Positions 1-54,822 of a stretch of 54,822 nt of DNA are shown piece by piece; the stretch's first letter is position 1, and each line of letters starts with the position of its first letter. The stretch is from positions 1 through 54,822 of the forward strand of contig JAGHYV010000026.1 in the NCBI GenBank assembly GCA_017743475.1, given 5' to 3'. The notes under the pieces are model-generated. The model saw only the letters and a list, made by a program, of their open reading frames with translations. It had not been told where the DNA came from and did not search any database. The position numbers were made by a program, and so were the translations under genes. Source of the DNA: Roseiflexus sp. GTDB taxonomy: Bacteria; Chloroflexota; Chloroflexia; Chloroflexales; Roseiflexaceae.

Positions 1-224
1 AGCAGGCGCGGCGCGAGGCAGAAGCTCGTGCAGTTGCGGAGGAGCAGGCGCGGCGCGAGGCAGAAGCTCGTGCAGTTGCGGAGGAGCAGGCGCGGCGTGA
101 GGCGGAAGCCCGTGCAATAGAAGCAGAAATACGCGCAACTGCTGAACAACGTGCTCGCGCGGCTGCCGAAGCGCGGGTGCGGGAACTTGAGGAAGCGCTT
201 CGGCGGACGCAGCAGAATCTATAG
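1..224 (+). CDS. 3' end of an Ala/Glu/Arg-rich coiled-coil protein (5' truncated)
   Basis: An open frame enters from the left edge (codon boundary at base 3) and stops at TAG 222-224. The 73 visible codons are almost only Ala, Glu, Arg and Gln in a heptad-friendly order, and begin with a 14-residue unit ([14 protein letters not shown]) present twice exactly and a third time diverged. It ends ...[10 protein letters not shown]. Such Ala/Glu/Arg tails are common at the C-terminus of Uma2-family putative endonucleases in Chloroflexota, which is a possible identity, but the catalytic part lies outside the window, so no function is assigned. The neighbouring metK homologue converges on it. Confidence 0.7.
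3..86 (+). repeat. 42-bp tandem repeat inside coding sequence
   Basis: Two identical in-frame 42-bp units (3-44 and 45-86) encode [14 protein letters not shown]; a third diverged copy starts at 87. The period is a multiple of three, so copy-number change would preserve the reading frame and only lengthen the coiled coil. Confidence 0.9.
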
Positions 225-237
225 CCTGTGTCTCATC

Positions 238-301
238 GCTAGGGAAGTCAGCGCATAGTCTCACCCGTTCTCAGACATTGGAAAGTATCCCTGTCCCTAG
301 C
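238..301. terminator. inverted repeat between convergent genes, possible bidirectional terminator
   Basis: GCTAGGGA (238-245) and TCCCTAGC (294-301) are perfectly complementary but 48 nt apart, in the gap between the convergent genes ending at 224 and 320. There is no clear T-tract, so the terminator role is only a suggestion. Confidence 0.25.
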
Positions 302-319
302 AGGAGAACAGCTGACTGC

Positions 320-1510
320 TCAGGATATCCACGACCGCAATGCCTCTGCTTCGTCAGTTGCTTCCCACGGCAGATCGAGGTCTGAGCGACCGACATGACC
401 ATACACTGCCAGTCGGCGATAGAGATCGCCGTGACACATCGTTGCCAGTTGTCGCAGGCGTAAACGACGGATAATCCCTCCAGGACGAAAGTCAAAGTGC
501 CTGGCAACCCTATCAGTCAGCGTATCGTCATCAAGGCGACCAGTGCCGTATGTTTCGACACGCACGCTAACCGGTTCAGCGATACCAATTGAGTAACTCA
601 GTTGTACTTCGCACTGCTCCGCGAGACCTGCGGCAACGATGTTCTTTGCCGCATGACGTGCCGCATATGCGCCAATCCGGTCGATGCGGGTCGGGTCTTT
701 TCCGCTTAGCGCTGCGCTACTCTGTCGTGAAAAGCCGCCATACGTATCGACGCCATTCTTGCGTCCGGTCAACCCCGCATGCAGTACCGGTCCCCCCTCG
801 AATACCACACCTTCAGGATTGATCTGAATTCTGGTGCGATCGTCCGGTGCAAATGGTTGATCAGCAAACGCGGGTCGGATGACCTGTTCAATCAGGTCAG
901 TGTACAGTGTTGCCAGTGATACCCGTGAGTCCTGCTGACTGGCAAGCAGAGTAATACTATCAATGCGATGCGGCCTGCGACCGACGAAGGCAATGCCAAC
1001 CTGACACTTCGCATCGGGTGCCAGATAGCGAAGCGTTTTTCGACGCACACTGTCATACTGGCGCATCAGACGGTGGGCGCACCAGAGTGGCAGTGGCGCC
1101 AGGTCTGGCGTATGCGTGCAGGCGTAACCAAACAGGGTAACATTCTCCTGCGCTGTCAGTTGGGAAAGGCCCTCTTCATCGAGCATGGTTTCGTCGAAAC
1201 GTGGACGGAGACCGTTCATTTCACTCAGACTGGTCATAACCGTGCACGTGCGACCGTTGAACGATCCCTGGTCGTAGCCGACATCGAGTATGATTTCGCG
1301 TGCTGTGTTGGGGATATCAACCACTGCGTCAGCGGCGACCTTGACCGACACGAACAGGATGCCGGTCGAAACGGCGCACTCGGCGACAACTGATGCGAAT
1401 GGGTCCTGACGCAGGTAGTGCCCGACGAGTGCGTCACTGATCTGATCGCATAGTTTGTCCGGATGCCCCGCACTGACCGACTCGGATGTGAAAATGTAGT
1501 GCGACGCCAT
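320..1510 (-). CDS. metK: S-adenosylmethionine synthetase homologue with altered active-site motifs
   Basis: The product is 396 aa, the usual MetK length, and opens FTSESVSAGHPDK, the family signature. I chose ATG 1508-1510 because GGTGAGGAG precedes it and upstream codons are not MetK-like. Retained: HPDK (16-19), E44, DAK (166-168), GLTGRK (246-251), SGKD (269-272), the YAAR and KNIVAAGLA blocks. Changed relative to E. coli MetK by hand alignment: the methionine-site Glu55 is Lys57, Gln98 region lacks Gln, GDQG is QENV (Asp118 to Glu122), Asp238 is His244, and the glycine-rich GGGAFSGKD loop is SSAALSGKD. Its start lies 4 bp after the stop of the P-type ATPase, so it is probably translated from the same mRNA. 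Either a fast-evolving AdoMet synthetase or a paralogue with a different substrate or no activity. Confidence 0.85.
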   Translation of the reverse strand: MASHYIFTSESVSAGHPDKLCDQISDALVGHYLRQDPFASVVAECAVSTGILFVSVKVAADAVVDIPNTAREIILDVGYDQGSFNGRTCTVMTSLSEMNGLRPRFDETMLDEEGLSQLTAQENVTLFGYACTHTPDLAPLPLWCAHRLMRQYDSVRRKTLRYLAPDAKCQVGIAFVGRRPHRIDSITLLASQQDSRVSLATLYTDLIEQVIRPAFADQPFAPDDRTRIQINPEGVVFEGGPVLHAGLTGRKNGVDTYGGFSRQSSAALSGKDPTRIDRIGAYAARHAAKNIVAAGLAEQCEVQLSYSIGIAEPVSVRVETYGTGRLDDDTLTDRVARHFDFRPGGIIRRLRLRQLATMCHGDLYRRLAVYGHVGRSDLDLPWEATDEAEALRSWIS

Positions 1511-1514
1511 CTCC

Positions 1515-4500
1515 TCACCTCTCCTCTTGTTGTATCTCCCTCCTGTTTTGCGTATACATGATTTCTTTTGCGAGCTCATTGATCAGCAAGGGCGTGGCAG
1601 AAATGCCAGCAACGATTGCCCAATCGAGCAATCCAAGCGGCGTTACACCCAGAATGCCACGCAATCCTGGAAGAATCGTTGCCATCACCTGTAGACCAAT
1701 GCTACCGCCGACAGCCAGTGGCAGATATCGATTGGGCGGGCATGCACCTGGAACAAAAATACTGTGGCGTTCCGAACGGCAACTGAGAGCGTGAAGTAAT
1801 TGTGCGATCGTGATCGTTGCAAAGGCAAGTGTGCTGGCGCGTGGTCCGACACCGTAACGAGTCAAACCAATCCCATAAGCAGTCAGCGTGGCAGCAGTCA
1901 GAAGTGCACCTTCAACTCCGATGCGTTGCAGGTCGGCGCGCGAAAACATCGGTGCCCGCGGATCGCGGGGTGGACGTGACATAACGTCCGCTTCTGGCAG
2001 TTCGACACTCAGTGCCAGTTCGGGGAAGATATCGGTAACCAGATTGATCCAGAGCAACTGGATCGGGTTCAGCGGTTCGCCTGCGCCAATGGCAATCGCC
2101 AGCAGCGTTACGGCAATCTCGCTGGTATTGCTCGCCAGGATGAAGTGCACTGCCTTCTTGATATCGTCGTAGATAGCGCGCCCCTGCTCGACCGCGATGA
2201 TAATCGTTTGCAGGTTGTCGTCACGGATGACGATATCAGCGACTTCCTGTGCCAGTTGACTGCCATCTTGCCCCATGGCGATGCCAATATCGGCGGCGCG
2301 CAGCGCAGGACCGTCATTAATGCCGTCGCCGGTCATGGCAACGACACGTCCGGCGCGCTGCAGCGCCTGTACAATGCGCAGCTTGTGTGCCGGACTGACG
2401 CGCGAAAAGATGTCAATGCGTTGCGCCAGTGACCGCAGCACATCAGGTGGCACGTGTTCGAGCTGAGCGGCGTCAATCCCTTCCAGATGCCCATCGCGGC
2501 GCAACCCGATCTGGCGGGCAATTGCGTAAGCAGTGGCGCTCTGATCGCCGGTGACCATAATTGGGTGCAGACCGGCAGCGCGAAAACGTGCCATCAATTC
2601 GCGCATTCCGGGTCGTGGTGGGTCGGCGATACCTGCCAGACCAACCCAGATCAGATCACGCCGTTCGTCTGATAGATCGTTGCCATACGTATACGCAACG
2701 CCGAGCACCCGCAGTGCCTGACCAGCCATCCGTTCATTTTCGGTCACGATGCGCGTCCGATCACGGTCGCTGAGCGGCTGAACAATTCCTTGGCACAGGT
2801 GATAACTGCACATTGCCAGCACCTGATCTGGCGCTCCTTTAATCGCCATCAGTTCATCACCGCTGGTGGCGTGCCAGGTGACCATGTAGTTGCGCTGGGT
2901 GCTACGCAATTGCACACGCAGGAGTGGATATTGCTGCCGCAGTGCGATGACATCGATGCCAGCATCGAGCGCTGCGCGTACCAGAGCAATTTCAGTTGGC
3001 GTTCCCCGCAATTGGGGCACACCATTGTTCATCTCAACACGCACGTCGCTGCAGAGCGCAGTGAGTTGCAACAGGTAGATCAGTTCACCTGCGCTCACAT
3101 TGGTTGTTCCGTCGTCTTCGGCCTGGAACGTGGCTGCTTCGTGACTGAAGCGGGTCATTCCGGCGAATACCGTAACCAGTGTCATCTGGTTCAGGGTAAT
3201 CGTCCCGGTCTTGTCCAGGCACACATCCTGCACTGCGCCGAGCGTCTCAACCGCGACCAGGCGACGAACCAGAATGTTCTGGCGCTCCAGGCGACGCAGA
3301 CCGAGTGCTAGCGTTGTTGTGGCGACGGTGGGCAACCCTTCAGGAATAGCGGCAACTGCCAGGGACACCGCAGTTTTGAGCATAACTAGGAAGCTATGCC
3401 CACGCAACAGTCCGATGACAAACACGCCGCCACAGATCGCGAGCGACAGAAGCGCTAGCTGACTGCCTAGCATGCGGAGTTGTCGCTGGAGCGGCGTTTC
3501 GGGTTGTTCCGTCTCAGCGAGCATTCGCTGGATATGCCCTACTTCAGTTGCCGCACCGGTGGCGACAACGATCGCGCGCGCACTGCCGCCGGTGACAATT
3601 GCGCCGCGGTAGACCATATTGATGCGACTGCCGAGCGGGGTATCGGGTGCAAGGACGACATCGGCGCGTTTGGCGACCGGGACACTTTCACCGGTGAGCG
3701 CCGACTCATCGACGGTCAGATCATCGGTTTCAATCAGTCGCGCATCGGCAGGCACTGGCATGCCGCGTTGCAGAACGATGACATCGCCAGGGACGAGTTC
3801 TTCGCCTGGCAGGTTATATTCAGCGCCCGCACGAACCACGTGTGCAACCGGTTTTGCACCACGACTGAGACCGGCGATGGTTTTCTCTGCCCAGTTTTCG
3901 GTAAAAAAACCTATTCCGGCGTTGATCAGCACAACACTGAGAATGACCACACCATCGGCAACACCGCCAGTTGCAATCGACAGAATGGCTGAAACCCCGA
4001 GTAACGCCACTGGTAGACTGCTGAACTGCGCGATCAGCATACTAAACATTGATCGGCGGCGAATCTCGGGAAGCACATTTGCTCCTGCTTCGTTCAAGCG
4101 TCGTCGAGCAACTGCCGGATCCAGTCCCTGACCCGGCGAGGTATCGAGGATCTGCGCGACTTCTGCAACTGACAGGGTATGCCAGTGACGCTGTACCTGC
4201 GCCTGACCCGGTTCGTCAACGCCAGCGAGAATCCGAACCACTCGCGCCTGCACCTCTTCGACACTGATCGCCGGGTCGCACTGGATGAGAACGGTTCCGG
4301 TCAGGATATTCGCCGAGACTGCGCGAATTCCGGGTTGACGCACGATGTGCTGCTCAATACGCTCTTTCTGCGTCGGGTTGCGATACAACCCGGCGATGCG
4401 CAAACGTACACGCCCTGGCAGGCAGTGGACCACTTTGATAACTACTGCTGTCGGTGGAGGAGCAGGCACAACTGGTGCAATGACCTCACGGATCGGTGCA

Positions 4501-5060
4501 GCGCGCAGAGTCAGTACTGAGAGCGGCGTCGTCTGGCTCAGGATATTGCCTGCGGAGACCTGTATCACGTCTTGCGTCCCCTGAGGACCTTCAATACGAC
4601 GCAGGTGCACCCGCAGATTTTCACTTACACCAAGCCAGCGTACCCGCATGTCACCAGGTTTCAGCATCACATCGCCGCGCTTGTCGACGATCAATGTCAG
4701 CGTCTGCCCAATATGGATGGTCACCGTACCAAAAGGCGTACTTTGGGGAAGAGCGTGTGGCTGAGCGAAGTGCAAGGCAATTTCTGATCGATCGCCGCTG
4801 CGGGTGACATACACCTCATCGAGCGACTCAACCACCTGCGGGTAAGGTAGGAACTCATCGAGCGCCTGGCGTATCTGGCAGGCATCGAGCGCCTCGCGCA
4901 GCACGGCGCCGGAAATGAGGCAGGGACCCTTGCTGCTCAACGCGACCACCAGATCGCGAAAAGTGCCGCCGCTCCCGAACGCTGTTTCAAGAACAGGCTG
5001 GAGATCAGCAACGTTCCAGACAGGCAGAGCGGATGACTTTATCGAAAGGTCTGTTGTCAT
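1515..5060 (-). CDS. P-type cation-transporting ATPase with N-terminal HMA-like domain
   Basis: About 1181 aa from ATG 5058-5060; a longer frame to 5153 would overlap the upstream gene, so the shorter start is preferred. Order: an N-terminal region of about 190 aa that I do not recognise, a Pro-rich linker, an HMA-like domain (VKVVHCLPGRVRLRI, no CxxC), an ATPase N-terminal segment, then the catalytic core: TGES actuator loop, DKTGT phosphorylation site, GDGINDGPAL hinge, and the M4 motif PEGLP. M5 has SNTSE and M6 has NLVTD, the positions that bind Ca2+ in P2A pumps; the CPC motif of P1B metal pumps is absent. So the transport site looks P2-like although the N-terminus is of heavy-metal type. 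Substrate is unknown (Ca2+, Mn2+ or another divalent cation are guesses). It sits in a minus-strand operon with two small membrane proteins upstream and the MetK homologue downstream. Confidence 0.9.
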   Translation of the reverse strand: MTTDLSIKSSALPVWNVADLQPVLETAFGSGGTFRDLVVALSSKGPCLISGAVLREALDACQIRQALDEFLPYPQVVESLDEVYVTRSGDRSEIALHFAQPHALPQSTPFGTVTIHIGQTLTLIVDKRGDVMLKPGDMRVRWLGVSENLRVHLRRIEGPQGTQDVIQVSAGNILSQTTPLSVLTLRAAPIREVIAPVVPAPPPTAVVIKVVHCLPGRVRLRIAGLYRNPTQKERIEQHIVRQPGIRAVSANILTGTVLIQCDPAISVEEVQARVVRILAGVDEPGQAQVQRHWHTLSVAEVAQILDTSPGQGLDPAVARRRLNEAGANVLPEIRRRSMFSMLIAQFSSLPVALLGVSAILSIATGGVADGVVILSVVLINAGIGFFTENWAEKTIAGLSRGAKPVAHVVRAGAEYNLPGEELVPGDVIVLQRGMPVPADARLIETDDLTVDESALTGESVPVAKRADVVLAPDTPLGSRINMVYRGAIVTGGSARAIVVATGAATEVGHIQRMLAETEQPETPLQRQLRMLGSQLALLSLAICGGVFVIGLLRGHSFLVMLKTAVSLAVAAIPEGLPTVATTTLALGLRRLERQNILVRRLVAVETLGAVQDVCLDKTGTITLNQMTLVTVFAGMTRFSHEAATFQAEDDGTTNVSAGELIYLLQLTALCSDVRVEMNNGVPQLRGTPTEIALVRAALDAGIDVIALRQQYPLLRVQLRSTQRNYMVTWHATSGDELMAIKGAPDQVLAMCSYHLCQGIVQPLSDRDRTRIVTENERMAGQALRVLGVAYTYGNDLSDERRDLIWVGLAGIADPPRPGMRELMARFRAAGLHPIMVTGDQSATAYAIARQIGLRRDGHLEGIDAAQLEHVPPDVLRSLAQRIDIFSRVSPAHKLRIVQALQRAGRVVAMTGDGINDGPALRAADIGIAMGQDGSQLAQEVADIVIRDDNLQTIIIAVEQGRAIYDDIKKAVHFILASNTSEIAVTLLAIAIGAGEPLNPIQLLWINLVTDIFPELALSVELPEADVMSRPPRDPRAPMFSRADLQRIGVEGALLTAATLTAYGIGLTRYGVGPRASTLAFATITIAQLLHALSCRSERHSIFVPGACPPNRYLPLAVGGSIGLQVMATILPGLRGILGVTPLGLLDWAIVAGISATPLLINELAKEIMYTQNRREIQQEER

Positions 5061-5109
5061 GCGGATACGATGACTTCCCTTCCACACACGTCCCAATCTT
5101 GCGGAAGGG

Positions 5110-5586
5110 TTAACGTCCGATGCGGCGTGAGCGATACAAGGCAAGAATAGCAACTGCGTGCGCCAGAAGCGTGCTTGCCGGACCTAACGCCTGACCACGC
5201 AGCACTTGGACAATGCTGGCGCCGATCAACCCGACGAACGCCACTTCAAGCAGGTCGATCGAGCCATTTGATGATCGCTGAAGGAATCGATCCAGTTGAT
5301 CGATACGCTCGGCCACTGCTGTCAGCGTTGGATTGACAGGCGGCGGCATCTCTGTGATCGCGAACAAGCCCCGACTGATCGCATCGCGCCGCAGGTCATC
5401 GTTCGTGCCGTGGTAACGCAGCAAAATACTCGCTGTCAGCGGATTGGCTTCAACATACATCACCCGTTCACACGCTGACAGGTCGCGTTCAACGCGCGTG
5501 AAGTAAGCGGAATCACCCTTGCGCTCCGGGATGCGCACACGCACACGGTCGCCAATACGATGCGCAATGTAGCCAGCAGGAAGCAT
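5110..5586 (-). CDS. HMA2-like membrane protein, ATPase partner
   Basis: 158 aa. The N-terminal half (GYIAHRIGDRVRVRIPERKG ... VMYVEANPLTASILLRYHG) resembles the beta-alpha-beta HMA-like fold with a degenerate, Cys-less metal loop, the same style of domain found fused to the ATPase next door. A linker is followed by two hydrophobic segments near residues 110-128 and 137-150, ending in basic residues. It lies between the DUF5132-like gene (14 bp upstream) and the ATPase (about 50 bp downstream). Such small HMA-like membrane proteins are commonly encoded beside P-type ATPases; a chaperone or regulatory subunit role is an inference. Confidence 0.75.
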   Translation of the reverse strand: MLPAGYIAHRIGDRVRVRIPERKGDSAYFTRVERDLSACERVMYVEANPLTASILLRYHGTNDDLRRDAISRGLFAITEMPPPVNPTLTAVAERIDQLDRFLQRSSNGSIDLLEVAFVGLIGASIVQVLRGQALGPASTLLAHAVAILALYRSRRIGR

Positions 5587-5600
5587 ACGATGCCTTCAAC

Positions 5601-5861
5601 TCAGGATTCGGCGCGCCCATCGGCGCCTGCTGCGTTCTGCGCGTGCATCTCGACCTGAACTTCTGCAACGATGTCACTGAGAGTCTCAACAAGCAGCGCC
5701 GCCATTTCGCGTCCGCGCTCGTACCCGATCAGCGCTGCCTTAACGCTCTGTTTGACTGCGGGCCGGGCAAGCGGTGCCAGCAGTGGCAAAGCGTTGCGTG
5801 CTGCAAGAGTCGCGCCAACGCCAAGTGCGATGCCGGTAATGAGGCTTCGGGTATCAGCCAC
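5601..5861 (-). CDS. DUF5132-like small membrane protein
   Basis: 86 aa from GTG 5859-5861 (MADTRSLITG...); an in-frame GTG at 5870 is possible, but GAGGT lies at a better distance from the inner one. A Gly/Ala-rich hydrophobic segment (ITGIALGVGATLAARNALP) is followed by an amphipathic helical tail with GYERGREMA and acidic residues. Size, the membrane segment and the position next to HMA-like proteins and a P-type ATPase fit the DUF5132 family. It is the first gene of the ATPase operon. It recalls the small DUF1490 (PacL) partners of mycobacterial metal ATPases in size and location, though not obviously in sequence. Confidence 0.65.
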   Translation of the reverse strand: MADTRSLITGIALGVGATLAARNALPLLAPLARPAVKQSVKAALIGYERGREMAALLVETLSDIVAEVQVEMHAQNAAGADGRAES

Positions 5862-5946
5862 GCCATACACCTCGAATTGTCTGATAACCAGGATGTCAGT
5901 ATTATAAAACGCAGAGCGGTTTCAGACAATTCGTGTCGCCGGATCA

Positions 5947-6507
5947 TCAGTCAGACAACCGATCAACGACCCCCCGGTAGCACTCGTAGCACACCATATT
6001 CGCCACTTGTGGCGGCGGGGCATTATCGGGCAGACGAAGACGCTCGATCGCTTCCTCGACCTCAAACCACCCCTCACCCGGCACATAGACCTTCTTGCAC
6101 CAACTGCAAACTGACACGACATCGGATGAGCGCTCGCATCGGGCGTCTAGGAGGGCGACATACGCGCGCGCTTCTTCATGTGTTATCCGACTGTCAAAGG
6201 CGATGCCGCCGTCGGGGAGCGGCGCGATCTGCAATTCGACAATCCGCCGTGCTGTTGGTGAATCGCAGCGCATATGCACAGTGATCGTTTTCCCGCTTCG
6301 CACCCGGCTCAGGATCAGGCGGTAGAGGTGGCGCGTTTCCGGGTCGCTGATGAACTTCCAGATCGGGCGGCTCCAAACATTGGACGGCGTGAGGTGTGCG
6401 CCTTCGTTCTCGCGGGCGAATTCGAGCCATTCTTCGTTGAAGAACGTGATGCGATCATGGTCGTCGATGCGGTAGGCGAATGTGCGGGGAACCGGAAGGA
6501 GTTCCAT
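5947..6507 (-). CDS. PAS-like sensor protein with C-terminal zinc-ribbon motif
   Basis: 186 aa, ATG 6505-6507 preceded by GAGG. Residues about 1-120 read as a PAS fold (RTFAYRIDDHDRITFFNEEWLEFARE at the start, then a strand-rich core ending in LQIAPLPDGGIAFDSRITHEE). The C-terminus holds CSWCKKVYVPGEGWFEVEEA and CYECYRG, a CxxC...CxxC pair of the type attached to many PAS and response-regulator proteins, likely binding Zn2+. No output domain is present, so it may work through protein contacts. It is transcribed away from the aminotransferase gene. Confidence 0.65.
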   Translation of the reverse strand: MELLPVPRTFAYRIDDHDRITFFNEEWLEFARENEGAHLTPSNVWSRPIWKFISDPETRHLYRLILSRVRSGKTITVHMRCDSPTARRIVELQIAPLPDGGIAFDSRITHEEARAYVALLDARCERSSDVVSVCSWCKKVYVPGEGWFEVEEAIERLRLPDNAPPPQVANMVCYECYRGVVDRLSD

Positions 6508-6835
6508 TGGAAGCCTCTACCGTTTGCGTCATCATGCGCAGCGGAGGCTCACGCAATGTGCGCCTCCATGGCGCGTCTTTATGATGACCACACTTGTCGT
6601 GCTGGTGCAATCATACCATGGATTGTTACATTTTCGCAGTGTCAAGTGGTCGGGAAGTGTTCGCATTTCTCTGGAAGCAAGGATTTCTTGCCCTCGTGGA
6701 CGCAACAAGAGCGTCTCCCCTTCGCTCCCAGGCACATGTGTTACTCCAGGTGCGAACAGTTACAGCAGTCGCGACAATCGATCTGGTCTTCTGGTATCAT
6801 ATTCTGGATCGCGTCTGACAACCAGGGAGCCATCC
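6508..6835. other. divergent intergenic region
   Basis: 328 bp between a minus-strand PAS gene and a plus-strand aminotransferase gene. It must carry both promoters. No operator, hairpin or RNA motif stood out. Confidence 0.5.
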
Positions 6836-8029
6836 ATGTCTGCTGTTTCCACCTCCACGCTGAGTGACCTATACGCCACGCGGGCAAAAACGCTTGCTCC
6901 TGCCCAGAGCTGGCCTGAACACGAAGGTAATATGATATCTCTGGCGTATGGTTTTGCAGCGCCAGAGTTGTTTCCAACCGATGACCTGCTCTCCGCCACT
7001 GCCGAAGTCCTGGCGGAGAATGCTGCCGAGGCATTGAATTACGGTCCGACCTATCCCGGTCTGGTGCAGTTCGTTGTGAATCGTCTGCGTGCGCAGGGAA
7101 CCCCTGCCGAAGTCGACAATGTGCTGATTTCGTATGGATCGAGTCAGGTACTGGCCCTGCTGCCGCAGGTTTTTATCGATCCCGGCGATGTGGTGATCGT
7201 CGAAGGTCCGACGTTCATGGGCGCGGTGCGACATTTTGCGCTGGCTGGCGCACGCCTAATGACAGTTGATATTGATGATGATGGACTAGATATCGATGCT
7301 CTGGAAGCGACGCTGCGCGATCTGACGAAGCGTGGTCGGCGCCCAAAGTTCATCTATACGATTCCGACGTTCCACAATCCGAGCGGTACGCTTATGCCGC
7401 TGGAGCGTCGCCGCCGACTGGTGGCGCTGGCGCGGGAGTATGGCGTGCTGGTCGTTGAAGATGACGCCTATGGCGATCTCTACTTCGAGGATCCGCCGCC
7501 GCCACGTCTCTCTGCGCTTGATCACGAGGGGTGGGTGGTGCAGGTCGGCACCTTCTCGAAAATCCTGGCGCCAGGACTACGCATGGGATGGGCTTGCGGG
7601 AACCGCGATATTATTCAGCGCCTGGCAAGTTTCAAACTCGAAGGGTCGAGCGGTCCATTCCTAACCCGTATGGTCGAGCGGTACTGTGCCAATGGACGTC
7701 TGGAGCAACATATTGCCGACCTTCGCGTTGCCTACCGCGCGCGGCGCGATCTGATGCTGGCGGCAATTGCGCGTGAATGGCCCCCGGATGTGCGTGTGGC
7801 GAAGCCTGAAGGAGGATTCTTCGTCTGGGCGCAGTTGCCGCAGGGTTTAAGCGCAACCGCGTTGCTTGCTGAAGCGGAGAAGCACGGGGTAACGTTCGTT
7901 CCCGGCACGCATTTTTATGCCGATGGTCGGGGTGACAGTGCGTTCCGCCTGTCGTTTAGTTTTGTGCCGCCTGCGCACATCGCAGAGGGCATCGCGCGGA
8001 TCGGAGCAGCGTTTCGGACGCTCGGATGA
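6836..8029 (+). CDS. PLP-dependent class I/II aminotransferase (2-aminoadipate / LysN-like)
   Basis: 397 aa from ATG 6836; the longer open frame upstream is not protein-like. Hallmarks of fold-type I aminotransferases are in order: NYGPTYPGLVQFVVNRL near residue 70, IPTFHNPSGT near 180, VVEDDAYGDLYFE, and the PLP-lysine motif GTFSKILAPGLRMGW. The C-terminal small domain has PEGGFFVWAQLP and FRLSFSF. This pattern is shared by LysN (2-aminoadipate aminotransferase), ARO8-like enzymes and the C-terminal part of MocR regulators; there is no N-terminal GntR domain here. Substrate cannot be fixed from sequence; branched, aromatic or aminoadipate substrates are likely. It appears monocistronic. Confidence 0.85.
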   Translation: MSAVSTSTLSDLYATRAKTLAPAQSWPEHEGNMISLAYGFAAPELFPTDDLLSATAEVLAENAAEALNYGPTYPGLVQFVVNRLRAQGTPAEVDNVLISYGSSQVLALLPQVFIDPGDVVIVEGPTFMGAVRHFALAGARLMTVDIDDDGLDIDALEATLRDLTKRGRRPKFIYTIPTFHNPSGTLMPLERRRRLVALAREYGVLVVEDDAYGDLYFEDPPPPRLSALDHEGWVVQVGTFSKILAPGLRMGWACGNRDIIQRLASFKLEGSSGPFLTRMVERYCANGRLEQHIADLRVAYRARRDLMLAAIAREWPPDVRVAKPEGGFFVWAQLPQGLSATALLAEAEKHGVTFVPGTHFYADGRGDSAFRLSFSFVPPAHIAEGIARIGAAFRTLG

Positions 8030-8092
8030 GGAAAAACGTCGCAGATTGAAGGTTCTGCGTTGAACATTGTATGCCGGAGGTTTCAGGTAAAT

Positions 8093-8327
8093 CCAGTATA
8101 GCCCGCGCAGGCGGGCTTCGCCCTGGATAGCTGAGGGCTTATTGTAGGTGATAGGCGATAGGCGATAACCGATAATCGATAGCCGATAGTCGATAGGGTC
8201 ACCGTTGGAGTTTGCGTGACGCGCAGGCGGGCTTCGCCCTGGATAGCCGAGGGCTTATAGTCTTTGAACAAATAATCTGGTATAGCCCGCGCAGGTGGGC
8301 TTTGCATTCTATAGCCGAGGGCCTTAG
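8093..8327. repeat. three copies of a palindromic intergenic repeat
   Basis: Copies at 8093-8142, 8221-8260 and 8274-8327 share GCCCGCGCAGGCGGGC followed by a second stem of the form GCCCTGGATAGCYGAGGGC. Each unit could fold into two consecutive hairpins. The third copy has drifted most. Confidence 0.85.
8150..8198. repeat. heptanucleotide tandem repeat (GATAGGC-like, 7 units)
   Basis: Seven consecutive 7-bp units, all beginning GATA: GATAGGC twice, then GATAACC, GATAATC, GATAGCC, GATAGTC, GATAGGG. The period is exactly seven. Confidence 0.9.
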
Positions 8328-8399
8328 CCCCACGGCTCGTTCGGCGTACCGGATTAGATGCTCAATCTCCATAAGCCCCACGGCATGAAGCGCATACCG

Positions 8400-8672
8400 G
8401 ATTATTGCAGTTCTCACAAAGATCGGTCTCGTTGGACAGGGTTAAACACGCCAGTGAAAGCAGACGTTTCGTGCGACATCTCTCCGCGTCTCCGCGTGCA
8501 TCGAACCGGCTCACGCGGAGGCGCGAAGGCGCAAAGATAGAGAGCATAGCGCTCACAGGGGCTGTTGGACGGGGCTGCGCCCATCGCCGGAAGCGGGCGC
8601 CTCACGCAATGCGGCAGAGCCGGACAGGGGTCAGCGTATCTGAGAACTACTATAAATGCTCAATCTTCGTGA
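8400..8672 (+). repeat. dispersed repeat, copy A
   Basis: Starts at TTGCAGTTCTCACAAAGATC and ends near CTACTATAAATGCTCA. The reverse complement of 45165-45358 matches it in two blocks: GCAGTTCTCACAAA.. with TTGGACA..GTT.AACAC, and CGCCGGAAGCGGGCGCC through GACAGGGGTC to GTATC.GAGAA. Copy A carries about 75 extra bases in the middle, including the hairpin at 8485-8525. Confidence 0.8.
8485..8525. repeat. inverted repeat inside dispersed repeat copy A
   Basis: CGCGTCTCCGCGTG (8485-8498) and CACGCGGAGGCGCG (8512-8525) pair over 14 bp with one mismatch, leaving a 13-nt loop. This block is absent from the second copy of the dispersed repeat. Confidence 0.75.
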
Positions 8673-8799
8673 GCCCGACGGCACGAGGTGCATACCGGTT
8701 TATATTCTTGATCTATGAGCCGCTGGGCTACATGGTGAACACCGGTTTATATTTTCACAATGCGCTCTCACAAGGGGCGCCGCCTAGTGAGCAGTGACA

Positions 8800-8826
8800 G
8801 GAATCACCGGAATCACGGGAATCACC
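8800..8826. repeat. 9-bp tandem repeat (GGAATCACC, 3 units)
   Basis: GGAATCACC, GGAATCACG, GGAATCACC in tandem, about 110 bp upstream of the ThyX-like gene. Confidence 0.85.
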
Positions 8827-8937
8827 GGGCAGTACGCACCGAGTACGGCGGCGTTTGCGTTAATATGCTCAGGGGATCTGTCGCCTGGGTGCACACTCCC
8901 CTGAGTATGACCCTTAATGAGATCGTCAGGAGCAACA

Positions 8938-10599
8938 GTGGAACCAACTATCAGCGATCCCTGGGGTGACCGCTTCAGTGAAGCGGAACGTGCCCTGCTG
9001 GCGCCGTTCGTAACCGACGTCGATGCGCCGGTGTTTGGATTGCGCAACCTTCCCGATGTCGTGTGCGGCGCCCTTTTCTCACGCTACAGCCGTTCCGATA
9101 AGAGCCTGCGCCGTATTCTGCTCGATGAGTTCATTCAGGCGCCGGAAGCCGATTTTCATGCAATTGTGGCGCTTAGCGCCGACGCCGCAGCACATCAAAT
9201 TGTCGCTGTTCATCGGGCAGAGGCGTTTTATGAGCGCGTTCTGATCGGGTATGGCGATGATTCAGTGGCAGAGTTGGGCGGCGCCCACGTCGCCTGTGAA
9301 GGGGTCAGCAATATTGCAGCTAAGGCACTCGAAGACAGTCGCATTGGCATCAGTCCGCTCGAAAAATCGACCCGTTACGTTGCCTTCAACCGCAAGGTCG
9401 AGGGACGTTACCGCTATCTGCGTGAGGCGGCAATCATGGCGTCGCGTCACGCTCGTGCCTACGAAACAGCGATGGACACCCTGTTCGATACCTATTCGGC
9501 GTTGATCGAGCCGACGCTTGCCGCCGTTCGCGCTCGTACACCCCGCGAACCAGGGGTCTCCGAACGTGCATATGCGAGTGCCACGCGTGCCAGGACCTTT
9601 GACTTGCTGCGCGGATTGCTGCCAATGGCGACATTGACCAATGTCGGGTTGTTTGGTAATGGTCGCGCATTTGAGTACCTTCTGACGAAACTGTATGCCT
9701 CGCCGCTAGCGGAATTGCAGGCGCTAGCAACGGCGTTGCAGCGTGCGCTGGACGACCAGATCCCTTCGTTTGTCAAGCGCGCAAAGAGTGAACGCGGCAG
9801 AGCGTACCAGGCGTATCTGCGCGAAACGCGCCAGGAAGTGCAGAAGCTTGCAGCAGTAGCGGCGAATCGGTTGGCAGAGGTCGATTCGCATTCACCCGAT
9901 GTGACGCTCGTGGCATTCGATCCCGATGCCGACATACGGGTTGTTGCGGCAATTCTCTATCCGTATCTCGACTCATCTCTGGCAGACACGCGTGCGCTGG
10001 CAGAGGCAATGACCGCTGATGAACGGATGCGCCTGATCCGCGCTTATGCGGGCAGGCGTGCCAGTCGCTTTCACCGACCGGGGCGGGCGTTCGAGGAGGC
10101 GCGCTACACGTTTGACCTGCTGGCAGACATCGGGGCGTACCGCGATCTCCAGCGGCACCGGATGCTTACCCAGGAGCGGCAGCGGTTCGGCGTGCAGCAT
10201 GGGTATGTGGTTCCGCCGGAGATCGACGAGTACGGACTGGGTGCGCCGTTTCGCGCTGCACTGGATCAGGCAGGCAAAGTTGTCACCGCCATCGCCGCCG
10301 ACCTGCCGGAGGAGGCACAGTATGCAGTCCCGTTCGCATATAGGGTGCGCTGGCGTGTGACCCTCAACCTGCGTGAAGCGTATCATCTGTGCGAACTGCG
10401 GAGCGCGCCCCAGGGTCATCCCGGCTACCGGCGCATTGCCCAGGAGATGTATCGCCAAATTGCCGCCGTGCATCCGTTACTGGCGGAGGGGATGCGCTTT
10501 GTCGATATGAACGATTACGCTCTTGAACGACTCGATGCCGAACGTCGCCTGGACGAAAAACGACGCAAACTGAGCGAAGAACAGCAGGTAAACGAATAA
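8938..10599 (+). CDS. ThyX-like protein with two tandem domains
   Basis: 553 aa from GTG 8938 (AGGAG at 8928-8932); an ATG at 8917 is the alternative. Both halves resemble FAD-dependent thymidylate synthase ThyX. The first has SVAELGGAHVACEGVSNIAAK followed by SPLEKSTRYVAF, matching the ThyX layout (H/E..ST.RYV) but with the RHR arginines replaced (EDSR). The second has LQRHRMLTQERQRFG, close to the ThyX signature RHRxxSxNExSxRY, then YVVPPEI. Ordinary ThyX is a 200-270 aa subunit of a homotetramer, so this is about twice the length, a duplication with complementary degenerate sites. Whether it makes dTMP is not known from the sequence. Its stop codon overlaps the start of the subtilase gene (TAATG), so the two are translationally coupled. 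Confidence 0.75.
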   Translation: MEPTISDPWGDRFSEAERALLAPFVTDVDAPVFGLRNLPDVVCGALFSRYSRSDKSLRRILLDEFIQAPEADFHAIVALSADAAAHQIVAVHRAEAFYERVLIGYGDDSVAELGGAHVACEGVSNIAAKALEDSRIGISPLEKSTRYVAFNRKVEGRYRYLREAAIMASRHARAYETAMDTLFDTYSALIEPTLAAVRARTPREPGVSERAYASATRARTFDLLRGLLPMATLTNVGLFGNGRAFEYLLTKLYASPLAELQALATALQRALDDQIPSFVKRAKSERGRAYQAYLRETRQEVQKLAAVAANRLAEVDSHSPDVTLVAFDPDADIRVVAAILYPYLDSSLADTRALAEAMTADERMRLIRAYAGRRASRFHRPGRAFEEARYTFDLLADIGAYRDLQRHRMLTQERQRFGVQHGYVVPPEIDEYGLGAPFRAALDQAGKVVTAIAADLPEEAQYAVPFAYRVRWRVTLNLREAYHLCELRSAPQGHPGYRRIAQEMYRQIAAVHPLLAEGMRFVDMNDYALERLDAERRLDEKRRKLSEEQQVNE

Positions 10600-12974
10600 T
10601 GTCGAACGTTTTTCCCTCTTCGCCCACTCCAGCAAGTCGGGGTGGCACTGGTTGTCTGCTGGTAGCGATGGTTGGACTGGTCATATCGATATGTGGCATG
10701 GTGGCGCTGGTCCAGATCATCGCGCCGTTTGCAGGTGCGCGTCGTGCCGGTCACATCGCCGTTCTCGTTTCCTCGGTGATCTTTGGTCTGCTTTTTGGGG
10801 GAGCACTGACGATTGCCCGTGCGCCGCGGATGCGCGCTGCACTGCACGCCTGGTTGCTTGCACTCCCGCTGACGTGGGTCATGGTTCCGGCAGCCATGTT
10901 CCCCTCAGCGGAAGCACAGATTGCAGCCGTGGCGCGTGTCGCGTTGATCGGTATCTACCTGGGTGCGCTCTGGATTATGGTGCGCTGGCGTTTTCCGGCG
11001 AGCGTCCCGGCGGGCTGGCGTGCCATACCCCTTGCCGCCGGCACTGCTGCGTTGCTGGCACTGCCCTGGCTGGCGTGGGGGGCACTTGGATCGCTGCTCG
11101 ATATCGTGCTTGGTCTGGCTGCCGCCGTTCTGTTTGGTATTGCCGCGGCACTTCTGATCACGCAGGTCTATCTGCGACCGCTCCCCGATGATCCGGACGG
11201 TCCAGGACTTCTGGCGGGCAGTGCAGTCACCAGCATACTCTTGCTCATCCTGGGATGGAATGTCGGTATTGCTGGGCAATCGTTGATCCTGATGCCGTTG
11301 CTGCCAGCGTTGGGATGGCTGGCAGGCGCAATTGCGGGAATTGGAAGTGGGCGTGCCCCCGATGCACGGGCGTGTGCGCTGTTCGTTGCGCTCGTTATCG
11401 CCCCGCCGCTCCTATTTGCCGACCCCGATACGCTGCACATCGAGTTGCTGGCGCAGGGACGTGAAGGGATCGCCTGGGCGTTGGGATCGGTCAGTGTGAG
11501 CGTTCTGCTGGCGCTTGTTGCGGCAGGCGTCGTGCCAACGCTGCGACGATATGCGGATCGTGCGCCACGAGCGGTCGGCGCAGGTGCATTGATGCTCTGG
11601 TTGACCGGTGCAGCAGTGTACAGCAGCATCGGGCAGCCTGGTTTCTATGGCGATCGACTGTTCGTCATCCTGAAAGACCAGGCTGATCTCTCATCGGTTG
11701 CGTCTATTGCCGATTACCAGCAGCGCCGTCGTGCGGTGTACGAGACTCTGGTGCGTCACGCCGATGCAACTCAGTCTGGATTGCGCGCCGAGCTGAGCCG
11801 TCTTGGGGTCTGGCATCAACCCTACTACCTGATGAATGCGCTAGAGGTCGAGGGGGGCGTGCTGCTTCGTCTCTGGCTGACAAATCGACCGGAGGTGGAT
11901 CGAGTGGTGCCTAACCCAGTGCTGCGTCCGCTCCCTGAGCCGCCGGAGGCGCAACGTGGCACCATGCCCTCTCCCGACGAGACGCCGTGGAACCTAACCA
12001 TGATCAACGCCGATCGCGTCTGGCAGGAGTTGAACGTTCGCGGCACCGGGGTTGTCATCGGCTTGATGGACAGCGGTGTTCAGTGGGATCATCCCGAACT
12101 GCGCGACAGTTACCGCGGCGTGCAATCCAATGGCACCGTCGTTCACGAATACAACTGGTACGACCCGTGGGGCGGATCGCCAGAACCAGTGGATTATAGT
12201 GGGCACGGCACCTTTACCCTTAGCGCAGCTGTCGGTAATCGGGTGGGAGTTGCCCCTGACGCCACCTGGATCGCGTGCGTCAATCTGGCGCGCAATGTGG
12301 GGAATGCTGCGCGCTACCTGGACTGCATGCAATTCATGCTGGCGCCCTTTCCACCGGGCGGCAATCCCCTGCGGGACGGCGATCCGGCGCGTGGCGCCGA
12401 TGTGACCAACAACTCCTGGGGATGCCCGCAGGACCTGGAAGGGTGCGACCCGAACACCCTGCTACCGGCTGCGGAAGCATTACGCGCCGCGGGGATGATG
12501 ACGATTGCCGCCGCTGGCAACGACGGTCCGGCGTGCGGCAGCCTGAACGCCCCCCTCGCTCTCTATGACGCGGTCTTTACCGTTGGCGCCGTGGCGAGCG
12601 ACGGCTTCCTCGCACAATTCAGTAGCGTCGGTCCGGTGACGGTGGACGGAAGCAGACGCATCAAGCCGGACATTGTTGCGCCAGGAGACGACGTACTTGC
12701 TGCTGCCCCGGAGGATGGCTATATGACCGGCAGCGGCACGTCGATTGCCGCACCGCATGTGACTGGCGTCGTTGCACTGATGTGGTCGGCAAACCCGATA
12801 TTGATCGGCGATGTGGAGCGCACCGAAGCAATCCTGCGCGCCACAGCGCAACCTGCGCCGTCCGAAAGCCCATCAACGGTACAATGCACTGGCGTTGACA
12901 TTTCGGCAGCATTAGCGAGTCGATACGGCGCAGGGATCGTCGATGCCTATCAAGCCGTGCGCGCTGCCCGATGA
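10599..12974 (+). CDS. polytopic membrane protein with extracytoplasmic subtilisin-like (S8) protease domain
   Basis: 791 aa. Residues about 20-340 contain roughly nine to ten hydrophobic helices. After residue about 345 comes a short propeptide-like stretch, then an S8 domain from about 465: Asp in GLMDSGVQWDHPEL, His in DYSGHGTFT, oxyanion region NNSWG and AAAGNDGP, and Ser in GSGTSIAAPH. The catalytic triad is complete. The ATG overlaps the TAA of the ThyX-like gene. Membrane-embedded subtilases of this form are not the common secreted type; the protease domain probably faces outward and the helices may sense, anchor or transport. Substrate unknown. Confidence 0.85.
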   Translation: MSNVFPSSPTPASRGGTGCLLVAMVGLVISICGMVALVQIIAPFAGARRAGHIAVLVSSVIFGLLFGGALTIARAPRMRAALHAWLLALPLTWVMVPAAMFPSAEAQIAAVARVALIGIYLGALWIMVRWRFPASVPAGWRAIPLAAGTAALLALPWLAWGALGSLLDIVLGLAAAVLFGIAAALLITQVYLRPLPDDPDGPGLLAGSAVTSILLLILGWNVGIAGQSLILMPLLPALGWLAGAIAGIGSGRAPDARACALFVALVIAPPLLFADPDTLHIELLAQGREGIAWALGSVSVSVLLALVAAGVVPTLRRYADRAPRAVGAGALMLWLTGAAVYSSIGQPGFYGDRLFVILKDQADLSSVASIADYQQRRRAVYETLVRHADATQSGLRAELSRLGVWHQPYYLMNALEVEGGVLLRLWLTNRPEVDRVVPNPVLRPLPEPPEAQRGTMPSPDETPWNLTMINADRVWQELNVRGTGVVIGLMDSGVQWDHPELRDSYRGVQSNGTVVHEYNWYDPWGGSPEPVDYSGHGTFTLSAAVGNRVGVAPDATWIACVNLARNVGNAARYLDCMQFMLAPFPPGGNPLRDGDPARGADVTNNSWGCPQDLEGCDPNTLLPAAEALRAAGMMTIAAAGNDGPACGSLNAPLALYDAVFTVGAVASDGFLAQFSSVGPVTVDGSRRIKPDIVAPGDDVLAAAPEDGYMTGSGTSIAAPHVTGVVALMWSANPILIGDVERTEAILRATAQPAPSESPSTVQCTGVDISAALASRYGAGIVDAYQAVRAAR

Positions 12975-13139
12975 GACGAAAGTTGACGATAGGGCGCGCA
13001 ACCTTTACAATTTATGCAGTGTACTAATTATAGGAGAGGAAGAGGCGGCTGTCGGCTGTATCTCCAGAACGGCAGAAGCAAAACCCTGGACGCGCGGGCG
13101 CGCGCCGCCGCTCCAGTTTCATCGCGCACACGAGGTGCC

Positions 13140-14330
13140 ATGCGCCTAATACTTTACCTTGGCAAAGGTGGCGTTGGTAAGACAACCACCGCAGCGGCGA
13201 CTGCGGTTCGATCCGCCGAACTTGGCTACCGGACGCTGGTTGTCAGCACCGACGTCGCGCACAGTCTGGCTGATGCGCTTGATCATCCACTGGGAGCGCA
13301 ACCGACCCAACTGACTGATCGACTCTGGGGTCAGGAGATCAATGTGCTGGAGGAGGTGCGTCAGCACTGGGGCGAGTTACGCAACTATCTGGCGGGATTG
13401 CTCAAACGGCGCGGCGTCAGTGATGTAGCATCGGAAGAACTGGCGATCATTCCCGGCATGGAAGAGGTCGTCAGCCTGCTCCACATCCGGCGTCAGGCAC
13501 GCGAAGGCAACTTCGATGTTGTTATCGTCGATGCTGCGCCAACAGGCGAAACCATCCGTCTGTTGACGATGCCAGAGACCTTTCAATGGTATGCAGCGCG
13601 GGTGATGGATTGGGATCCTGGCACCAAGAGTGTCGCCAAGCCGCTGGTGCGCGCCCTGATCCCGGCAACCAACGCTTTTGAAACGCTTGAGCGCCTGACC
13701 AAAGGCGTTGAAGCCCTACGTCAGACTCTGACTGACCCTGATGTCAGTTCGTACCGGTTGGTCGTCAATCCAGAGCGTATGGTCATTAAGGAAGCGCAGC
13801 GCGCAGCGACCTATCTGGCTCTGTTTGGCTATCCGGTTGATGGCGTGGTGCTGAACCGGGTGCTGCCGCGCAACGCTGTTGCAGGCGAGTTCATGGAGCG
13901 TCTGTACGAAATGCAATCGTCGTACCGCAAGATGGTACACGATCTGTTCGCACCGCTGCCAATCTGGGAAGCGCCGCACTACCCGCACGACATCCGGGGA
14001 ATTGGCGATCTTTCGCGGGTCGGGCATGACATGTTCAAGGACGAAGACCCGACAAAGGTTTTCTTTCGCGGTACAACGCAAGAGATCATTCGCGATGGCG
14101 AAGAATATGTGATGCGGTTACCGTTGCCGCATGTCGAGATCGGCAAGGTGTCGATCACCAAACGCGGCGATGAGTTGTTCGTGACGATCGGCAATTTCAA
14201 GCGCGATATGATCCTGCCGCTGACCCTTGCGGAGCGCCCGGCAAAGCGCGCCGTATTCCGCGAAGGAGTGCTGGAAGTGCGCTTTGGCGCGCCAGAAACG
14301 ATCGAGCCAACGGCGGCATCCACCGGTTGA
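13140..14330 (+). CDS. ArsA/Get3-family ATPase with C-terminal Hsp20-like domain
   Basis: 396 aa from ATG 13140 (GAGGTG upstream); the preceding 42 codons of open frame are unlikely to be translated. It has the deviant Walker A motif LGKGGVGKTTTAAA, switch I-like VSTDVAHSLADAL and switch II DAAPTGETIRLL. A single ATPase domain is followed by about 90 residues (YVMRLPLPHVEIGKVSITKR ... GVLEVRFG) that look like the alpha-crystallin/Hsp20-type domain found at the end of many bacterial ArsA-like proteins. No arsenite-binding Cys cluster and no ars genes are nearby, so a client-targeting (Get3-like) role is more likely than arsenite efflux. The DUF59 gene follows about 100 bp later on the same strand. 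Confidence 0.85.
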   Translation: MRLILYLGKGGVGKTTTAAATAVRSAELGYRTLVVSTDVAHSLADALDHPLGAQPTQLTDRLWGQEINVLEEVRQHWGELRNYLAGLLKRRGVSDVASEELAIIPGMEEVVSLLHIRRQAREGNFDVVIVDAAPTGETIRLLTMPETFQWYAARVMDWDPGTKSVAKPLVRALIPATNAFETLERLTKGVEALRQTLTDPDVSSYRLVVNPERMVIKEAQRAATYLALFGYPVDGVVLNRVLPRNAVAGEFMERLYEMQSSYRKMVHDLFAPLPIWEAPHYPHDIRGIGDLSRVGHDMFKDEDPTKVFFRGTTQEIIRDGEEYVMRLPLPHVEIGKVSITKRGDELFVTIGNFKRDMILPLTLAERPAKRAVFREGVLEVRFGAPETIEPTAASTG

Positions 14331-14428
14331 TCTCGGACAACATGTGGTATCGTTGATCTGGCAGAGCAGCATCCGCCTGTACAGCGCTAGAGGCGAGTCT
14401 GGCGCTGGATAGAGAGGAGACTCGTTCC

Positions 14429-14746
14429 ATGCTGACTGAAGAACTGGTGCGCAGTGCGTTGAAAAATGTCTACGACCCGGAAATCGGGATGGATATCGTC
14501 AATCTTGGTCTGGTGTATAACGTCGACATTCAGGAGAACGGTCGTCGAGTGGTGGTCGATATGACCCTGACGACACCCGCCTGCCCTGCCGGTCCGCAGA
14601 TCTTGACGCAGGCGAAACGTGAGATTGAGAGTCTCCGTCAGGTGTACAGCAACCTGGAGGATGTACAGATTAACCTGGTGTGGACGCCATTCTGGAATCC
14701 CTCAATGATGAGCGAAGAGGCGCGTGAGGAGTTAGGGTTCTTCTAA
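14429..14746 (+). CDS. DUF59 / MIP18-family Fe-S assembly protein
   Basis: 105 aa, close to the full family length. It begins LTEELVRSALKNVYDPEIGMDIVNLGLVY, the standard DUF59 opening (DPE...VNLGLV), and contains the TTPACPAGPQI motif with the conserved Cys. Family members (SufT, PaaD, the N-terminal part of ApbC/Mrp) work in Fe-S cluster maturation. A strong hairpin terminator follows, so it ends the transcription unit that starts with the ArsA-like gene or earlier. Confidence 0.85.
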   Translation: MLTEELVRSALKNVYDPEIGMDIVNLGLVYNVDIQENGRRVVVDMTLTTPACPAGPQILTQAKREIESLRQVYSNLEDVQINLVWTPFWNPSMMSEEAREELGFF

Positions 14747-14809
14747 CGGCGCTTTCAGCGGGCAACCACTGCCTTTTTTACGTTCGGAACCGGAGAGGTT
14801 CTACCGGAT

Positions 14810-14846
14810 CGCGGCACAGGATGTCCTCTGTGCCGCGGTTGTTTTT
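14810..14846 (+). terminator. rho-independent terminator after DUF59 gene
   Basis: CGCGGCACAG (14810-14819), loop of 8 nt, CTGTGCCGCG (14828-14837), then TTGTTTTTG. A perfect 10-bp GC-rich stem with a T-rich tail. Confidence 0.85.
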
Positions 14847-15104
14847 GTGGAGCGGCGCTGCGATCAGCCTTTTGCGAGAAGACGCCGTGCGATGCCAAAT
14901 AACCGGTTGCAAATGAGTCGACCAAACCTTAGCTTGTTAGTCTTGCAGCTGGCATGGGGCTGGTCGCGCCTCTTCCGCTCCATGAGGAAATCGGTAATGC
15001 TTCTTTCATTGTCTGTGCTCGCCAGCAGTCCTGCCCGCTCATCAGCCTCGATGGCAGATTGCTGCTGCCCGCACCGTGCAGATCAACCTTATGTGAGTGA
15101 CACC

Positions 15105-15272
15105 GTGAAGAGCTATACCTTTTCCAAAGCTTGTCAAAACTTCGCGGCTCTTCTTGAGCAGGCCCGTTGTAATGGAGCGGTACGCAGCCAGCGTCGTGAT
15201 GGGCAGGGTTTTGTCGTGATGCCTGAGGCTCAAAAAACCATTAACCATTTGATATTCCTAGTGTCCGGCTAA
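15105..15272 (+). pseudogene. relic of a Phd/YefM-type antitoxin
   Basis: From GTG 15105 the frame reads VKSYTFSKACQNFAALLEQA then RCNGAVRSQRRDGQGFVV, closely matching the DNA-binding half of Phd-type antitoxins (SYTFSEARQNFA..LLEQAR..G.V.I.RRDGQ.FV). It then diverges and stops after 55 aa, whereas intact members have 75-90 aa with a C-terminal toxin-binding tail. No toxin gene follows. Hence an orphan, truncated remnant. Confidence 0.6.
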
Positions 15273-15721
15273 GCCGTCCATTGGCCCGAAAAGAGCTTCT
15301 CGAAAGTATTCAGGAAAGCCGCCGGAACGATGGGTAAGCGCGTCTCTGTGGGCTGCGGCCCCTGCGTTCCTTCTCTCATTTTGGTCGTCAGGACGCCCAA
15401 ACTCCCCCTTCTCCCCTCGTTTGAGAAGGTTCAGGGTTGATGAAGGACACAGGCGCATCTGAATGCACAAAACTGCTCATCTCTCCCAAGAACTCTACCC
15501 TTGAGAGCATCTCCTCACCCTGGCGCGTCACCGCCCTGCGTCTCGCCTGGTCATGCGCAGATGCTTGCAGAGAGGCATCGCCCGGAAGTAAACGCCCTAT
15601 AACCGAATGTTGCGGGTTTATAACTCCGCAGAACGTGTCGCCGCACTATACTCTGCACGAACTTTGTGCCACGATGCACGAAGAATGTCAGTCGCTCTCT
15701 TCACGTTTGTCGAGGCGCACC
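15273..15721. other. intergenic, nothing recognised
   Basis: 449 bp between the antitoxin relic and the SCO1 gene. An open frame runs through it into SCO1, but its translation is not protein-like and a good ribosome binding site precedes the inner ATG at 15722. The promoter of the oxidase cluster probably lies here. Confidence 0.5.
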
Positions 15722-16468
15722 ATGCATGCTCCTTCGCCACGAACCGGCGCCGCATCCCTTCAGGGGAGCGTTCACCCTGTTGCTGTTCCTCGCCGAACAT
15801 CCGCAGCGTGGATCACATGGGTGTTGTACGGTGTGGCGACATTCTTTGTGGCGCTGGTCGTCCTGGTTCTCTGGTTCGCCATCGCTCGTCCGGTTCAGGT
15901 ATTGCCCCGCATCGAACCCGCCCCCGCTTTTATGCTCACCGATCAGGATGGTCGCTGGGTAAGCGATACTGATCTGCGCGGTCGTGTGCTGATCATCAAT
16001 TTTGCCCATACGCGCTGCGGGGAACGCTGTGCCGTAATGGAGCACAGCATGCGCGCGATCTACGATACCCTGCGCACCGATGGTCGCCTGGGAACACGGG
16101 TGCATCTGGTAACAATTACTGTGGATGCCGATGGTGATACTCCGCCAGTGTTGCGCGCCTACGCTGCGCGTCTTGGTGTCGAAACGTCGAAATGGATTTT
16201 TCTGACTGGTTCAGCTCGTGAGCTCAAGCAACTGATCGGCGGCGGATATGGCGTCTACTACCGGATAGAGGGCAATGATGTTGAGCTCGATCAACGTGCT
16301 GTGCTGGTTGATGGAGCCGGTTTGTTGCGTGCCGAATACGATGGCGCCCGTCTCGATCCTGCGATTGTGATGCGGGATATTGGGCTGGTCGAGCAGGAGG
16401 CGAACAGCAGCGAAGTAGCACGCCCGATCTACGAGATGGCGCATCTGTTCGTCTGCTATCCCAGGTAG
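15722..16468 (+). CDS. SCO1/SenC-family copper chaperone for cytochrome oxidase
   Basis: 248 aa from ATG 15722, GAGG at 15713. One N-terminal membrane helix (WVLYGVATFFVALVVLVLWFAI) anchors a thioredoxin-fold domain: FMLTDQDGRWVSDTDLRGRVLIINFAHTRC, with CGERC in the place of the SCO CxxxC copper site, and later a GVYYRIE..DVELDQRAVLVD segment. In canonical SCO proteins a His near the end of the fold completes the Cu site (as in ..HS/TA.. ); here the segment reads ELDQR, so that His is not evident. SCO proteins deliver Cu to the CuA centre of subunit II. The three oxidase genes follow directly. Confidence 0.8.
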   Translation: MHAPSPRTGAASLQGSVHPVAVPRRTSAAWITWVLYGVATFFVALVVLVLWFAIARPVQVLPRIEPAPAFMLTDQDGRWVSDTDLRGRVLIINFAHTRCGERCAVMEHSMRAIYDTLRTDGRLGTRVHLVTITVDADGDTPPVLRAYAARLGVETSKWIFLTGSARELKQLIGGGYGVYYRIEGNDVELDQRAVLVDGAGLLRAEYDGARLDPAIVMRDIGLVEQEANSSEVARPIYEMAHLFVCYPR

Positions 16469-16530
16469 GGACGTGTTGAACATGAAAGAGGTATCAAGGG
16501 ACTCTCCATTCACTAGAAGGGAAATGCAGT

Positions 16531-16701
16531 ATGGCTGAACAACCGGTAGTGGATCAACGCGAGGAAACGGAAGATCACGAAAACCACGAACTGCCGCGGG
16601 GTGCATTGCTAATCACGCTGACGTACCTGGCGATCCTTGCGGGGCTGTGGATCCAGGTGTATTTGCAGTTGCTGGCAAACGGGGGAGTGAGGGGATCATG
16701 A
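16531..16701 (+). CDS. small single-helix subunit of ba3-type oxidase (CoxIIa-like)
   Basis: 56 aa: an acidic N-terminus (MAEQPVVDQREETEDHENHE), then one membrane helix (GALLITLTYLAILAGLWIQV). GAAGGG-like Shine-Dalgarno bases precede it. Its TGA overlaps the ATG of coxB (ATGA). Size, single helix and position immediately before subunit II match subunit IIa of ba3 oxidases, which supplies the helix that subunit II lacks. Confidence 0.75.
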   Translation: MAEQPVVDQREETEDHENHELPRGALLITLTYLAILAGLWIQVYLQLLANGGVRGS

Positions 16702-17204
16702 ACCGCAAATATCTGGGCTACCTGTTTGAAATCGCGTGGATCCTTCCGAGCGTTGCAGTGCCGATTGCATTTCTGGTGGCGATTGTGATCACCGCCTTTG
16801 CCGTTGGCATTGCAGTGCCTGGTAATGTAGGGCGTGTCGATCCAAAGGCGCTCAACACAACGCCACCGTTCGACAAGCCCGGTCTGCGCGAACTGGCGCC
16901 AGGACGCTACGAAGCCGTCGTTACGGCGCAGTTGTTCAACTTTACACCGGGAGAGCTGGAGATACCTGCCGGTTCAAAAGTGACGTTCATCGTCACCAGT
17001 CGTGATGTCATTCACGGCTACAAGATTGAGAATACGCCCGTCAATATGATGGTCATTCCAGGGCAGATTTCGCGCATGACGACCACGTTTGATACCCCTG
17101 GCGAATACTATGTCTACTGCCACGAGTATTGTGGCGGCGGGCACCATTTGATGGTGGGCAAGGTCATTGTGACTCCGGCGAAGACGGCTTCGGCGAATCG
17201 CTAG
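16698..17204 (+). CDS. coxB: cytochrome c oxidase subunit II, ba3 type
   Basis: 168 aa, one N-terminal membrane helix and a periplasmic cupredoxin domain. CuA ligands are visible: His in SRDVIHGYK and the block CHEYCGGGHHLM (two Cys, Glu carbonyl position, His, Met). The short length and single helix are typical of the B-family (ba3) oxidase. Translation starts inside the stop codon of the CoxIIa gene. Confidence 0.9.
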   Translation: MNRKYLGYLFEIAWILPSVAVPIAFLVAIVITAFAVGIAVPGNVGRVDPKALNTTPPFDKPGLRELAPGRYEAVVTAQLFNFTPGELEIPAGSKVTFIVTSRDVIHGYKIENTPVNMMVIPGQISRMTTTFDTPGEYYVYCHEYCGGGHHLMVGKVIVTPAKTASANR

Positions 17205-17260
17205 TTGTGTGTCTGCCGTTCGCTGCACATGTAGCGCGGCGGCCTGGAATGGGAGATAGT

Positions 17261-18946
17261 ATGGCTACAGCGCGTGTTTCCGGTGTCTCTATTGCTGCTG
17301 AGCGCGCCGAGGTCGGTGTGTTTGCCACCGAGTATCGGTTGACAGGTCTGAACCTGCTGGTCGCATTTATCGCACTGGCGATCGGCGGTCTGTTCGGCGT
17401 GTTGCAGGCGTTGCAGTACAACGGGATCGATCTGTACAAGCCGATTGCGCCAGTCCTGCGCGGCGGGTACTATCAGGGGCTGGCGCTGCACGGCGTGCTC
17501 AATGTGTTGGTGTTCACCACGTTCTTCATTATCGGGTGGCTGACGTTCGTTACGTCACGATCGCTCGGCATTCCGCTGGCGAGTCGCGCGCTGGGGTGGA
17601 CGACGTTCGGCGTGATGACCGCTGGCTTGCTGATTGCGGCGTTGCCGTTGTTGCTCAACAATGCAACGGTTCTGTTCACGTTCTATCCGCCGCTTAAGGC
17701 GGATCCGCTGTTCTACATCGGTCTGACACTGGTGGTTGTCGGTACCTGGTTATTGTTGATAAACCAGGTGATGATGCTCCGGCAGTGGCGTGCAGCCAAC
17801 CCTGCAGCGCGCATTCCGTTGCCAGCGTTCATGGCGATTGTCACGATGACCATGTGGGTGATCTGCACCTTCGGCGTCGCTGCCGAGATGCTCTTCCTGC
17901 TGATCCCCTGGTCGCTGGGGTTGGTGCCGGGAACTGACCCGGTGCTGGCGCGCACGCTCTTCTGGTTCACCGGTCATCCAATCGTGTACTTCTGGCTGTT
18001 GCCAGTGTACATTTCGTGGTACAACTTCGTACCGCAGCAGGCGGGCGGCAGGTTGTTCAGTGATCCGATGGCGCGGGTGTCGTTCATTCTGTTCCTGATC
18101 CTTTCGACGCCGATCGGGATGCATCACCAGTACACCGATCCAGGCATCAGCGAGATCTGGAAACTGGTGCACGCAATCTTTACCTTTGGAGTCTTTTTCC
18201 CCAGTTTGCTGACCTTCTTCAACGTTGTAGCGTCACTCGAAAATGGCGGGCGAGCGCGTGGCGGCAAGGGGTGGCTGGTATGGGTCTTTAGTCTGCCCTG
18301 GCGCGAGCCGAGTTTTACAGCGCAGGTGCTGGCGATGATCCTGTTCGCCTTTGGGGGTGCGGGCGGACTGATCAATGCGTCGTATAATATCAACCTAGTG
18401 GTGCATAACACCTCGTGGGTTGCGGGACACTTTCATTTGACGGTTGGCACTGCCGTGACGCTTAGTTTCATGGGCATTACCTACTGGCTGGTTCCGCACC
18501 TCACTGGCCGCCGTCTGTGGAGCCCGATGATGGCGCTGGTGCAGGCATGGACGTGGTTCGTTGGCATGGGGATCTTCTCGCACTGGATGCATATGCTAGG
18601 TTTGCTGAGCATGCCGCGACGAACGGCAATAGGAGCAATGCGAGAGATTCAGCCTGAATGGGAAGCGCTCCTGCCAATGGTTGCAGTCGGCGCGATCATC
18701 ATGTTTGTGAGTGCCATTCTATACTACCTCAACATGGTGCTAACGATCACTGCTGGGAAGAGAGATGCAGTTCCTATGGTTCCATTTGCGCGGGCGGTTT
18801 CTGGTCCGGAGGATAGTCCACGGGTACTGGATAATTTCAAACCCTGGCTGGTAATTGCCTTCACGCTGATCGTGATCAACTATGCGCCGACGTTGATCAG
18901 ATTAGTGTCGGAAATGCAGTTCATTCCGGGTATACGTTCCTGGTGA
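17261..18946 (+). CDS. coxA: cytochrome c oxidase subunit I, ba3 (B-family)
   Basis: 561 aa from ATG 17261 (GGGAGA upstream); very hydrophobic, about 13-14 helices. Metal ligands: heme His in GLALHGVLNVL, CuB site GHPIVYFWLLP with its cross-linked Tyr, HH in GMHHQYTDPG, and the final pair in HNTSWVAGHFHLTVG. GHPIVY in place of GHPEVY marks the B-family, whose proton uptake uses the K channel only. With CoxIIa, CoxB and SCO1 this forms a complete high-affinity terminal oxidase, useful to a phototroph that respires at low O2 in the dark. Confidence 0.93.
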   Translation: MATARVSGVSIAAERAEVGVFATEYRLTGLNLLVAFIALAIGGLFGVLQALQYNGIDLYKPIAPVLRGGYYQGLALHGVLNVLVFTTFFIIGWLTFVTSRSLGIPLASRALGWTTFGVMTAGLLIAALPLLLNNATVLFTFYPPLKADPLFYIGLTLVVVGTWLLLINQVMMLRQWRAANPAARIPLPAFMAIVTMTMWVICTFGVAAEMLFLLIPWSLGLVPGTDPVLARTLFWFTGHPIVYFWLLPVYISWYNFVPQQAGGRLFSDPMARVSFILFLILSTPIGMHHQYTDPGISEIWKLVHAIFTFGVFFPSLLTFFNVVASLENGGRARGGKGWLVWVFSLPWREPSFTAQVLAMILFAFGGAGGLINASYNINLVVHNTSWVAGHFHLTVGTAVTLSFMGITYWLVPHLTGRRLWSPMMALVQAWTWFVGMGIFSHWMHMLGLLSMPRRTAIGAMREIQPEWEALLPMVAVGAIIMFVSAILYYLNMVLTITAGKRDAVPMVPFARAVSGPEDSPRVLDNFKPWLVIAFTLIVINYAPTLIRLVSEMQFIPGIRSW

Positions 18947-18961
18947 GTATGCACAGCGGTC

Positions 18962-18989
18962 GGGGGACGAACGATGCCGTTCGTCCCCC
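18962..18989 (+). terminator. terminator hairpin after coxA
   Basis: GGGGGACGAACG (18962-18973), loop ATGC, CGTTCGTCCCCC (18978-18989): a perfect 12-bp stem. Only a weak T-rich tail (AGGTATTTCTT) follows, but position 15 bp after the coxA stop supports termination. Confidence 0.75.
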
Positions 18990-19071
18990 AGGTATTTCTT
19001 GACACACGTTTTCCGTATGTCGGAGTTAGCCTCCACGCTTCGTTTTCGCTCGTGTATCAAAGGAAAACACT

Positions 19072-21333
19072 GTAACACGTCCGCACCTTTGGTCGCTGTC
19101 ATTCGCGGCGCTTTTGCCAATGTTGACCTTTGTCGCACCTGCGCATCTTGTCGCTGCCCCGCAAGATTTTCGCTGGGATCCCGCCTTGCGCTTACACCGT
19201 CACCAATCAGCGCCAAACAATACCGTGCTGGTCGCGAGCGATTTTCGTCTGCGCAATGACGATACGATCACGGCAACGTTCACTATCTCCTTCCCGGAGG
19301 TTCCTAGCGGCTGGCAGGCGAGTACGACGGTTGCGCAACCAATTGTGGTCAACCCGACGGCGCTGTCGGCAGTTATTCCTTTTCGTGTCATCATTCCGCC
19401 GAACACGCCCAACGGGTGCAACAATTACCGTTCGCGCAACGCGCATCGATGTGACACCAAATCAGACGGCAGAAGCGGTGATTCAGGCGACGCTGGTAGC
19501 CCTGGCGCCGAGTATGTCGCCAGTTTCCGCCTGTCCCGAAGTGTCCAATCTAGGGAACAACTTCGATAGTGCTGCTCTGATCCTTGTGGATCGCGCCGGA
19601 CGCCACGGTATCTGCATTATTGGCGATGAGAACTGGTTCAGGTTTGGCGCCGTCGCTGGCAAGTGTTACTCGATCGATATTCCCGATATAGATACTGGTC
19701 TCGATCTCTCGCTCGAACTCTACGACTCGAACTGGCGTCTTGTTGATTCGTAACGATGATTTTCCATTTCGCGGTGGTACACAAACGCTCACTAATACAC
19801 GACCGCTGATCCAGTCGTTTCGTGCGCCAACCAGCGGGTTCTTCTATGTGCGTGTGCGTGATACCCTGGGGATCGGTGGCAGTAACCTCAGTTATACGAT
19901 CATCGTGCGCGACGAGAGTTATGGTCCTTTCCCGACCCCGGTTTCATCCCTCTGCAACGATATCTACAAGCAGGATGGGTTGCCGGAACTGGCGCGGCAG
20001 ATCAATCAGAACGAGACGCAGCGCGGGCGCCTGCTCTGCCCCTGATTGGGTGAAGTTCTTTGCACTCGCCGGGTATACCTGCTATCTGTATACCAACACG
20101 CGACCATACGCGCCACCAGATTCTGGCAGCGTTGCCTGGCGCTGATACGCTCCTCTTCCTGTTTGGGCGTGATGCAATCACGTTGATCGATTCGAATAAC
20201 AATATCGAAGGCAGCACAACCCTCGATTCACTAGTGCGATTTACTCCCTCAGCCGATAGCATTTACTATGCGCAGATCAAGAATGTCGGCGATATTGGCG
20301 GGATGTTTATTCGCTACGATCTGACCTTGAAGGCTTGCCCGGTCGAACAACCGGCACGTGGACCCCCGCCCGATATTCTTCCGGCGTCACCACCACGGGC
20401 AACCGTTGATGTTGTTCCTCTGGCGCAAGAAGTCGGGCCGCTGATCGATGCAAGTGGAGCGCCACAAGCCGTTCCTGCCCTGGTCGGAGATGCTGGCGGT
20501 GAGATGATCGTGGCGCTCGCCAGCGCTCAACCGATTGCACCGCCAGATTGATCCGGCGTTCACCAGCATCTGGCAGCGATTCGATCTGCCGGTGACGACC
20601 GGGCGCGCGAAACGCGCATGGGTGTGGGGTCCGGCGCCACGCCTGGCGCGCAGTGAACCATACATCCAATCAAGTACTGGACTGCAGCAGGTGCTCTAAT
20701 TTCGACGAGGGACGCCTCGAGATCAATAACCCCGCGGGAGATCGCAACGCTGCTTCATTCGTCACTGCTGGCTTGCTGGTGTCGGAAATGGTTATGGGGC
20801 GGGTTCAGATCGGTGATAGTGAGTATATGGTGCACCAACCGGCAATGCTTCCAGTCGTTGGCGACCTTGGTAGTCCACATGCGCCTACCTACGCAATGTT
20901 TTCTCCTCTTACGTTACCGGTTGCCGATCGCATAGGCCTGCCAGTGTTCGATGCGCTGCTGTCGGGCGGAAGCGTGTGCCCCATGGTTGGACTGGCGCGT
21001 CCAGAGACGCGTATCGCCCATTTTGTCGCAGTCACAAGGTATAATATCCCGCGCATTTTCTGGGAGTATTTGACAGCATCGGGGGTTGTATACGACAATG
21101 GTGCCTGCTGGGCTGGTCGGGTCCTGGATTGGGTGGCGGTTGTCGGGTATCCGAATCAGCGAAGCGTACTGGGTGCGTGTGCAGGTCGGCAGTGTCAAAC
21201 GTGATGTTCTGGTGCAGTTGTTCGAGCATCGCGTGCTGACCTATACCCTCGATGAGCAACCAATGTGGCAGGTGCAGATGGGGAATATAGGGCAGTATAC
21301 TATATCTGGCACTACGGCAGTTCGTTGCCATAA
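19072..21333 (+). pseudogene. decayed gene of a large secreted protein with PPC-like domains
   Basis: Protein-like reading continues through all three frames with at least eight frame changes. Segments in order: signal peptide and Ig-like part (LWSLSFAALLPMLTFVAPA..., frame of 19072, to about 19410); PPC-like (GDENWFRFGAVAGKCYSID, to 19753); PPC-like (GGTQTLTNTRPLIQSFRAPT, about 19740-20042); DWVKFFALAGYTCYLYTN (about 20040-20090); GADTLLFLFGRDAITLID (about 20120-20551); IWQRFDLPVTTGRAKRAWVW (20529-20699); YFDEGRLEINN-like block to about 21150; ISEAYWVRVQVG to 21297; final YIWHYGSSLP stop at 21333. The last third matches a domain frequent in extracellular Chloroflexota proteins. AAAGGA (19059-19064) stands 7 nt before GTA where a start codon would be expected, so even the start seems lost. 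Confidence 0.8.
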
Positions 21334-21433
21334 CACGTCTGCCATAAGCGGCGTCGTAGGTTGAGGGCTGAGACGGTAGTGATCGTGCTGTGTTTCTGAT
21401 TTGCTTCTGTCACGCAATGTTCCGGACACCCCT

Positions 21434-21793
21434 ATGCCATCATTCAACGAACGTGTTGGTGAAGTGATCAAACGCAAACGCCAGCGCGACCGATTGACTC
21501 AGGCAGAACTGGGGAGTCGCATTGGCGTGAGCGGCAGTTATATCAGCAGCATCGAAAACGGGCAGAGTAGCGCGCGGATCGCCGAGATCGAAGCGCTGGC
21601 AGCCGTCTTTCGCACCACTGCTTTCGAACTGCTCAGCGAGGCAGTAGCGGCGGATGGCTACAAGTTTTCGGCAGCGCACCGTGACCGCGAGGCATTCCTG
21701 AACCTGTACGACTCCCTTTCTCCTGAACATCAACAGATGGCGCGCACGTTCCTGTTGTTCCTACGCGATCAGCAGAATCTTCCCCGTGAATAA
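21434..21793 (+). CDS. XRE-family helix-turn-helix regulator
   Basis: 119 aa from ATG 21434. The N-terminal 65 residues are a Cro/C1-type HTH (ERVGEVIKRKRQRDRLTQAE, then GVSGSYISSIENGQSSARIA). The C-terminal half (HRDREAFLNLYDSLSPEHQQMARTFLLF) is helical and probably mediates dimerisation or ligand sensing. Its last 8 bases overlap the start of the solute-binding protein gene, so it is co-translated with a lipoprotein and may regulate it or its own operon. Confidence 0.8.
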   Translation: MPSFNERVGEVIKRKRQRDRLTQAELGSRIGVSGSYISSIENGQSSARIAEIEALAAVFRTTAFELLSEAVAADGYKFSAAHRDREAFLNLYDSLSPEHQQMARTFLLFLRDQQNLPRE

Positions 21794-23546
21794 GTCATCG
21801 TCGTCAATCCATACCCCTCGTTCTCTCAGACAGTTGTTCCAGTTGCTCAGCGCCGGCATCTGGGTCGCTGCGACAATGCTTGCGCTGCTTGTAGCTTGTG
21901 GCACCCTGGATCGACCAGTTGCAACCGGTGAAGCCTCGCCGAGTTCTACGCTCACATCAGAGCTGCCGACCCCTACCGCGCTGCCGCGTGGCGGAAACCT
22001 CACAATCCGTCTGTCCGAAGATAGTGTCGCATTGCGACCCTGGCGTCCGCGCACACGCGGCGAAGAGCAAATTATTGGGTTGGTCTACAGCGGTCTGGTG
22101 CGCCTGGACGCGACCCTGGCGCCGCAACCGGACCTGGCGACAGGTTGGGTAGCCTCAGCCGATGGACGGATCATCACGTTCACCTTGCGGAGCGATGCCG
22201 TCTGGCACGATGGACATCCGGTCACGGTTGATGATGTTGTCTTTACGCTCGATGCATTGCGCGCACTGCCGCCGTCTACAGCGTTGCTCACCGGGTTGCG
22301 GCGAATTGTCGAAGTGACGGCGCCGGAGAGCGATACGATTGTCATCCGCCTCGATGAACGCTACGCGCCCATCTTCAGCCTGCTTACAACGCCGGTGCTG
22401 CCGCGTCACCTGCTGATCGGCAGAAACCTGGCAGAATTCAACGCCTGGGATGTGCCGGTTGGCAGTGGTCCCTTCCGTTTTGAACAGCGCGAGCCGGGCG
22501 TAGCAATCACACTGGCGGCGAATCAGGCATTCTACCGGGGTGCGCCGCTCCTTGATCGGGTGGTGTTCGTCATCGCGCCCGATGCACAGGTGGCAGCGTC
22601 GGCGTTACAGGATGAACGTTTGCTGCTGGCTGAACTTCCCTGGAGCGTCGGCAGCGTCATAACCGAAACATTGCCAATGCTGCAATGGGGCGCATATGCT
22701 GAGAACGGGTATTATTTTCTCGCCTTCAACCTGCGTTCCGACCGAATCTTCAGCGATCCGAGGCTACGCGAGGCGCTGGCGGCGACGATCGATCTGCCGC
22801 GTATTGTACAGGAAGTGACCGACGGGCAGGGGATGACCATCGGCAGCAGCGCCGCGCCGGGTTCCTGGGCAGACCTGACGCCGCCATCGACTGGAACAGT
22901 TGATCTGGATCGCGCGCGGGCGCTGCTGGACGAAGCCGGATGGTGCCTTCCGGCTGCAGGCGCTATTCGCCAGCGCGATGGAGTGCCGCTGACAGTGCAA
23001 CTTTTCGTGCGCGCTGACGATCCGCGTCGGGTGCGCGCCGCCGAGTTGATAGCCAGCGCTGCCGAGCAGATCGGGATGGATATTGTGGTGCAGCCTGCCG
23101 ATTTTGCCACTGTTATTCGCTCGAAATATGCGCCGCCCTACGACTTTGATCTGCTGATCGGCAGTTGGATCAATGGTATTGCCGATCCGGATTTCGCTGA
23201 CTACGCTTTCTACGACCCGGACGATTTTGCGCTCTTTCATTCGAGTCAGATCAACCAGGGACTGGCGGATACACGTCCAACGCTCAACTTCGTAGGGTTC
23301 AGCGATCCGATCTACGATAATCAGGCGGGTGCGGCGCGGCAGTTATACGATTTGAATGAGCGGGCGCAGGCAATCCGGCGTGCCCAGGAACGGATAGCGC
23401 TTCTGCGTCCATATCTGTTTCTCTGGGCAGATCGGATAGCGGTAGTGTGCAATCCGCGGGTAAAAACGCCAGACGGACCTGTCAACCTGATGACGCCCAA
23501 CTATATGTGGAATATCGAACGGTGGTACGTAGAGCCGGAGGGGTGA
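21786..23546 (+). CDS. peptide/nickel-type ABC transporter substrate-binding lipoprotein (SBP_bac_5)
   Basis: 586 aa from GTG 21786, inside the end of the XRE gene. A lipoprotein signal peptide ends in LALLVACG (lipobox, Cys about residue 38), followed by a Ser/Thr/Pro linker. The family 5 fold follows: GLVYSGLVRLDATLAPQPDLATGW, then DAVWHDGHPVTVDDVVFTLD, and C-terminal DFDLLIGSWINGIADPDFADY. These bind oligopeptides, nickel-chelates or sugars outside the cell. No permease or ATPase gene is adjacent, so its transporter is elsewhere or it works as a receptor. Confidence 0.88.
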   Translation: MNKSSSSIHTPRSLRQLFQLLSAGIWVAATMLALLVACGTLDRPVATGEASPSSTLTSELPTPTALPRGGNLTIRLSEDSVALRPWRPRTRGEEQIIGLVYSGLVRLDATLAPQPDLATGWVASADGRIITFTLRSDAVWHDGHPVTVDDVVFTLDALRALPPSTALLTGLRRIVEVTAPESDTIVIRLDERYAPIFSLLTTPVLPRHLLIGRNLAEFNAWDVPVGSGPFRFEQREPGVAITLAANQAFYRGAPLLDRVVFVIAPDAQVAASALQDERLLLAELPWSVGSVITETLPMLQWGAYAENGYYFLAFNLRSDRIFSDPRLREALAATIDLPRIVQEVTDGQGMTIGSSAAPGSWADLTPPSTGTVDLDRARALLDEAGWCLPAAGAIRQRDGVPLTVQLFVRADDPRRVRAAELIASAAEQIGMDIVVQPADFATVIRSKYAPPYDFDLLIGSWINGIADPDFADYAFYDPDDFALFHSSQINQGLADTRPTLNFVGFSDPIYDNQAGAARQLYDLNERAQAIRRAQERIALLRPYLFLWADRIAVVCNPRVKTPDGPVNLMTPNYMWNIERWYVEPEG

Positions 23547-23548
23547 AC

Positions 23549-23574
23549 GTTGCAGGTTGCAGGTTGCAGGTTGC
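23549..23574. repeat. heptanucleotide tandem repeat (GTTGCAG)
   Basis: About 3.7 units of GTTGCAG immediately after the stop codon of the solute-binding protein gene. Confidence 0.85.
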
Positions 23575-23620
23575 ATTGCAGCGTCCACGTGGGAGCGCGA
23601 GGCGAGAGACAAGCGCCGAA

Positions 23621-23638
23621 GTTCCTGGTTCCTGGTTC
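23621..23638. repeat. heptanucleotide tandem repeat (GTTCCTG)
   Basis: About 2.6 units of GTTCCTG, 47 bp after the GTTGCAG array, in the short gap between convergent genes. Confidence 0.75.
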
Positions 23639-23653
23639 TCTAACCCCCGACTC

Positions 23654-24382
23654 CTACCCCGAACGCTTCTCACCAACCGCGTGGCTATGATGTCCATCGT
23701 ACCCCATGCGGATCCATCCCCGCTGGATCGCATAAATAACCGCCATCGTTCGATCATTGACCTGGAGCTTCGACAGAATAGATGTGATATGGTTTTTGAC
23801 CGTCTGCCCGCTGATCGAAAGTTGAGAAGCGATCTCTTTGTTTGACAACCCACGAGCAATGCAGTCGAGTATCTCGATTTCGCGCGACGTTAGCGGCGCA
23901 AACAATGCGCTGGTGCGCTCATCTTCGGTGGCGGCAAGCTCGCGAAACTGATGCAGCACGCGGGTAGCGACGTGCGGCTTGGCAATGACACTATCGTTGA
24001 TCAGATATTTTCCGCGTGCGACTTCGCGGATCATGCGCACCAGATCGCGCGGATGCACATCTTTCGATGAATAGGCCGCGGCGCCGACTTTGATAGCCTG
24101 AAAAAGTTGATCATCGTCCTCGTAGACACTGATGACAATCAAACCGATGCGCGGTTCCCGTCGCTTGATAACGCGGGCAACTTCCAGACCGTTCAGTCCG
24201 GGTAGATTGATATCGACCAAAACGACATCCGGGACGAGACGTTCTGCCAGTTTGATCGCTTCCTGCCCATTTTCTGCCTCACCGACCACTTCCATATCTC
24301 CAGCTTCTTCCAGGCTCCAGCGAATACCCTGGCGGAAAAGCGGGTGATCATCGATAATCAGTACACGAATACGTTGTTCCAT
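23654..24382 (-). CDS. NarL/DegU-family response regulator
   Basis: About 242 aa. I prefer ATG 24382 (AGGATGAAG upstream); ATG 24391 is also possible. Receiver domain: IIDDHPLFRQGI with the acidic pair, phospho-acceptor Asp in DVVLVDINLPGLNG, conserved Thr/Ser in IVISVYEDD and Lys in AYSSKDVHPRD. A linker leads to a LuxR-type HTH (LTSREIEILDCIARGLSNKE, then IASQLSISGQTVKNHI). The kinase gene lies directly upstream with its stop at 24397, so the pair forms one operon. Confidence 0.9.
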   Translation of the reverse strand: MEQRIRVLIIDDHPLFRQGIRWSLEEAGDMEVVGEAENGQEAIKLAERLVPDVVLVDINLPGLNGLEVARVIKRREPRIGLIVISVYEDDDQLFQAIKVGAAAYSSKDVHPRDLVRMIREVARGKYLINDSVIAKPHVATRVLHQFRELAATEDERTSALFAPLTSREIEILDCIARGLSNKEIASQLSISGQTVKNHITSILSKLQVNDRTMAVIYAIQRGWIRMGYDGHHSHAVGEKRSG

Positions 24383-24396
24383 CGTCTTCATCCTGG

Positions 24397-25437
24397 CTAT
24401 TCCAGTGGGAGTATAACTGTGACTTCAGTTCCATGCCCTGGACGTGATGCAACTGTCAGGCGTGCACCGATCAATTCCGCTCGCTCCCGCATACTTGTCA
24501 GCCCCCAGTTGCTTTTGCCAGTTCGTCGGGCTACTTCGCGGGGATCAAATCCCGGTCCCTCATCGCGCACCGACAGGATCAGCGTGTTTGCCTGCTGCAC
24601 AAAACGTACTGTGATCGGCGCGCCTCGTGCGTATTTGTGTGCATTCTGAAGTGCCTCCTGAACGATCCGATAGAGAACAATCTCGACTTCGTCTGCCTGT
24701 CGCGGCACGGCATCGGCTTCGAACGTCACTCGCACATTGTAGGTATTGCCATAGGTGCGCAAATAGTCGCGCAGCGCTTCAACCAGACCGCGTTCGGCGA
24801 CCTGTCCCGGTCGCAGGTTGGCGATAAAGCGGCGGACTTCGCTCAATCCGTCGCGGGTCGCACTGCGCAGACGATCAATCATCTGCACCAGTTTTTCGGC
24901 ATGTTCACCGGTTTGCTGTTGTGCTAGCACGTAACAGGTTTCGAGTAACATTAGCGAATTCGCAAGCACCTGTGCCGGTCCGTCGTGAACCTCGCGTGCC
25001 AGGCGCACTCTTTCCTCTTCTCGCCCGTAAATGACCTGTGAACGCAGTGCCAGCGCCCAGGGATCAGATGTCGCACTTGTTCCGGTATTCGTCAATGCGC
25101 TACTACTCATCTCGATCTGACGAATCAGCAGTTCTATCTGTCTTAAACCGCTGCGCCGCATATCTACGTTGCGGGTCAATTCGTCGCAACGCGTCCGCAG
25201 TTTTGCTATCTGCTGACCAAGCGCTTCGGCGTTTAGGCGTTGCCGCTGAAGCGCAGTGCGGTACTGAAGGGTCACCTCATCGAGTTCGCGTTCAGCCTGA
25301 CGGAGCGCGGCATGAAGCGCATGCATCTCCTGACGCTCGCGTTCTGCCAGTGCGCGCAACCGCTCTAGTTGCTCTGCCACAATGTCACGCGCTTCGCGGA
25401 GAGCGACCGGTATTGCTGGCTCTTCCTGCAAACCCAT
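24397..25437 (-). CDS. cytoplasmic NarX/DegS-type sensor histidine kinase
   Basis: 346 aa, no membrane segment. Residues about 10-100 form a long coiled coil (many Arg/Glu/Leu/Gln), like DegS. The HisKA_3 phosphorylation motif is EERVRLAREVHDGPAQVLAN, with His in EVHDG. The HATPase domain has RIVQEALQNAHKYARG (N box), DEGPGFD (G1) and GLTSMRERAELIGARL (G2). The signal is probably cytoplasmic or delivered by a partner. It is divergent from bchJ with a 380-bp intergenic region between, so regulation of the pigment genes is possible but unproven. Confidence 0.9.
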   Translation of the reverse strand: MGLQEEPAIPVALREARDIVAEQLERLRALAERERQEMHALHAALRQAERELDEVTLQYRTALQRQRLNAEALGQQIAKLRTRCDELTRNVDMRRSGLRQIELLIRQIEMSSSALTNTGTSATSDPWALALRSQVIYGREEERVRLAREVHDGPAQVLANSLMLLETCYVLAQQQTGEHAEKLVQMIDRLRSATRDGLSEVRRFIANLRPGQVAERGLVEALRDYLRTYGNTYNVRVTFEADAVPRQADEVEIVLYRIVQEALQNAHKYARGAPITVRFVQQANTLILSVRDEGPGFDPREVARRTGKSNWGLTSMRERAELIGARLTVASRPGHGTEVTVILPLE

Positions 25438-25820
25438 AGCGCTGTGTCTGCCAGTCGTACAAAATTATATCGTGTAGCACAAATATACATCAGATTGGGG
25501 GACAATTCCAGTCAGTTCATCATAAATTCTTATTCAAAATAGAGTCGAATTGGTTGCAATTCATCCGCCAACGCTGTCGTTACCCTAACGCCGGACGTGG
25601 TTCGTGCACACACTGGCGAAGAATGATGATAGGTCCGCCGTTGGAATAGCCGGTTGTCTATCGAATGCCCGCGTACATCCCCTGCACAATTGCTCGACAA
25701 AATTGCATGGTTGCAACTTGGTTAAGAAAGCGCAACGAACGATTGATGAACCATTTCGGTACATTCCGCGTGCTGGCAGTATAGTGCGGTCAATTCCCAT
25801 GGATCGCAGTGAGGGCAATA
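25438..25820. promoter_or_regulatory. AT-richer divergent control region between kinase and bchJ
   Basis: 383 bp, visibly lower in GC than its surroundings (for example around 25455-25490 and 25525-25560). It must carry the promoter of bchJ and that of the two-component pair. The elements GGTTGCAAT (25553-25561) and GGTTGCAAC (25708-25716) recur and could be a binding site. No riboswitch was recognised. Confidence 0.4.
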
Positions 25821-26420
25821 ATGACGACAGCAGCTCGTGGCACAGGCAAGATAGGTCCCAATGCAATTATCCAGACCGTTGCAGCGTTGCGGGAAATGTT
25901 CGGCGATGAAGGAGCGCGTGCCGTGCTGGTGCGCGGCGGGGCGGGCGATCTTCCGGATCATCTGCCCCACGAGTTGATCGACGAGCGTGAGTTTCATGCG
26001 CTGGTTGAACTGCTCATCGCGCAGATTGGCGAGGAACAGACGAACATGGTCATGGCGCGCTCCGGGCAGTTGACGTCGGAGTATGTGTTTGCTAACCGTA
26101 TCCCGCCGGTTGCGCACATTGCGCTTCGCTTACTAACGCCGCGGCTGCGGTTGCGTCTGCTGTTGCCAGCAATGCGACGCCATACCTGGACCTTTGCTGG
26201 CAGTGGCGTGTTTGCTTACGATCTCACACCAACGCCATCCCTGTCGATTGCCAATGGAACGCTATTCGATACGTCGGCGATGTCTGCGGCAATGTGCGCC
26301 TACTATCGTGGTGCATTCGAGCGCATGTTTCGGAAACTGGTCTGCCCACATGCAACGTTGCGCGAACTTGAGTGTCAGGCACGGGGTGATCGCCGCTGTA
26401 GGTATGCAATCCAATGTTGA
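25821..26420 (+). CDS. bchJ: BchJ-like V4R-domain protein of bacteriochlorophyll synthesis
   Basis: 199 aa from ATG 25821 with GAGGG upstream (a GTG at 25809 is in frame). The sequence IGPNAIIQTVAALREMFGDE at the start, the HELIDEREFHALVELL block and the C-terminal V4R domain (ANGTLFDTSAMSAAMCAYYR ... ATLRELECQARGDRRCRYAI, with three Cys) match BchJ. BchJ was first described as an 8-vinyl reductase of divinyl protochlorophyllide, and is now often viewed as an accessory factor. It leads the cluster bchJ - radical SAM - bchE. Confidence 0.8.
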   Translation: MTTAARGTGKIGPNAIIQTVAALREMFGDEGARAVLVRGGAGDLPDHLPHELIDEREFHALVELLIAQIGEEQTNMVMARSGQLTSEYVFANRIPPVAHIALRLLTPRLRLRLLLPAMRRHTWTFAGSGVFAYDLTPTPSLSIANGTLFDTSAMSAAMCAYYRGAFERMFRKLVCPHATLRELECQARGDRRCRYAIQC

Positions 26421-26504
26421 CCGTCGATTGGGGTGAAGGCGCGTTCAATGCGCCTGTTTTCTGGCAGAGGTAGTTCTTACTTTTCACTACATTGAGGTGT
26501 ACGA

Positions 26505-27608
26505 GTGACGTCTCCACCACAACCGGTTCGCCCTATGCGTCATGCTCCGCGCAATTTTGCGCTGACGCCGCTCAATATCTACTGGGAAGTGACGCAGGCG
26601 TGTGCGCTCGCCTGTCGCCATTGCCGCGCTGAAGCGATGCCGCACCCTCATCCGCTGCAACTCTCGTTCGAGGAGAGCGTTCGCTTTTTGCAACAGATCC
26701 CTGATTTCGGCGACCCGCTGCCGCAGTTGATCCTGACTGGCGGCGATCCGCTTGCCCGACCAGATTTGCTCGATCTGATCGATACAGCACGTGCATTGGG
26801 CGTGCCGGTCTCAATCACGCCAAGTGCCACGTCTAACCTGACGCGCACCATGCTCGCAGCGCTCAAGGCGCATGGTGTCGAGGCACTTGGGTTGAGCCTT
26901 GACGGATCGAATGCCACCCGTCACGATGCCATTCGTGGCGTCGAAGGCACATTTGATCGCACCATCGAAGCGATGGAATGGGCGGCAGAACTCGATATGC
27001 CGCTTCAGATCAACACGCTCGTTGCAGCGGAGACAGCCGATGATTTGCCGTCGATCTACGCCCTTCTGAGGACGAAGCAGGTTGCCCGCTGGAGTCTCTT
27101 CTTTTTGATCCCTGTCGGTCGTGGACGAGTGTTGCAGTCGCTGATGCCTGCCGAAGCTGAGCAGCTGATGGTATGGATTTACCGCATCGCTCAGGAAGCG
27201 CCGTTTGCCGTCGCCACAACGGAGGCGCCATCGTACCGGCGGGTTGCACTTGGTGAAATGCGCGCTGCCGGTATGAGCAGTGAACAGATCCGTCAGACGC
27301 CCATCGGACGGGGGTTTGGCATTCGGGATGGCAATGGCATTGTGTTCGTCTCGAATACTGGCGAGATCTGTCCGGCCGGTTTCCTGCCGCTTGCTGCTGG
27401 CAATGTGCGCACCGACCATATTGTGCAGGTCTACCGCGAGTCGCCGCTGTTTAGTGCACTGCACGATCCATCGCAGTTCGGCGGGCGCTGCGGGCGGTGT
27501 GAGTACCGCGCAATCTGTGGCGGATCGCGTGCACGCGCCTTTGCTGCTACTGGCGATCCGCTTGCGGAAGACCCGCTCTGCACGTATCAACCGGGACAAA
27601 CCATGTGA
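26505..27608 (+). CDS. radical SAM/SPASM protein (TIGR04053-like) in the bch cluster
   Basis: 367 aa from GTG 26505, GAGG 7 nt upstream. The [4Fe-4S]-AdoMet motif is CALACRHC (Cys 33, 37, 40) in EVTQACALACRHCRAEAMP. LTGGDPLARPD and SLDGSNATRHD follow, then a C-terminal Cys-rich SPASM-type region (CPAGF ... CGRCEYRAICGGSRARAFA ... CTY) for auxiliary clusters. It resembles the TIGR04053 group, related to heme-type radical SAM proteins (AhbC, AhbD, NirJ). Lying between bchJ and bchE, it may act in tetrapyrrole side-chain chemistry, but its reaction is unknown. Confidence 0.8.
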   Translation: MTSPPQPVRPMRHAPRNFALTPLNIYWEVTQACALACRHCRAEAMPHPHPLQLSFEESVRFLQQIPDFGDPLPQLILTGGDPLARPDLLDLIDTARALGVPVSITPSATSNLTRTMLAALKAHGVEALGLSLDGSNATRHDAIRGVEGTFDRTIEAMEWAAELDMPLQINTLVAAETADDLPSIYALLRTKQVARWSLFFLIPVGRGRVLQSLMPAEAEQLMVWIYRIAQEAPFAVATTEAPSYRRVALGEMRAAGMSSEQIRQTPIGRGFGIRDGNGIVFVSNTGEICPAGFLPLAAGNVRTDHIVQVYRESPLFSALHDPSQFGGRCGRCEYRAICGGSRARAFAATGDPLAEDPLCTYQPGQTM

Positions 27609-27678
27609 GGCAGGTTGCAACATTGTTCAGGTCGTCGTGAGCACAAGTATCACCACCAGATCTGTGAAGGAGTCGATC

Positions 27679-29265
27679 ATGCGTATTCTGATGATCCAGC
27701 CGAACTATCACGCAGGTGGAGCGGAAATTGCTGGCAACTGGCCGCCAAGCTGGGTTGCATACATCGGCGGCGCATTGCGGAAGGCGGGATACTCCAACCT
27801 GCGCTTTGTCGATGCGATGACCAACAATTTGCCGGACAGCACCGTCGCACAGATCATCCGCGCCAATCGTCCGGATGTCGTCATGGCAACAGCGATCACG
27901 CCGATGATCTACAAGGCGCAGGAAACGTTGCGCCTGGCGCGTGAAGCTAACCCTGGATGCAAGACGATCCTGGGCGGTGTGCACCCAACTTTTATGTATG
28001 CGCAGGTATTGACCGAAGCGCCCTGGATCGACTACATCGTGCGTGGCGAAGGGGAGGAGATCATCGTCAACCTGATGCGCGCAATCGAGAATGGTAGTGA
28101 TGAGCGCGATCGCCATCAAATCCAGGGGATCGCGTTCCTGGATGAGGGTCGGGTTGTAGCGACGCCAGCACATCCGCCGATAGCCGACCTTTCGACCCTG
28201 ACTCCCGACTGGAGTCTGCTAGAGTGGGAGAAGTACATCTACATTCCGCTGAATGTGCGGGTAGCGGTGCCGAACTTTGCGCGTGGATGTCCGTTCACGT
28301 GCCGTTTCTGCTCACAGTGGAAGTTCTGGCGCAAATATCGCGTGCGTGATCCAATTGCGTTCGTTGATGAAATCGAACTGCTGGTGCGCGAATACAAGAT
28401 CGGCTTCTTCATTCTGGCAGACGAGGAACCAACCATCTACCGCAAGAAATTCATTGCGATGTGCGAAGAGTTGGTGCGGCGCAAACTTGGCGTTCACTGG
28501 GGCATCAACACCCGCGTCACTGACATTCTGCGCGATGAGAAGTACTTGCCGCTCTACCGTCGCGCCGGATTGGTGCACGTCTCGCTGGGTACCGAAGCCG
28601 CAGCGCAGATGAATCTCGACCGTTTCCGCAAGGAGACGACCATCGAGCAGAACAAGCGCGCTATTAAGTTGCTCCGGGATCAGGGGATCGTTGCTGAAGC
28701 GCAGTTCATCATAGGTTTGGAGAACGAGACCCCTGAAACTATCGAAGAGACGTACCGATTCGCGCTGGACTGGAATGCGGACATGGCAAACTGGAATATG
28801 TACACGCCATGGCCGTTTGCTGAATTGTTTGAGGAACTTGGCGATCGAGTCGAAGTACGCGACTTCTCGAAGTACAACTTCGTCACCCCGATTATTCAGC
28901 CGGATGCAATGACGCGTGAGCAGGTGCTCAAGGGCGTGCTGCGCAATTATGCGCGTTTCTACATGCGCAAGGCATTCCTGAGTTATCCCTGGATCAAAGA
29001 CCCATTCAAGCGGCGCTATATGCTCGGCTGTTTGAAGGCGTTCGCCAAAACAACCTTCACCAAGCGGTTCTACGACCTGGAGCGGGTGCATCTCGACGGT
29101 TCAATCGACCTGGGGTTCGACGAGACGAAGGTGCTGACGCGCGAACAGATCGCAGAGTTGAAGCAGAAGCGCCCCGAAATGTCTGCCGATGTCGATTTTC
29201 GTGGTACGATGACCGTCTGCGGCGCGCCGAAGGACGTGCCAGAGTACGTGGAACATGAGGGATAA
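27679..29265 (+). CDS. bchE: anaerobic Mg-protoporphyrin IX monomethyl ester cyclase
   Basis: 528 aa from ATG 27679 (GAAGGAG upstream), near the usual BchE length. Residues 1-140 form a B12-binding domain with the family-typical NWPPSWVAYIGGALRKAGY. The radical SAM motif is CPFTCRFC (Cys 204, 208, 211). The C-terminal part has YTPWPFAELFEEL and the usual helical end. BchE uses cobalamin and AdoMet to form the isocyclic E ring with oxygen from water, so it works without O2. It is downstream of bchJ and the radical SAM gene and probably shares their transcript. Confidence 0.92.
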   Translation: MRILMIQPNYHAGGAEIAGNWPPSWVAYIGGALRKAGYSNLRFVDAMTNNLPDSTVAQIIRANRPDVVMATAITPMIYKAQETLRLAREANPGCKTILGGVHPTFMYAQVLTEAPWIDYIVRGEGEEIIVNLMRAIENGSDERDRHQIQGIAFLDEGRVVATPAHPPIADLSTLTPDWSLLEWEKYIYIPLNVRVAVPNFARGCPFTCRFCSQWKFWRKYRVRDPIAFVDEIELLVREYKIGFFILADEEPTIYRKKFIAMCEELVRRKLGVHWGINTRVTDILRDEKYLPLYRRAGLVHVSLGTEAAAQMNLDRFRKETTIEQNKRAIKLLRDQGIVAEAQFIIGLENETPETIEETYRFALDWNADMANWNMYTPWPFAELFEELGDRVEVRDFSKYNFVTPIIQPDAMTREQVLKGVLRNYARFYMRKAFLSYPWIKDPFKRRYMLGCLKAFAKTTFTKRFYDLERVHLDGSIDLGFDETKVLTREQIAELKQKRPEMSADVDFRGTMTVCGAPKDVPEYVEHEG

Positions 29266-29293
29266 ATCCTTTTCCCCACTACACTAGGTTTGT

Positions 29294-29319
29294 CAAGGCG
29301 CGGCATGCCGCGCCCCTTG
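29294..29319. terminator. palindrome after bchE, possible terminator
   Basis: CAAGGCGCGGCATGCCGCGCCCCTTG folds on itself (core GGCGCGGC/GCCGCGCC). It has no loop bases to spare except AT and only a weak T-tract, so attenuation rather than full termination before crtI is possible. Confidence 0.5.
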
Positions 29320-29336
29320 TGCGTTAGAGGTCAGAG

Positions 29337-30824
29337 GTGAGCAACATTATCGTCATCGGGGCCGGTTTTGGCGGCCTTGCAGCCGCCGTGCGCCTGGCAG
29401 CGCGTGGCCACGACGTGCACATCTTCGAGAAGCAGGATAAGCCGGGCGGTAAGGCGTATGTTCTCGAAGTGGATGGCTTCCGCTTCGATACCGGTCCGAC
29501 CGTCATCACGGCGCCGTTCATGTTTGATGACCTGTGGCGAGTGGCGGGGCGTCGGCGCGAGGAGTATGTCGAATTCCGCCCGTGCCACCCCTTCTACCGC
29601 ATCTATGACCATACCGGTCGTTGGTTCGATCACAGCGCCGATGAAGCGGCAGTACTGCGCGAGATTGAACGCATCAACCCCGCCGATGTCGAGGGGTATC
29701 GGCGTTTTCTGGCGAGCACGCGTCCCATCTTCGAGAAAGGATTCGTTGAACTTGCGGACAAGCCATTCCTGCGCTTCCGCGATATGCTGCGCGTGACGCC
29801 CGATCTCATCCGTCTGCGATCATTCGAGAGCGTCTACCGCTATGTGTCGCGCTATATCAAGGACGACTTTCTGCGGCGCTGTTTTTCGTTCCATCCGCTG
29901 TTCATCGGCGGCAACCCGTTCTATGCTTCGTCGATTTACTCCATGGTGCATTACCTGGAGCGTGAATGGGGGGTGTACTACGCCGTTGGCGGCACCGGCG
30001 CAATCGTGGATGCTCTGGTGCGTCTCCTGCGTGAACTCGGCGTTGCCATCCATCTCAACGCTGAGGTGCGTGAACTGATCGTTGAAGGGCGTCGCATTCG
30101 CGGTGTGGCGCTCGCCGACGGCAGCGAGCATCGCGCCGACATCGTCGTCTCGAATGCCGACGTCGCCCATACCTATGCCGACCTGATTGCGCCGCGCTAC
30201 CGCCGTCGCTATACCGACCGTCGCCTGCGCTCGTTGAAGTACAGTATGTCACTGGTTGTGATCTATCTTGGAACACGGCGCACCTACCATGATGCTCCAC
30301 TGGTGCGTCACAATATCATCTTCGGTCCACGCTACCGTGAACTGCTTGATGATATTTTCATCCACAAACGTGTCGCAGAAGATTTCTCGCTCTACCTGCA
30401 TATGCCGTCACGCGATGAACCGGACGTTGCACCGCCCGGTTGTGATGCTTTCTATGTCCTGTCGCCGGTGCCCAACCTGGCATCGCAGGCGGATTGGGCA
30501 TCGCTGGCGCGTCCGTATCGCGACGCCATTATCGCATTCCTGGAGGAGCGTTTTCTCCCTGATTTGAGCAAGAACATCGTTGTGGAGCGCATAGCTGACC
30601 CGCGCTACTTTCAGCGGCGGCAGAACAACTATTTTGGCGCAGCATTTGCGTTCGAGCCGACGTTGCTGCAATCTGCCTGGTTCCGTCCGCACAACCGCTC
30701 TGAGGAGTTCGACAACCTGTACTTCGTAGGAGCTGGAACCCACCCTGGCGCAGGATTGCCAGGTGTGTTATCATCAGCGCTGATTGTCGAGCGCCTGGTG
30801 CAGCAAGAGTACGTCGGGTGTTGA
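29337..30824 (+). CDS. crtI: CrtI-type phytoene desaturase family oxidoreductase
   Basis: 495 aa from GTG 29337 with AGAGG directly upstream. The N-terminal Rossmann motif [20 protein letters not shown] and [28 protein letters not shown] are the CrtI signature; the C-terminal flavin motif is [22 protein letters not shown]-dependent CrtI enzymes introduce double bases of conjugation into phytoene at the membrane. CrtD, CrtN and ketolase-type relatives share these motifs, so the exact carotenoid step is not certain. Placement behind bchE links carotenoid and bacteriochlorophyll synthesis. Confidence 0.82.
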
Positions 30825-30861
30825 AGGTTAGAACGTTCAACCTTCAACCTTCAACCTTCAA
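30820..30861 (+). terminator. hairpin with heptanucleotide repeat at the end of crtI
   Basis: GTTGAAGGTT (30820-30829, containing the crtI stop codon) pairs with AACCTTCAAC (30839-30848) around a 9-nt loop. The right arm is part of a TTCAACC heptamer array, about 3.7 units, at 30836-30861. Confidence 0.55.
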
Positions 30862-30892
30862 TGTTTGAATTATGTATTCGCTGGAGGAACCC

Positions 30893-31726
30893 ATGACACT
30901 CGTGCGTGATGCAGCGTTGATCGCGCAGATCGACAGACTGACCGTGCCGCATGGTCAGGTGGCTCTCTGGTCGCTGGGGCAGGCGGGATTTGTGGTGAAG
31001 GGCGGCAACACGATCGCCTACATCGATCCGTACCTGTCCAATTCGGTCGAGGCGCTCGGCGGTCCGCCGCGACGGTTTCCCATACCGCTCGATCCGGCGC
31101 TGGTCACGCATGCGCAGGTGGTGCTGACGACGCACGAGCATCTCGATCATACTGATGCTGCAACCCTGGCGCCGCTTATGTCGGCATCACCCCTGGCTAC
31201 GCTGGTGACATCGCTTCAAGGACGGCAGATCGCGCGCGATGCTGGCATTCCGGACGACCGGATCATCACGCCGCGTCTGGGTGAACGGATCGAACTCGCC
31301 GGGCTTGCGTTCACCGCAATGCCAGCCGCCCATTATGCGTATGAAGTCGATGTCGATGGGCACTCACGCTGGATGGGGTTCATCATCGAGTGCAACGGTG
31401 TGACCGTCTATCACAGCGGTGATACGATCATCTTCCCGGAACTGCTGGCGGCGCTTGTCGGGCGCGTGATCGACATCGCGCTCCTGCCAATCAATGGGCG
31501 TGATTTCTTTCGTGAGCGCGAGGGGATCATCGGCAACCTGTGGCCCGGAGAGGCGGTCGAACTGGCGAAAGCCATCGATGCACGGGTGCTGATCGGCATT
31601 CACAACGATCTTTTTGCCGGAAATCGCGTTTCGCCCGGTATGCTGTTCGATGAACTGGATCGGCGCGCTCCGTTTATGCGCTGCCATCTGTTGCAACCGG
31701 GCGAGTTGTACTTGTATGCCGGTTGA
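30893..31726 (+). CDS. UlaG-like metallo-beta-lactamase-fold hydrolase
   Basis: 277 aa from ATG 30893 (CTGGAGG upstream). The metal motif is THEHLDHTD (HxHxDH). Further ligands are likely in AAHYAYE, YHSGDT and the C-terminal GIHND. The opening VALWSLGQAGFVVKGGNTIAYIDPYLS is typical of UlaG-type (L-ascorbate-6-phosphate lactonase-like) proteins. Real substrate unknown; many members are uncharacterised hydrolases. It follows crtI but is separated by a hairpin. Confidence 0.8.
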   Translation: MTLVRDAALIAQIDRLTVPHGQVALWSLGQAGFVVKGGNTIAYIDPYLSNSVEALGGPPRRFPIPLDPALVTHAQVVLTTHEHLDHTDAATLAPLMSASPLATLVTSLQGRQIARDAGIPDDRIITPRLGERIELAGLAFTAMPAAHYAYEVDVDGHSRWMGFIIECNGVTVYHSGDTIIFPELLAALVGRVIDIALLPINGRDFFREREGIIGNLWPGEAVELAKAIDARVLIGIHNDLFAGNRVSPGMLFDELDRRAPFMRCHLLQPGELYLYAG

Positions 31727-31850
31727 GGGCAGTCCGTTGCAGGTCGAAAGCAGGCAGCGGACGGCAGCAGCGCGCGGTTGGGTGCAGGTGCGGCACGGAC
31801 GAACGAAGGCGCTGCTTTCGCCTGCCCTCAGCCGTTCGCCCGTGCGCCGT

Positions 31851-31860
31851 CCCCCCCCCC
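31851..31860. repeat. C10 homopolymer
   Basis: Ten consecutive C three bases before the end of the convergent dioxygenase gene, in non-coding DNA. It is prone to slippage in replication and sequencing. Confidence 0.95.
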
Positions 31861-31863
31861 GCG

Positions 31864-32730
31864 TCACAGTTGCAACCCGATCTCGAACGTCGCCGCATAC
31901 CCCTGGTCGGTCGGGGTGAGCGCTAGGACGAGTTGTTCGCCATTTCTGCGGAAAATGCTGTCGCTCTGGTTGCGCGTCGTGCGATTTCCTCGAGCGGCAT
32001 AGGGTGCCTGCGCGAAGACAGCATCACTCACGGCATCATCGAAGTAGAGTTGTGAGGTGAAGTCATACACCTGACCAGCGGCGGTGGTGCGAATCTTGAA
32101 ATGGATATGCACCGCGCGTCCGGGATACCAGCCGGGATAGATTGTCGTAAATGCGGCAATGCCGCTGGCATCGGTCATCTGATACCCGCGCAGCCATTGT
32201 TCCCCGGTTGTGTCACGGCGTGGGTCGCGCACGTTGGAATAGAAGCCCTGCGCATCACAGTGCCAGATGTCCACCATCGCATCACGGAGCGGCGCGCATC
32301 CATCGTTCCCGATCCGGCTGACAACGAACGTCAGGGTTAATGGCAACCCCTCTTTGACGATGCCGCTGATGGGATCAGAGCGAATATCGGCGCGGTTCAG
32401 TCGGGTGTCCACAAAATACGGTCCTTCTGTCTGCTCAGGGCGCACGATGCATGCCGGAACAGGGATGCGTACCGGCGTGGTCATCGGCGCTGGCGTAGCA
32501 GGCAACGCCAATGCCCCTTGCGTGACGGTCGCCACAGGGGATGGCAGAGGTTGAAGCGTGGTGGGCGGAGACGGCACTGCTGACGGAACACTTCCCGTAG
32601 ACGTTTCCGGCGTTGCGCCTGAACCCATCGAACCGCAGCCCGTCAGCAGGGTTGCGGCAGACGCACCAATCAGCAGCAGCGCTTCGCGCCGGCTGAGGAT
32701 TCGTCCTATCTGACGATCATCATGGTCCAT
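31864..32730 (-). CDS. intradiol ring-cleavage dioxygenase-like Tat lipoprotein
   Basis: 288 aa from ATG 32728-32730 (GGAGCG upstream). The N-terminus has a Tat-type motif SRREALLLIG and a lipobox LLTGC, so it is probably exported folded and lipid-anchored. A Ser/Thr/Pro linker follows. The dioxygenase domain starts at PEQTEGPYFVDTRLNRADIR and contains VDIWHCDAQGFYS, the Tyr/His iron region PGWYPGRAVHIHFKI. Such extracellular intradiol dioxygenase-like proteins are widespread but few have a known substrate; catechols or polyphenols are a guess. Confidence 0.83.
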   Translation of the reverse strand: MDHDDRQIGRILSRREALLLIGASAATLLTGCGSMGSGATPETSTGSVPSAVPSPPTTLQPLPSPVATVTQGALALPATPAPMTTPVRIPVPACIVRPEQTEGPYFVDTRLNRADIRSDPISGIVKEGLPLTLTFVVSRIGNDGCAPLRDAMVDIWHCDAQGFYSNVRDPRRDTTGEQWLRGYQMTDASGIAAFTTIYPGWYPGRAVHIHFKIRTTAAGQVYDFTSQLYFDDAVSDAVFAQAPYAARGNRTTRNQSDSIFRRNGEQLVLALTPTDQGYAATFEIGLQL

Positions 32731-32960
32731 CGTTCGCTCCAAATGTTTTGTTTCAGGTTTTCTGAGCCTTCCATGCTCAGGCGGGGACAGGCTCTTCTAC
32801 CATCATAGCAGGATGGTCTTCAACGAATATGAAGGGACGATAAGAATTGCAAAAGCCCTGGATCAATATCGGAATGGGAACGTTCAGAGCCGACGGCGCG
32901 TGCCGTCCATGCTGCACTGGTATAATCTCACCGTGTGTTTGAACTGAGCGCCCACGGATC

Positions 32961-33932
32961 ATGCCTATGACGACACCAGCATCCCCTGATCGTCCACGTA
33001 TCTGGACTGATGTTCGCCTGGAAGCGGAAGCGGTTGCGTTGCTCGAACCTCATGCCACGCTGGTCACAGGCGGTGACGCTGCGCTGTTGCCCGGCTGCGC
33101 TGTTGCCATTATCACCGCGCTGATCGACGCTAATGGCGCATGGATGGACGCAGCTGGCGACGCACTGCGGGCAATCTGTCGTCCCGGCATTGGCGTCGAT
33201 AACATCGACATTGCTGCTGCCACGAAGCGTGGCATCCTGGTCATCAACACGCCCGATGGTCCTACCGAGAGCACTGCCGAACATGCCGTTGCATTGCTCT
33301 TAGCGCTGGCGAAGCAGGTCGTTGCGTCCGACCGCGTCCTGCGTACTGAAGGGTGGCGTGCTGCCCGCTTGCGGGGCATCGAGGTGCGCGGTAAAACGCT
33401 GGGCATTGTCGGGTTGGGGCGCATCGGGCGGCGAGTGGCGCAGATCTGCCGTCATGGGTTGGGGATGCGTGTTATGGCGTATGATCCGCCTGTTCCCGAC
33501 GAAACCTTTGTTGCGATAGATGTGGAGCGCGCTGCAACTCTCGACGACCTGCTGCCACATGCGCAGTTTCTCTCGCTTCACTGCGCGCTGACGCCAGAAA
33601 CCCGCCACCTGATCGGCGCGCGCGAACTTGGATTGCTGCCGCCGGGCGCCCTGCTGATCAACGTCAGCCGTGGGGCGATCGTCGATCAGGCAGCGCTGAT
33701 CGCAGCGCTGAGTGATGGGCGTCTGGCGGGCGCCGGTCTCGATGTCTTCGACCCGGAGCCGCTGCCGGACGATCATCCGCTGCTGCTACTGCCGAACGTT
33801 ATTCTGACGCCGCATATCGCCTCGTTCACTACCGATGGCGTGCGCGCCATGCATATTGGGGTAGCGCAGCAGGTTGTTCAACTGCTGCGCGGCGAGCGTC
33901 CGCCACATATCGTCAATCCAGAAGCCTGGTAG
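32961..33932 (+). CDS. D-isomer-specific 2-hydroxyacid dehydrogenase
   Basis: 323 aa (ATG 32961; ATG 32967 is also in frame). The NAD-binding motif is GKTLGIVGLGRIGRRVA; catalytic residues are Arg in NVSRGAIVDQ, Glu in FDPEPLPDDHP and His in LTPHIASFT. RPGIGVDNIDIAAATKRGI is phosphoglycerate dehydrogenase-like, but there is no ACT or other regulatory domain, so a glyoxylate/hydroxypyruvate reductase or another 2-hydroxyacid dehydrogenase is equally possible. It stands alone between two minus-strand genes. Confidence 0.88.
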   Translation: MPMTTPASPDRPRIWTDVRLEAEAVALLEPHATLVTGGDAALLPGCAVAIITALIDANGAWMDAAGDALRAICRPGIGVDNIDIAAATKRGILVINTPDGPTESTAEHAVALLLALAKQVVASDRVLRTEGWRAARLRGIEVRGKTLGIVGLGRIGRRVAQICRHGLGMRVMAYDPPVPDETFVAIDVERAATLDDLLPHAQFLSLHCALTPETRHLIGARELGLLPPGALLINVSRGAIVDQAALIAALSDGRLAGAGLDVFDPEPLPDDHPLLLLPNVILTPHIASFTTDGVRAMHIGVAQQVVQLLRGERPPHIVNPEAW

Positions 33933-33973
33933 GAGTACAGGGAGCGCAGTAAGGACACAGCGCTGCTGTGCCT

Positions 33974-36133
33974 CTACAGACGAATGATCATCTCGAACAA
34001 TCGCCTGCGATAGGTGACGCTATCGACTTTTGCCCACAAGCGCGGGAAGCTGGCAAGCAACTGATCATGCTCTGCATCGAGCGCTGCCAGATATTCCTGC
34101 GCCCCGGCATCGTTGGAAAGCCCAAGTGCGCGAATGTGATCGCAAGCAACTACAGCATCCTGGAGTTTGCCGAGCGTTTCCTGCAGGTCCATCAGCGGTT
34201 CGAGCGCCTGGTTAACGTTAGGGCCGAGCGCGTCGGCGAAGAATTCGAGCGTGTAGCGCAACCGTTTGCCAGCAATGCGCGCCATGTGACGCACCTCGTC
34301 AGTCGCGCCATCGAGCACGGAATCGAAGGCGCGCCACTGTTCGTACCGTCGCCAGATAGCGCTGCCGGCAAAGTCGCGCACCCGTGTCGGCGCACCGGTT
34401 TCACTCTGATCGACGACACCAGCGCCGGGCGTCGTTAGAAAGACGGCAAACTGGCTTAGAAAACGCTCAAACCGTTTTGATGTCAGATCGGCAAGCATAC
34501 GCTCTCGCGCCGGTGCACGTGCTGCGCGAATAGCGTCAATCAGTGGCGTCATGATGGTCCGACGCTCTTCGGGCAACCGATCCCGGAACGCGTACACCGA
34601 CTCCAGGAAGACATTGTAATCGCGCACAACGCCAAGGGATCGCGCAACCTGGCGCAGCCCGCGCCGCAGTTTGCGGAGCAGGTCGGCATCGAAGACACCT
34701 TCGACGACCTGGAGCGATGCGCGCAAACGGCGTGTTGCCACGCGTGCGTCGTGCACGTCTTCCGGGTCTTCATCTTTTTCAATAGCATCGAGTCGGGCGA
34801 GCAGGCGCTCAAAGGTGCGTCGCAGGATGCGTCGTGCCCCTTCCGCAATCGGTTCACTACCTTGCAATCCATCGGTCAGGATGAGCGTAGCATATGCCGG
34901 ATCGAGCGGCTCAATTGGCAGTGGCAGAGGCGTATCGTGTTCCAGGCGGGCGAAGGTGATGGGCCCAATATGTTCGCGCCAGAGATCACTGCGTGCAGCA
35001 ACCGCTTCCAGGATATTGTCGTTTTCGGTCGCGAGCGTCAGCGCCACCGATCCGTTGGCATGGGCGACGGTTACGTTCGAGATGCCATGATCCGCCAGCG
35101 CAACCGCTAGGCGCAGGATCGCACCCAGGCGCAGCGCCACGTTCCGATCACTAGCGCTTAGGCGGATGAACGCCGGATCGCGCTGCGGACGCATCTTGGG
35201 GCGCGTCATACCTGCCAGTGCGGCGGCAAGCGCCTGCTGGTCGGCATCCAGATCGTCGATGCGCACCGAAAGGATCATGTCGCGCGCAGCACGTTCGCGC
35301 CCTTCCACGCCTGATGACCATGCAGCGTCGTAGCACGCTGCTGCTAACCCGAGCAACCGGCGATGCACCGGTTCGGTCGTTGGCACTGCGCGATCCAGGA
35401 TCGTCAGCGCCAGCGGACGGACAAGCGCCCGTTCAGTCGCTACTGTCATAGCAGCACTCCCCTTCACTTGCTGTATCGTTTCGTCCACATCTGGAGTCGC
35501 CTCATCGAGCAACGCCAGACCACGCGCCAGTTTGCTGAGGTTGTCGGGATACAGAGCGAATTGCTGGCGCAGGAGTGCGCCAAGTTCACGAAGATCGTCA
35601 CGTGTACCTTCGGGCAACAGTTCAATTTCCAGTTCGTGAAAGAGATGCTCGCGCCCGCCAGCATAGATCACCCCTTCATCGAGCGCCATATCGGCGACGC
35701 AACGCGAACCGCGCCAGACACGTACCGTTCGGCGCAGGGTTTCGATGGTGAGCACAGGTTGCAGCAGAGCGCCGCCTGCCAGAGCAAACGCCCGATCACG
35801 CACTTCGCCGGGAGACCAGCGCTGCGGATCATCGCTATCGACCGGCATTTCCCATTCAGCGCGCTGATGAAGCCCCTCTTGCGCCGACGTTTCGCCCTTC
35901 AGGGAGGCAATCCGGCTGTGCCCGACAGTACGCACGCGCAGACCGTACCGCTGAGCGCGCAGACGAAAATCAGGGGTGTCGTAGTAGACATTGTGTTGAT
36001 GTTCGCCATCCCCCACCGGCTTCAGCAGAAAATCGCCAAGCGTCATCGGACGCGACAATGCCGCGAAGATGGCGGGATCATCGACGCGGAACTTCAGTTC
36101 GACTTCAAGAGGCGCAGTGCGTTCTTGTTTCAT
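33974..36133 (-). CDS. CYTH - Ppx/HD-like - CHAD three-domain protein
   Basis: 719 aa from ATG 36131-36133. Residues about 5-205 are a CYTH domain: the ExExK motif is LEVELKFR, followed by YYDTPDFRLR and LRRTVRVWRG..VADMALDEG. Residues about 250-390 (LLGLAAACYDAAWSSG ... SASDRNVALRLGAILRLAVA) resemble the C-terminal HD-like domain of exopolyphosphatase Ppx/GppA, but HD residues are degraded. The C-terminal 300 aa are a CHAD domain (VHDARVATRRLRASLQVVE, then KRLRYTLEFF). CYTH enzymes act on triphosphates and CHAD binds polyphosphate, so the protein probably works in polyphosphate or triphosphate metabolism. Confidence 0.88.
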   Translation of the reverse strand: MKQERTAPLEVELKFRVDDPAIFAALSRPMTLGDFLLKPVGDGEHQHNVYYDTPDFRLRAQRYGLRVRTVGHSRIASLKGETSAQEGLHQRAEWEMPVDSDDPQRWSPGEVRDRAFALAGGALLQPVLTIETLRRTVRVWRGSRCVADMALDEGVIYAGGREHLFHELEIELLPEGTRDDLRELGALLRQQFALYPDNLSKLARGLALLDEATPDVDETIQQVKGSAAMTVATERALVRPLALTILDRAVPTTEPVHRRLLGLAAACYDAAWSSGVEGRERAARDMILSVRIDDLDADQQALAAALAGMTRPKMRPQRDPAFIRLSASDRNVALRLGAILRLAVALADHGISNVTVAHANGSVALTLATENDNILEAVAARSDLWREHIGPITFARLEHDTPLPLPIEPLDPAYATLILTDGLQGSEPIAEGARRILRRTFERLLARLDAIEKDEDPEDVHDARVATRRLRASLQVVEGVFDADLLRKLRRGLRQVARSLGVVRDYNVFLESVYAFRDRLPEERRTIMTPLIDAIRAARAPARERMLADLTSKRFERFLSQFAVFLTTPGAGVVDQSETGAPTRVRDFAGSAIWRRYEQWRAFDSVLDGATDEVRHMARIAGKRLRYTLEFFADALGPNVNQALEPLMDLQETLGKLQDAVVACDHIRALGLSNDAGAQEYLAALDAEHDQLLASFPRLWAKVDSVTYRRRLFEMIIRL

Positions 36134-36306
36134 AGTGCAATGTTTCAAGAAACGAACTCTCAGAACGTTTATACGTTCAAGTATACCATAGTCGCTGATG
36201 CGCATGCGCAAAGGGGTATCTTGTGGTATACTTATGTTTGGCTTGAAACCTGGGAACGGCAGGCTACGCCGGCCTGTTCGCGATTTGTGCTGCAAGGAGT
36301 TGCTTC

Positions 36307-36576
36307 GTGGCGCTGGAAAAAGACGAAAAAATGGCGATCATCGCCGACTATCAGATGCACAGCACCGACACCGGCTCGCCGCAGGTGCAGGTGGCGCTGC
36401 TGACAGAACGCATCAACGGGCTGATCGAGCATCTGAAAGTGCATCCGCACGACCATCATTCGCGGCGCGGATTGCTGAAATTGGTTGGTCGTCGTCGCCG
36501 ATTGCTGGCGTATCTCGCAAATCGGGACAAAGAGGCGTATCGCAGGTTAATTGATACTTTGGGATTGCGTCGCTAG
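36307..36576 (+). CDS. rpsO: ribosomal protein S15
   Basis: 89 aa, the standard S15 length, from GTG 36307 with AAGGAG 8 nt upstream. [20 protein letters not shown] and [21 protein letters not shown] are diagnostic. It binds 16S rRNA at the central domain. As in many bacteria it directly precedes pnp. Confidence 0.97.
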
Positions 36577-36632
36577 CATGGGGCTGATGGTGCGTGCGTC
36601 ACTCGTTCGTGATGCGTGTAGGTTGGGAAGGG

Positions 36633-36653
36633 CAAGGATGCATTGTATCCTTG
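36633..36653 (+). terminator. small hairpin after rpsO
   Basis: CAAGGAT (36633-36639), loop of 7, ATCCTTG (36647-36653), 57 bp past the rpsO stop. No T-tract; could be an mRNA 3' or processing element. Confidence 0.4.
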
Positions 36654-36721
36654 TCAGCTACCCTCAGCACGACGGGCAGTGTTACGCGCCTGGTTGGAAT
36701 AGTGAACAGGGGAAGTCTATG

Positions 36722-36745
36722 AGCCTGGGGTGCGTGCCCCAGGCT
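36722..36745 (+). terminator. terminator-like hairpin between rpsO and pnp
   Basis: AGCCTGGGG (36722-36730), loop TGCGTG, CCCCAGGCT (36737-36745), then TGCGTTTGTT. A perfect 9-bp stem; it may terminate or attenuate rpsO transcripts before pnp. Confidence 0.7.
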
Positions 36746-36766
36746 TGCGTTTGTTGGAGGTATAGT

Positions 36767-36837
36767 GCGGGGCTGTCGGGGATTGGAGTCTGCGGTCGAA
36801 CTCGTTCGACTGCGGACTCCAGTGCCTGACGCCCCGC
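36767..36837 (+). promoter_or_regulatory. long stem-loop in the pnp leader
   Basis: The inner arms 36785-36800 and 36805-36820 pair over 16 positions with two G-U-type changes around the loop CTCG. The outer arms GCGGGGC (36767-36773) and GCCCCGC (36831-36837) pair perfectly, with a further short helix between. The whole element ends 36 nt before the pnp start codon. In E. coli a double-stranded pnp leader is cut by RNase III and PNPase then represses its own mRNA; this element has the right place and shape for similar control. Confidence 0.6.
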
Positions 36838-36873
36838 GTTGGACTGGGGACGGTCCGTATGCAAGGAAGGATT

Positions 36874-39129
36874 ATGTCAGAACGTCAGATTCATTCAGTC
36901 AGTATGGAAATCGCGGGACGCACGCTTACCCTGGAGGCGGGGCGCTTTGCTGAACAGGCGAACGGCGCTGTTGTCGTGCGTTACGGCGATACGATGTTGC
37001 TGGCGACGGCGGTTGCATCGAAGGAACCGCGCGCTGACGCCGATTTCTTTCCGTTGACAGTCGATTACGAAGAGAAGATGTATGCTGCCGGCAAGATCCC
37101 CGGCAGCTTTTTCAAGCGCGAAGGGAAGCCGACCGATAGTGCGATCCTGACCGCGCGGCTCACCGATCGTCCACTGCGCCCCCTCTTCCCGGAAGGCTAC
37201 CGCAATGAGGTTCAGATTATCGTCACCACCTTTTCGATTGATATGGTGAACGATCCAGCGCCGCTGTCGATTATCGGTGCTTCGGCAGCGCTGGCAATCT
37301 CCGATATTCCGTTTCTCGGACCGGTCGGTGCAGTGCAGGTTGGGTACATCGATGGGAAGTTGCAGATCAACCCTGAGATGCCCAATATGCCGAACAGTGA
37401 CCTCGATCTGGTGGTTGCCGGAACAAAGGATGCGGTGCTGATGGTCGAAGCGGGGGCGAGGGAACTCCCGGAAGACCTGATGCTCGAAGCGATTATTCAG
37501 GGGCATCAGATATGCAAGCAGATTTGCGATTTGCAGAATGAACTGGTGCGCCTAGCTGGTCGCCCGAAACGCGAGTTCGTTCCGCCTCCAGTCGATACGT
37601 CACTGGAAGAAGCGATTCAGCATTGGTTGGGGAACCGGCTGTATGAGGCGATCACTGATCCAAACAAGATGGTACGTGAAGCGCAAACCGAAGCACTGAA
37701 GCAAGAAGTGATCGCGCATTTCACCGCCGACGAGCCGGAGGAGGAACTCGAGGCACGCATTGCTGCCGTTTCGAGAGCGTTCGAGAAGCTGCTCTACGAA
37801 GAGGTGCGGCGCATGATCCTCGAACGTGGCGAGCGCGTCGATGGGCGCGGTCCGAAGGACATTCGCCCGATTTCAATTGAGGTGGGGTTGATCCCACGTG
37901 TACACGGGTCGGGGCTGTTTACCCGCGGTCAGACGCAGGTGCTGACGCTGGCGACGCTCGGTTCGCCAGCTGAGGAGCAGCGCCTCGATGATCTGGGGAT
38001 TGAGACGACCAAACGCTATATCCATCACTACAACTTCCCGCCGTTCTGCACCGGCGAGGTGCGACGCCTGGGATCGCCGCGCCGACGCGATATTGGTCAT
38101 GGCGCACTGGCGGAACGTTCGTTGCTCGCAGTGCTGCCATCGAAGGAGGAGTTCCCCTATACGATGCGTCTGGTGTCGGAAACCCTCTCGTCGAACGGCT
38201 CCTCGTCGATGGCGTCGGTTTGTGGATCGTCGCTGGCACTGATGGACGCAGGTGTGCCGATCAAAGCGCCAGTTGCTGGTATAGCGATGGGGCTGATTAC
38301 CGGCAAGGACGGGCGCTGGTGCGTGCTTACCGATATCCAGGGGATCGAGGATCATCTGGGCGATATGGATTTCAAGGTTGCCGGAACGGCGAAGGGTGTC
38401 ACTGGTTTGCAGATGGATATCAAAACCACCGGTATCACCTACGAGATTATGCGTGAGGCATTTGCCCAGGCGCGCGAGGGTCGCCTATACATCCTCGAAA
38501 AAATGAATGCGGTGATCAGTGAGCCGCGCAAGGAACTGTCGCCATATGCGCCGCGTATTATTACCCTGCAGATCAACCCGGATAAGATTGGTGCGCTTAT
38601 CGGTCCGGGTGGAAAGACGATCCGGGGTATTACCGAAGCAACTGGCGCGCAGATCGACATCGAGGAGGATGGGCGGGTCTATATTTCGACACCTAATGCC
38701 GCAGCCGCGCAACAGGCAGTTGCGATGGTCGAGGCGCTGACTCGCGAGATCAAGGTTGGCGATATTTTCCTCGGCAAGGTGGTGCGTATCATGCCGTTTG
38801 GCGCATTCGTGAACCTTGCACCGGGGAAGGACGGCATGGTGCACGTCTCTGAACTCGATGTCGGGCGGGTTGAGAATATCGAGGACGTTATCAAGACTGG
38901 GGATGAGATCAACGTCATGGTGATCGGCATCGAACCCGGCACCGGCAAGGTCAGTCTCTCACGGCGAGCGCTGCTGACCGGTGAAACGGCGGAGGATCGG
39001 CGCGCGGCTGGCGCGGGGCGTGGACTGCGTGATAGTGGCGGACGGAGCAGTGGCAGCGACCGGGGCAGCGACCGGAGCAGCGATCGGGGTCCGCGTGGCG
39101 ATGACCGCCAGCGCCCGCGTCGACGGTAG
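36874..39129 (+). CDS. pnp: polyribonucleotide nucleotidyltransferase (PNPase)
   Basis: 751 aa. ATG 36874 is preferred over ATG 36859 because AAGGAAGG lies just before it. Order: first RNase PH-like domain (GDTMLLATAVASKEPRADAD, FFKREGKPTDSAILTARLTD), helical linker, second RNase PH-like domain with GSGLFTRGQTQVL and DIQGIEDHLGDMDFKVAGT, KH domain (IGALIGPGGKTIRGI), S1 domain (KVVRIMPFGAFVNLAPGKDG). The last 50 aa are a disordered Gly/Ser/Asp/Arg tail with SDRGSDRSSDRG repeats. It degrades RNA phosphorolytically from the 3' end. Confidence 0.97.
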   Translation: MSERQIHSVSMEIAGRTLTLEAGRFAEQANGAVVVRYGDTMLLATAVASKEPRADADFFPLTVDYEEKMYAAGKIPGSFFKREGKPTDSAILTARLTDRPLRPLFPEGYRNEVQIIVTTFSIDMVNDPAPLSIIGASAALAISDIPFLGPVGAVQVGYIDGKLQINPEMPNMPNSDLDLVVAGTKDAVLMVEAGARELPEDLMLEAIIQGHQICKQICDLQNELVRLAGRPKREFVPPPVDTSLEEAIQHWLGNRLYEAITDPNKMVREAQTEALKQEVIAHFTADEPEEELEARIAAVSRAFEKLLYEEVRRMILERGERVDGRGPKDIRPISIEVGLIPRVHGSGLFTRGQTQVLTLATLGSPAEEQRLDDLGIETTKRYIHHYNFPPFCTGEVRRLGSPRRRDIGHGALAERSLLAVLPSKEEFPYTMRLVSETLSSNGSSSMASVCGSSLALMDAGVPIKAPVAGIAMGLITGKDGRWCVLTDIQGIEDHLGDMDFKVAGTAKGVTGLQMDIKTTGITYEIMREAFAQAREGRLYILEKMNAVISEPRKELSPYAPRIITLQINPDKIGALIGPGGKTIRGITEATGAQIDIEEDGRVYISTPNAAAAQQAVAMVEALTREIKVGDIFLGKVVRIMPFGAFVNLAPGKDGMVHVSELDVGRVENIEDVIKTGDEINVMVIGIEPGTGKVSLSRRALLTGETAEDRRAAGAGRGLRDSGGRSSGSDRGSDRSSDRGPRGDDRQRPRRR

Positions 39130-39176
39130 GCGGTCGACACTAATAGTCGCCAGTTGACCATGATTTTTGTCGAAGA

Positions 39177-39206
39177 AGCGATGCTTATGGCATCGCTCTT
39201 TTCTTT
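39177..39206 (+). terminator. rho-independent terminator after pnp
   Basis: AGCGATGC (39177-39184), loop TTATG, GCATCGCT (39190-39197), then CTTTTCTTT. It lies 48 bp past the pnp stop. Confidence 0.8.
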
Positions 39207-39229
39207 GTGCGCTTCCAAGAAAGGATCCC

Positions 39230-39629
39230 GGGCGCTGGTCCCGGCCTTGCGTCGATCGCGCAACGATTGCAGTTGTCGGTGCAACGACATTGCTCGCCTG
39301 TGAGACATGCTCGCCGGAACAGGCGTATGAGGCGTTCGATCTCGATACGCTGCTGTCGCTCCTTAGTAGCGCTGTCCAAACTGATGTTCCAGCCATACTG
39401 TTTTTGCAGAGTCTTATTCCGGCGTTAGCGCAACCTGAACACAGTGTGGTTGGTGCTGGCACGGCTTCGACACCGGCGGGCAATCTGACGCTGCTTGGTT
39501 CGGTCGCCGATCTAAATCGTCGCCGAAGTTGCGGCGCGCTGGGAGGTGCAGTTGACGTTTGGAGCGTATCTGCGCGCGGGTGTGCCGATTGCCATCCTGA
39601 CACTGCTGGTCGCGTTTGTGCTAGTGTGA
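39230..39629 (+). pseudogene. remnant of an ArsB/SLC13-type anion permease
   Basis: From about 39251 one frame reads DRATIAVVGATTLLACETCS then PEQAYEAFDLDTLLSLL, the first part of an ion-transporter superfamily permease. It passes directly into ALAQPEHSVVGAGTASTPAG and NLTLLGSVADL, which belong to the C-terminal part of such permeases. After a frameshift near 39510, VAEVAARWEVQLTFGAYLRA and GVPIAILTLLVAFVLV continue to TGA 39627-39629. Full-length members have about 400-450 aa, so most of the middle is deleted. Confidence 0.65.
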
Positions 39630-39691
39630 GTCGTATGCCCGTAAGGGGAAAGCTGGTTGCCACAGACAATTGCACCAGAACGTTTGTAGGT

Positions 39692-40387
39692 TTATACGAG
39701 ACGTGGTATCACGAAAATATCGACGATCATCGAGACCATCGTCAAACTGTGAAGCGCGACTGCAGCCCATACATTGCGGGTTTTCAGCGCTAGGTAACCG
39801 CCAGCGATGCCGATCGGCAATCCCATGGCAGCCATCATCGCCCGCTCGATCATATCCACCGGGGCAACGGCGAAGTGGTTCAGTGCGTAGGCAACAGTGG
39901 TGAGCAGCACTGCCAGATGGCGGTTCATTCCGGCGTCGTGCAAACCCGAAAGAAGTACGCCGCGCCACAGGAACTCTTCCGCCAGCACAAGCAGCGGAAA
40001 GAAAAAGGCCAGGCGCATACCGATCAGGATCTCTTCCATCTGCGCCATCGGCGCACCACCTGAACGGTAGTACATGTACGTATTGATATTGTCGATCACC
40101 AGCAGCGCCAGACCGATGCCGCTGCCCCACGCCAGCGCCCGCTTTAGCCCGCGCCCGGTGATCCACATGGTATCCCACAGTCTATCGCGTATCCCCAACA
40201 CCAGAGCAATGGCAAGCGAGCCGATTACGTAGAGGAAGAGAGCGGGCCACTCTGCCAGCGGGGTAAAGTGACCAACAAGCCCGACGAGCCAGACCAATCC
40301 GGCCAGCGCAAGACCTACCATCAGGCGGATGCGCACCGATGATTGTTCTGCCGCAAGGGATGCGTTGCTGCTCAGCATCCGTTCCAT
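39692..40387 (-). CDS. CPBP-family intramembrane protease
   Basis: 231 aa, six to eight hydrophobic segments. The CPBP (CAAX protease and bacteriocin-processing) motif EExxxR is present in VLAEEFLWRGVLLSGL, the second motif in AYALNHFAV and the third in VWAAVALHSLTMVS. The start ATG 40385-40387 is preceded by AAAGGATGG. Function in this organism unknown; relatives are Rce1-like proteases or protein-maturation enzymes. Confidence 0.83.
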   Translation of the reverse strand: MERMLSSNASLAAEQSSVRIRLMVGLALAGLVWLVGLVGHFTPLAEWPALFLYVIGSLAIALVLGIRDRLWDTMWITGRGLKRALAWGSGIGLALLVIDNINTYMYYRSGGAPMAQMEEILIGMRLAFFFPLLVLAEEFLWRGVLLSGLHDAGMNRHLAVLLTTVAYALNHFAVAPVDMIERAMMAAMGLPIGIAGGYLALKTRNVWAAVALHSLTMVSMIVDIFVIPRLV

Positions 40388-40487
40388 AACGCCATCCTTT
40401 CGGTTTGCATGTGGCAGTCGGAACGTCCGCTATTATACACCGCACCGGCGTTGTGTTTCACCAGTTCTGCGCAATGCGCAATGAGTC

Positions 40488-41565
40488 TCATCTCTCCCCA
40501 TCTGTCGTCCACACCCGCAGACCCATCCGGCTGAGGTAGATCGGGATAGGCTGGAAGAGTGGACTGAAGCGTTGAATGTCGCGGAGCAGCGCGCGATTGG
40601 CGCCGGCGTCAGGTCCGCAGAGGAGTGTCAGCGAGCCGCCTTCACCGCCAGCACCGTTGACTTTCCATCCCAGGACGCCGTGCTCGTGGACAAGCGCAAT
40701 CACTGCATCGGCATCGGCATTGACGAGCGCAGGATAGAGAGCGCACTGGGCGTCGGTGTTGTCGATCATCGCCCGACCAAGCGCAGCGAAGTCGCCGGCG
40801 TAGAGTGCATCGCGAGCGCGGATGGCGCAGCGGCGCAGCACTTCAAGTTGGGGAGAAGCGTCGCCCTCGTGTTCCAGCACTGCAATTACCTGCTCATGCA
40901 CCGCTGACGAACTATGGGTGCGACCGAGGAAGATCAGCACCAGACGGCGTTCCAATTTCCACCAGATGGCGTTGGGAATGCGCATCTGCGAAACAGTCGC
41001 ATAGGGATGGTGAAACATCTCGATGAAATTGATCCCGCCGTATGCCGAGCAAAGTTGATCCTGGATGCCGCTCTGCAACCCCAATCGTTGCGTCTCGACC
41101 CGGTGCGCGGCGTAGGCGATTTCGTGCGGTGTCATCCTGCCGGGGGTCAGTGCATCGAGCGCACCGATCAGCGCAACAGTGACGGCGGCTGATGTACCGG
41201 TCGACGCACCCGCTGGCACATCAGAGAAGATGGTGATCTCCAGCGCTACATTGTCGGGTAGCGGAACTTCGTTGATCGCGGCTTCGAGCAGCGAATGACG
41301 CACGTGATCGATGCTGCCCGGCAGAACGACGTAGCGCTCGCCGTAGTTCTCGGCATGCAGCATGATCTGATGCTCACGGATGTGGCGCGGAAATACTGCG
41401 ACCTGCACTTCGACGTATGGATAGACGCCAATGTTGAAAATAGTCCCATGCCCGGCAAAACCAGGTGTCGGTCCACCCGCCGAGGTCGCAGATACGAATG
41501 GGCGCAATCCCGTTAATGATGCGATCAGGCTTTGCGGAAGAAGATGTACTCATGTCTGAAGACAT
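40488..41565 (-). CDS. GHMP-family sugar kinase (HddA-like), single frameshift near the N-terminus
   Basis: The natural start is ATG 41563-41565 (GGAGG upstream): MSSDMSTSSSAKPDRIINGI then APIRICDLGGWTDTWF. The frame then breaks at AAAA 41457-41460 (plus strand); with three A the protein would continue AGHGTIFNIGVYPYVEVQV. The rest is intact, about 358 aa in total: the ATP-binding motif is PAGASTGTSAAVTVALIGAL, then GLQSGIQDQLCSAYGGINF and the C-terminal GHMP motif NGAGGEGGSLTLL. It resembles D-glycero-alpha-D-manno-heptose 7-phosphate kinase and related kinases. The break may be a sequencing error, slippage at a homopolymer, or a recent mutation. Confidence 0.75.
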
Positions 41566-41821
41566 AGAAGCCTCCGATCAGCGCGATCATGCCAGATCGC
41601 TATCGGCGCATTTGCCGCCGATCATCAGCGCCAGATAGCGCTATTCAAGAACGGGTGCAACTTGCGCGACAACGTCGCCAGGCATCGCCAGAAATGTTCC
41701 AACCGATGGCGCGTTCGTCAGGTCGCGTGGATCATCACTGAAGCGGATAATTATCGTAGCAGGGCGGATGCGGGATGGCGAGTCGCGCAGAACGACACTC
41801 ATACCGCTCTGGGAGTGCTGT

Positions 41822-42184
41822 CTAGTCAAGGGTTGCAATGTCGCCGACTTCGAGGGTGCACGCAGCGCTGTACCGGTCAGGTTTGTGCGTTAGTGTGGCG
41901 CGTGTTTGTGCGATAACTGCCGGGTTAAGTTCAATGCCGATGGTGTAGTGTTCCAGGCAGCGCCCTTTGGACAGTGCGGCGCTGGAGCTGGAAAACGGGT
42001 TGATCACCAGATCGCTGCGACAGGTATAGCGTCGCAGCGACTGATAGGTAGAACCCGGTGTGGTGCGTTCCGCTTGCATCGCACAGTCGTCGTTTGCTGG
42101 AGGCAGTGACATCCGTCTCGTCGGCAGGAGTTCGCAGGGAGTGTGAAGGGTCATCGATCCGCTGCCAGATCGTGGTGAGCGCAT
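41822..42184 (-). pseudogene. fragment of a DNA methyltransferase
   Basis: The frame reads DLVINPFSSSSAALSKG and HYTIGIELNPAVIAQTRATL, matching the final AdoMet-binding block of N4-cytosine/N6-adenine methylases (D.V.DPF.GSGT ... IGIE.NP.Y). No catalytic DPPY/SPPY motif or complete domain is found upstream; preceding frames to about 42340 look degraded. A second short open frame at 41641-41838 is unrecognised. Together 41566-42401 appears to be decaying DNA with no intact gene. Confidence 0.5.
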
Positions 42185-42401
42185 TGCGTACCATCGTCAC
42201 CGACTTCGGAATCGTGCAGTCGCGTCAGGTGTGGCAGATCATCCGGATCGGCGCTCTTAGCGGGTTGGCGTGTCGGAAAAAGCGGGCGTGCCATGAGTGT
42301 TGACACTCGCGAGGCAGAAAACGATTTCAAAACCAGCATGGCGCGTCAGCAGCGTAAAATGCAAAGGGTTGCATAATACTTACCCTAGAATCATGCAACC
42401 T

Positions 42402-44123
42402 TCACATAGACAACGATCCTTTACGAAAATCGGTTGTACCGATCAGCACATTGACAAGAACCGGCTTGCCGCGAGCTGCAGATTGTCGTGCCTGTTGCAG
42501 GGTCCCTTCTACCAGTTCCGGATCATCGATGCGGTACCCAACAGCGCCAAACCCGGCTGCCACCTGATCATAGTCGCTATGCGTCAGCCTGGTTGCAACA
42601 TCATCGTGCAACAGTTCTACCTGCTCACGGGCGATCTGCGTCCACCCGGCATCATTTCCAACAACGGCGATCACCGGGATGTTGTGACGTGTAAACGTAT
42701 CGAACTCGGCGATACTATAGCCGACGGAGCCATCGCCGTAGATCAGCCAGACATCAGCGTTAGGGCGACAGAGTTTCGCGCCGAGCGCAAATCCTGCGCC
42801 GACTCCCAGCGTGCCGAACGGTCCTGGATCGAGCCAGCTCAACGGACGGCGCGGTCGAACGATGTACGACGCCGTCGCCACAAAATCGCCGCCATCGGCG
42901 ACAATGACACTGTTGTCGCTCAGTGCGTTGTTGATCATTCGACAGAGGTAGAGAGGATTGACATACGCTGTTTGCTGATTGGACAGGCGGATAATCTCTG
43001 CCTCACGTCCGGCGTCACGCTGGCGCAATGTTTCCCGCCACCGCTCCAGGTGGTTGACGGATGCCTGGTTCGACAGCCGACAGATGAAATGCGCCGGATC
43101 GCCCAGGACTGCAAGATGAGGACGACGGTTCAGCATCAGATCGGTACGGCTCCGATTGGCGGCGATGATCCTGGTGTGGCGCGGAATATGATTGCCATAG
43201 TCGAGGCGAAAGTCGCATGGGACGCCAGCGAGAATGACCAGATCCGCCTCGCGGAGCGCTTCGCGTCGCCGATGACGCATCTGCAACGGATGATTTGCTC
43301 CTAATAACCCGCGCGCCATGCCTGAAAGATAGACTGGTATGCCAGTTGCGGTGATAGCGCGCGCCAGTGCATCGACAGACGCAGGATCGATCACAGCCTG
43401 GCTCCCTGCCAGAAGCAACGGACGCTCTGACATCGCCAGGGAGAGTCCGGCTGCGCGTATGTCGCGCTGGTCTGGTTCGCGCTGCGGAACGGAGCGCGGC
43501 TTTACCAGCGGTTGTTTCTGAGCGCCAGCGAACAAGAGGTGAACCCATATGCTACGGGAGACCCAGGCAGCCCATTGCGTCGGGGATCGACCGATGCGCT
43601 TGAGACCATACCACTGGCGCACCACTTGCTCATCGTACAGCAGATCGATGGGGAGTTCGACGAACACTGGTCCGGGAACGCCATCACGAGCGCGGAAGAA
43701 CGCCTCCTCCAGCGTCGGGATAATATCGCGCACACGTCGCACTGACCAACGCCATTTCGTGAGCGACTTCATCAGTGTCATCTGGTCGATGTCCTGGAGC
43801 GCGCCACGCCCGCGCAGCGCTGTCGCCGTAGCACCACCGATCAGCACCAGCGGCGATTGCGCCATCTGCGCATTTTTGATCGCAGTGATGGTATTCGTCA
43901 CCCCTGGACCAGCAGTAACGACGGCGACGCCGGGAATGCCAGTCAGGCGCGCAACAGCGTCGGCAGCGAAGACGGCAGTCGCCTCGTGGCGGGTGTCGAT
44001 CACCCGAATGCCGCGTTGGTGACAGCCAACCAGAACAGGAGCGATATGCCCGCCGGTCAACGTAAAAACGAAGCGCACACCATGCGCCTGGAGCGCCCGA
44101 GCCACCAGATCTCCACCATGCAT
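42402..44123 (-). CDS. thiamine diphosphate-dependent enzyme, ILVBL / 2-hydroxyacyl-CoA lyase-like
   Basis: 573 aa from ATG 44121-44123 ([20 protein letters not shown]). All three ThDP-enzyme domains are present: Pyr domain with catalytic Glu in [14 protein letters not shown] and [20 protein letters not shown]; central domain; PP domain with the ThDP/Mg motif [34 protein letters not shown] is close to mammalian ILVBL and oxalyl-CoA decarboxylase-type enzymes rather than to classical acetolactate synthase; there is no adjacent ilvN-type small subunit. Reaction: probably C-C cleavage or ligation of 2-hydroxy- or 2-oxoacids. Confidence 0.85.
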
Positions 44124-44255
44124 ACGGTCACTCGCGACTGCACATAAAATGCACAAACTCTGCCGTAACTGCTCATAGTATACTGCATGTCACATCGCGT
44201 CATACACGCGGTGCAGCGGCAACGCATAACGACAACAAGAGGCAGGAGGAATTCA

Positions 44256-44576
44256 ATGACAGCGCAGTCGTCAACCGAAACCATCACTGTCGATGGAGGC
44301 GCTATGGTCGAGCAACTCCGACGACGCATTACCGGGAGCAATGTGCAACGAGTCGTGGTCAAGCAGGGGCTTCAACCCGTCGCAGCCTTTCCAGCTATTG
44401 GTGGCATGCTTTCGGCAGCGGTCCAGTCTGCCATTGGCGCGCTGGCAGTTGCGCTCGCCGATTGCACAATTGAGATCGAGCGGGTGGCGGCGGAAGAGAG
44501 CACGCACGACTCCGAACTCGATACGACAGGTATCCGCTGGATCGGTGTCGCGCCGGCTCCTGAAGGAGTTTACTGA
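44256..44576 (+). CDS. DUF4342 domain protein
   Basis: 106 aa from ATG 44256 with GGAGGA upstream. TITVDGGAMVEQLRRRITGS, NVQRVVVKQG and AIGALAVALADCTIEIER follow the DUF4342 pattern (LV..V..LI.EGNVRRI.IK ... IGALAALL....IEVER). The middle is hydrophobic (GGMLSAAVQSAIGALAVALA), so it may touch the membrane. Function unknown. It diverges from the ThDP enzyme gene. Confidence 0.75.
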   Translation: MTAQSSTETITVDGGAMVEQLRRRITGSNVQRVVVKQGLQPVAAFPAIGGMLSAAVQSAIGALAVALADCTIEIERVAAEESTHDSELDTTGIRWIGVAPAPEGVY

Positions 44577-44693
44577 TCTGGTCAGGTGTTCTCCCTGTCG
44601 GATATAGCGCCCGTCTGAAAACCCCTTGTTGGCTGAAGACTCGTAGCACGTTCAGTTCGGTTTGAGGGGCGCCTATCCCGGCAGTGTCTATAC

Positions 44694-44729
44694 CCAGGGG
44701 GCATCTGTGGATGTCCCCTGGAGTGTTTT
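44694..44729 (+). terminator. rho-independent terminator after the DUF4342 gene
   Basis: CCAGGGGGCATC (44694-44705), loop TGTG, GATGTCCCCTGG (44710-44721), one G-U pair, followed by AGTGTTTT. It lies 118 bp past the DUF4342 stop. Confidence 0.75.
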
Positions 44730-45541
44730 CCGGTAAACCCGCACTCCCTATATTCCCCTTTGCCGCGTGGTATCAAATCTTGTAGAACACTCCGTCGGTA
44801 CATTTGTACTCGTACCCAATCTGCACTGTCTGCCACGGAGCACAGGCGGGACGATCCCGTGACGCGCCCGAGGGCAAGATGCCCTCGCTCCTGTAATGGG
44901 TTACGCCGCTGCATCCGGGCGCAACGTCCACGCACCCGGCATGCATGTGGTTCAATAAATTATCGGTCCTGTTTGTGTTTCCAGGATCGACCCAAAGACC
45001 AGCCACAGGTCCTGCCCTCTCGCGCGGCGCCATTGAGCGATTATCTCTACCAGCACCCTGAAGTGGTCGCCAGATGCTTCCCCCTGTAACCAGATGCTTC
45101 CCCCTATAAGGGTCATCCGTTTGCTTCTGCGCGTGTCTGGAAGGCGGCATCAGCGCGTTTGACAGGCATCCCAGATGCGCATTCTTATAGCATTTCTCGG
45201 ATACGTCGACCCCTGTCAGAGCCTGTCGTGTTGCGCAAGGCGCCCGCTTCCGGCGAAGTGTAGACCAAAATGTATGTCGGTCATCGCGTGGGAGCGCGCC
45301 ATTCCCAGGAGTGTTCAACTTTGTCCAAGAGGTTCGACTTTTGTGAGAACTGCTATATGACATCCACCTGTTCTCTCGTCCATGGATGTGACCCTAAAAC
45401 GGAGAGTTGTCGATTCTCTTCTGTTTTCCGATGTAATGTTGATAGTATGTTTACGAAACATTCGAACGTGTTTATCTCCGCCCTTCCTGTGGTTCTGGCG
45501 TGAGGCACACAGGCGTCGTTGAGAAAGAGTGTGGCAGTGCT
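44730..45541. other. gene-poor stretch with a dispersed repeat
   Basis: About 810 bp between the terminator and fixA. It holds the second copy of the dispersed repeat (45165-45358), a doubled phrase CCAGATGCTTCCCCCT (45071-45086 and 45092-45107), and then presumably the fix promoter. Minus-strand open frames here were not convincing. Confidence 0.6.
45165..45358 (-). repeat. dispersed repeat, copy B (inverted relative to copy A)
   Basis: Its reverse complement aligns with 8400-8672 in two blocks: GCAGTTCTCACAAA onward, and CGCCGGAAGCGGGCGCC through GACAGGGGTC to GAGAAATGCTATAA. It lacks the hairpin-containing middle of copy A. Confidence 0.8.
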
Positions 45542-46387
45542 ATGCATGCAGTCGTTGCAATCAAACAGGTGCCCGACACCTCAAATGTGCGGATTGATCC
45601 TGAAACAGGCACCCTGATCCGTGAGGGTGTCCCTGCGATTGTCAATCCCTACGATCTTCATGCGGTCGAGGCAGCGGTACAGCTCAAGGAACGGGTTGGC
45701 GGCGGGCAGGTGACGGTGATTACGATGGGTCCGCCGAAGGCTGCCGAGGCGCTGATCGAGTGCATCGAGCAGGGTGCGGATCGTGCGATCCTGATTAGTG
45801 ATCGGAAGTTTGGCGGCGCCGATACTCTGGCGACATCGTATGTTTTGGCTCGTGCCATTGAAACGATCAATGCTGAACTGCCAGTGGACATCATCCTGTT
45901 CGGCAAGCAGGCAATCGATGGCGATACGGCGCAGGTCGGTCCTGGTGTGGCAACCCGATTGAACATTCCGTTGATCACCTATGCGATTGCAATCGAGGAG
46001 TTCGATCTGGAAGCCCGTACCGCAATCGTGCATCGTCGGGTCGAGCAGGGGATTGAAGTGTTGCAAACCAGCCTTCCTGTCTTGCTTACCGTCGAGAAAG
46101 AGATTGCGCCGGTGCGACATGCACCGCTCCCCCGTCTGATCGCTGCCGCCCGTTATCAACCTGAGGTGTGGAGTGCGACGGCGCCGGTCGTCTTTGATCC
46201 GCAGCAGATTGGTTTGAAAGGTTCACCGACGGTGGTCGGTAAGGCGTTTACCCCAGAGCAGCGCTCTGGCGGTGAGGTGATTTCAGTCGCTGATCTCGGT
46301 CTGAATGCAGTGGTGGCGCGTGCACTGGCGGTGATTGAACAGGCGCATGTGCGGAACCTGCAACCTGAAACGGGGGTCGTGTCATGA
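45542..46387 (+). CDS. fixA: electron transfer flavoprotein beta subunit, FixA type
   Basis: 281 aa from ATG 45542. MHAVVAIKQVPDTSNVRIDP and NPYDLHAVEAAVQLKE open the EtfB fold; GKQAIDGDTAQVGPGVA is the AMP/FAD-binding loop; the arm GVEQGIEVLQTSLPVLLTVEK-like segment follows. In FixAB complexes this subunit holds the bifurcating flavin with FixB. The stop overlaps the start of fixB (ATGA). Confidence 0.9.
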   Translation: MHAVVAIKQVPDTSNVRIDPETGTLIREGVPAIVNPYDLHAVEAAVQLKERVGGGQVTVITMGPPKAAEALIECIEQGADRAILISDRKFGGADTLATSYVLARAIETINAELPVDIILFGKQAIDGDTAQVGPGVATRLNIPLITYAIAIEEFDLEARTAIVHRRVEQGIEVLQTSLPVLLTVEKEIAPVRHAPLPRLIAAARYQPEVWSATAPVVFDPQQIGLKGSPTVVGKAFTPEQRSGGEVISVADLGLNAVVARALAVIEQAHVRNLQPETGVVS

Positions 46388-47412
46388 ATGCAGAGCAGCC
46401 AGTCGTTCCGCGCATCTGGGTGTTCGTCGAGCAACAGGAGCGTCAGGTGCATCCGGTTTCGTGGGAGTTGCTCGGCGCTGCGAAGCGGCTATCGGCGGAT
46501 CTGCCGGGCAGCGTGGTCGAAGCGGTATTGCCAGGGCATCAGATCGCGGATCTGGCGCCGCAGGCGTTTCACTATGGCGCATCACGCGTCTATGTGATCG
46601 ACAGTCCGGTGCTAGAGATCTACCGTAATCTGCCGTATGCCGTGGCGGTAAGTCAACTGGTAATGCAGTATCGCCCGGAGATCTTCCTTATTGGTGCGAC
46701 AACGCTTGGACGCGATCTTGCTGGTTCGATTGCCACACGTGTCGGCACTGGTCTGACCGCTGATTGCACCGAACTGGCGATCGACCCGGCTCAACATATT
46801 CTGGCAGCTACCCGTCCAACATTCGGCGGCAATCTGATGGCAACAATCCTTTGCCGCCGCCACCGACCGCAGATGGCAACAGTTCGTCCGCGGGTGCTGC
46901 CAATGCCAGACCCGATGCCAGATGCAACCGGTGAGGTAATCAACGTTCCCTTCGACATGCGCGAAGAGGATGTGCCGGTCAAGCGGCTGCGGTTGATCCG
47001 CGCCGAAGAACAGCCCAATATCGAGTATGCCGATGTTCTCGTCGCTGGCGGGCGCGGTGTCGGCGGACCGGAGGGATTCGCTTTGTTGGAAGAACTGGCG
47101 AACGCGCTTGGCGGTATGGTTGCTGCCAGTCGCCCAGTGGTCGATGCCGGATGGATGGATGCCAGTCGGCAGGTCGGGCAGACGGGCAAGACAGTGCGAC
47201 CCAAACTGTACATTGCAGCGGGTATCTCTGGCGCCGTCCAGCATCGAGTTGGCATGAGCGGCGCCGATGTCATTCTGGCGATCAACACCGATCCAAACGC
47301 TCCAATCTTCCAGATCGCTACGCTGGGGATCGTTGGAGATCTGTACGACGTGATCCCCGCGTTGATACGTCAGGTGAAAGGACAGGCGCAAGATGGGCAT
47401 GCTCACCTTTGA
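46384..47412 (+). CDS. fixB: electron transfer flavoprotein alpha subunit, FixB type
   Basis: 342 aa. The N-terminal domain (RIWVFVEQQERQVHPVSWEL) pairs with FixA; the C-terminal FAD domain has VVDAGWMDASRQVGQTGKTV and YIAAGISGAVQHRVGM, then INTDPNAPIFQIATLGIVGD. It overlaps fixA by 4 bp and fixC by 20 bp, so the four genes are one translational unit. Confidence 0.92.
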   Translation: MNAEQPVVPRIWVFVEQQERQVHPVSWELLGAAKRLSADLPGSVVEAVLPGHQIADLAPQAFHYGASRVYVIDSPVLEIYRNLPYAVAVSQLVMQYRPEIFLIGATTLGRDLAGSIATRVGTGLTADCTELAIDPAQHILAATRPTFGGNLMATILCRRHRPQMATVRPRVLPMPDPMPDATGEVINVPFDMREEDVPVKRLRLIRAEEQPNIEYADVLVAGGRGVGGPEGFALLEELANALGGMVAASRPVVDAGWMDASRQVGQTGKTVRPKLYIAAGISGAVQHRVGMSGADVILAINTDPNAPIFQIATLGIVGDLYDVIPALIRQVKGQAQDGHAHL

Positions 47413-48706
47413 TGCAATTGTCGTCGGCGCTGGACCGGCAGGTGTTGCGGCAGCGCTGACAATGGCGCGCGGCGGGTTAAAGGTGATCATCATCGAACGC
47501 GGGCGATTTGCTGGCGCCAAGAACCTTTTTGGCGGCGTCTTCTACACCCACGCGCTGGCGGATGTTCTGCCGGATTACTGGGAACGCAAGCCGCCGTTCG
47601 AGCGCCCGGTCACCGAGCAGGGATACTGGATGCTCTCGCCAGATAGTGTGATCCGGGTGATGCACAAGAGCGAACGTTACCGGAAGGAACCGGCTGATGC
47701 CTACACTGTTCTGCGCGCGCGTTTTGATCCCTGGTTTGCCGAACAGGCGGTGGAGGCAGGTGCGCTGCTCATCACGCGTACAACCGTAACCCGGTTGTTG
47801 AAAGACGAGCGGGGGCGGGTTATCGGCGTCGATACCGACCGCCCTGAAGGAAGCGTCTACGCACCAGTTGTTATCATCGCCGAAGGGGTCAACAATCTGC
47901 TGACCCGACAGGCAGGACTGATCGCGTCGGATCTGCCGCCGACCCACGTTGCGCTGGCAGTCAAGGAATACGTCAACCTGCCAGCAAAAGAGCTTCAGGC
48001 GCGCTTCGGATTGAGTGGCCCTCGCGAGGGGGTGGCGATCGATGTGTTTGGCGATGTCACCCTGGGGTTGCCGGGCACGGGCTTCATCTACACCAATCAA
48101 TCCGGCATTTCGATTGGGGTTGGCATGCTGCTCAGTGAATTCATCACGCACCGGTTGCGTCCCTACGAAGTGCTGGAGCGCTTCAAGAATCATCCGGTCG
48201 TTCGTCCCTATCTGGAAGGGGGAGAGGTGCGCGAGTACGGAGCGCACCTGATCCCGGAGACGGGGTACGACCGTATGCCAAAACTGGCGGGTGACGGCGT
48301 AATGGTAGCGGGGGACGCTGCCGGGATGGTCGATGCGCTGCACCGCGAAGGAACGAATCTGGCGATCACAGCTGGCAAAGCAGCCGGTGAAACCGCACTG
48401 GCAGCGCACCAGCAGGGCGATTTCTCGGCGGCTTTCCTGAGTCGCTATCGGCGCACCCTAGAAGACAGTTTCGTGTTGAAGGACATGAAGCAGTATCGGC
48501 GCATGACCGATTTTCTCGAAAGTTCGCCGCACTTCATGGGTACCTATGTCAATCTGCTCAATGAGGCGGCGCTGCGCTATTTTACGGCTCATGGCATTCC
48601 CAAGCGGGAAATGGAACACGATATTATCAAGATGGTTCGTGAACGCCGCTCGTTCACCGGCGTCGCGTGGGATATGCTGAAGTTGATGCGAGCAATGCGA
48701 GGTTAG
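47393..48706 (+). CDS. fixC: ETF-quinone oxidoreductase-like flavoprotein FixC
   Basis: 437 aa; ATG 47393, with an inner ATG at 47399 possible. The Rossmann motif is FDAIVVGAGPAGVAAALTMA; GVFYTHALADVLPDYWERK and VMVAGDAAGMVDALHREGTN are typical of the FixC/ETF-QO family. It passes electrons from the flavoprotein pair to quinone in the membrane. It lacks the C-terminal Fe-S domain of mitochondrial ETF-QO, which is supplied by separate FixX here. Confidence 0.93.
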   Translation: MGMLTFDAIVVGAGPAGVAAALTMARGGLKVIIIERGRFAGAKNLFGGVFYTHALADVLPDYWERKPPFERPVTEQGYWMLSPDSVIRVMHKSERYRKEPADAYTVLRARFDPWFAEQAVEAGALLITRTTVTRLLKDERGRVIGVDTDRPEGSVYAPVVIIAEGVNNLLTRQAGLIASDLPPTHVALAVKEYVNLPAKELQARFGLSGPREGVAIDVFGDVTLGLPGTGFIYTNQSGISIGVGMLLSEFITHRLRPYEVLERFKNHPVVRPYLEGGEVREYGAHLIPETGYDRMPKLAGDGVMVAGDAAGMVDALHREGTNLAITAGKAAGETALAAHQQGDFSAAFLSRYRRTLEDSFVLKDMKQYRRMTDFLESSPHFMGTYVNLLNEAALRYFTAHGIPKREMEHDIIKMVRERRSFTGVAWDMLKLMRAMRG

Positions 48707-48708
48707 CG

Positions 48709-49041
48709 ATGGGCAACAATAACCACATGACGGCGCCGGTCGCCGAAGTTAGCATGCCCCATGTTAATCTTGACGATCTGATCGTCTGCCTGAAATACTA
48801 CGTGGACGAAGAAGTCGCCCACATTCGTATCAAAGATCAGGCGATCTGCGCCACCTGCGATCCGAAGCCCTGCCTGGCATTCTGTCCAGCGCATGTCTTC
48901 GAGACGGATCGCCAGGGGCGGATGATGGTCAGTTATCAGGCATGTGTCGAGTGCGGCAGTTGCCGGATCGCCTGCCCGTTCCACAATGTGGACTGGCGCC
49001 TGCCGCGTGGTGGGTATGGCGTGGCGTATAAGTACGGGTGA
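48709..49041 (+). CDS. fixX: ferredoxin-like protein FixX
   Basis: 110 aa from ATG 48709, 2 bp after the fixC stop; an inner ATG at 48727 is possible. Iron-sulfur ligands: CATCDPKPCLAFCP and CVECGSCRIACPFHNVDW. It completes FixABCX, which in other bacteria bifurcates electrons from NADH to quinone and to ferredoxin or flavodoxin. Confidence 0.92.
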   Translation: MGNNNHMTAPVAEVSMPHVNLDDLIVCLKYYVDEEVAHIRIKDQAICATCDPKPCLAFCPAHVFETDRQGRMMVSYQACVECGSCRIACPFHNVDWRLPRGGYGVAYKYG

Positions 49042-49122
49042 GGGGTAACGGGTGGAACGAGGTCGAACAGGTTGAAACCTCGTCTTGCTTCCTGCTGCCG
49101 CAGACGATAACCAACCGGCTCG

Positions 49123-49151
49123 GGTGGGTGACGGTGTTGCCTTCACCCACC
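49123..49151 (+). terminator. hairpin after fixX
   Basis: GGTGGGTGA (49123-49131) and TCACCCACC (49143-49151) form a 9-bp stem with an 11-nt loop. A weaker one, ACGAGGT/ACCTCGT, lies at about 49056-49082. Confidence 0.6.
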
Positions 49152-49574
49152 TTCGTGGTTTGCCTTCTACACTGTCCCCTTTTGCCTGTGCATCGATATC
49201 TCCGTCAGCATGGTCGCGTTGTTTCTTTTCTGATCGCGCGATCTGGTTCGCCCACACATCCGACGGCAACCAACGGGAATTATCCGCTGCACGCCCGTAC
49301 CCTCATGGTCGATGTCGGACCGGTCACCCGACGAGCGTTGTGGCGATTTCTCATGTTCTGGAGGTCTTCGCGGGTTCAGGAAGGTGTTCCGCATGCGTTT
49401 CCGGGTGTGGTCTGGAGCCGTACTTTGTCCTGTACTTTTGAAGTTCAGCAGAATAAGCAAGATTGACAGAAGTTTAGGCTATATAGTCCCTGTAAAATGA
49501 TCCGAGAATCCTAAGGATGTCAGGTGGTTTGGGAGTAAACTCAGGTCAGAACACGATATCCGGTGGTAGAAGCA
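49152..49574. other. intergenic, no gene seen
   Basis: About 420 bp between the fix operon and the MNT/HEPN pair. The end near 49440-49500 is AT-richer and probably holds the promoter of the pair. Confidence 0.5.
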
Positions 49575-49880
49575 ATGCAAGATATACGAACACACATCAG
49601 GGAGGTCATTATCGGGGAAGCGGAGCAGGCAGGGTATCGGGTGCTTCGCATCCTGCTCTTTGGTAGCCGCGCCCGCGGTGATGAGCGTCCCGACAGCGAC
49701 TGGGACTTTTTCGTGGTGGTTGATGCAGACCGCCCTTTCTCTGATCGGGAAGATGTAGCGTCTCGTATCTGCTGGAAACTGGCAGAGCAGGGAGTCTATG
49801 CTGATGTATTCATCCAGTCAGTGAAGGCGGTTGATCTGCGTAAGAACAACACTGGCCTCCTCACCTACTATGCGCTTTAA
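49575..49880 (+). CDS. MNT-type minimal nucleotidyltransferase (putative antitoxin)
   Basis: 101 aa from ATG 49575 (GTG 49563 also in frame). The active-site motif is LFGSRARGDERPDSDWDFFV (GSxxxG...SDxD), with a third acidic residue expected at VYADVFIQS. In MNT-HEPN pairs of the HepT/MntA type the nucleotidyltransferase AMPylates and neutralises the HEPN toxin. The HEPN gene follows 15 bp later. Confidence 0.85.
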   Translation: MQDIRTHIREVIIGEAEQAGYRVLRILLFGSRARGDERPDSDWDFFVVVDADRPFSDREDVASRICWKLAEQGVYADVFIQSVKAVDLRKNNTGLLTYYAL

Positions 49881-49895
49881 GGAGGGAGTGCCCCT

Positions 49896-50304
49896 ATGAA
49901 CGACGAAACCGTTAGAAAGTGGATTCAAAAGGCAGAGAATGACCTGAAGATTGGCAAGAACGAGATGGCTACACAGAACCCTGTCACAGACGGTCTGCTT
50001 CCATATGCAGCAGTGTGCGGAGAAGTATCTCAAGGCTTACTTGATCTTTCATGGCAAAGAGTACCCGAAAACCCATCGGCTCGCTGTTTTGACAAGTCTT
50101 TGCTCTCATATAAACCTGGAGTTTCAAAATCTGATGACGTGGGGGGTTGATCGCCTTAGCCGCTATGCTGCAACTCTGCGGTATGGGGAGGAGTTCTACA
50201 TGCCTGGCTTCGAGGAAACACAGGAAGCGATGGAGTTAACGGAAAAGACCCGGACTTTTGTGCTTGGCAGGCTCAGGCGAGATGGTCTCACACCAGAGGA
50301 CTGA
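49896..50304 (+). pseudogene. HEPN-domain gene broken by a frameshift
   Basis: The natural start is ATG 49896 (GGAGGG upstream): NDETVRKWIQKAENDLKIGK, EMATQNPVTD. Near 49992 the frame changes by +1 and continues VCFHMQQCAEKYLKAYLIFH, THRLAVL, YAATLRYGEEFYMPGFEET to TGA 50302-50304. Both halves together make a normal 135-aa HEPN protein. Loss of a CG dinucleotide in GACGCGGTC would explain it. As read, the short product stops at 50150 with only 84 aa. Confidence 0.8.
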
Positions 50305-50487
50305 TACTGGTACGTATTTGTCTTCAGCAGATGAAGAGTCTCCTGCCCAACCCATGGTAGCGTAAGTAGACATTGATCGGGCCGTCTTTTCTGGAGGGAA
50401 GACCTTACCAGACCACTGGCAGCAATTTTCTCAGGCACGCTCTCAATCAAGGCGCTGTGGTCGGAATGGAATCGCCTCCTACCGCTG

Positions 50488-52131
50488 CTATGTCGGGTTT
50501 TGTCCCAGCAGCGCAGCGATCTCCTCGGCCAGGCGTCGCAGGCGCACCGGTTTGCTCAGATACACATTCGCGCCCGCTTCCAGACTGCGTTCGCGGTCGC
50601 CCGGCATCACCAGTGCGGTAAGCGCAATGATCGGCAGCGTGCTGGCTGCGACGTCGGCGCGCAGTCGCCGGATGACGTCCAATCCATCCAGACCGCGCAA
50701 TCGCAGATCGACAATCACGATGTCTGGTGGTTCGTGGCGCGCCAGCGCCAGCCCTTCTTCACCCGAAACGACGTGCATGACGCGATAGCCGCAACGCTGG
50801 AGATAATCACCGATCACTGCGCTCCCTTTTCCATCGTCATCGATCAACAGGACGTGATTATTGTCGCGTGACTGTGGGAGTGATTCCTCGTCCAGCGACT
50901 CAGAACGAGAGGTTGCATGTTCATCAGTGTCGAGCGACGCCTGGCGCCACATCTGATGATGACGAGTCCACGGCAGCGTGATGGTAAAGCGGCTTCCTTT
51001 CCCCAGTTCGCTGACGAGAGTGACGCTGCCGCCGTGAAGTTCCGCCAGGCGCGCAACGATGACCAGCCCCAGACCGCTCCCCGCCTGATCACGCTGATAC
51101 ACATTGTCGATCTGTGAAAATGGCTGAAACAGGCGCGGCATATCCTCAGCCGCGATGCCAATGCCAGTGTCCCATACGCTGATCCGCACCACCTCGTTGT
51201 CCGGGTCGCCTTCGAGATCGATGCCGATCTGTCCTTCGGGCGGGGTAAACTTGACGGCGTTCGAGAGCAAGTTGATCAACGCCTGGCGCAATCGACGCTC
51301 GTCACCGTAGATTCCCTCGACGTGCGGATCCAGGTTGATGTGAATCTTCTGGTTTTTGCGGATTGCCAGTTCCCTGATCATACGCACGCTAGCCTGACAG
51401 AGAACGTGCGCTGCGAGCATCCGTGGTGCCAGATCGAACCGTCCTGCTTCGATCTTCGCAAGATCGAGCAGGTCGTTAATCACTGCCAGCAGATGCCGAC
51501 CGCTCTCTTCGATGCGGCTTACTATTTCTCTCTGATCGTCGGTCAGCGGTCCGACGATCTGGGTCTGTAACAGTTCCGCCAGACCGAGGATCGCAGAGAG
51601 CGGGGTGCGCACTTCATGACTGATGCCAGCAAGGAACTCGTCCTTCTGGCGATGGGCGCGGCGCAGTTCAGCGTTGATGCGCGCCAGTTCGATATTCTGC
51701 CGGTTCAGGCGCTCCTGCAACAGGCGCAGTTCATTGCGCTGCTGGACGTGCATCTGCTCAATGATGCTCTGATCGGTCACATCGGTGATTGCCTGCACGA
51801 GACCTTGAATGCGACCGGTTGCATCAACGTAGGGCAGCGTTAGCAGCGTCAGGTAGCGTGTGCTTCCATCCGCGCTCTCGCGGTTGATATGGGGCAGGTG
51901 CAACCGCTGGACATGCCCCGCCATGATGTCGTACAGCACGCTTTCGTTGCCGATCAGCTCAGGAAAGAGATCGAGCAGCGCATCGCCGATCTGCGGCGGA
52001 TGGTCGCCAAAAAGCGTCAGATATCCACCCGTCGATTGCACGTGCAGCGAGCGATCAATAATCAGATAGGCGCAGCGATGTTCGGTGCTGAGTTGATTGA
52101 GCATGCGTTGACTGTCTTCCATAGATAGCAT
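50488..52131 (-). CDS. PAS hybrid histidine kinase with C-terminal receiver
   Basis: 547 aa from ATG 52129-52131, 6 bp after the stop of the longin-like gene. Order: N-terminal PAS (AYLIIDRSLHVQSTGGYLTL ... VQAITDVTDQS, residues 20-125), coiled coil (130-165), HisKA with phospho-His in FLAGISHEVRTPLSAILGL, HATPase (NLLSNAVKFTPPEG N box, DTGIGIA G1, GSGLGLVI G2), then a receiver (LLIDDDGKGSA, acceptor Asp in DIVIVDLRLRGLDG, Lys in YLSKPVRLRRL). No membrane segment. It is the last gene of the GTPase operon and may convert the module state into phosphotransfer. Confidence 0.9.
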   Translation of the reverse strand: MLSMEDSQRMLNQLSTEHRCAYLIIDRSLHVQSTGGYLTLFGDHPPQIGDALLDLFPELIGNESVLYDIMAGHVQRLHLPHINRESADGSTRYLTLLTLPYVDATGRIQGLVQAITDVTDQSIIEQMHVQQRNELRLLQERLNRQNIELARINAELRRAHRQKDEFLAGISHEVRTPLSAILGLAELLQTQIVGPLTDDQREIVSRIEESGRHLLAVINDLLDLAKIEAGRFDLAPRMLAAHVLCQASVRMIRELAIRKNQKIHINLDPHVEGIYGDERRLRQALINLLSNAVKFTPPEGQIGIDLEGDPDNEVVRISVWDTGIGIAAEDMPRLFQPFSQIDNVYQRDQAGSGLGLVIVARLAELHGGSVTLVSELGKGSRFTITLPWTRHHQMWRQASLDTDEHATSRSESLDEESLPQSRDNNHVLLIDDDGKGSAVIGDYLQRCGYRVMHVVSGEEGLALARHEPPDIVIVDLRLRGLDGLDVIRRLRADVAASTLPIIALTALVMPGDRERSLEAGANVYLSKPVRLRRLAEEIAALLGQNPT

Positions 52132-52137
52132 ATGTGA

Positions 52138-53514
52138 TTATGGTGTGACTGTCGGCGTGATAAGTTCGGGCGGCACCGGCTTGAGCAGACTGACCCAGCG
52201 CGCCGGCACCCATCCGATCAGTTCGACCTGCGGACTCTGCGGCAGTACTACACGCACGCGGTACCAGTCGCTCCACTGCGCCAGCACTTCGACCGGTGCG
52301 CCAAGCGGCGCAACAATGCGTGTGCGCGTGCTGGCTTCATCGGGTGTGCTGTACAGGAATACATTCCCGATCATCACGCCGTTGAACGGTGAAGGCGTCG
52401 GTGTGGGTGTGCTGGTGGGTGTGGGCGTGCTGGTCGATGTGGGCGTACTGGTGGGCGTGGATGTGCTGGTAGGCGTGGGTGTGCTGGTAGGCGTGGGTGT
52501 GCTGGTGGGCGTAGGCGTGCTAGTGGGCGTAGGCGTGCTGGTGGGCGATGGGGTGGCAGTGGCGGGTGGAACTGCCACCGGCGCCATCAACATTGCCAGG
52601 CGCGCTTCGACATTCCACATCCAGGTGCCGCAGAGCAGCAACGGCAGGAATGCAATGATCCCAAGCATAACAACAATCGCCCGTTGTGACGCTGACATGC
52701 GACGCGGTGCGTCGTCGTGCTTCTGCGGAACCAGCGTGTTCCGCACGATCTGACGCGCTTCCTGGATCAGTTTCGTGTCGCTGCCATCGAACATGCGGAT
52801 GCGGTCATAGCGATGTTCGTGGATAGCGAAGAGCGTTTCGCGGAGACGCTCGCGAAAATCCGATGGCTCAATGCCACTTATGACTACCGCCAGATAGGCG
52901 GCGCTGCCAAGCTCGATCAGAATCTGGCGCGACTCATAGGCAATCGTGTCGAGTTCACCGCTCTCTTCGCGCCCGAACGCCTCTTGCGCGAAATCGCGGA
53001 TGGCAGTGAGCATACCGCTGACCACATCACGATTAGGGCGCTCCGGTCCAGCGGAATAGTGGCAGATCAGCAATCCTGAGTCGCGCTGGATCAGGAAGAT
53101 TTCGTGAATGGTGAACGGCAGGATGTCACGAATGGCATACTCGACGTGTGAAATTCCCTGCATGCGCGCCTGCCAGTAGCGCGGATTCAGCAGCAGGGAT
53201 GTGCGCTGGCGGAGGCGCTGATCGATCGACTCTGCCAGGTTACGCACTGCCTCGCTGACGGCGCGTGCGATCATCTGACCGACGACCGGATAGAGGGCGT
53301 CAATGACATCCTCGCGCGCCTGGTAGACCTGGTGGCGAATCGCTTCACTGATGGCAGGCGCGATGGCGCGTGCAATCTCGTCGGGCGACTGGTTGATCTG
53401 TTCAGCCAGAATATCGGCGATCACCGGACTGATCCGGTCGACCAGCGCTTCTGGCTTGAGCAGAACCCGGCGTAACTCTTCGAGTTGCTGGCTCGTTTCG
53501 GGCGCTTTGACCAT
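52138..53514 (-). CDS. longin/roadblock-like membrane protein with Thr/Pro spacer and SH3-like end
   Basis: 458 aa, one membrane segment. Residues about 1-105 are amphipathic helices with repeated phrases (SPVIADILAEQI, APAISEAIRHQV, YPVVGQMIARAV). Residues about 130-255 (IHEIFLIQRDSGLLICHYS ... DVVSGMLTAIRDFAQEAF ... GSAAYLAVVISG) have the strand-helix pattern of longin/roadblock folds known as small-GTPase partners. A membrane helix (IVVMLGIIAFLPLLLCGTW, about 285-303) is followed by a 50-aa Thr/Pro/Ser tract and an SH3-like domain (NVFLYSTPDEASTRTRIVAP ... WYRVRV ... GWVPARWVSLL). The first part is thus cytoplasmic and the SH3-like part outside, perhaps binding cell-wall material. Start is 40 bp after the coiled-coil gene. 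Confidence 0.75.
   Translation of the reverse strand: MVKAPETSQQLEELRRVLLKPEALVDRISPVIADILAEQINQSPDEIARAIAPAISEAIRHQVYQAREDVIDALYPVVGQMIARAVSEAVRNLAESIDQRLRQRTSLLLNPRYWQARMQGISHVEYAIRDILPFTIHEIFLIQRDSGLLICHYSAGPERPNRDVVSGMLTAIRDFAQEAFGREESGELDTIAYESRQILIELGSAAYLAVVISGIEPSDFRERLRETLFAIHEHRYDRIRMFDGSDTKLIQEARQIVRNTLVPQKHDDAPRRMSASQRAIVVMLGIIAFLPLLLCGTWMWNVEARLAMLMAPVAVPPATATPSPTSTPTPTSTPTPTSTPTPTSTPTPTSTSTPTSTPTSTSTPTPTSTPTPTPSPFNGVMIGNVFLYSTPDEASTRTRIVAPLGAPVEVLAQWSDWYRVRVVLPQSPQVELIGWVPARWVSLLKPVPPELITPTVTP
52395..52549 (-). repeat. 18-bp-period repeat encoding the (TPTPTS)n spacer
   Basis: An imperfect 18-bp unit repeats about eight times and encodes TPTPTS on the minus strand. The units differ mainly at third positions and by small changes (SS, TST), so it is an old, constrained array rather than a fresh expansion. 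Confidence 0.85.
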
Positions 53515-53554
53515 GTCTGAAAAAAGGCGCGCAACGGAGATACGCTTCTGCCAG

Positions 53555-54289
53555 CTACTCCTTCACGGCATGCAGGCCTTCGAGCATGTCGGTAACGGTG
53601 CTGCCGGTTTCAAGGCGCGCGGCAAGTTCGATGAGCATGCTGGCGAGCGCTTTGCGATCGGTCTTCTGGTAGTCGAGACGTTCGGCGATGCGTCGCAGTT
53701 CGGCGCGCAATTCGTCTTCGGTGTGACGAATTTCACGGCGCGTCGCCTGCACCCGCTGCTCGATCTGGTCGCGCACGTCAATTATTCCTGCCCGCACCGA
53801 GCGCAGTTCCGCCTCGTGGCTTGCATAGGACTTGCGCAGGTCGCTGAGAGTTTCGCCGGTCATTTTGATCGAATCGTCGTGCTGGCGCACCTGAGTGGCA
53901 ATCTGTTGCAGCAGCGACTCGCGGCTCCGCTGGCGGTCGCTTTCGCGGCGCAGGTCATCGGCGAGTTTGCGGGTGTCGAGTTCGAGCGTCTCCAGGCGTC
54001 GCGCTATCGTCTTTTCCAGATCGGCGAGTCGCTCGCGTATGTCGTCCACATCGCCAGCGATGCGTTGCACCTCGCGGCGCAGATCGGCAAAGCGGCGCTC
54101 ATACTCCTCGATCTGCGCTCCGAAGAGGATCTCGCGCAGCCGATCAACCTCGGCATGGCGCAACCGCTGACGCAACGGATCAGGACCGAGAATAATCTCG
54201 CGCACGCGCTCGAGTTCATCTGAAACATCCGATCCGGTTTCCGCACGGATGCCGTGTGAGTTTACAGGGATGGCGTCATTCTGATTCAT
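53555..54289 (-). CDS. coiled-coil partner protein
   Basis: 244 aa with no membrane segment. Residues about 20-65 hold two related helical phrases, RVREIILGPDPLRQRL and RLREILFGAQIEEYERRF. From about 65 to 215 it is a long, highly charged coiled coil (Arg/Glu/Asp/Leu, heptads), ending in a short helix MLIELAARLETG. The phrase LR.ILxG also echoes the start of the next gene product (LEELRRVLLKPEA). Its ATG overlaps the GTPase stop (ATGA). A scaffold or effector linking the GTPase to the longin-like membrane protein is plausible. Confidence 0.75.
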   Translation of the reverse strand: MNQNDAIPVNSHGIRAETGSDVSDELERVREIILGPDPLRQRLRHAEVDRLREILFGAQIEEYERRFADLRREVQRIAGDVDDIRERLADLEKTIARRLETLELDTRKLADDLRRESDRQRSRESLLQQIATQVRQHDDSIKMTGETLSDLRKSYASHEAELRSVRAGIIDVRDQIEQRVQATRREIRHTEDELRAELRRIAERLDYQKTDRKALASMLIELAARLETGSTVTDMLEGLHAVKE

Positions 54290-54810
54290 ACAACCCTCTC
54301 TTTTTCGATAATCGAATGGCCAAGCGCAGCGAAAGCCTCTTCGACCCCTTCACCAGTTTTGGCGCTTGTGAAGAAGAGAGGTGCATCGAGTGTCGCTGCG
54401 ATGCATGCGATCTCCGCATCCGAAACAACGCGTTCACCGCGCAGATCAATCTTGTTTGCCATGATAACCAGCGGCACGCCAGGGTTGACCTGAAGAAACT
54501 CTCGGGCATATCGTTCCAACGCCGCCGCCGTATCGCTACGAGTCAAATCACAGACCAGCGCCGCGCCACGCGCTCCGCGATAGTACGACCGTACAATCGT
54601 GGTAAAAGGTTCGCTCCCTGCAGTATCCCAGATGAGCATGGTCAGCGCGGTTGGAGGGGTATCTGCTATCTGCACCACTCTGCGACTGACGCGCACACCG
54701 ATGGTGCTCAGGTAAGTGTCGCTGAAGCGGCTTTCGGTAAATCGGCGAATGAGACTGGTCTTGCCGACAGCGAAGTCTCCTATCAGGCAAATTTTCGTGC
54801 TATAGTTCAT
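54286..54810 (-). CDS. Ras/Rab-like small GTPase
   Basis: 174 aa, full length. G1 is GDFAVGKTS (11-19), G2 Thr36 in YLSTIGV, G3 WDTAGSEPF (61-69), G4 NKID (119-122), G5 TSAK (148-151). The closest pattern is Rab-like (STIGV, WDTAG.E.F). The catalytic Gln of Ras (Q61) is Ser66, and there is no C-terminal Cys for prenylation. It is the first visible gene of a minus-strand operon; the promoter lies beyond the right edge of the window or in the last 12 bases. Confidence 0.92.
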   Translation of the reverse strand: MNYSTKICLIGDFAVGKTSLIRRFTESRFSDTYLSTIGVRVSRRVVQIADTPPTALTMLIWDTAGSEPFTTIVRSYYRGARGAALVCDLTRSDTAAALERYAREFLQVNPGVPLVIMANKIDLRGERVVSDAEIACIAATLDAPLFFTSAKTGEGVEEAFAALGHSIIEKERVV

Positions 54811-54822
54811 ACGTGATCCGTA

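Follow-up and report, generated by a model that had tools for sequence, protein, structure and literature searches.

How a Ca2+-pump-like ATPase comes to be encoded between two small membrane proteins of uncharacterised families and a divergent paralogue of MetK is the question raised by a locus in a Roseiflexus-like member of the Chloroflexota. The whole stretch of DNA analysed, of 54,822 nucleotides, is referred to here as the window. A first-pass annotation had described a P2 ATPase together with a DUF5132 protein and a small HMA_2 protein, and the Pfam scores of all three are indeed over the cut-off. It had also ended the unit at position 1515, which proved too narrow: the MetK paralogue, MetK2, follows within a few bases and is linked in every uncut locus examined. 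This most constant partner of the ATPase had been overlooked.

Our literature search gave no paper on DUF5132, and none treating methionine adenosyltransferase together with a calcium ATPase. Phrases for the HMA2/DUF5132 domains returned rice or plant papers only, and none of the matches listed, judged by title or the start of the abstract, links SAM synthetase, a P-type ATPase and Roseiflexus.

Layout of the locus

The features of the locus are collected in Table 1. Alignment with relatives places the ATPase start at the ATG at 5060, the listed open reading frame (1515-5153) opening at an upstream TTG. The MetK2 ATG lies a few bases past the ATPase stop codon, which is overlain by a Shine-Dalgarno-like GAGGTGAGGAG. 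The four genes may form an operon for one membrane machine; we hold this, jointly with the full explanation developed below, with moderate confidence.

Table 1. Features of the four-gene locus (positions in the window)
Feature	Position	Strand	Size and basis
DUF5132 protein	5601..5870	minus	89 aa, GTG start; PF17195 30.6 bits (cut-off 25)
Small HMA_2 membrane protein	5110..5586	minus	158 aa; PF19991 33.2 bits (cut-off 30)
P2A-type ATPase	1515..5060	minus	1181 aa, ATG start; Pfam, and start by alignment
ATPase N-terminal module	4476..5060	minus	~190 aa, outside known families
ATPase fused HMA_2 domain	4209..4442	minus	PF19991 43.9 bits; LPGRVRLR motif; without CXXC
ATPase M4 PEGLP (SERCA Glu309 equivalent)	3330..3344	minus	alignment; residues 573-577
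ATPase M5 SNTSE (Asn768, Glu771 equivalents)	2118..2132	minus	alignment; residues 977-981
ATPase M6 NLVTD (Asn796, Thr799, Asp800 equivalents)	2031..2045	minus	alignment; residues 1006-1010
ATPase M8 CRSE (Glu908 equivalent)	1770..1781	minus	weak second alignment segment and family alignment
MetK2	320..1510	minus	396 aa, divergent MetK paralogue

The ATPase

The core of the ATPase matches PF00122, PF00689 and PF00690 far over the cut-off and carries the DKTGT and TGES catalytic motifs; in profile comparison it comes closest to the PMR1-type and SERCA-type Ca2+ ATPases. Every SERCA-type ligand compared is kept (E309, N768, E771, N796, T799, D800 and E908, in SERCA numbering, with the ATPase positions assigned by alignment). 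The first-pass annotation had rightly recognised a Ca2+-pump-like site in M4, M5 and M6, and had left out the M8 Glu of CRSE, which aligns with SERCA Glu908 in a pairwise segment that is weak and is backed by the family alignment. The site is nearly invariant in class A, to which the ATPase belongs: PEGLP, SNTSE and NLVTD are kept in the nine other sequences, save for SNASE in L096 and NLVSD in L100, and the only ligand change among M4, M5, M6 and M8 is the Thr to Ser substitution in M6 of L100. The P1B motif of the CPC, SPC or TPC type is absent from M4, where the alignment shows PEGLP instead. It is most likely, judging from these residues, that the ATPase exports Ca2+, and perhaps also Mn2+, from the cytosol via a two-site SERCA-like pathway. 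Its scores fall under every NCBIfam Ca2+-ATPase equivalog cut-off (TIGR01522, 645 against 798 bits; TIGR01116, 572 against 703; TIGR01517, 412 against 507), and it is therefore named P2A-type rather than filed as a PMR1 or SERCA equivalog.

The HMA-type N-terminus reported earlier corresponds to the fused HMA_2 domain, but a module with zero Pfam matches, cytosolic by position, comes before it, with a helical start followed by an antiparallel beta region. Its AlphaFold2 model is a confident prediction (pLDDT 87.8, pTM 0.82). A Foldseek search of the PDB returned nothing at E 0.001 (best E 0.033, to fatty-acid-binding proteins, with TM-scores of about 0.2), the VIA structure search gave a best Z of 4.6 over 73 residues, and on this model we claim neither a fold assignment nor a new fold. 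The module occurs in five class A genomes among the 201 Chloroflexota genomes searched, with one additional weak match (G174, partial, E 8.9e-5). The HMA domain is not Cys-less, as had been stated, since Cys213 and Cys261 lie within it, although CXXC is absent and the alignments show neither residue to be conserved. The CXXC site of the classical metal-binding HMA domain (PF00403) is missing, in sequence and alignments, from the HMA_2 domains at the locus.

MetK2, a MetK without its methionine-contacting residues

MetK2 forms a separate clade in the tree (support 100/100) and passes the TIGR01034 metK equivalog cut-off (356.5 against 309.4 bits). Passages of PMC3853416 and PMC1282579 assign contacts with methionine to Glu55, Gln98, Asp238 and Lys269. 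All four residues are lost in 10/10 MetK2 sequences, with Glu55 changed to Lys or Arg and Asp238 to His in each, whereas all are kept in 21/21 other MetKs. The pocket for adenine is altered as well: Ile102 and Phe230, kept in 21/21 and 20/21 other MetKs, are changed in 10/10, position 230 being Val, Ile or Met, and the 98-102 loop is replaced. According to a passage of PMC3853416, Phe230 stacks on adenine in E. coli MetK. MetK2 also differs from other MetKs by a 7-residue insertion near its C-terminus.

The triphosphate, Mg2+ and K+ residues are intact in the alignment, and His14, Asp16, Glu42, Asp163, Lys165, Arg244, Lys245, Lys265 and Asp271 are kept in 10/10. The gene is under strong purifying selection (dN/dS 0.03-0.07); of three comparisons, the two more distant ones give it a lower value than any of the other three genes. 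These features suggest that MetK2 would no longer be a SAM synthetase and would instead serve as a MetK-fold cytosolic subunit, a reading that shares the moderate confidence given to the explanation as a whole. A search for MetK2 on plasmids yielded 165 records, all below 60% identity (the best 15 up to 47.6%), so that none was accepted as MetK2.

MetK2 might still form adenosyl compounds, with another nucleophile or by making SAM in an altered pocket; a condition to which pump and enzyme both respond would then be the sole reason for the shared operon, MetK being dependent on K+ and Mg2+. Its score over the metK cut-off would fit this, as would the retention of His14, Asp16, Glu42, Lys165, Lys245, Lys265 and the ribose-binding Asp163, and the changes at positions 55 and 238 could suit a substrate lacking the amino group. 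However, with the adenine-stacking Phe230 and the 98-102 loop both changed, MetK2 may bind ATP itself poorly, and a canonical MetK is also encoded in each of the two genomes tested, the window's own and that of a member of the Trueperaceae. We regard a retained adenosyl-forming activity as rather unlikely.

Conservation of the four-gene set

In a survey of 82 Chloroflexales genomes, MetK2 was found in 12 and the N-terminal region of the ATPase in 13, the extra one being a locus cut by a contig end within the ATPase; MetK2 and the ATPase thus occur in the same genomes. The order DUF5132, HMA_2, ATPase, MetK2 holds in 12/12 uncut loci, and the two small genes precede the ATPase in 13/13. In one Trueperaceae genome, a sister ATPase is linked to MetK2, without DUF5132 and the small HMA_2 gene alongside and without the N-terminal module, indicating that those parts are not indispensable; a DUF5132-like/HMA_2 pair is found at another place in that genome. 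A wider sister, L059, combines HMA_2 with a P2A core, and none of the other three genes was seen at its locus; its placement is tentative owing to a long-branch warning in the tree, which concerned L059 and the own-genome P2 ATPase. The P2A tree left out the class C row L077, a cut sequence, and the own-genome locus L107, which yielded no usable sequence. All cross-genome counts are centred on Chloroflexota, and the wider contig scan used two short peptide patterns, so that diverged relatives elsewhere may be missed.

The ATPase could be an ordinary P2A Ca2+-ATPase, its N-terminal parts and neighbours being lineage decoration preserved by slow genome rearrangement. Its core is recognisable as a PMR1/SERCA-like pump, and L059 has such a core with HMA_2, the other three genes not being seen at its locus. 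Nevertheless, the four-gene order is fixed despite a core identity of just 61-84% to the window's ATPase, MetK2 is under the strong constraint described above, and conservation across the order extends to the four genes but not to the PAS-like gene immediately upstream, which is present in 6/14 locus records searched. Mere decoration therefore appears distinctly unlikely.

The two small membrane proteins and their other ATPases

The DUF5132 protein consists, by hydropathy, of a hydrophobic stretch followed by an amphipathic acidic helix, lacks Cys or His motifs and is under purifying selection (dN/dS 0.03-0.13). The small HMA_2 protein combines an HMA-like ferredoxin fold without CXXC with two hydrophobic helices; its model has a pLDDT of about 90 over residues 1-75 and of 54-62 over the C-terminal helices, and Foldseek aligns it with MerP (1osd) at a probability of 1.00 and an rmsd of 2.4, yet with an E of only 0.024. 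Neither CXXC nor a PacL-like His-rich tail was found in the sequences of DUF5132, small HMA_2 and the ATPase, and a profile search of the locus proteins gave no DUF1490 (PacL) match at E up to 1.

Of 18 DUF5132 loci elsewhere in the phylum, 14 have a small HMA_2 gene in the cluster and 11 a P-type ATPase, which is P1B-like without CPC in six, a CPC-type P1B in one and P2A in four. The co-occurrence anticipated by the first-pass annotation is thus complete in Chloroflexales and partial outside: as only 4 of the 11 ATPases are P2A, DUF5132 and HMA_2 mostly occur without that class, the outcome which the annotation itself had named as speaking against its idea, but not without P-type ATPases in general. 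Among ATPases with HMA_2, HN-x-ST stands late in the membrane part in 3/4 of the CPC-type, and NNGS or SNGS in 7/7 of class B. On a cyanobacterial plasmid the pair keeps the same company, with a P-type ATPase. A single tblastn query for DUF5132 on plasmids gave no match; as a Gloeothece plasmid does encode a protein annotated as DUF5132, this query was too insensitive. The proposal of chaperones parallel to PacL keeps its general link to P-type ATPases and loses its metal motif and class specificity. That the pair are partners of P-type ATPases generally, neither specific to the P2A pump nor delivering metal, is partly supported.

A transition-metal pump, with HMA_2 and DUF5132 bringing metal to a P2-type core, might be invoked from the HMA-like fold of the small protein, the frequent position of the pair beside P-type ATPases in general and the PacL precedent (as described in passages of PMC9374683), but it is very improbable given three proteins devoid of CXXC and His-rich motifs, a membrane site of Ca2+ rather than CPC type, and the presence of the pair beside ATPases of dissimilar ion sites.

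A proposed pump complex with an enzyme-derived partner

Our preferred explanation, a four-gene pump complex, is put forward with moderate confidence. Its catalytic part would be the P2A-type ATPase, exporting Ca2+ (perhaps Mn2+). The DUF5132 and small HMA_2 proteins would be membrane partners docking via HMA_2-type domains, one free and one fused to the pump, and by analogy with PacL they may aid the assembly or clustering of the pump rather than hand over metal. The ligand of MetK2 would probably be a nucleotide or a (poly)phosphate, which it would sense or hydrolyse to tune the pump. We count against this explanation the position of the ATPase under each Ca2+ equivalog cut-off and of MetK2 above that for metK; the spread over one order and one outlier, where linkage could reflect an inherited stable block; and the archaeal precedent, described in a passage of PMC3853416, for a MetK that binds methionine through different residues.

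One might speculate further, and only tentatively, that MetK2 is a neofunctionalised MetK, its adenine and methionine pockets gone, which binds or cleaves tri- or polyphosphate and through which a Ca2+ pump on a DUF5132/HMA_2 platform would respond to phosphate-chain or K+ status. A pair that elsewhere serves P1B-like ATPases would have been given to a P2A pump, and the resulting P-type ATPase complex would be of a new kind.

P-type ATPases rank among the best-studied pumps, yet to our knowledge hardly any bacterial one has a cytosolic partner derived from an enzyme. MetK2 is kin to an essential and highly conserved enzyme; none of the methionine contacts compared survives in it, and still it has remained under strong selection and beside a Ca2+-type pump in the genomes searched. 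A fixed gene set with a dismantled methionine site suggests that an ion pump may be operated or regulated in a novel manner; if MetK2 does regulate the pump, this would be a new route for metabolic control of ion transport. DUF5132 and HMA_2, both uncharacterised, can now be tested as general partners of several classes of P-type ATPase.

Comparison with known systems

With the P2A Ca2+-ATPases (SERCA, SPCA/PMR1, LMCA1) the window's ATPase shares the core architecture, DKTGT, TGES, PEGLP and all compared ligands of sites I and II; unlike them, it adds the N-terminal module, the fused HMA_2 domain and membrane and MetK-like partners, and scores under the equivalog cut-offs. MetK2 resembles bacterial MetK in its fold, by sequence, and in its phosphate, Mg2+ and K+ residues, but differs in the methionine contacts, loop, adenine-stacking Phe and insertion already described.

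In KdpFABC (PMC10654040), a P-type ATPase and small accessory membrane subunits are likewise joined in one operon; the ATPase class and the partners are others, and we claim no sequence relation. Large ATPases of the CtpH/CtpI type (FUPA24), as presented in passages of PMC3573892, likewise carry HMA_2 repeats ahead of a PEGLP-type core, but are mostly of 1500-1700 aa, lack the M8 Glu, and lie on contigs without a DUF5132 match. Kinship with them was rejected on separate clades (support 100/100), in a tree without a mycobacterial sequence and for a class called CtpH/CtpI-like from size, HMA_2 and PEGLP.

Passages of PMC9374683 describe DUF6110, a partner gene without a metal motif beside P1B6 ATPases, and report an HN motif late in the membrane part of the latter; the partner arrangement is like that of DUF5132, although the Pfam families differ. 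In the effluxosomes of PacL (DUF1490) with CtpC, CtpG and CtpV in Mycobacterium tuberculosis, described in passages of PMC9374683 and PMC13043812, the gene beside that of the P-type ATPase likewise encodes a small membrane protein whose cytosolic part is helical and acidic. The glycine-containing transmembrane helix and the acidic, Ala-containing cytosolic helix by which PacL clusters the ATPase may, judged by eye, have a similar sequence pattern in the window. The locus differs in having no DUF1490 match or metal-binding tail, a P2A rather than a P1B pump, and HMA_2 and MetK2 in addition. The survey of DUF5132 and HMA_2 bears on how pump platforms like the PacL effluxosome form outside Actinobacteria.

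The operon and the linkage of its genes

On contig C169 of a 4.97 Mb draft Roseiflexus genome, four genes follow one another on the minus strand (table), the last of which encodes a divergent second MetK paralogue, MetK2. The first-pass annotation had noticed a P2-like ATPase with an HMA-type N-terminus and two small membrane partners; this description is borne out in part, and MetK2 is the main addition to it. Alignment with relatives places the ATPase start at the ATG at 5060, not at the listed 5153 of its reading frame, giving a product of 1181 aa. The MetK2 start codon lies a few bases past the ATPase stop, itself spanned by a Shine-Dalgarno-like stretch, and an overlap of about 11 bases is present in two (L097, L101) of the four relatives whose junction sequence was compared. 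The PAS-like gene, a possible sensor of the operon, recurs at six Roseiflexus-type loci (L069, L092-L096) and was not found in the remaining searched locus records of class A (window-type P2A ATPases with fused HMA_2). The repetitive frame in which the window opens probably encodes the tail of a coiled-coil protein.

Features of the window, the operon genes standing first in their order of transcription
Feature	Position	Strand	Remark
DUF5132	5870-5601	-	first gene
Small HMA_2 protein	5586-5110	-	second gene
Large P-type ATPase	5060-1515	-	third gene
MetK homologue (MetK2)	1510-320	-	fourth gene
Weak PAS-like gene	5947-6507	-	186 aa, directly upstream of DUF5132
Repetitive frame	1-230	+	rich in Glu, Ala, Arg; entered mid-frame

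Of the 82 Chloroflexales genomes searched, 12 have MetK2 and 13 the N-terminal region of the ATPase, the thirteenth locus (genome G220) ending with its contig inside the ATPase. The order DUF5132, HMA_2, ATPase is identical in all 13 loci, and MetK2 lies downstream of the ATPase in 12/12 uncut loci, its own frame running off the contig in G250. Two M5/M6 peptide patterns, searched against 84,980 species genomes, retrieved 10 loci, nine in Chloroflexota, where Roseiflexus and other MAGs gave the closest relatives, and one on a Trueperaceae chromosome (L100); loci L092-L099 and L101 match genomes already in the order-level count and were counted once. At L100, an ATPase with HMA_2, but without the approximately 190-residue N-terminal module (N-module), is followed by MetK2, and neither DUF5132 nor a small HMA_2 gene was found beside the ATPase. 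The same genome also encodes a canonical MetK. More than 1 Mb from L100, a DUF5132-like/HMA_2 pair (L158, G264:C1:1809000-1823000; DUF5132 match below cut-off, HMA_2 within a frame of 414 aa) has a plain P2A ATPase, lacking HMA_2, as a neighbour at a distance of about 2 kb.

A rebuilt MetK

The main new point is the rebuilding of MetK2 and its obligate-looking tie to the pump. The window's own genome encodes two MetKs; against TIGR01034, the canonical copy (contig C131) scores 592 bits and the window gene 356 bits. In a search of 121 Chloroflexota genomes, sequences sharing 63-66% identity with the window MetK2 came from G094 and G052 alone, both class A genomes, the remaining MetK matches, the own canonical copy included, showing 38-50% identity. 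Ten MetK2 sequences form a single clade (support 100/100) against 21 others, namely C131 and 20 close and divergent copies hand-picked from the Chloroflexota matches. According to two reports on E. coli MetK structures (PMC3853416, PMC1282579), methionine is contacted by Glu55, Gln98, Asp238 and Lys269, with Ile102 at its side chain and Phe230 stacking on adenine. All ten MetK2 sequences are changed at these contacts (Glu55 to Lys/Arg, Gln98 to Met/Glu/Thr/Leu, Asp238 to His, Lys269 to Arg), with a gap for Ile102 and Val/Ile/Met for Phe230; in the comparison set, the first five residues are intact in 21/21 and Phe230 in 20/21. His14, Asp16, Glu42, Asp163, Lys165, Arg244, Lys245, Lys265 and Asp271 are invariant in all 31 sequences; in MetK enzymes, Glu42 serves as the K+ ligand, and others of the kept residues have Mg2+ roles. 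In three comparisons, dN/dS was 0.03-0.07 for MetK2 versus 0.03-0.15 for the other three genes. These values, together with the altered pocket, indicate a working gene, but hardly one for an ordinary SAM synthetase.

The pump and its N-terminus

The ATPase joins P2 core domains to a fused HMA_2 domain (43.9 bits, Pfam). Its top NCBIfam models, the PMR1-type (645 bits, cut-off 798) and SERCA-type (572 bits, cut-off 703) Ca2+ ATPases, both remain below cut-off, and the closest solved structures belong to human SPCA1 (type 2C member 1) and to LMCA1 (lmo0841) of Listeria. Over M5-M6, SERCA2 chains are closest in the computed alignment, with Asn768, Glu771, Asn796, Thr799 and Asp800 all matched (SERCA numbering), and in M8 a weak second segment aligns the Glu908 equivalent. 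These residues are conserved across nine other class A sequences, except that Ser replaces Thr799 in L100. Unlike the window ATPase, SPCA1 aligned without the M5 Glu, and the large CtpH/CtpI-like class, unlike class A, misses the M8 Glu. Judged by these site I and II ligands, the enzyme looks like a two-site Ca2+ ATPase.

The N-module, which precedes the fused HMA_2 domain, has no Pfam match. Its AlphaFold2 model (10 sequences; mean pLDDT 87.8, pTM 0.82) predicts helices followed by a long antiparallel beta region; as Foldseek gave no match at E 0.001 (best E 0.033) and VIA-align reached Z 4.6 at best, no fold was assigned. Its profile matches 6/201 Chloroflexota genomes, five of class A and one by a weak partial match. 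The fused HMA_2 domain carries an LPGRVRLR motif and lacks CXXC; it had been called Cys-less, which is not literally right, as two non-conserved cysteines exist.

A P2A tree unites class A, L100 among its members, in a single clade (100/100). L059 comes next, and its placement is tentative because its branch is long. L059 combines HMA_2 with a P2A core, the other operon genes not being seen at its locus. Most simply, HMA_2 would have been fused to the P2A core, MetK2 would have joined, and the N-module and the two small genes would have followed; secondary loss in L100 would also fit.

Small partners beyond this pump

For the small HMA_2 protein, the model predicts a ferredoxin-like domain (pLDDT about 90); the protein's two hydrophobic helices came out with low confidence. 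Foldseek HMA matches agree with this prediction (MerP 1osd, among the best, prob 1.00, rmsd 2.4), no E-value passing 0.001. DUF5132 is a short protein in which a single, moderately hydrophobic segment is accompanied by an acidic helix. One Chloroflexi MAG has a second DUF5132 gene (L096:9851-10183, -; PF17195, 31.3 bits) immediately past MetK2 on the opposite strand.

Of 201 Chloroflexota genomes, 16 have DUF5132 and 30 HMA_2. The 21 DUF5132 matches represent 18 places. Within 6 kb, 14 of these have a small HMA_2 gene and 11 a P-type ATPase (6 P1B-like, 4 class A, 1 CPC); a DUF5132 homologue also occurs in G052, the fifth genome of class A, but is missing from the Pfam results. Among the seven places without an ATPase, three are no more than about 1 kb from the end of their contig, and that in G179 is a weak match with only 1.5 kb searched on each side. 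Around second DUF5132 genes in the own genome (contig C187, L108:3779-4123, +) and in G166 (C1:2453675-2453836), a search out to 6 kb (for C187, 4 kb in one direction) met neither an HMA_2 gene nor a P-type ATPase; the former neighbours putative homoserine-dehydrogenase-like and R2-type ferritin-like oxidase genes.

In the six P1B-like ATPases near DUF5132, DFGTG, DFATG or DYGTG replaces CPC in M4. The CPC-less class, with the M4 motif Asp-Phe/Tyr-Gly/Ala-Thr/Ser-Gly, comprises L057, L060, L064, L067, L074, L075 and L076, and the plasmid loci L150 and L151. The seven Chloroflexota members start with an HMA_2 domain, of PGR type in 7/7, and their final membrane part carries an NNGS or SNGS motif. 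On a Gloeothece plasmid, this class stands alongside DUF5132 and HMA2 genes. The same plasmid encodes a 522-aa protein annotated 'HMA2 domain-containing protein' (L150:8825-10393, +) whose DKTGT site is degenerate; it resembles a P-type ATPase remnant, possibly a pump pseudoenzyme.

DUF1490 and DUF6110 small proteins are reported next to P1B6-like and P1B6 ATPases (PMC9374683). With this precedent, the neighbourhoods of class A and P1B-like ATPases and the Gloeothece plasmid lead us to interpret DUF5132/HMA_2 as a partner set of general use, apparently common to the Chloroflexales pump and P1B-like ATPases. The earlier proposal of a metal-chaperone system for this pump is thus partly supported, as regards a partner set but not as regards specificity, since P1B-like ATPases share it. 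The whole may belong to a known category, the P-type ATPase operon with accessory subunits, alongside which a bolder reading of MetK2 is possible.

Follow-up and report, generated by a model that had tools for sequence, protein, structure and literature searches.

Introduction

Classical ThyX is a homotetramer in which one active site draws its catalytic residues from several subunits (PMC6514825). Arg95 of the RHR motif and Arg199 (Arg78 and Arg174 in Thermotoga maritima) come from subunit A, Ser105, Arg107, and Tyr108 (T. maritima Ser88, Arg90, and Tyr91) from subunit C, and Ser71 and Arg190 from subunit B (PMC6514825). His53 of the T. maritima enzyme touches both flavin and folate. A ThyX need not be the thymidylate synthase, as the titles of 3ge9 and 3fnn indicate for Corynebacterium glutamicum, though ThyA is present in that organism. 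A duplicated ThyX of Chloroflexi is mentioned as uncharacterised in one earlier paper (Valas and Bourne, 2009; PMC3224940). A search of the literature on fused, tandem, or duplicated ThyX, mostly outside subscription journals, returned only this paper and no account of a residue partition.

Here, a double-domain ThyX of Roseiflexus sp. is described. Taken together, the evidence makes it very probable that this protein is the sole de novo thymidylate synthase of its host, a duplicated and fused ThyX whose catalytic residues are divided between the halves and would meet in composite sites, and that the adjacent subtilase is not functionally linked to it.

Gene and domain architecture

The window, i.e., the whole stretch of DNA analysed (54,822 nucleotides; Roseiflexus sp. 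GCA_017743475.1, contig JAGHYV010000026.1, positions 1-54,822, forward strand), holds the features collected in Table 1. Both Thy1 matches sit in one unbroken reading frame and exceed the curated cut-off of the Pfam family (24.8 bits), and the NCBIfam equivalog TIGR02170 scores 55.5 bits, under its cut-off of 87.9. The classical single chain has about 220-250 aa, the full residue set, and four equivalent sites; the present protein has 553 aa and two domains. This length is counted from GTG 8938, the start given in the preliminary description, while the mechanical ORF call begins at ATG 8917 and yields 560 aa. The GTG is preferred because of the AGGAG upstream of it. Residue numbers follow the ATG 8917 numbering throughout (e.g., RHR 413-415, STRY 151-154).

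Table 1. Features of the double thyX locus (T.m., T. maritima; M.tb., Mycobacterium tuberculosis; fractions refer to the 88 homologues)
Feature	Position	Strand	Basis or remark
Shine-Dalgarno-like AGGAG	8928..8932	+	Direct reading; spaced five bases from GTG 8938
Double-domain flavin-dependent thymidylate synthase gene	8938..10599	+	Both Thy1 matches above the Pfam threshold
Half 1, ThyX domain (dUMP-loop residues present; RHR and Arg174 absent)	9205..9765	+	PF02511, 53.8 bits
Ser116, equivalent of M.tb. Ser71 and T.m. Thr55 (FAD, third subunit)	9262..9264	+	Ser 88/88
EKSTRY (149-154), equivalent of the T.m. Glu86-Ser88-Arg90-Tyr91 active-site loop	9361..9378	+	E, S, R, Y each 88/88
Arg232, equivalent of T.m. 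Arg147	9610..9612	+	Arg 88/88; half-1 profile alignment to M.tb. ThyX
Half 2, ThyX domain (RHR and Arg174 present; Ser-x-Arg-Tyr loop absent)	9907..10476	+	PF02511, 93.5 bits
RHR (413-415), equivalent of T.m. Arg78-His79-Arg80	10153..10161	+	88, 87, and 85 of 88
Arg495, equivalent of T.m. Arg174 (activates dUMP)	10399..10401	+	Arg 88/88
TAATG overlap, thyX stop and subtilase start	10597..10601	+	TAA 10597-10599, ATG 10599-10601, one base common
Membrane subtilase, 791 aa	10599..12974	+	About nine N-terminal membrane helices (predicted), C-terminal Peptidase_S8 domain

In the structural models, the ThyX fold is present in both halves. The AF2 model of the full protein has a mean pLDDT of 88.1 and a pTM of 0.88; the half-1 AF2 model aligns with M. 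tuberculosis ThyX at Z 13.3 (rmsd 3.0, 192 aligned) and half 2 with the T. maritima structure at Z 17.0 (rmsd 2.5, 192 aligned). At the sequence level, ThyX structures were reached only by family profiles (half-2 profile against solved ThyX, E 5e-6), unlike the single-protein phmmer search against PDB chains, which gave no match.

Partition of the catalytic residues

Residues were counted in 88 homologues, which include plasmid and jumbo-phage versions at about 25% identity. Half 1 carries Ser116, the EKSTRY loop, and Arg232. The half-2 mirror position of Ser116 is Arg in 83 of the 88, E, S, R, and Y are found at the mirror positions of the loop in 0-1 of 88, and the mirror of Arg232 is Q468, where Arg never occurs (0/88). 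Half 2 carries RHR and Arg495; the three RHR residues are found at their half-1 mirror positions in 1, 0, and 0 homologues, and Arg at the mirror of Arg495 (position 259) in none. Hence, the equivalents of Arg78, His79, Arg80, Glu86, Ser88, Arg90, Tyr91, Arg147, and Arg174 each occur once per chain (85-88 of 88). As the same split between the halves holds in 88/88 homologues, the division of RHR and STRY is not a matter of chance.

The preliminary description had reported a double-domain ThyX-like protein with an RHR-type motif in the second half only and a STRYV-type motif in the first, and had noted that the half-sites look complementary. All of this is borne out by the two PF02511 matches and the residue counts, and the complementarity proves wider than first noted.

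The positions of the lost residues have conserved replacements (Arg142 in 82/88, Arg390 in 83/88, Arg421 in 76/88, Gln468 in 76/88), which suggests, from the sequences, that they are under selection rather than decaying. The His53 position is occupied by Asp114 in half 1 (Asp in 82/88) and by Pro388 in half 2. No residue of the double ThyX clearly corresponds to M. tuberculosis Arg87, which also contacts dUMP from the C side. K258 of half 1 was considered as a stand-in for Arg174 and rejected, being one helix position off and not kept in distant members.

Proposed composite active site

The residues that subunit A supplies in the classical enzyme all lie in half 2, and the C-subunit residues Ser88, Arg90, and Tyr91 in half 1 (85-88 of 88). 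ThyX would have been duplicated internally and fused, giving one chain that carries both domains. By homology, two such chains would assemble like the ThyX homotetramer into a pseudo-heterotetramer with two complete composite sites and two catalytically dead ones; with the residues divided between the halves, only two of the four sites can be complete. In a composite site, half 2 would bind FAD via RHR and activate dUMP via the Arg174 equivalent, and half 1 would provide the Ser-Arg-Tyr loop, the two halves meeting at one FAD-dUMP site by analogy with the classical enzyme. As in ThyX, dTMP would be formed from dUMP in a reaction that uses methylene-THF, FAD, and NAD(P)H, and the release of THF expected for it fits the absence of DHFR from the host genome. 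Since either half holds only a part of the active site, both are probably needed. A more tentative and rather unlikely extension is that the protein is obligately a half-of-sites synthase and that its two non-catalytic sites have been remodelled to take up a different ligand, e.g., a regulatory nucleotide or folate.

The probable sole thymidylate synthase of its genomes

The host genome (100% complete) contains exactly one Thy1 ORF, the double ThyX, and no ThyA, second ThyX, or DHFR was found in it. Among 47 good-quality related genomes, 37 carry the double ThyX, 4 a single ThyX, and 6 ThyA, the three types being mutually exclusive with no overlap and no blank. Similarly, ThyA was not found in 44 other double-ThyX relatives. 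In 18 sampled carriers from Cyanobacteria, DPANN archaea, and Chloroflexota, no ThyA was found and the two Thy1 matches of each genome both fall within the single double ORF.

The gene neighbourhoods point to the same role. For example, in 13 loci of Cyanobacteria dUTPase lies directly upstream of the double thyX (-10 to 144 bp between the two), SHMT abuts it in several DPANN loci, and a dCMP deaminase gene stands upstream of it in phage Tunturi_5. dUTPase makes the substrate of thymidylate synthase and SHMT the methylene donor. The double ThyX is thus almost certainly, as a prediction, the housekeeping dTMP synthase.

The subtilase neighbour and alternative interpretations

The TAATG common to both genes, as described earlier, is confirmed by direct reading, and so is the identity of the neighbour as a membrane subtilase: its Peptidase_S8 domain (E 1.9e-40) carries the catalytic motifs DSG 491, HGT 536, and GTSIA 713-717 (Asp491, His536, Ser715). 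One-base overlaps of adjacent genes are ordinary in bacteria. The overlap occurs in two close genomes only, the host and a 97%-identical relative (L004), where the subtilase is probably co-transcribed with thyX; it is absent from L062-L065, and other Roseiflexus have gaps of about 200-480 bp instead. In one further genome (G001) there was no thyX match; the subtilase there begins 123 bases into the contig, so that an assembly edge is the probable reason.

From this arrangement, the preliminary description had suggested that the ThyX-like protein, translationally coupled to an outward-facing protease, does something other than housekeeping dTMP synthesis. The overlap, and the adjacency of the pair in every Roseiflexus genome with both genes found and in one sister genus, would agree with such a role. 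However, the pairing is not conserved in the wider family, as no such subtilase was found near the double-thyX loci beyond Roseiflexus and that genus, and full-length subtilase relatives are unlinked from the double thyX in three genomes (G010, G011, G034) and occur without a double ThyX in G035. A functional link was rejected because the overlap is so limited, gaps replace it elsewhere, and unlinked relatives exist; the subtilase is a local neighbour outside the dTMP function. With no other synthase found in the host, and with dUTPase and SHMT as neighbours elsewhere, the suggested non-housekeeping role is not borne out and is highly improbable.

It is also highly improbable that the double ThyX modifies another nucleotide or pyrimidine, as PolB methylates UMP/dUMP, with dTMP made solely by thymidine kinase salvage. 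A thymidine kinase is present in the host, so that salvage could in principle supply dTMP, the Foldseek match list contains PolB structures, and His53 is replaced; against this stand the strict one-of-three exclusion among the synthase types, the dUTPase and SHMT neighbours, the retention of all Ser88, Arg90, Tyr91, RHR, and Arg174 equivalents, and the 18 diverse genomes with no other Thy1. Fused catalytic-plus-pseudoenzyme architectures exist in general and half 2 outscores half 1 against Thy1, which might suggest that a single half is catalytic and the other a scaffold or regulatory domain. This is very improbable too, as nearly all of the 88 homologues are without Ser88, Arg90, Tyr91, and Arg147 in half 2, and half 1 keeps these four (88/88) but is without RHR and Arg174.

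Implications

As two ThyX copies are here naturally fused with their residues divided, two questions on ThyX become directly accessible: whether all four sites are required or fewer, and from which subunit each group comes. The fused form offers a genetic handle that is missing in homotetrameric ThyX, in that each role can be mutated alone, and models of ThyX should accommodate its asymmetric site. In these thermophilic phototrophs and in the sampled cyanobacteria and DPANN archaea, no synthase gene other than the double thyX was found; hence, a housekeeping role is better supported than by the label 'FAD-dependent thymidylate synthase'.

Comparison with known systems

Like the classical ThyX of T. 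maritima (TM0449), M. tuberculosis, and Helicobacter pylori, the double ThyX has the Thy1 fold, here in both halves, and most of the tested dUMP/FAD residues, here once per chain; it would, by homology, form composite sites at subunit interfaces, and no other synthase accompanies it in genomes that lack ThyA. Unlike the classical enzyme, to which it has about 17-24% identity in structural alignments, it is fused, its residues are split so that only two of four sites are completable, and its subfamily has Asp for His53. The single-domain ThyX of the same order (family f2; G026, G029, G035) belongs to the same Pfam family and does not co-occur with either of the other synthase types, but has about 247 aa, one domain, WKH rather than RHR, and an insertion before SGRY.

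The double ThyX of Bacillus/Paenibacillus plasmids, Microcystis phage Ma-LMM01, Tunturiibacter phage Tunturi_5, and Vibrio phage Yong has the same two-half layout and residue partition at about 22-30% identity. These versions, unlike that of Roseiflexus, still have a half-1 His that corresponds to His53, and the Bacillus group has RHN in place of RHR. Active sites are not discussed in the earlier paper on the duplicated ThyX (PMC3224940); to that text, the present analysis adds the residue partition, the sole-synthase test, the dUTPase and SHMT neighbours, and the wider occurrence in Cyanobacteria, DPANN, plasmids, and phages.

A split active site in the double ThyX

In the classical ThyX homotetramer, one active site draws on three subunits, whose contributions are here termed A-, B- and C-roles. 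In M. tuberculosis ThyX, the dUMP contacts are Arg95 and Arg199 from subunit A together with Arg87, Ser105, Arg107 and the lid residue Tyr108 from subunit C; those to FAD are the RHR of subunit A plus Ser71 and Arg190 of subunit B (PMC6514825). The T. maritima counterparts are Arg78, Arg174, Ser88, Arg90, Tyr91, Thr55 and Arg165; there, mutation of Ser88, Arg90 or Tyr91 strongly slows the methylene-transfer step, and dUMP is activated by Arg174 (PMC8316439).

Both halves of the double ThyX were mapped onto these residues by profile alignment and motif spacing in 88 double-ThyX sequences, comprising 79 close ones (the window copy among them) and nine distant ones. The catalytic residues are partitioned between the halves. 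In T. maritima numbering, half 2 has Arg78 and Arg174 in 88/88, His79 in 87/88 and Arg80 in 85/88, and half 1 has Arg78 in one sequence and the other three in none. Half 1 has Glu86, Ser88, Arg90, Tyr91, Arg147 and the Ser/Thr55 position in all 88; the corresponding counts for half 2 are 0, 1, 1, 0, 0 and 1. In ThyX annotation, Arg147 belongs to the C-side. Hence, the A-role falls to half 2 and the C-role to half 1, which also carries the Ser71 part of the B-role. Arg165 and Asn163 are retained in both halves, and no clear counterpart of M. tuberculosis Arg87 was found in either. The complementary half-sites of the preliminary description (RHR in half 2 only, a STRYV-type motif in half 1) thus hold throughout this set. 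The His53 position of half 1 is His in Bacillus-type plasmid and phage members and Asp in the window's subfamily.

Two chains would assemble into a four-domain tetramer resembling that of ThyX, in which two composite sites are complete and perform ordinary ThyX chemistry and the other two are devoid of catalytic groups. The latter pair may serve in structure or in ligand binding, as replacements at the lost positions are conserved (Arg142 82/88, Arg390 83/88, Arg421 76/88, Gln468 76/88; numbered from ATG 8917). In predicted models, each half adopts the ThyX fold. For the full-length AF2 model, mean pLDDT is 88.1 and pTM 0.88; half 2 matches T. maritima ThyX (Z 17.0, rmsd 2.5, 192 residues). 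Half 1 folded alone (pLDDT 86.7) matches M. tuberculosis ThyX (Z 13.3, rmsd 3.0, 192 residues), with unrelated folds at Z ≤5.3.

Sole thymidylate synthase by gene content

The genome (4.97 Mb, 206 contigs, completeness rating 100%) has Roseiflexus as its closest named relatives. By gene content, the double ThyX is its only thymidylate synthase: one Thy1 ORF was found, and searches for ThyA and DHFR_1 returned none. ThyX chemistry gives back tetrahydrofolate rather than dihydrofolate, and the absence of DHFR is therefore consistent with a ThyX role. A thymidine kinase is encoded, so dTMP supply via salvage is possible. The distribution across relatives is a stronger test of a housekeeping role than own gene content. 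Among 60 genomes, the window's own counted, 45 carry a double ThyX, five a different, single-domain ThyX and six ThyA; the four with none of these are 75-84% complete. The 47 good-quality genomes divide into 37, 4 and 6; every one carries one of the three types and none carries two. Likewise, 18 carriers picked from Chloroflexota, Cyanobacteria and DPANN archaea gave two Thy1 hits each, both inside the double ORF, and no ThyA. The suggested non-housekeeping function finds no support in this mutual exclusion or in the genome, where no thyA and no other thyX was found.

Neighbouring genes elsewhere say the same. In 13 cyanobacterial loci, double thyX is immediately preceded on its own strand by a dUTPase gene, whose product yields dUMP; the gaps, with frames taken from stop to stop, are -10 to 144 bp. 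A gene for serine hydroxymethyltransferase, which yields methylene-THF, abuts double thyX on the same strand in DPANN loci L110, L113, L118 and L126 and on the opposite strand in L114; representatives of both enzymes were confirmed by Pfam. Similarly, a dCMP deaminase (by annotation) precedes double thyX in Tunturiibacter phage Tunturi_5. The DPANN copies (L108-L136) are ~50% identical to the window copy, which suggests movement between domains of life.

Relatives hold other variants. A single-domain ThyX in G038 is broken exactly at the active-site loop by an intein-like insert (junction NEA/CLTGDTEITFLQ ... SGRY), and thyX of G032 is in two pieces around an HNH endonuclease-like ORF, probably a mobile intron. 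The ~247-aa single-domain ThyX of L033 (G035), L034 (G029) and L035 (G026), with WKH replacing RHR and an insertion ahead of SGRY, is a divergent subtype. ThyA of G028, G031, G037, G051, G055 and G059 may be fused or extended, as matches span just ~residues 88-256 of PF00303 yet the open frames are 498-648 aa.

The subtilase link

The locus was accurately described at the outset: two Thy1 domains in one unbroken frame, whose stop overlaps the subtilase start in TAATG, and a membrane subtilase (~9 helices, then a Peptidase_S8 domain in which the Asp, His and Ser motifs are present). GTG 8938 is likely the thyX start in preference to ATG 8917, given AGGAG five bases upstream.

Features of the double thyX locus and of interrupted thyX genes in relatives
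Feature	Location	Coordinates	Strand
Double thyX	window	8938-10599	+
Thy1 half 1	window	9205-9765	+
Thy1 half 2	window	9907-10476	+
Membrane subtilase	window	10599-12974	+
ArsA/Get3-type ATPase, C-terminal HSP20-like domain (ArsA_HSP20)	window, 3' of subtilase	13014-14330	
SufT-like FeS assembly protein	window, after ATPase gene		
ThyX with intein-like insert	L038 (G038)	1471-3300	-
thyX in two pieces	L037 (G032)	447-1695	
HNH endonuclease-like ORF	L037 (G032)	447-977	

The expected conservation of this pairing did not extend far. Wherever subtilase and thyX both turned up in a Roseiflexus genome they lie side by side, as they do in one sister genus. The overlap itself was observed in the window and in its 97%-identical relative but in no other case, and the genes lie ~200-480 bp apart in L062-L065. 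No such neighbour was found at double-thyX loci of Herpetosiphon, Chloroflexus, Cyanobacteria or DPANN. Full-length subtilase relatives occur on contigs other than thyX's in G010, G011 and G034; G035 also has such a relative but no double ThyX. The coupling is local and recent. In a draft Roseiflexus relative, the subtilase (G001:C574:123) stands at the contig start, so the missing thyX is probably an assembly edge.

Relation to known ThyX

The double ThyX scores below the NCBIfam ThyX equivalog cut-off, a sequence search of PDB chains returned single-domain ThyX chains only, and no description of the residue partition was found in the literature searched. It is best filed as a ThyX variant, of the same superfamily and with an asymmetric architecture, that almost certainly does the same job as ThyX.
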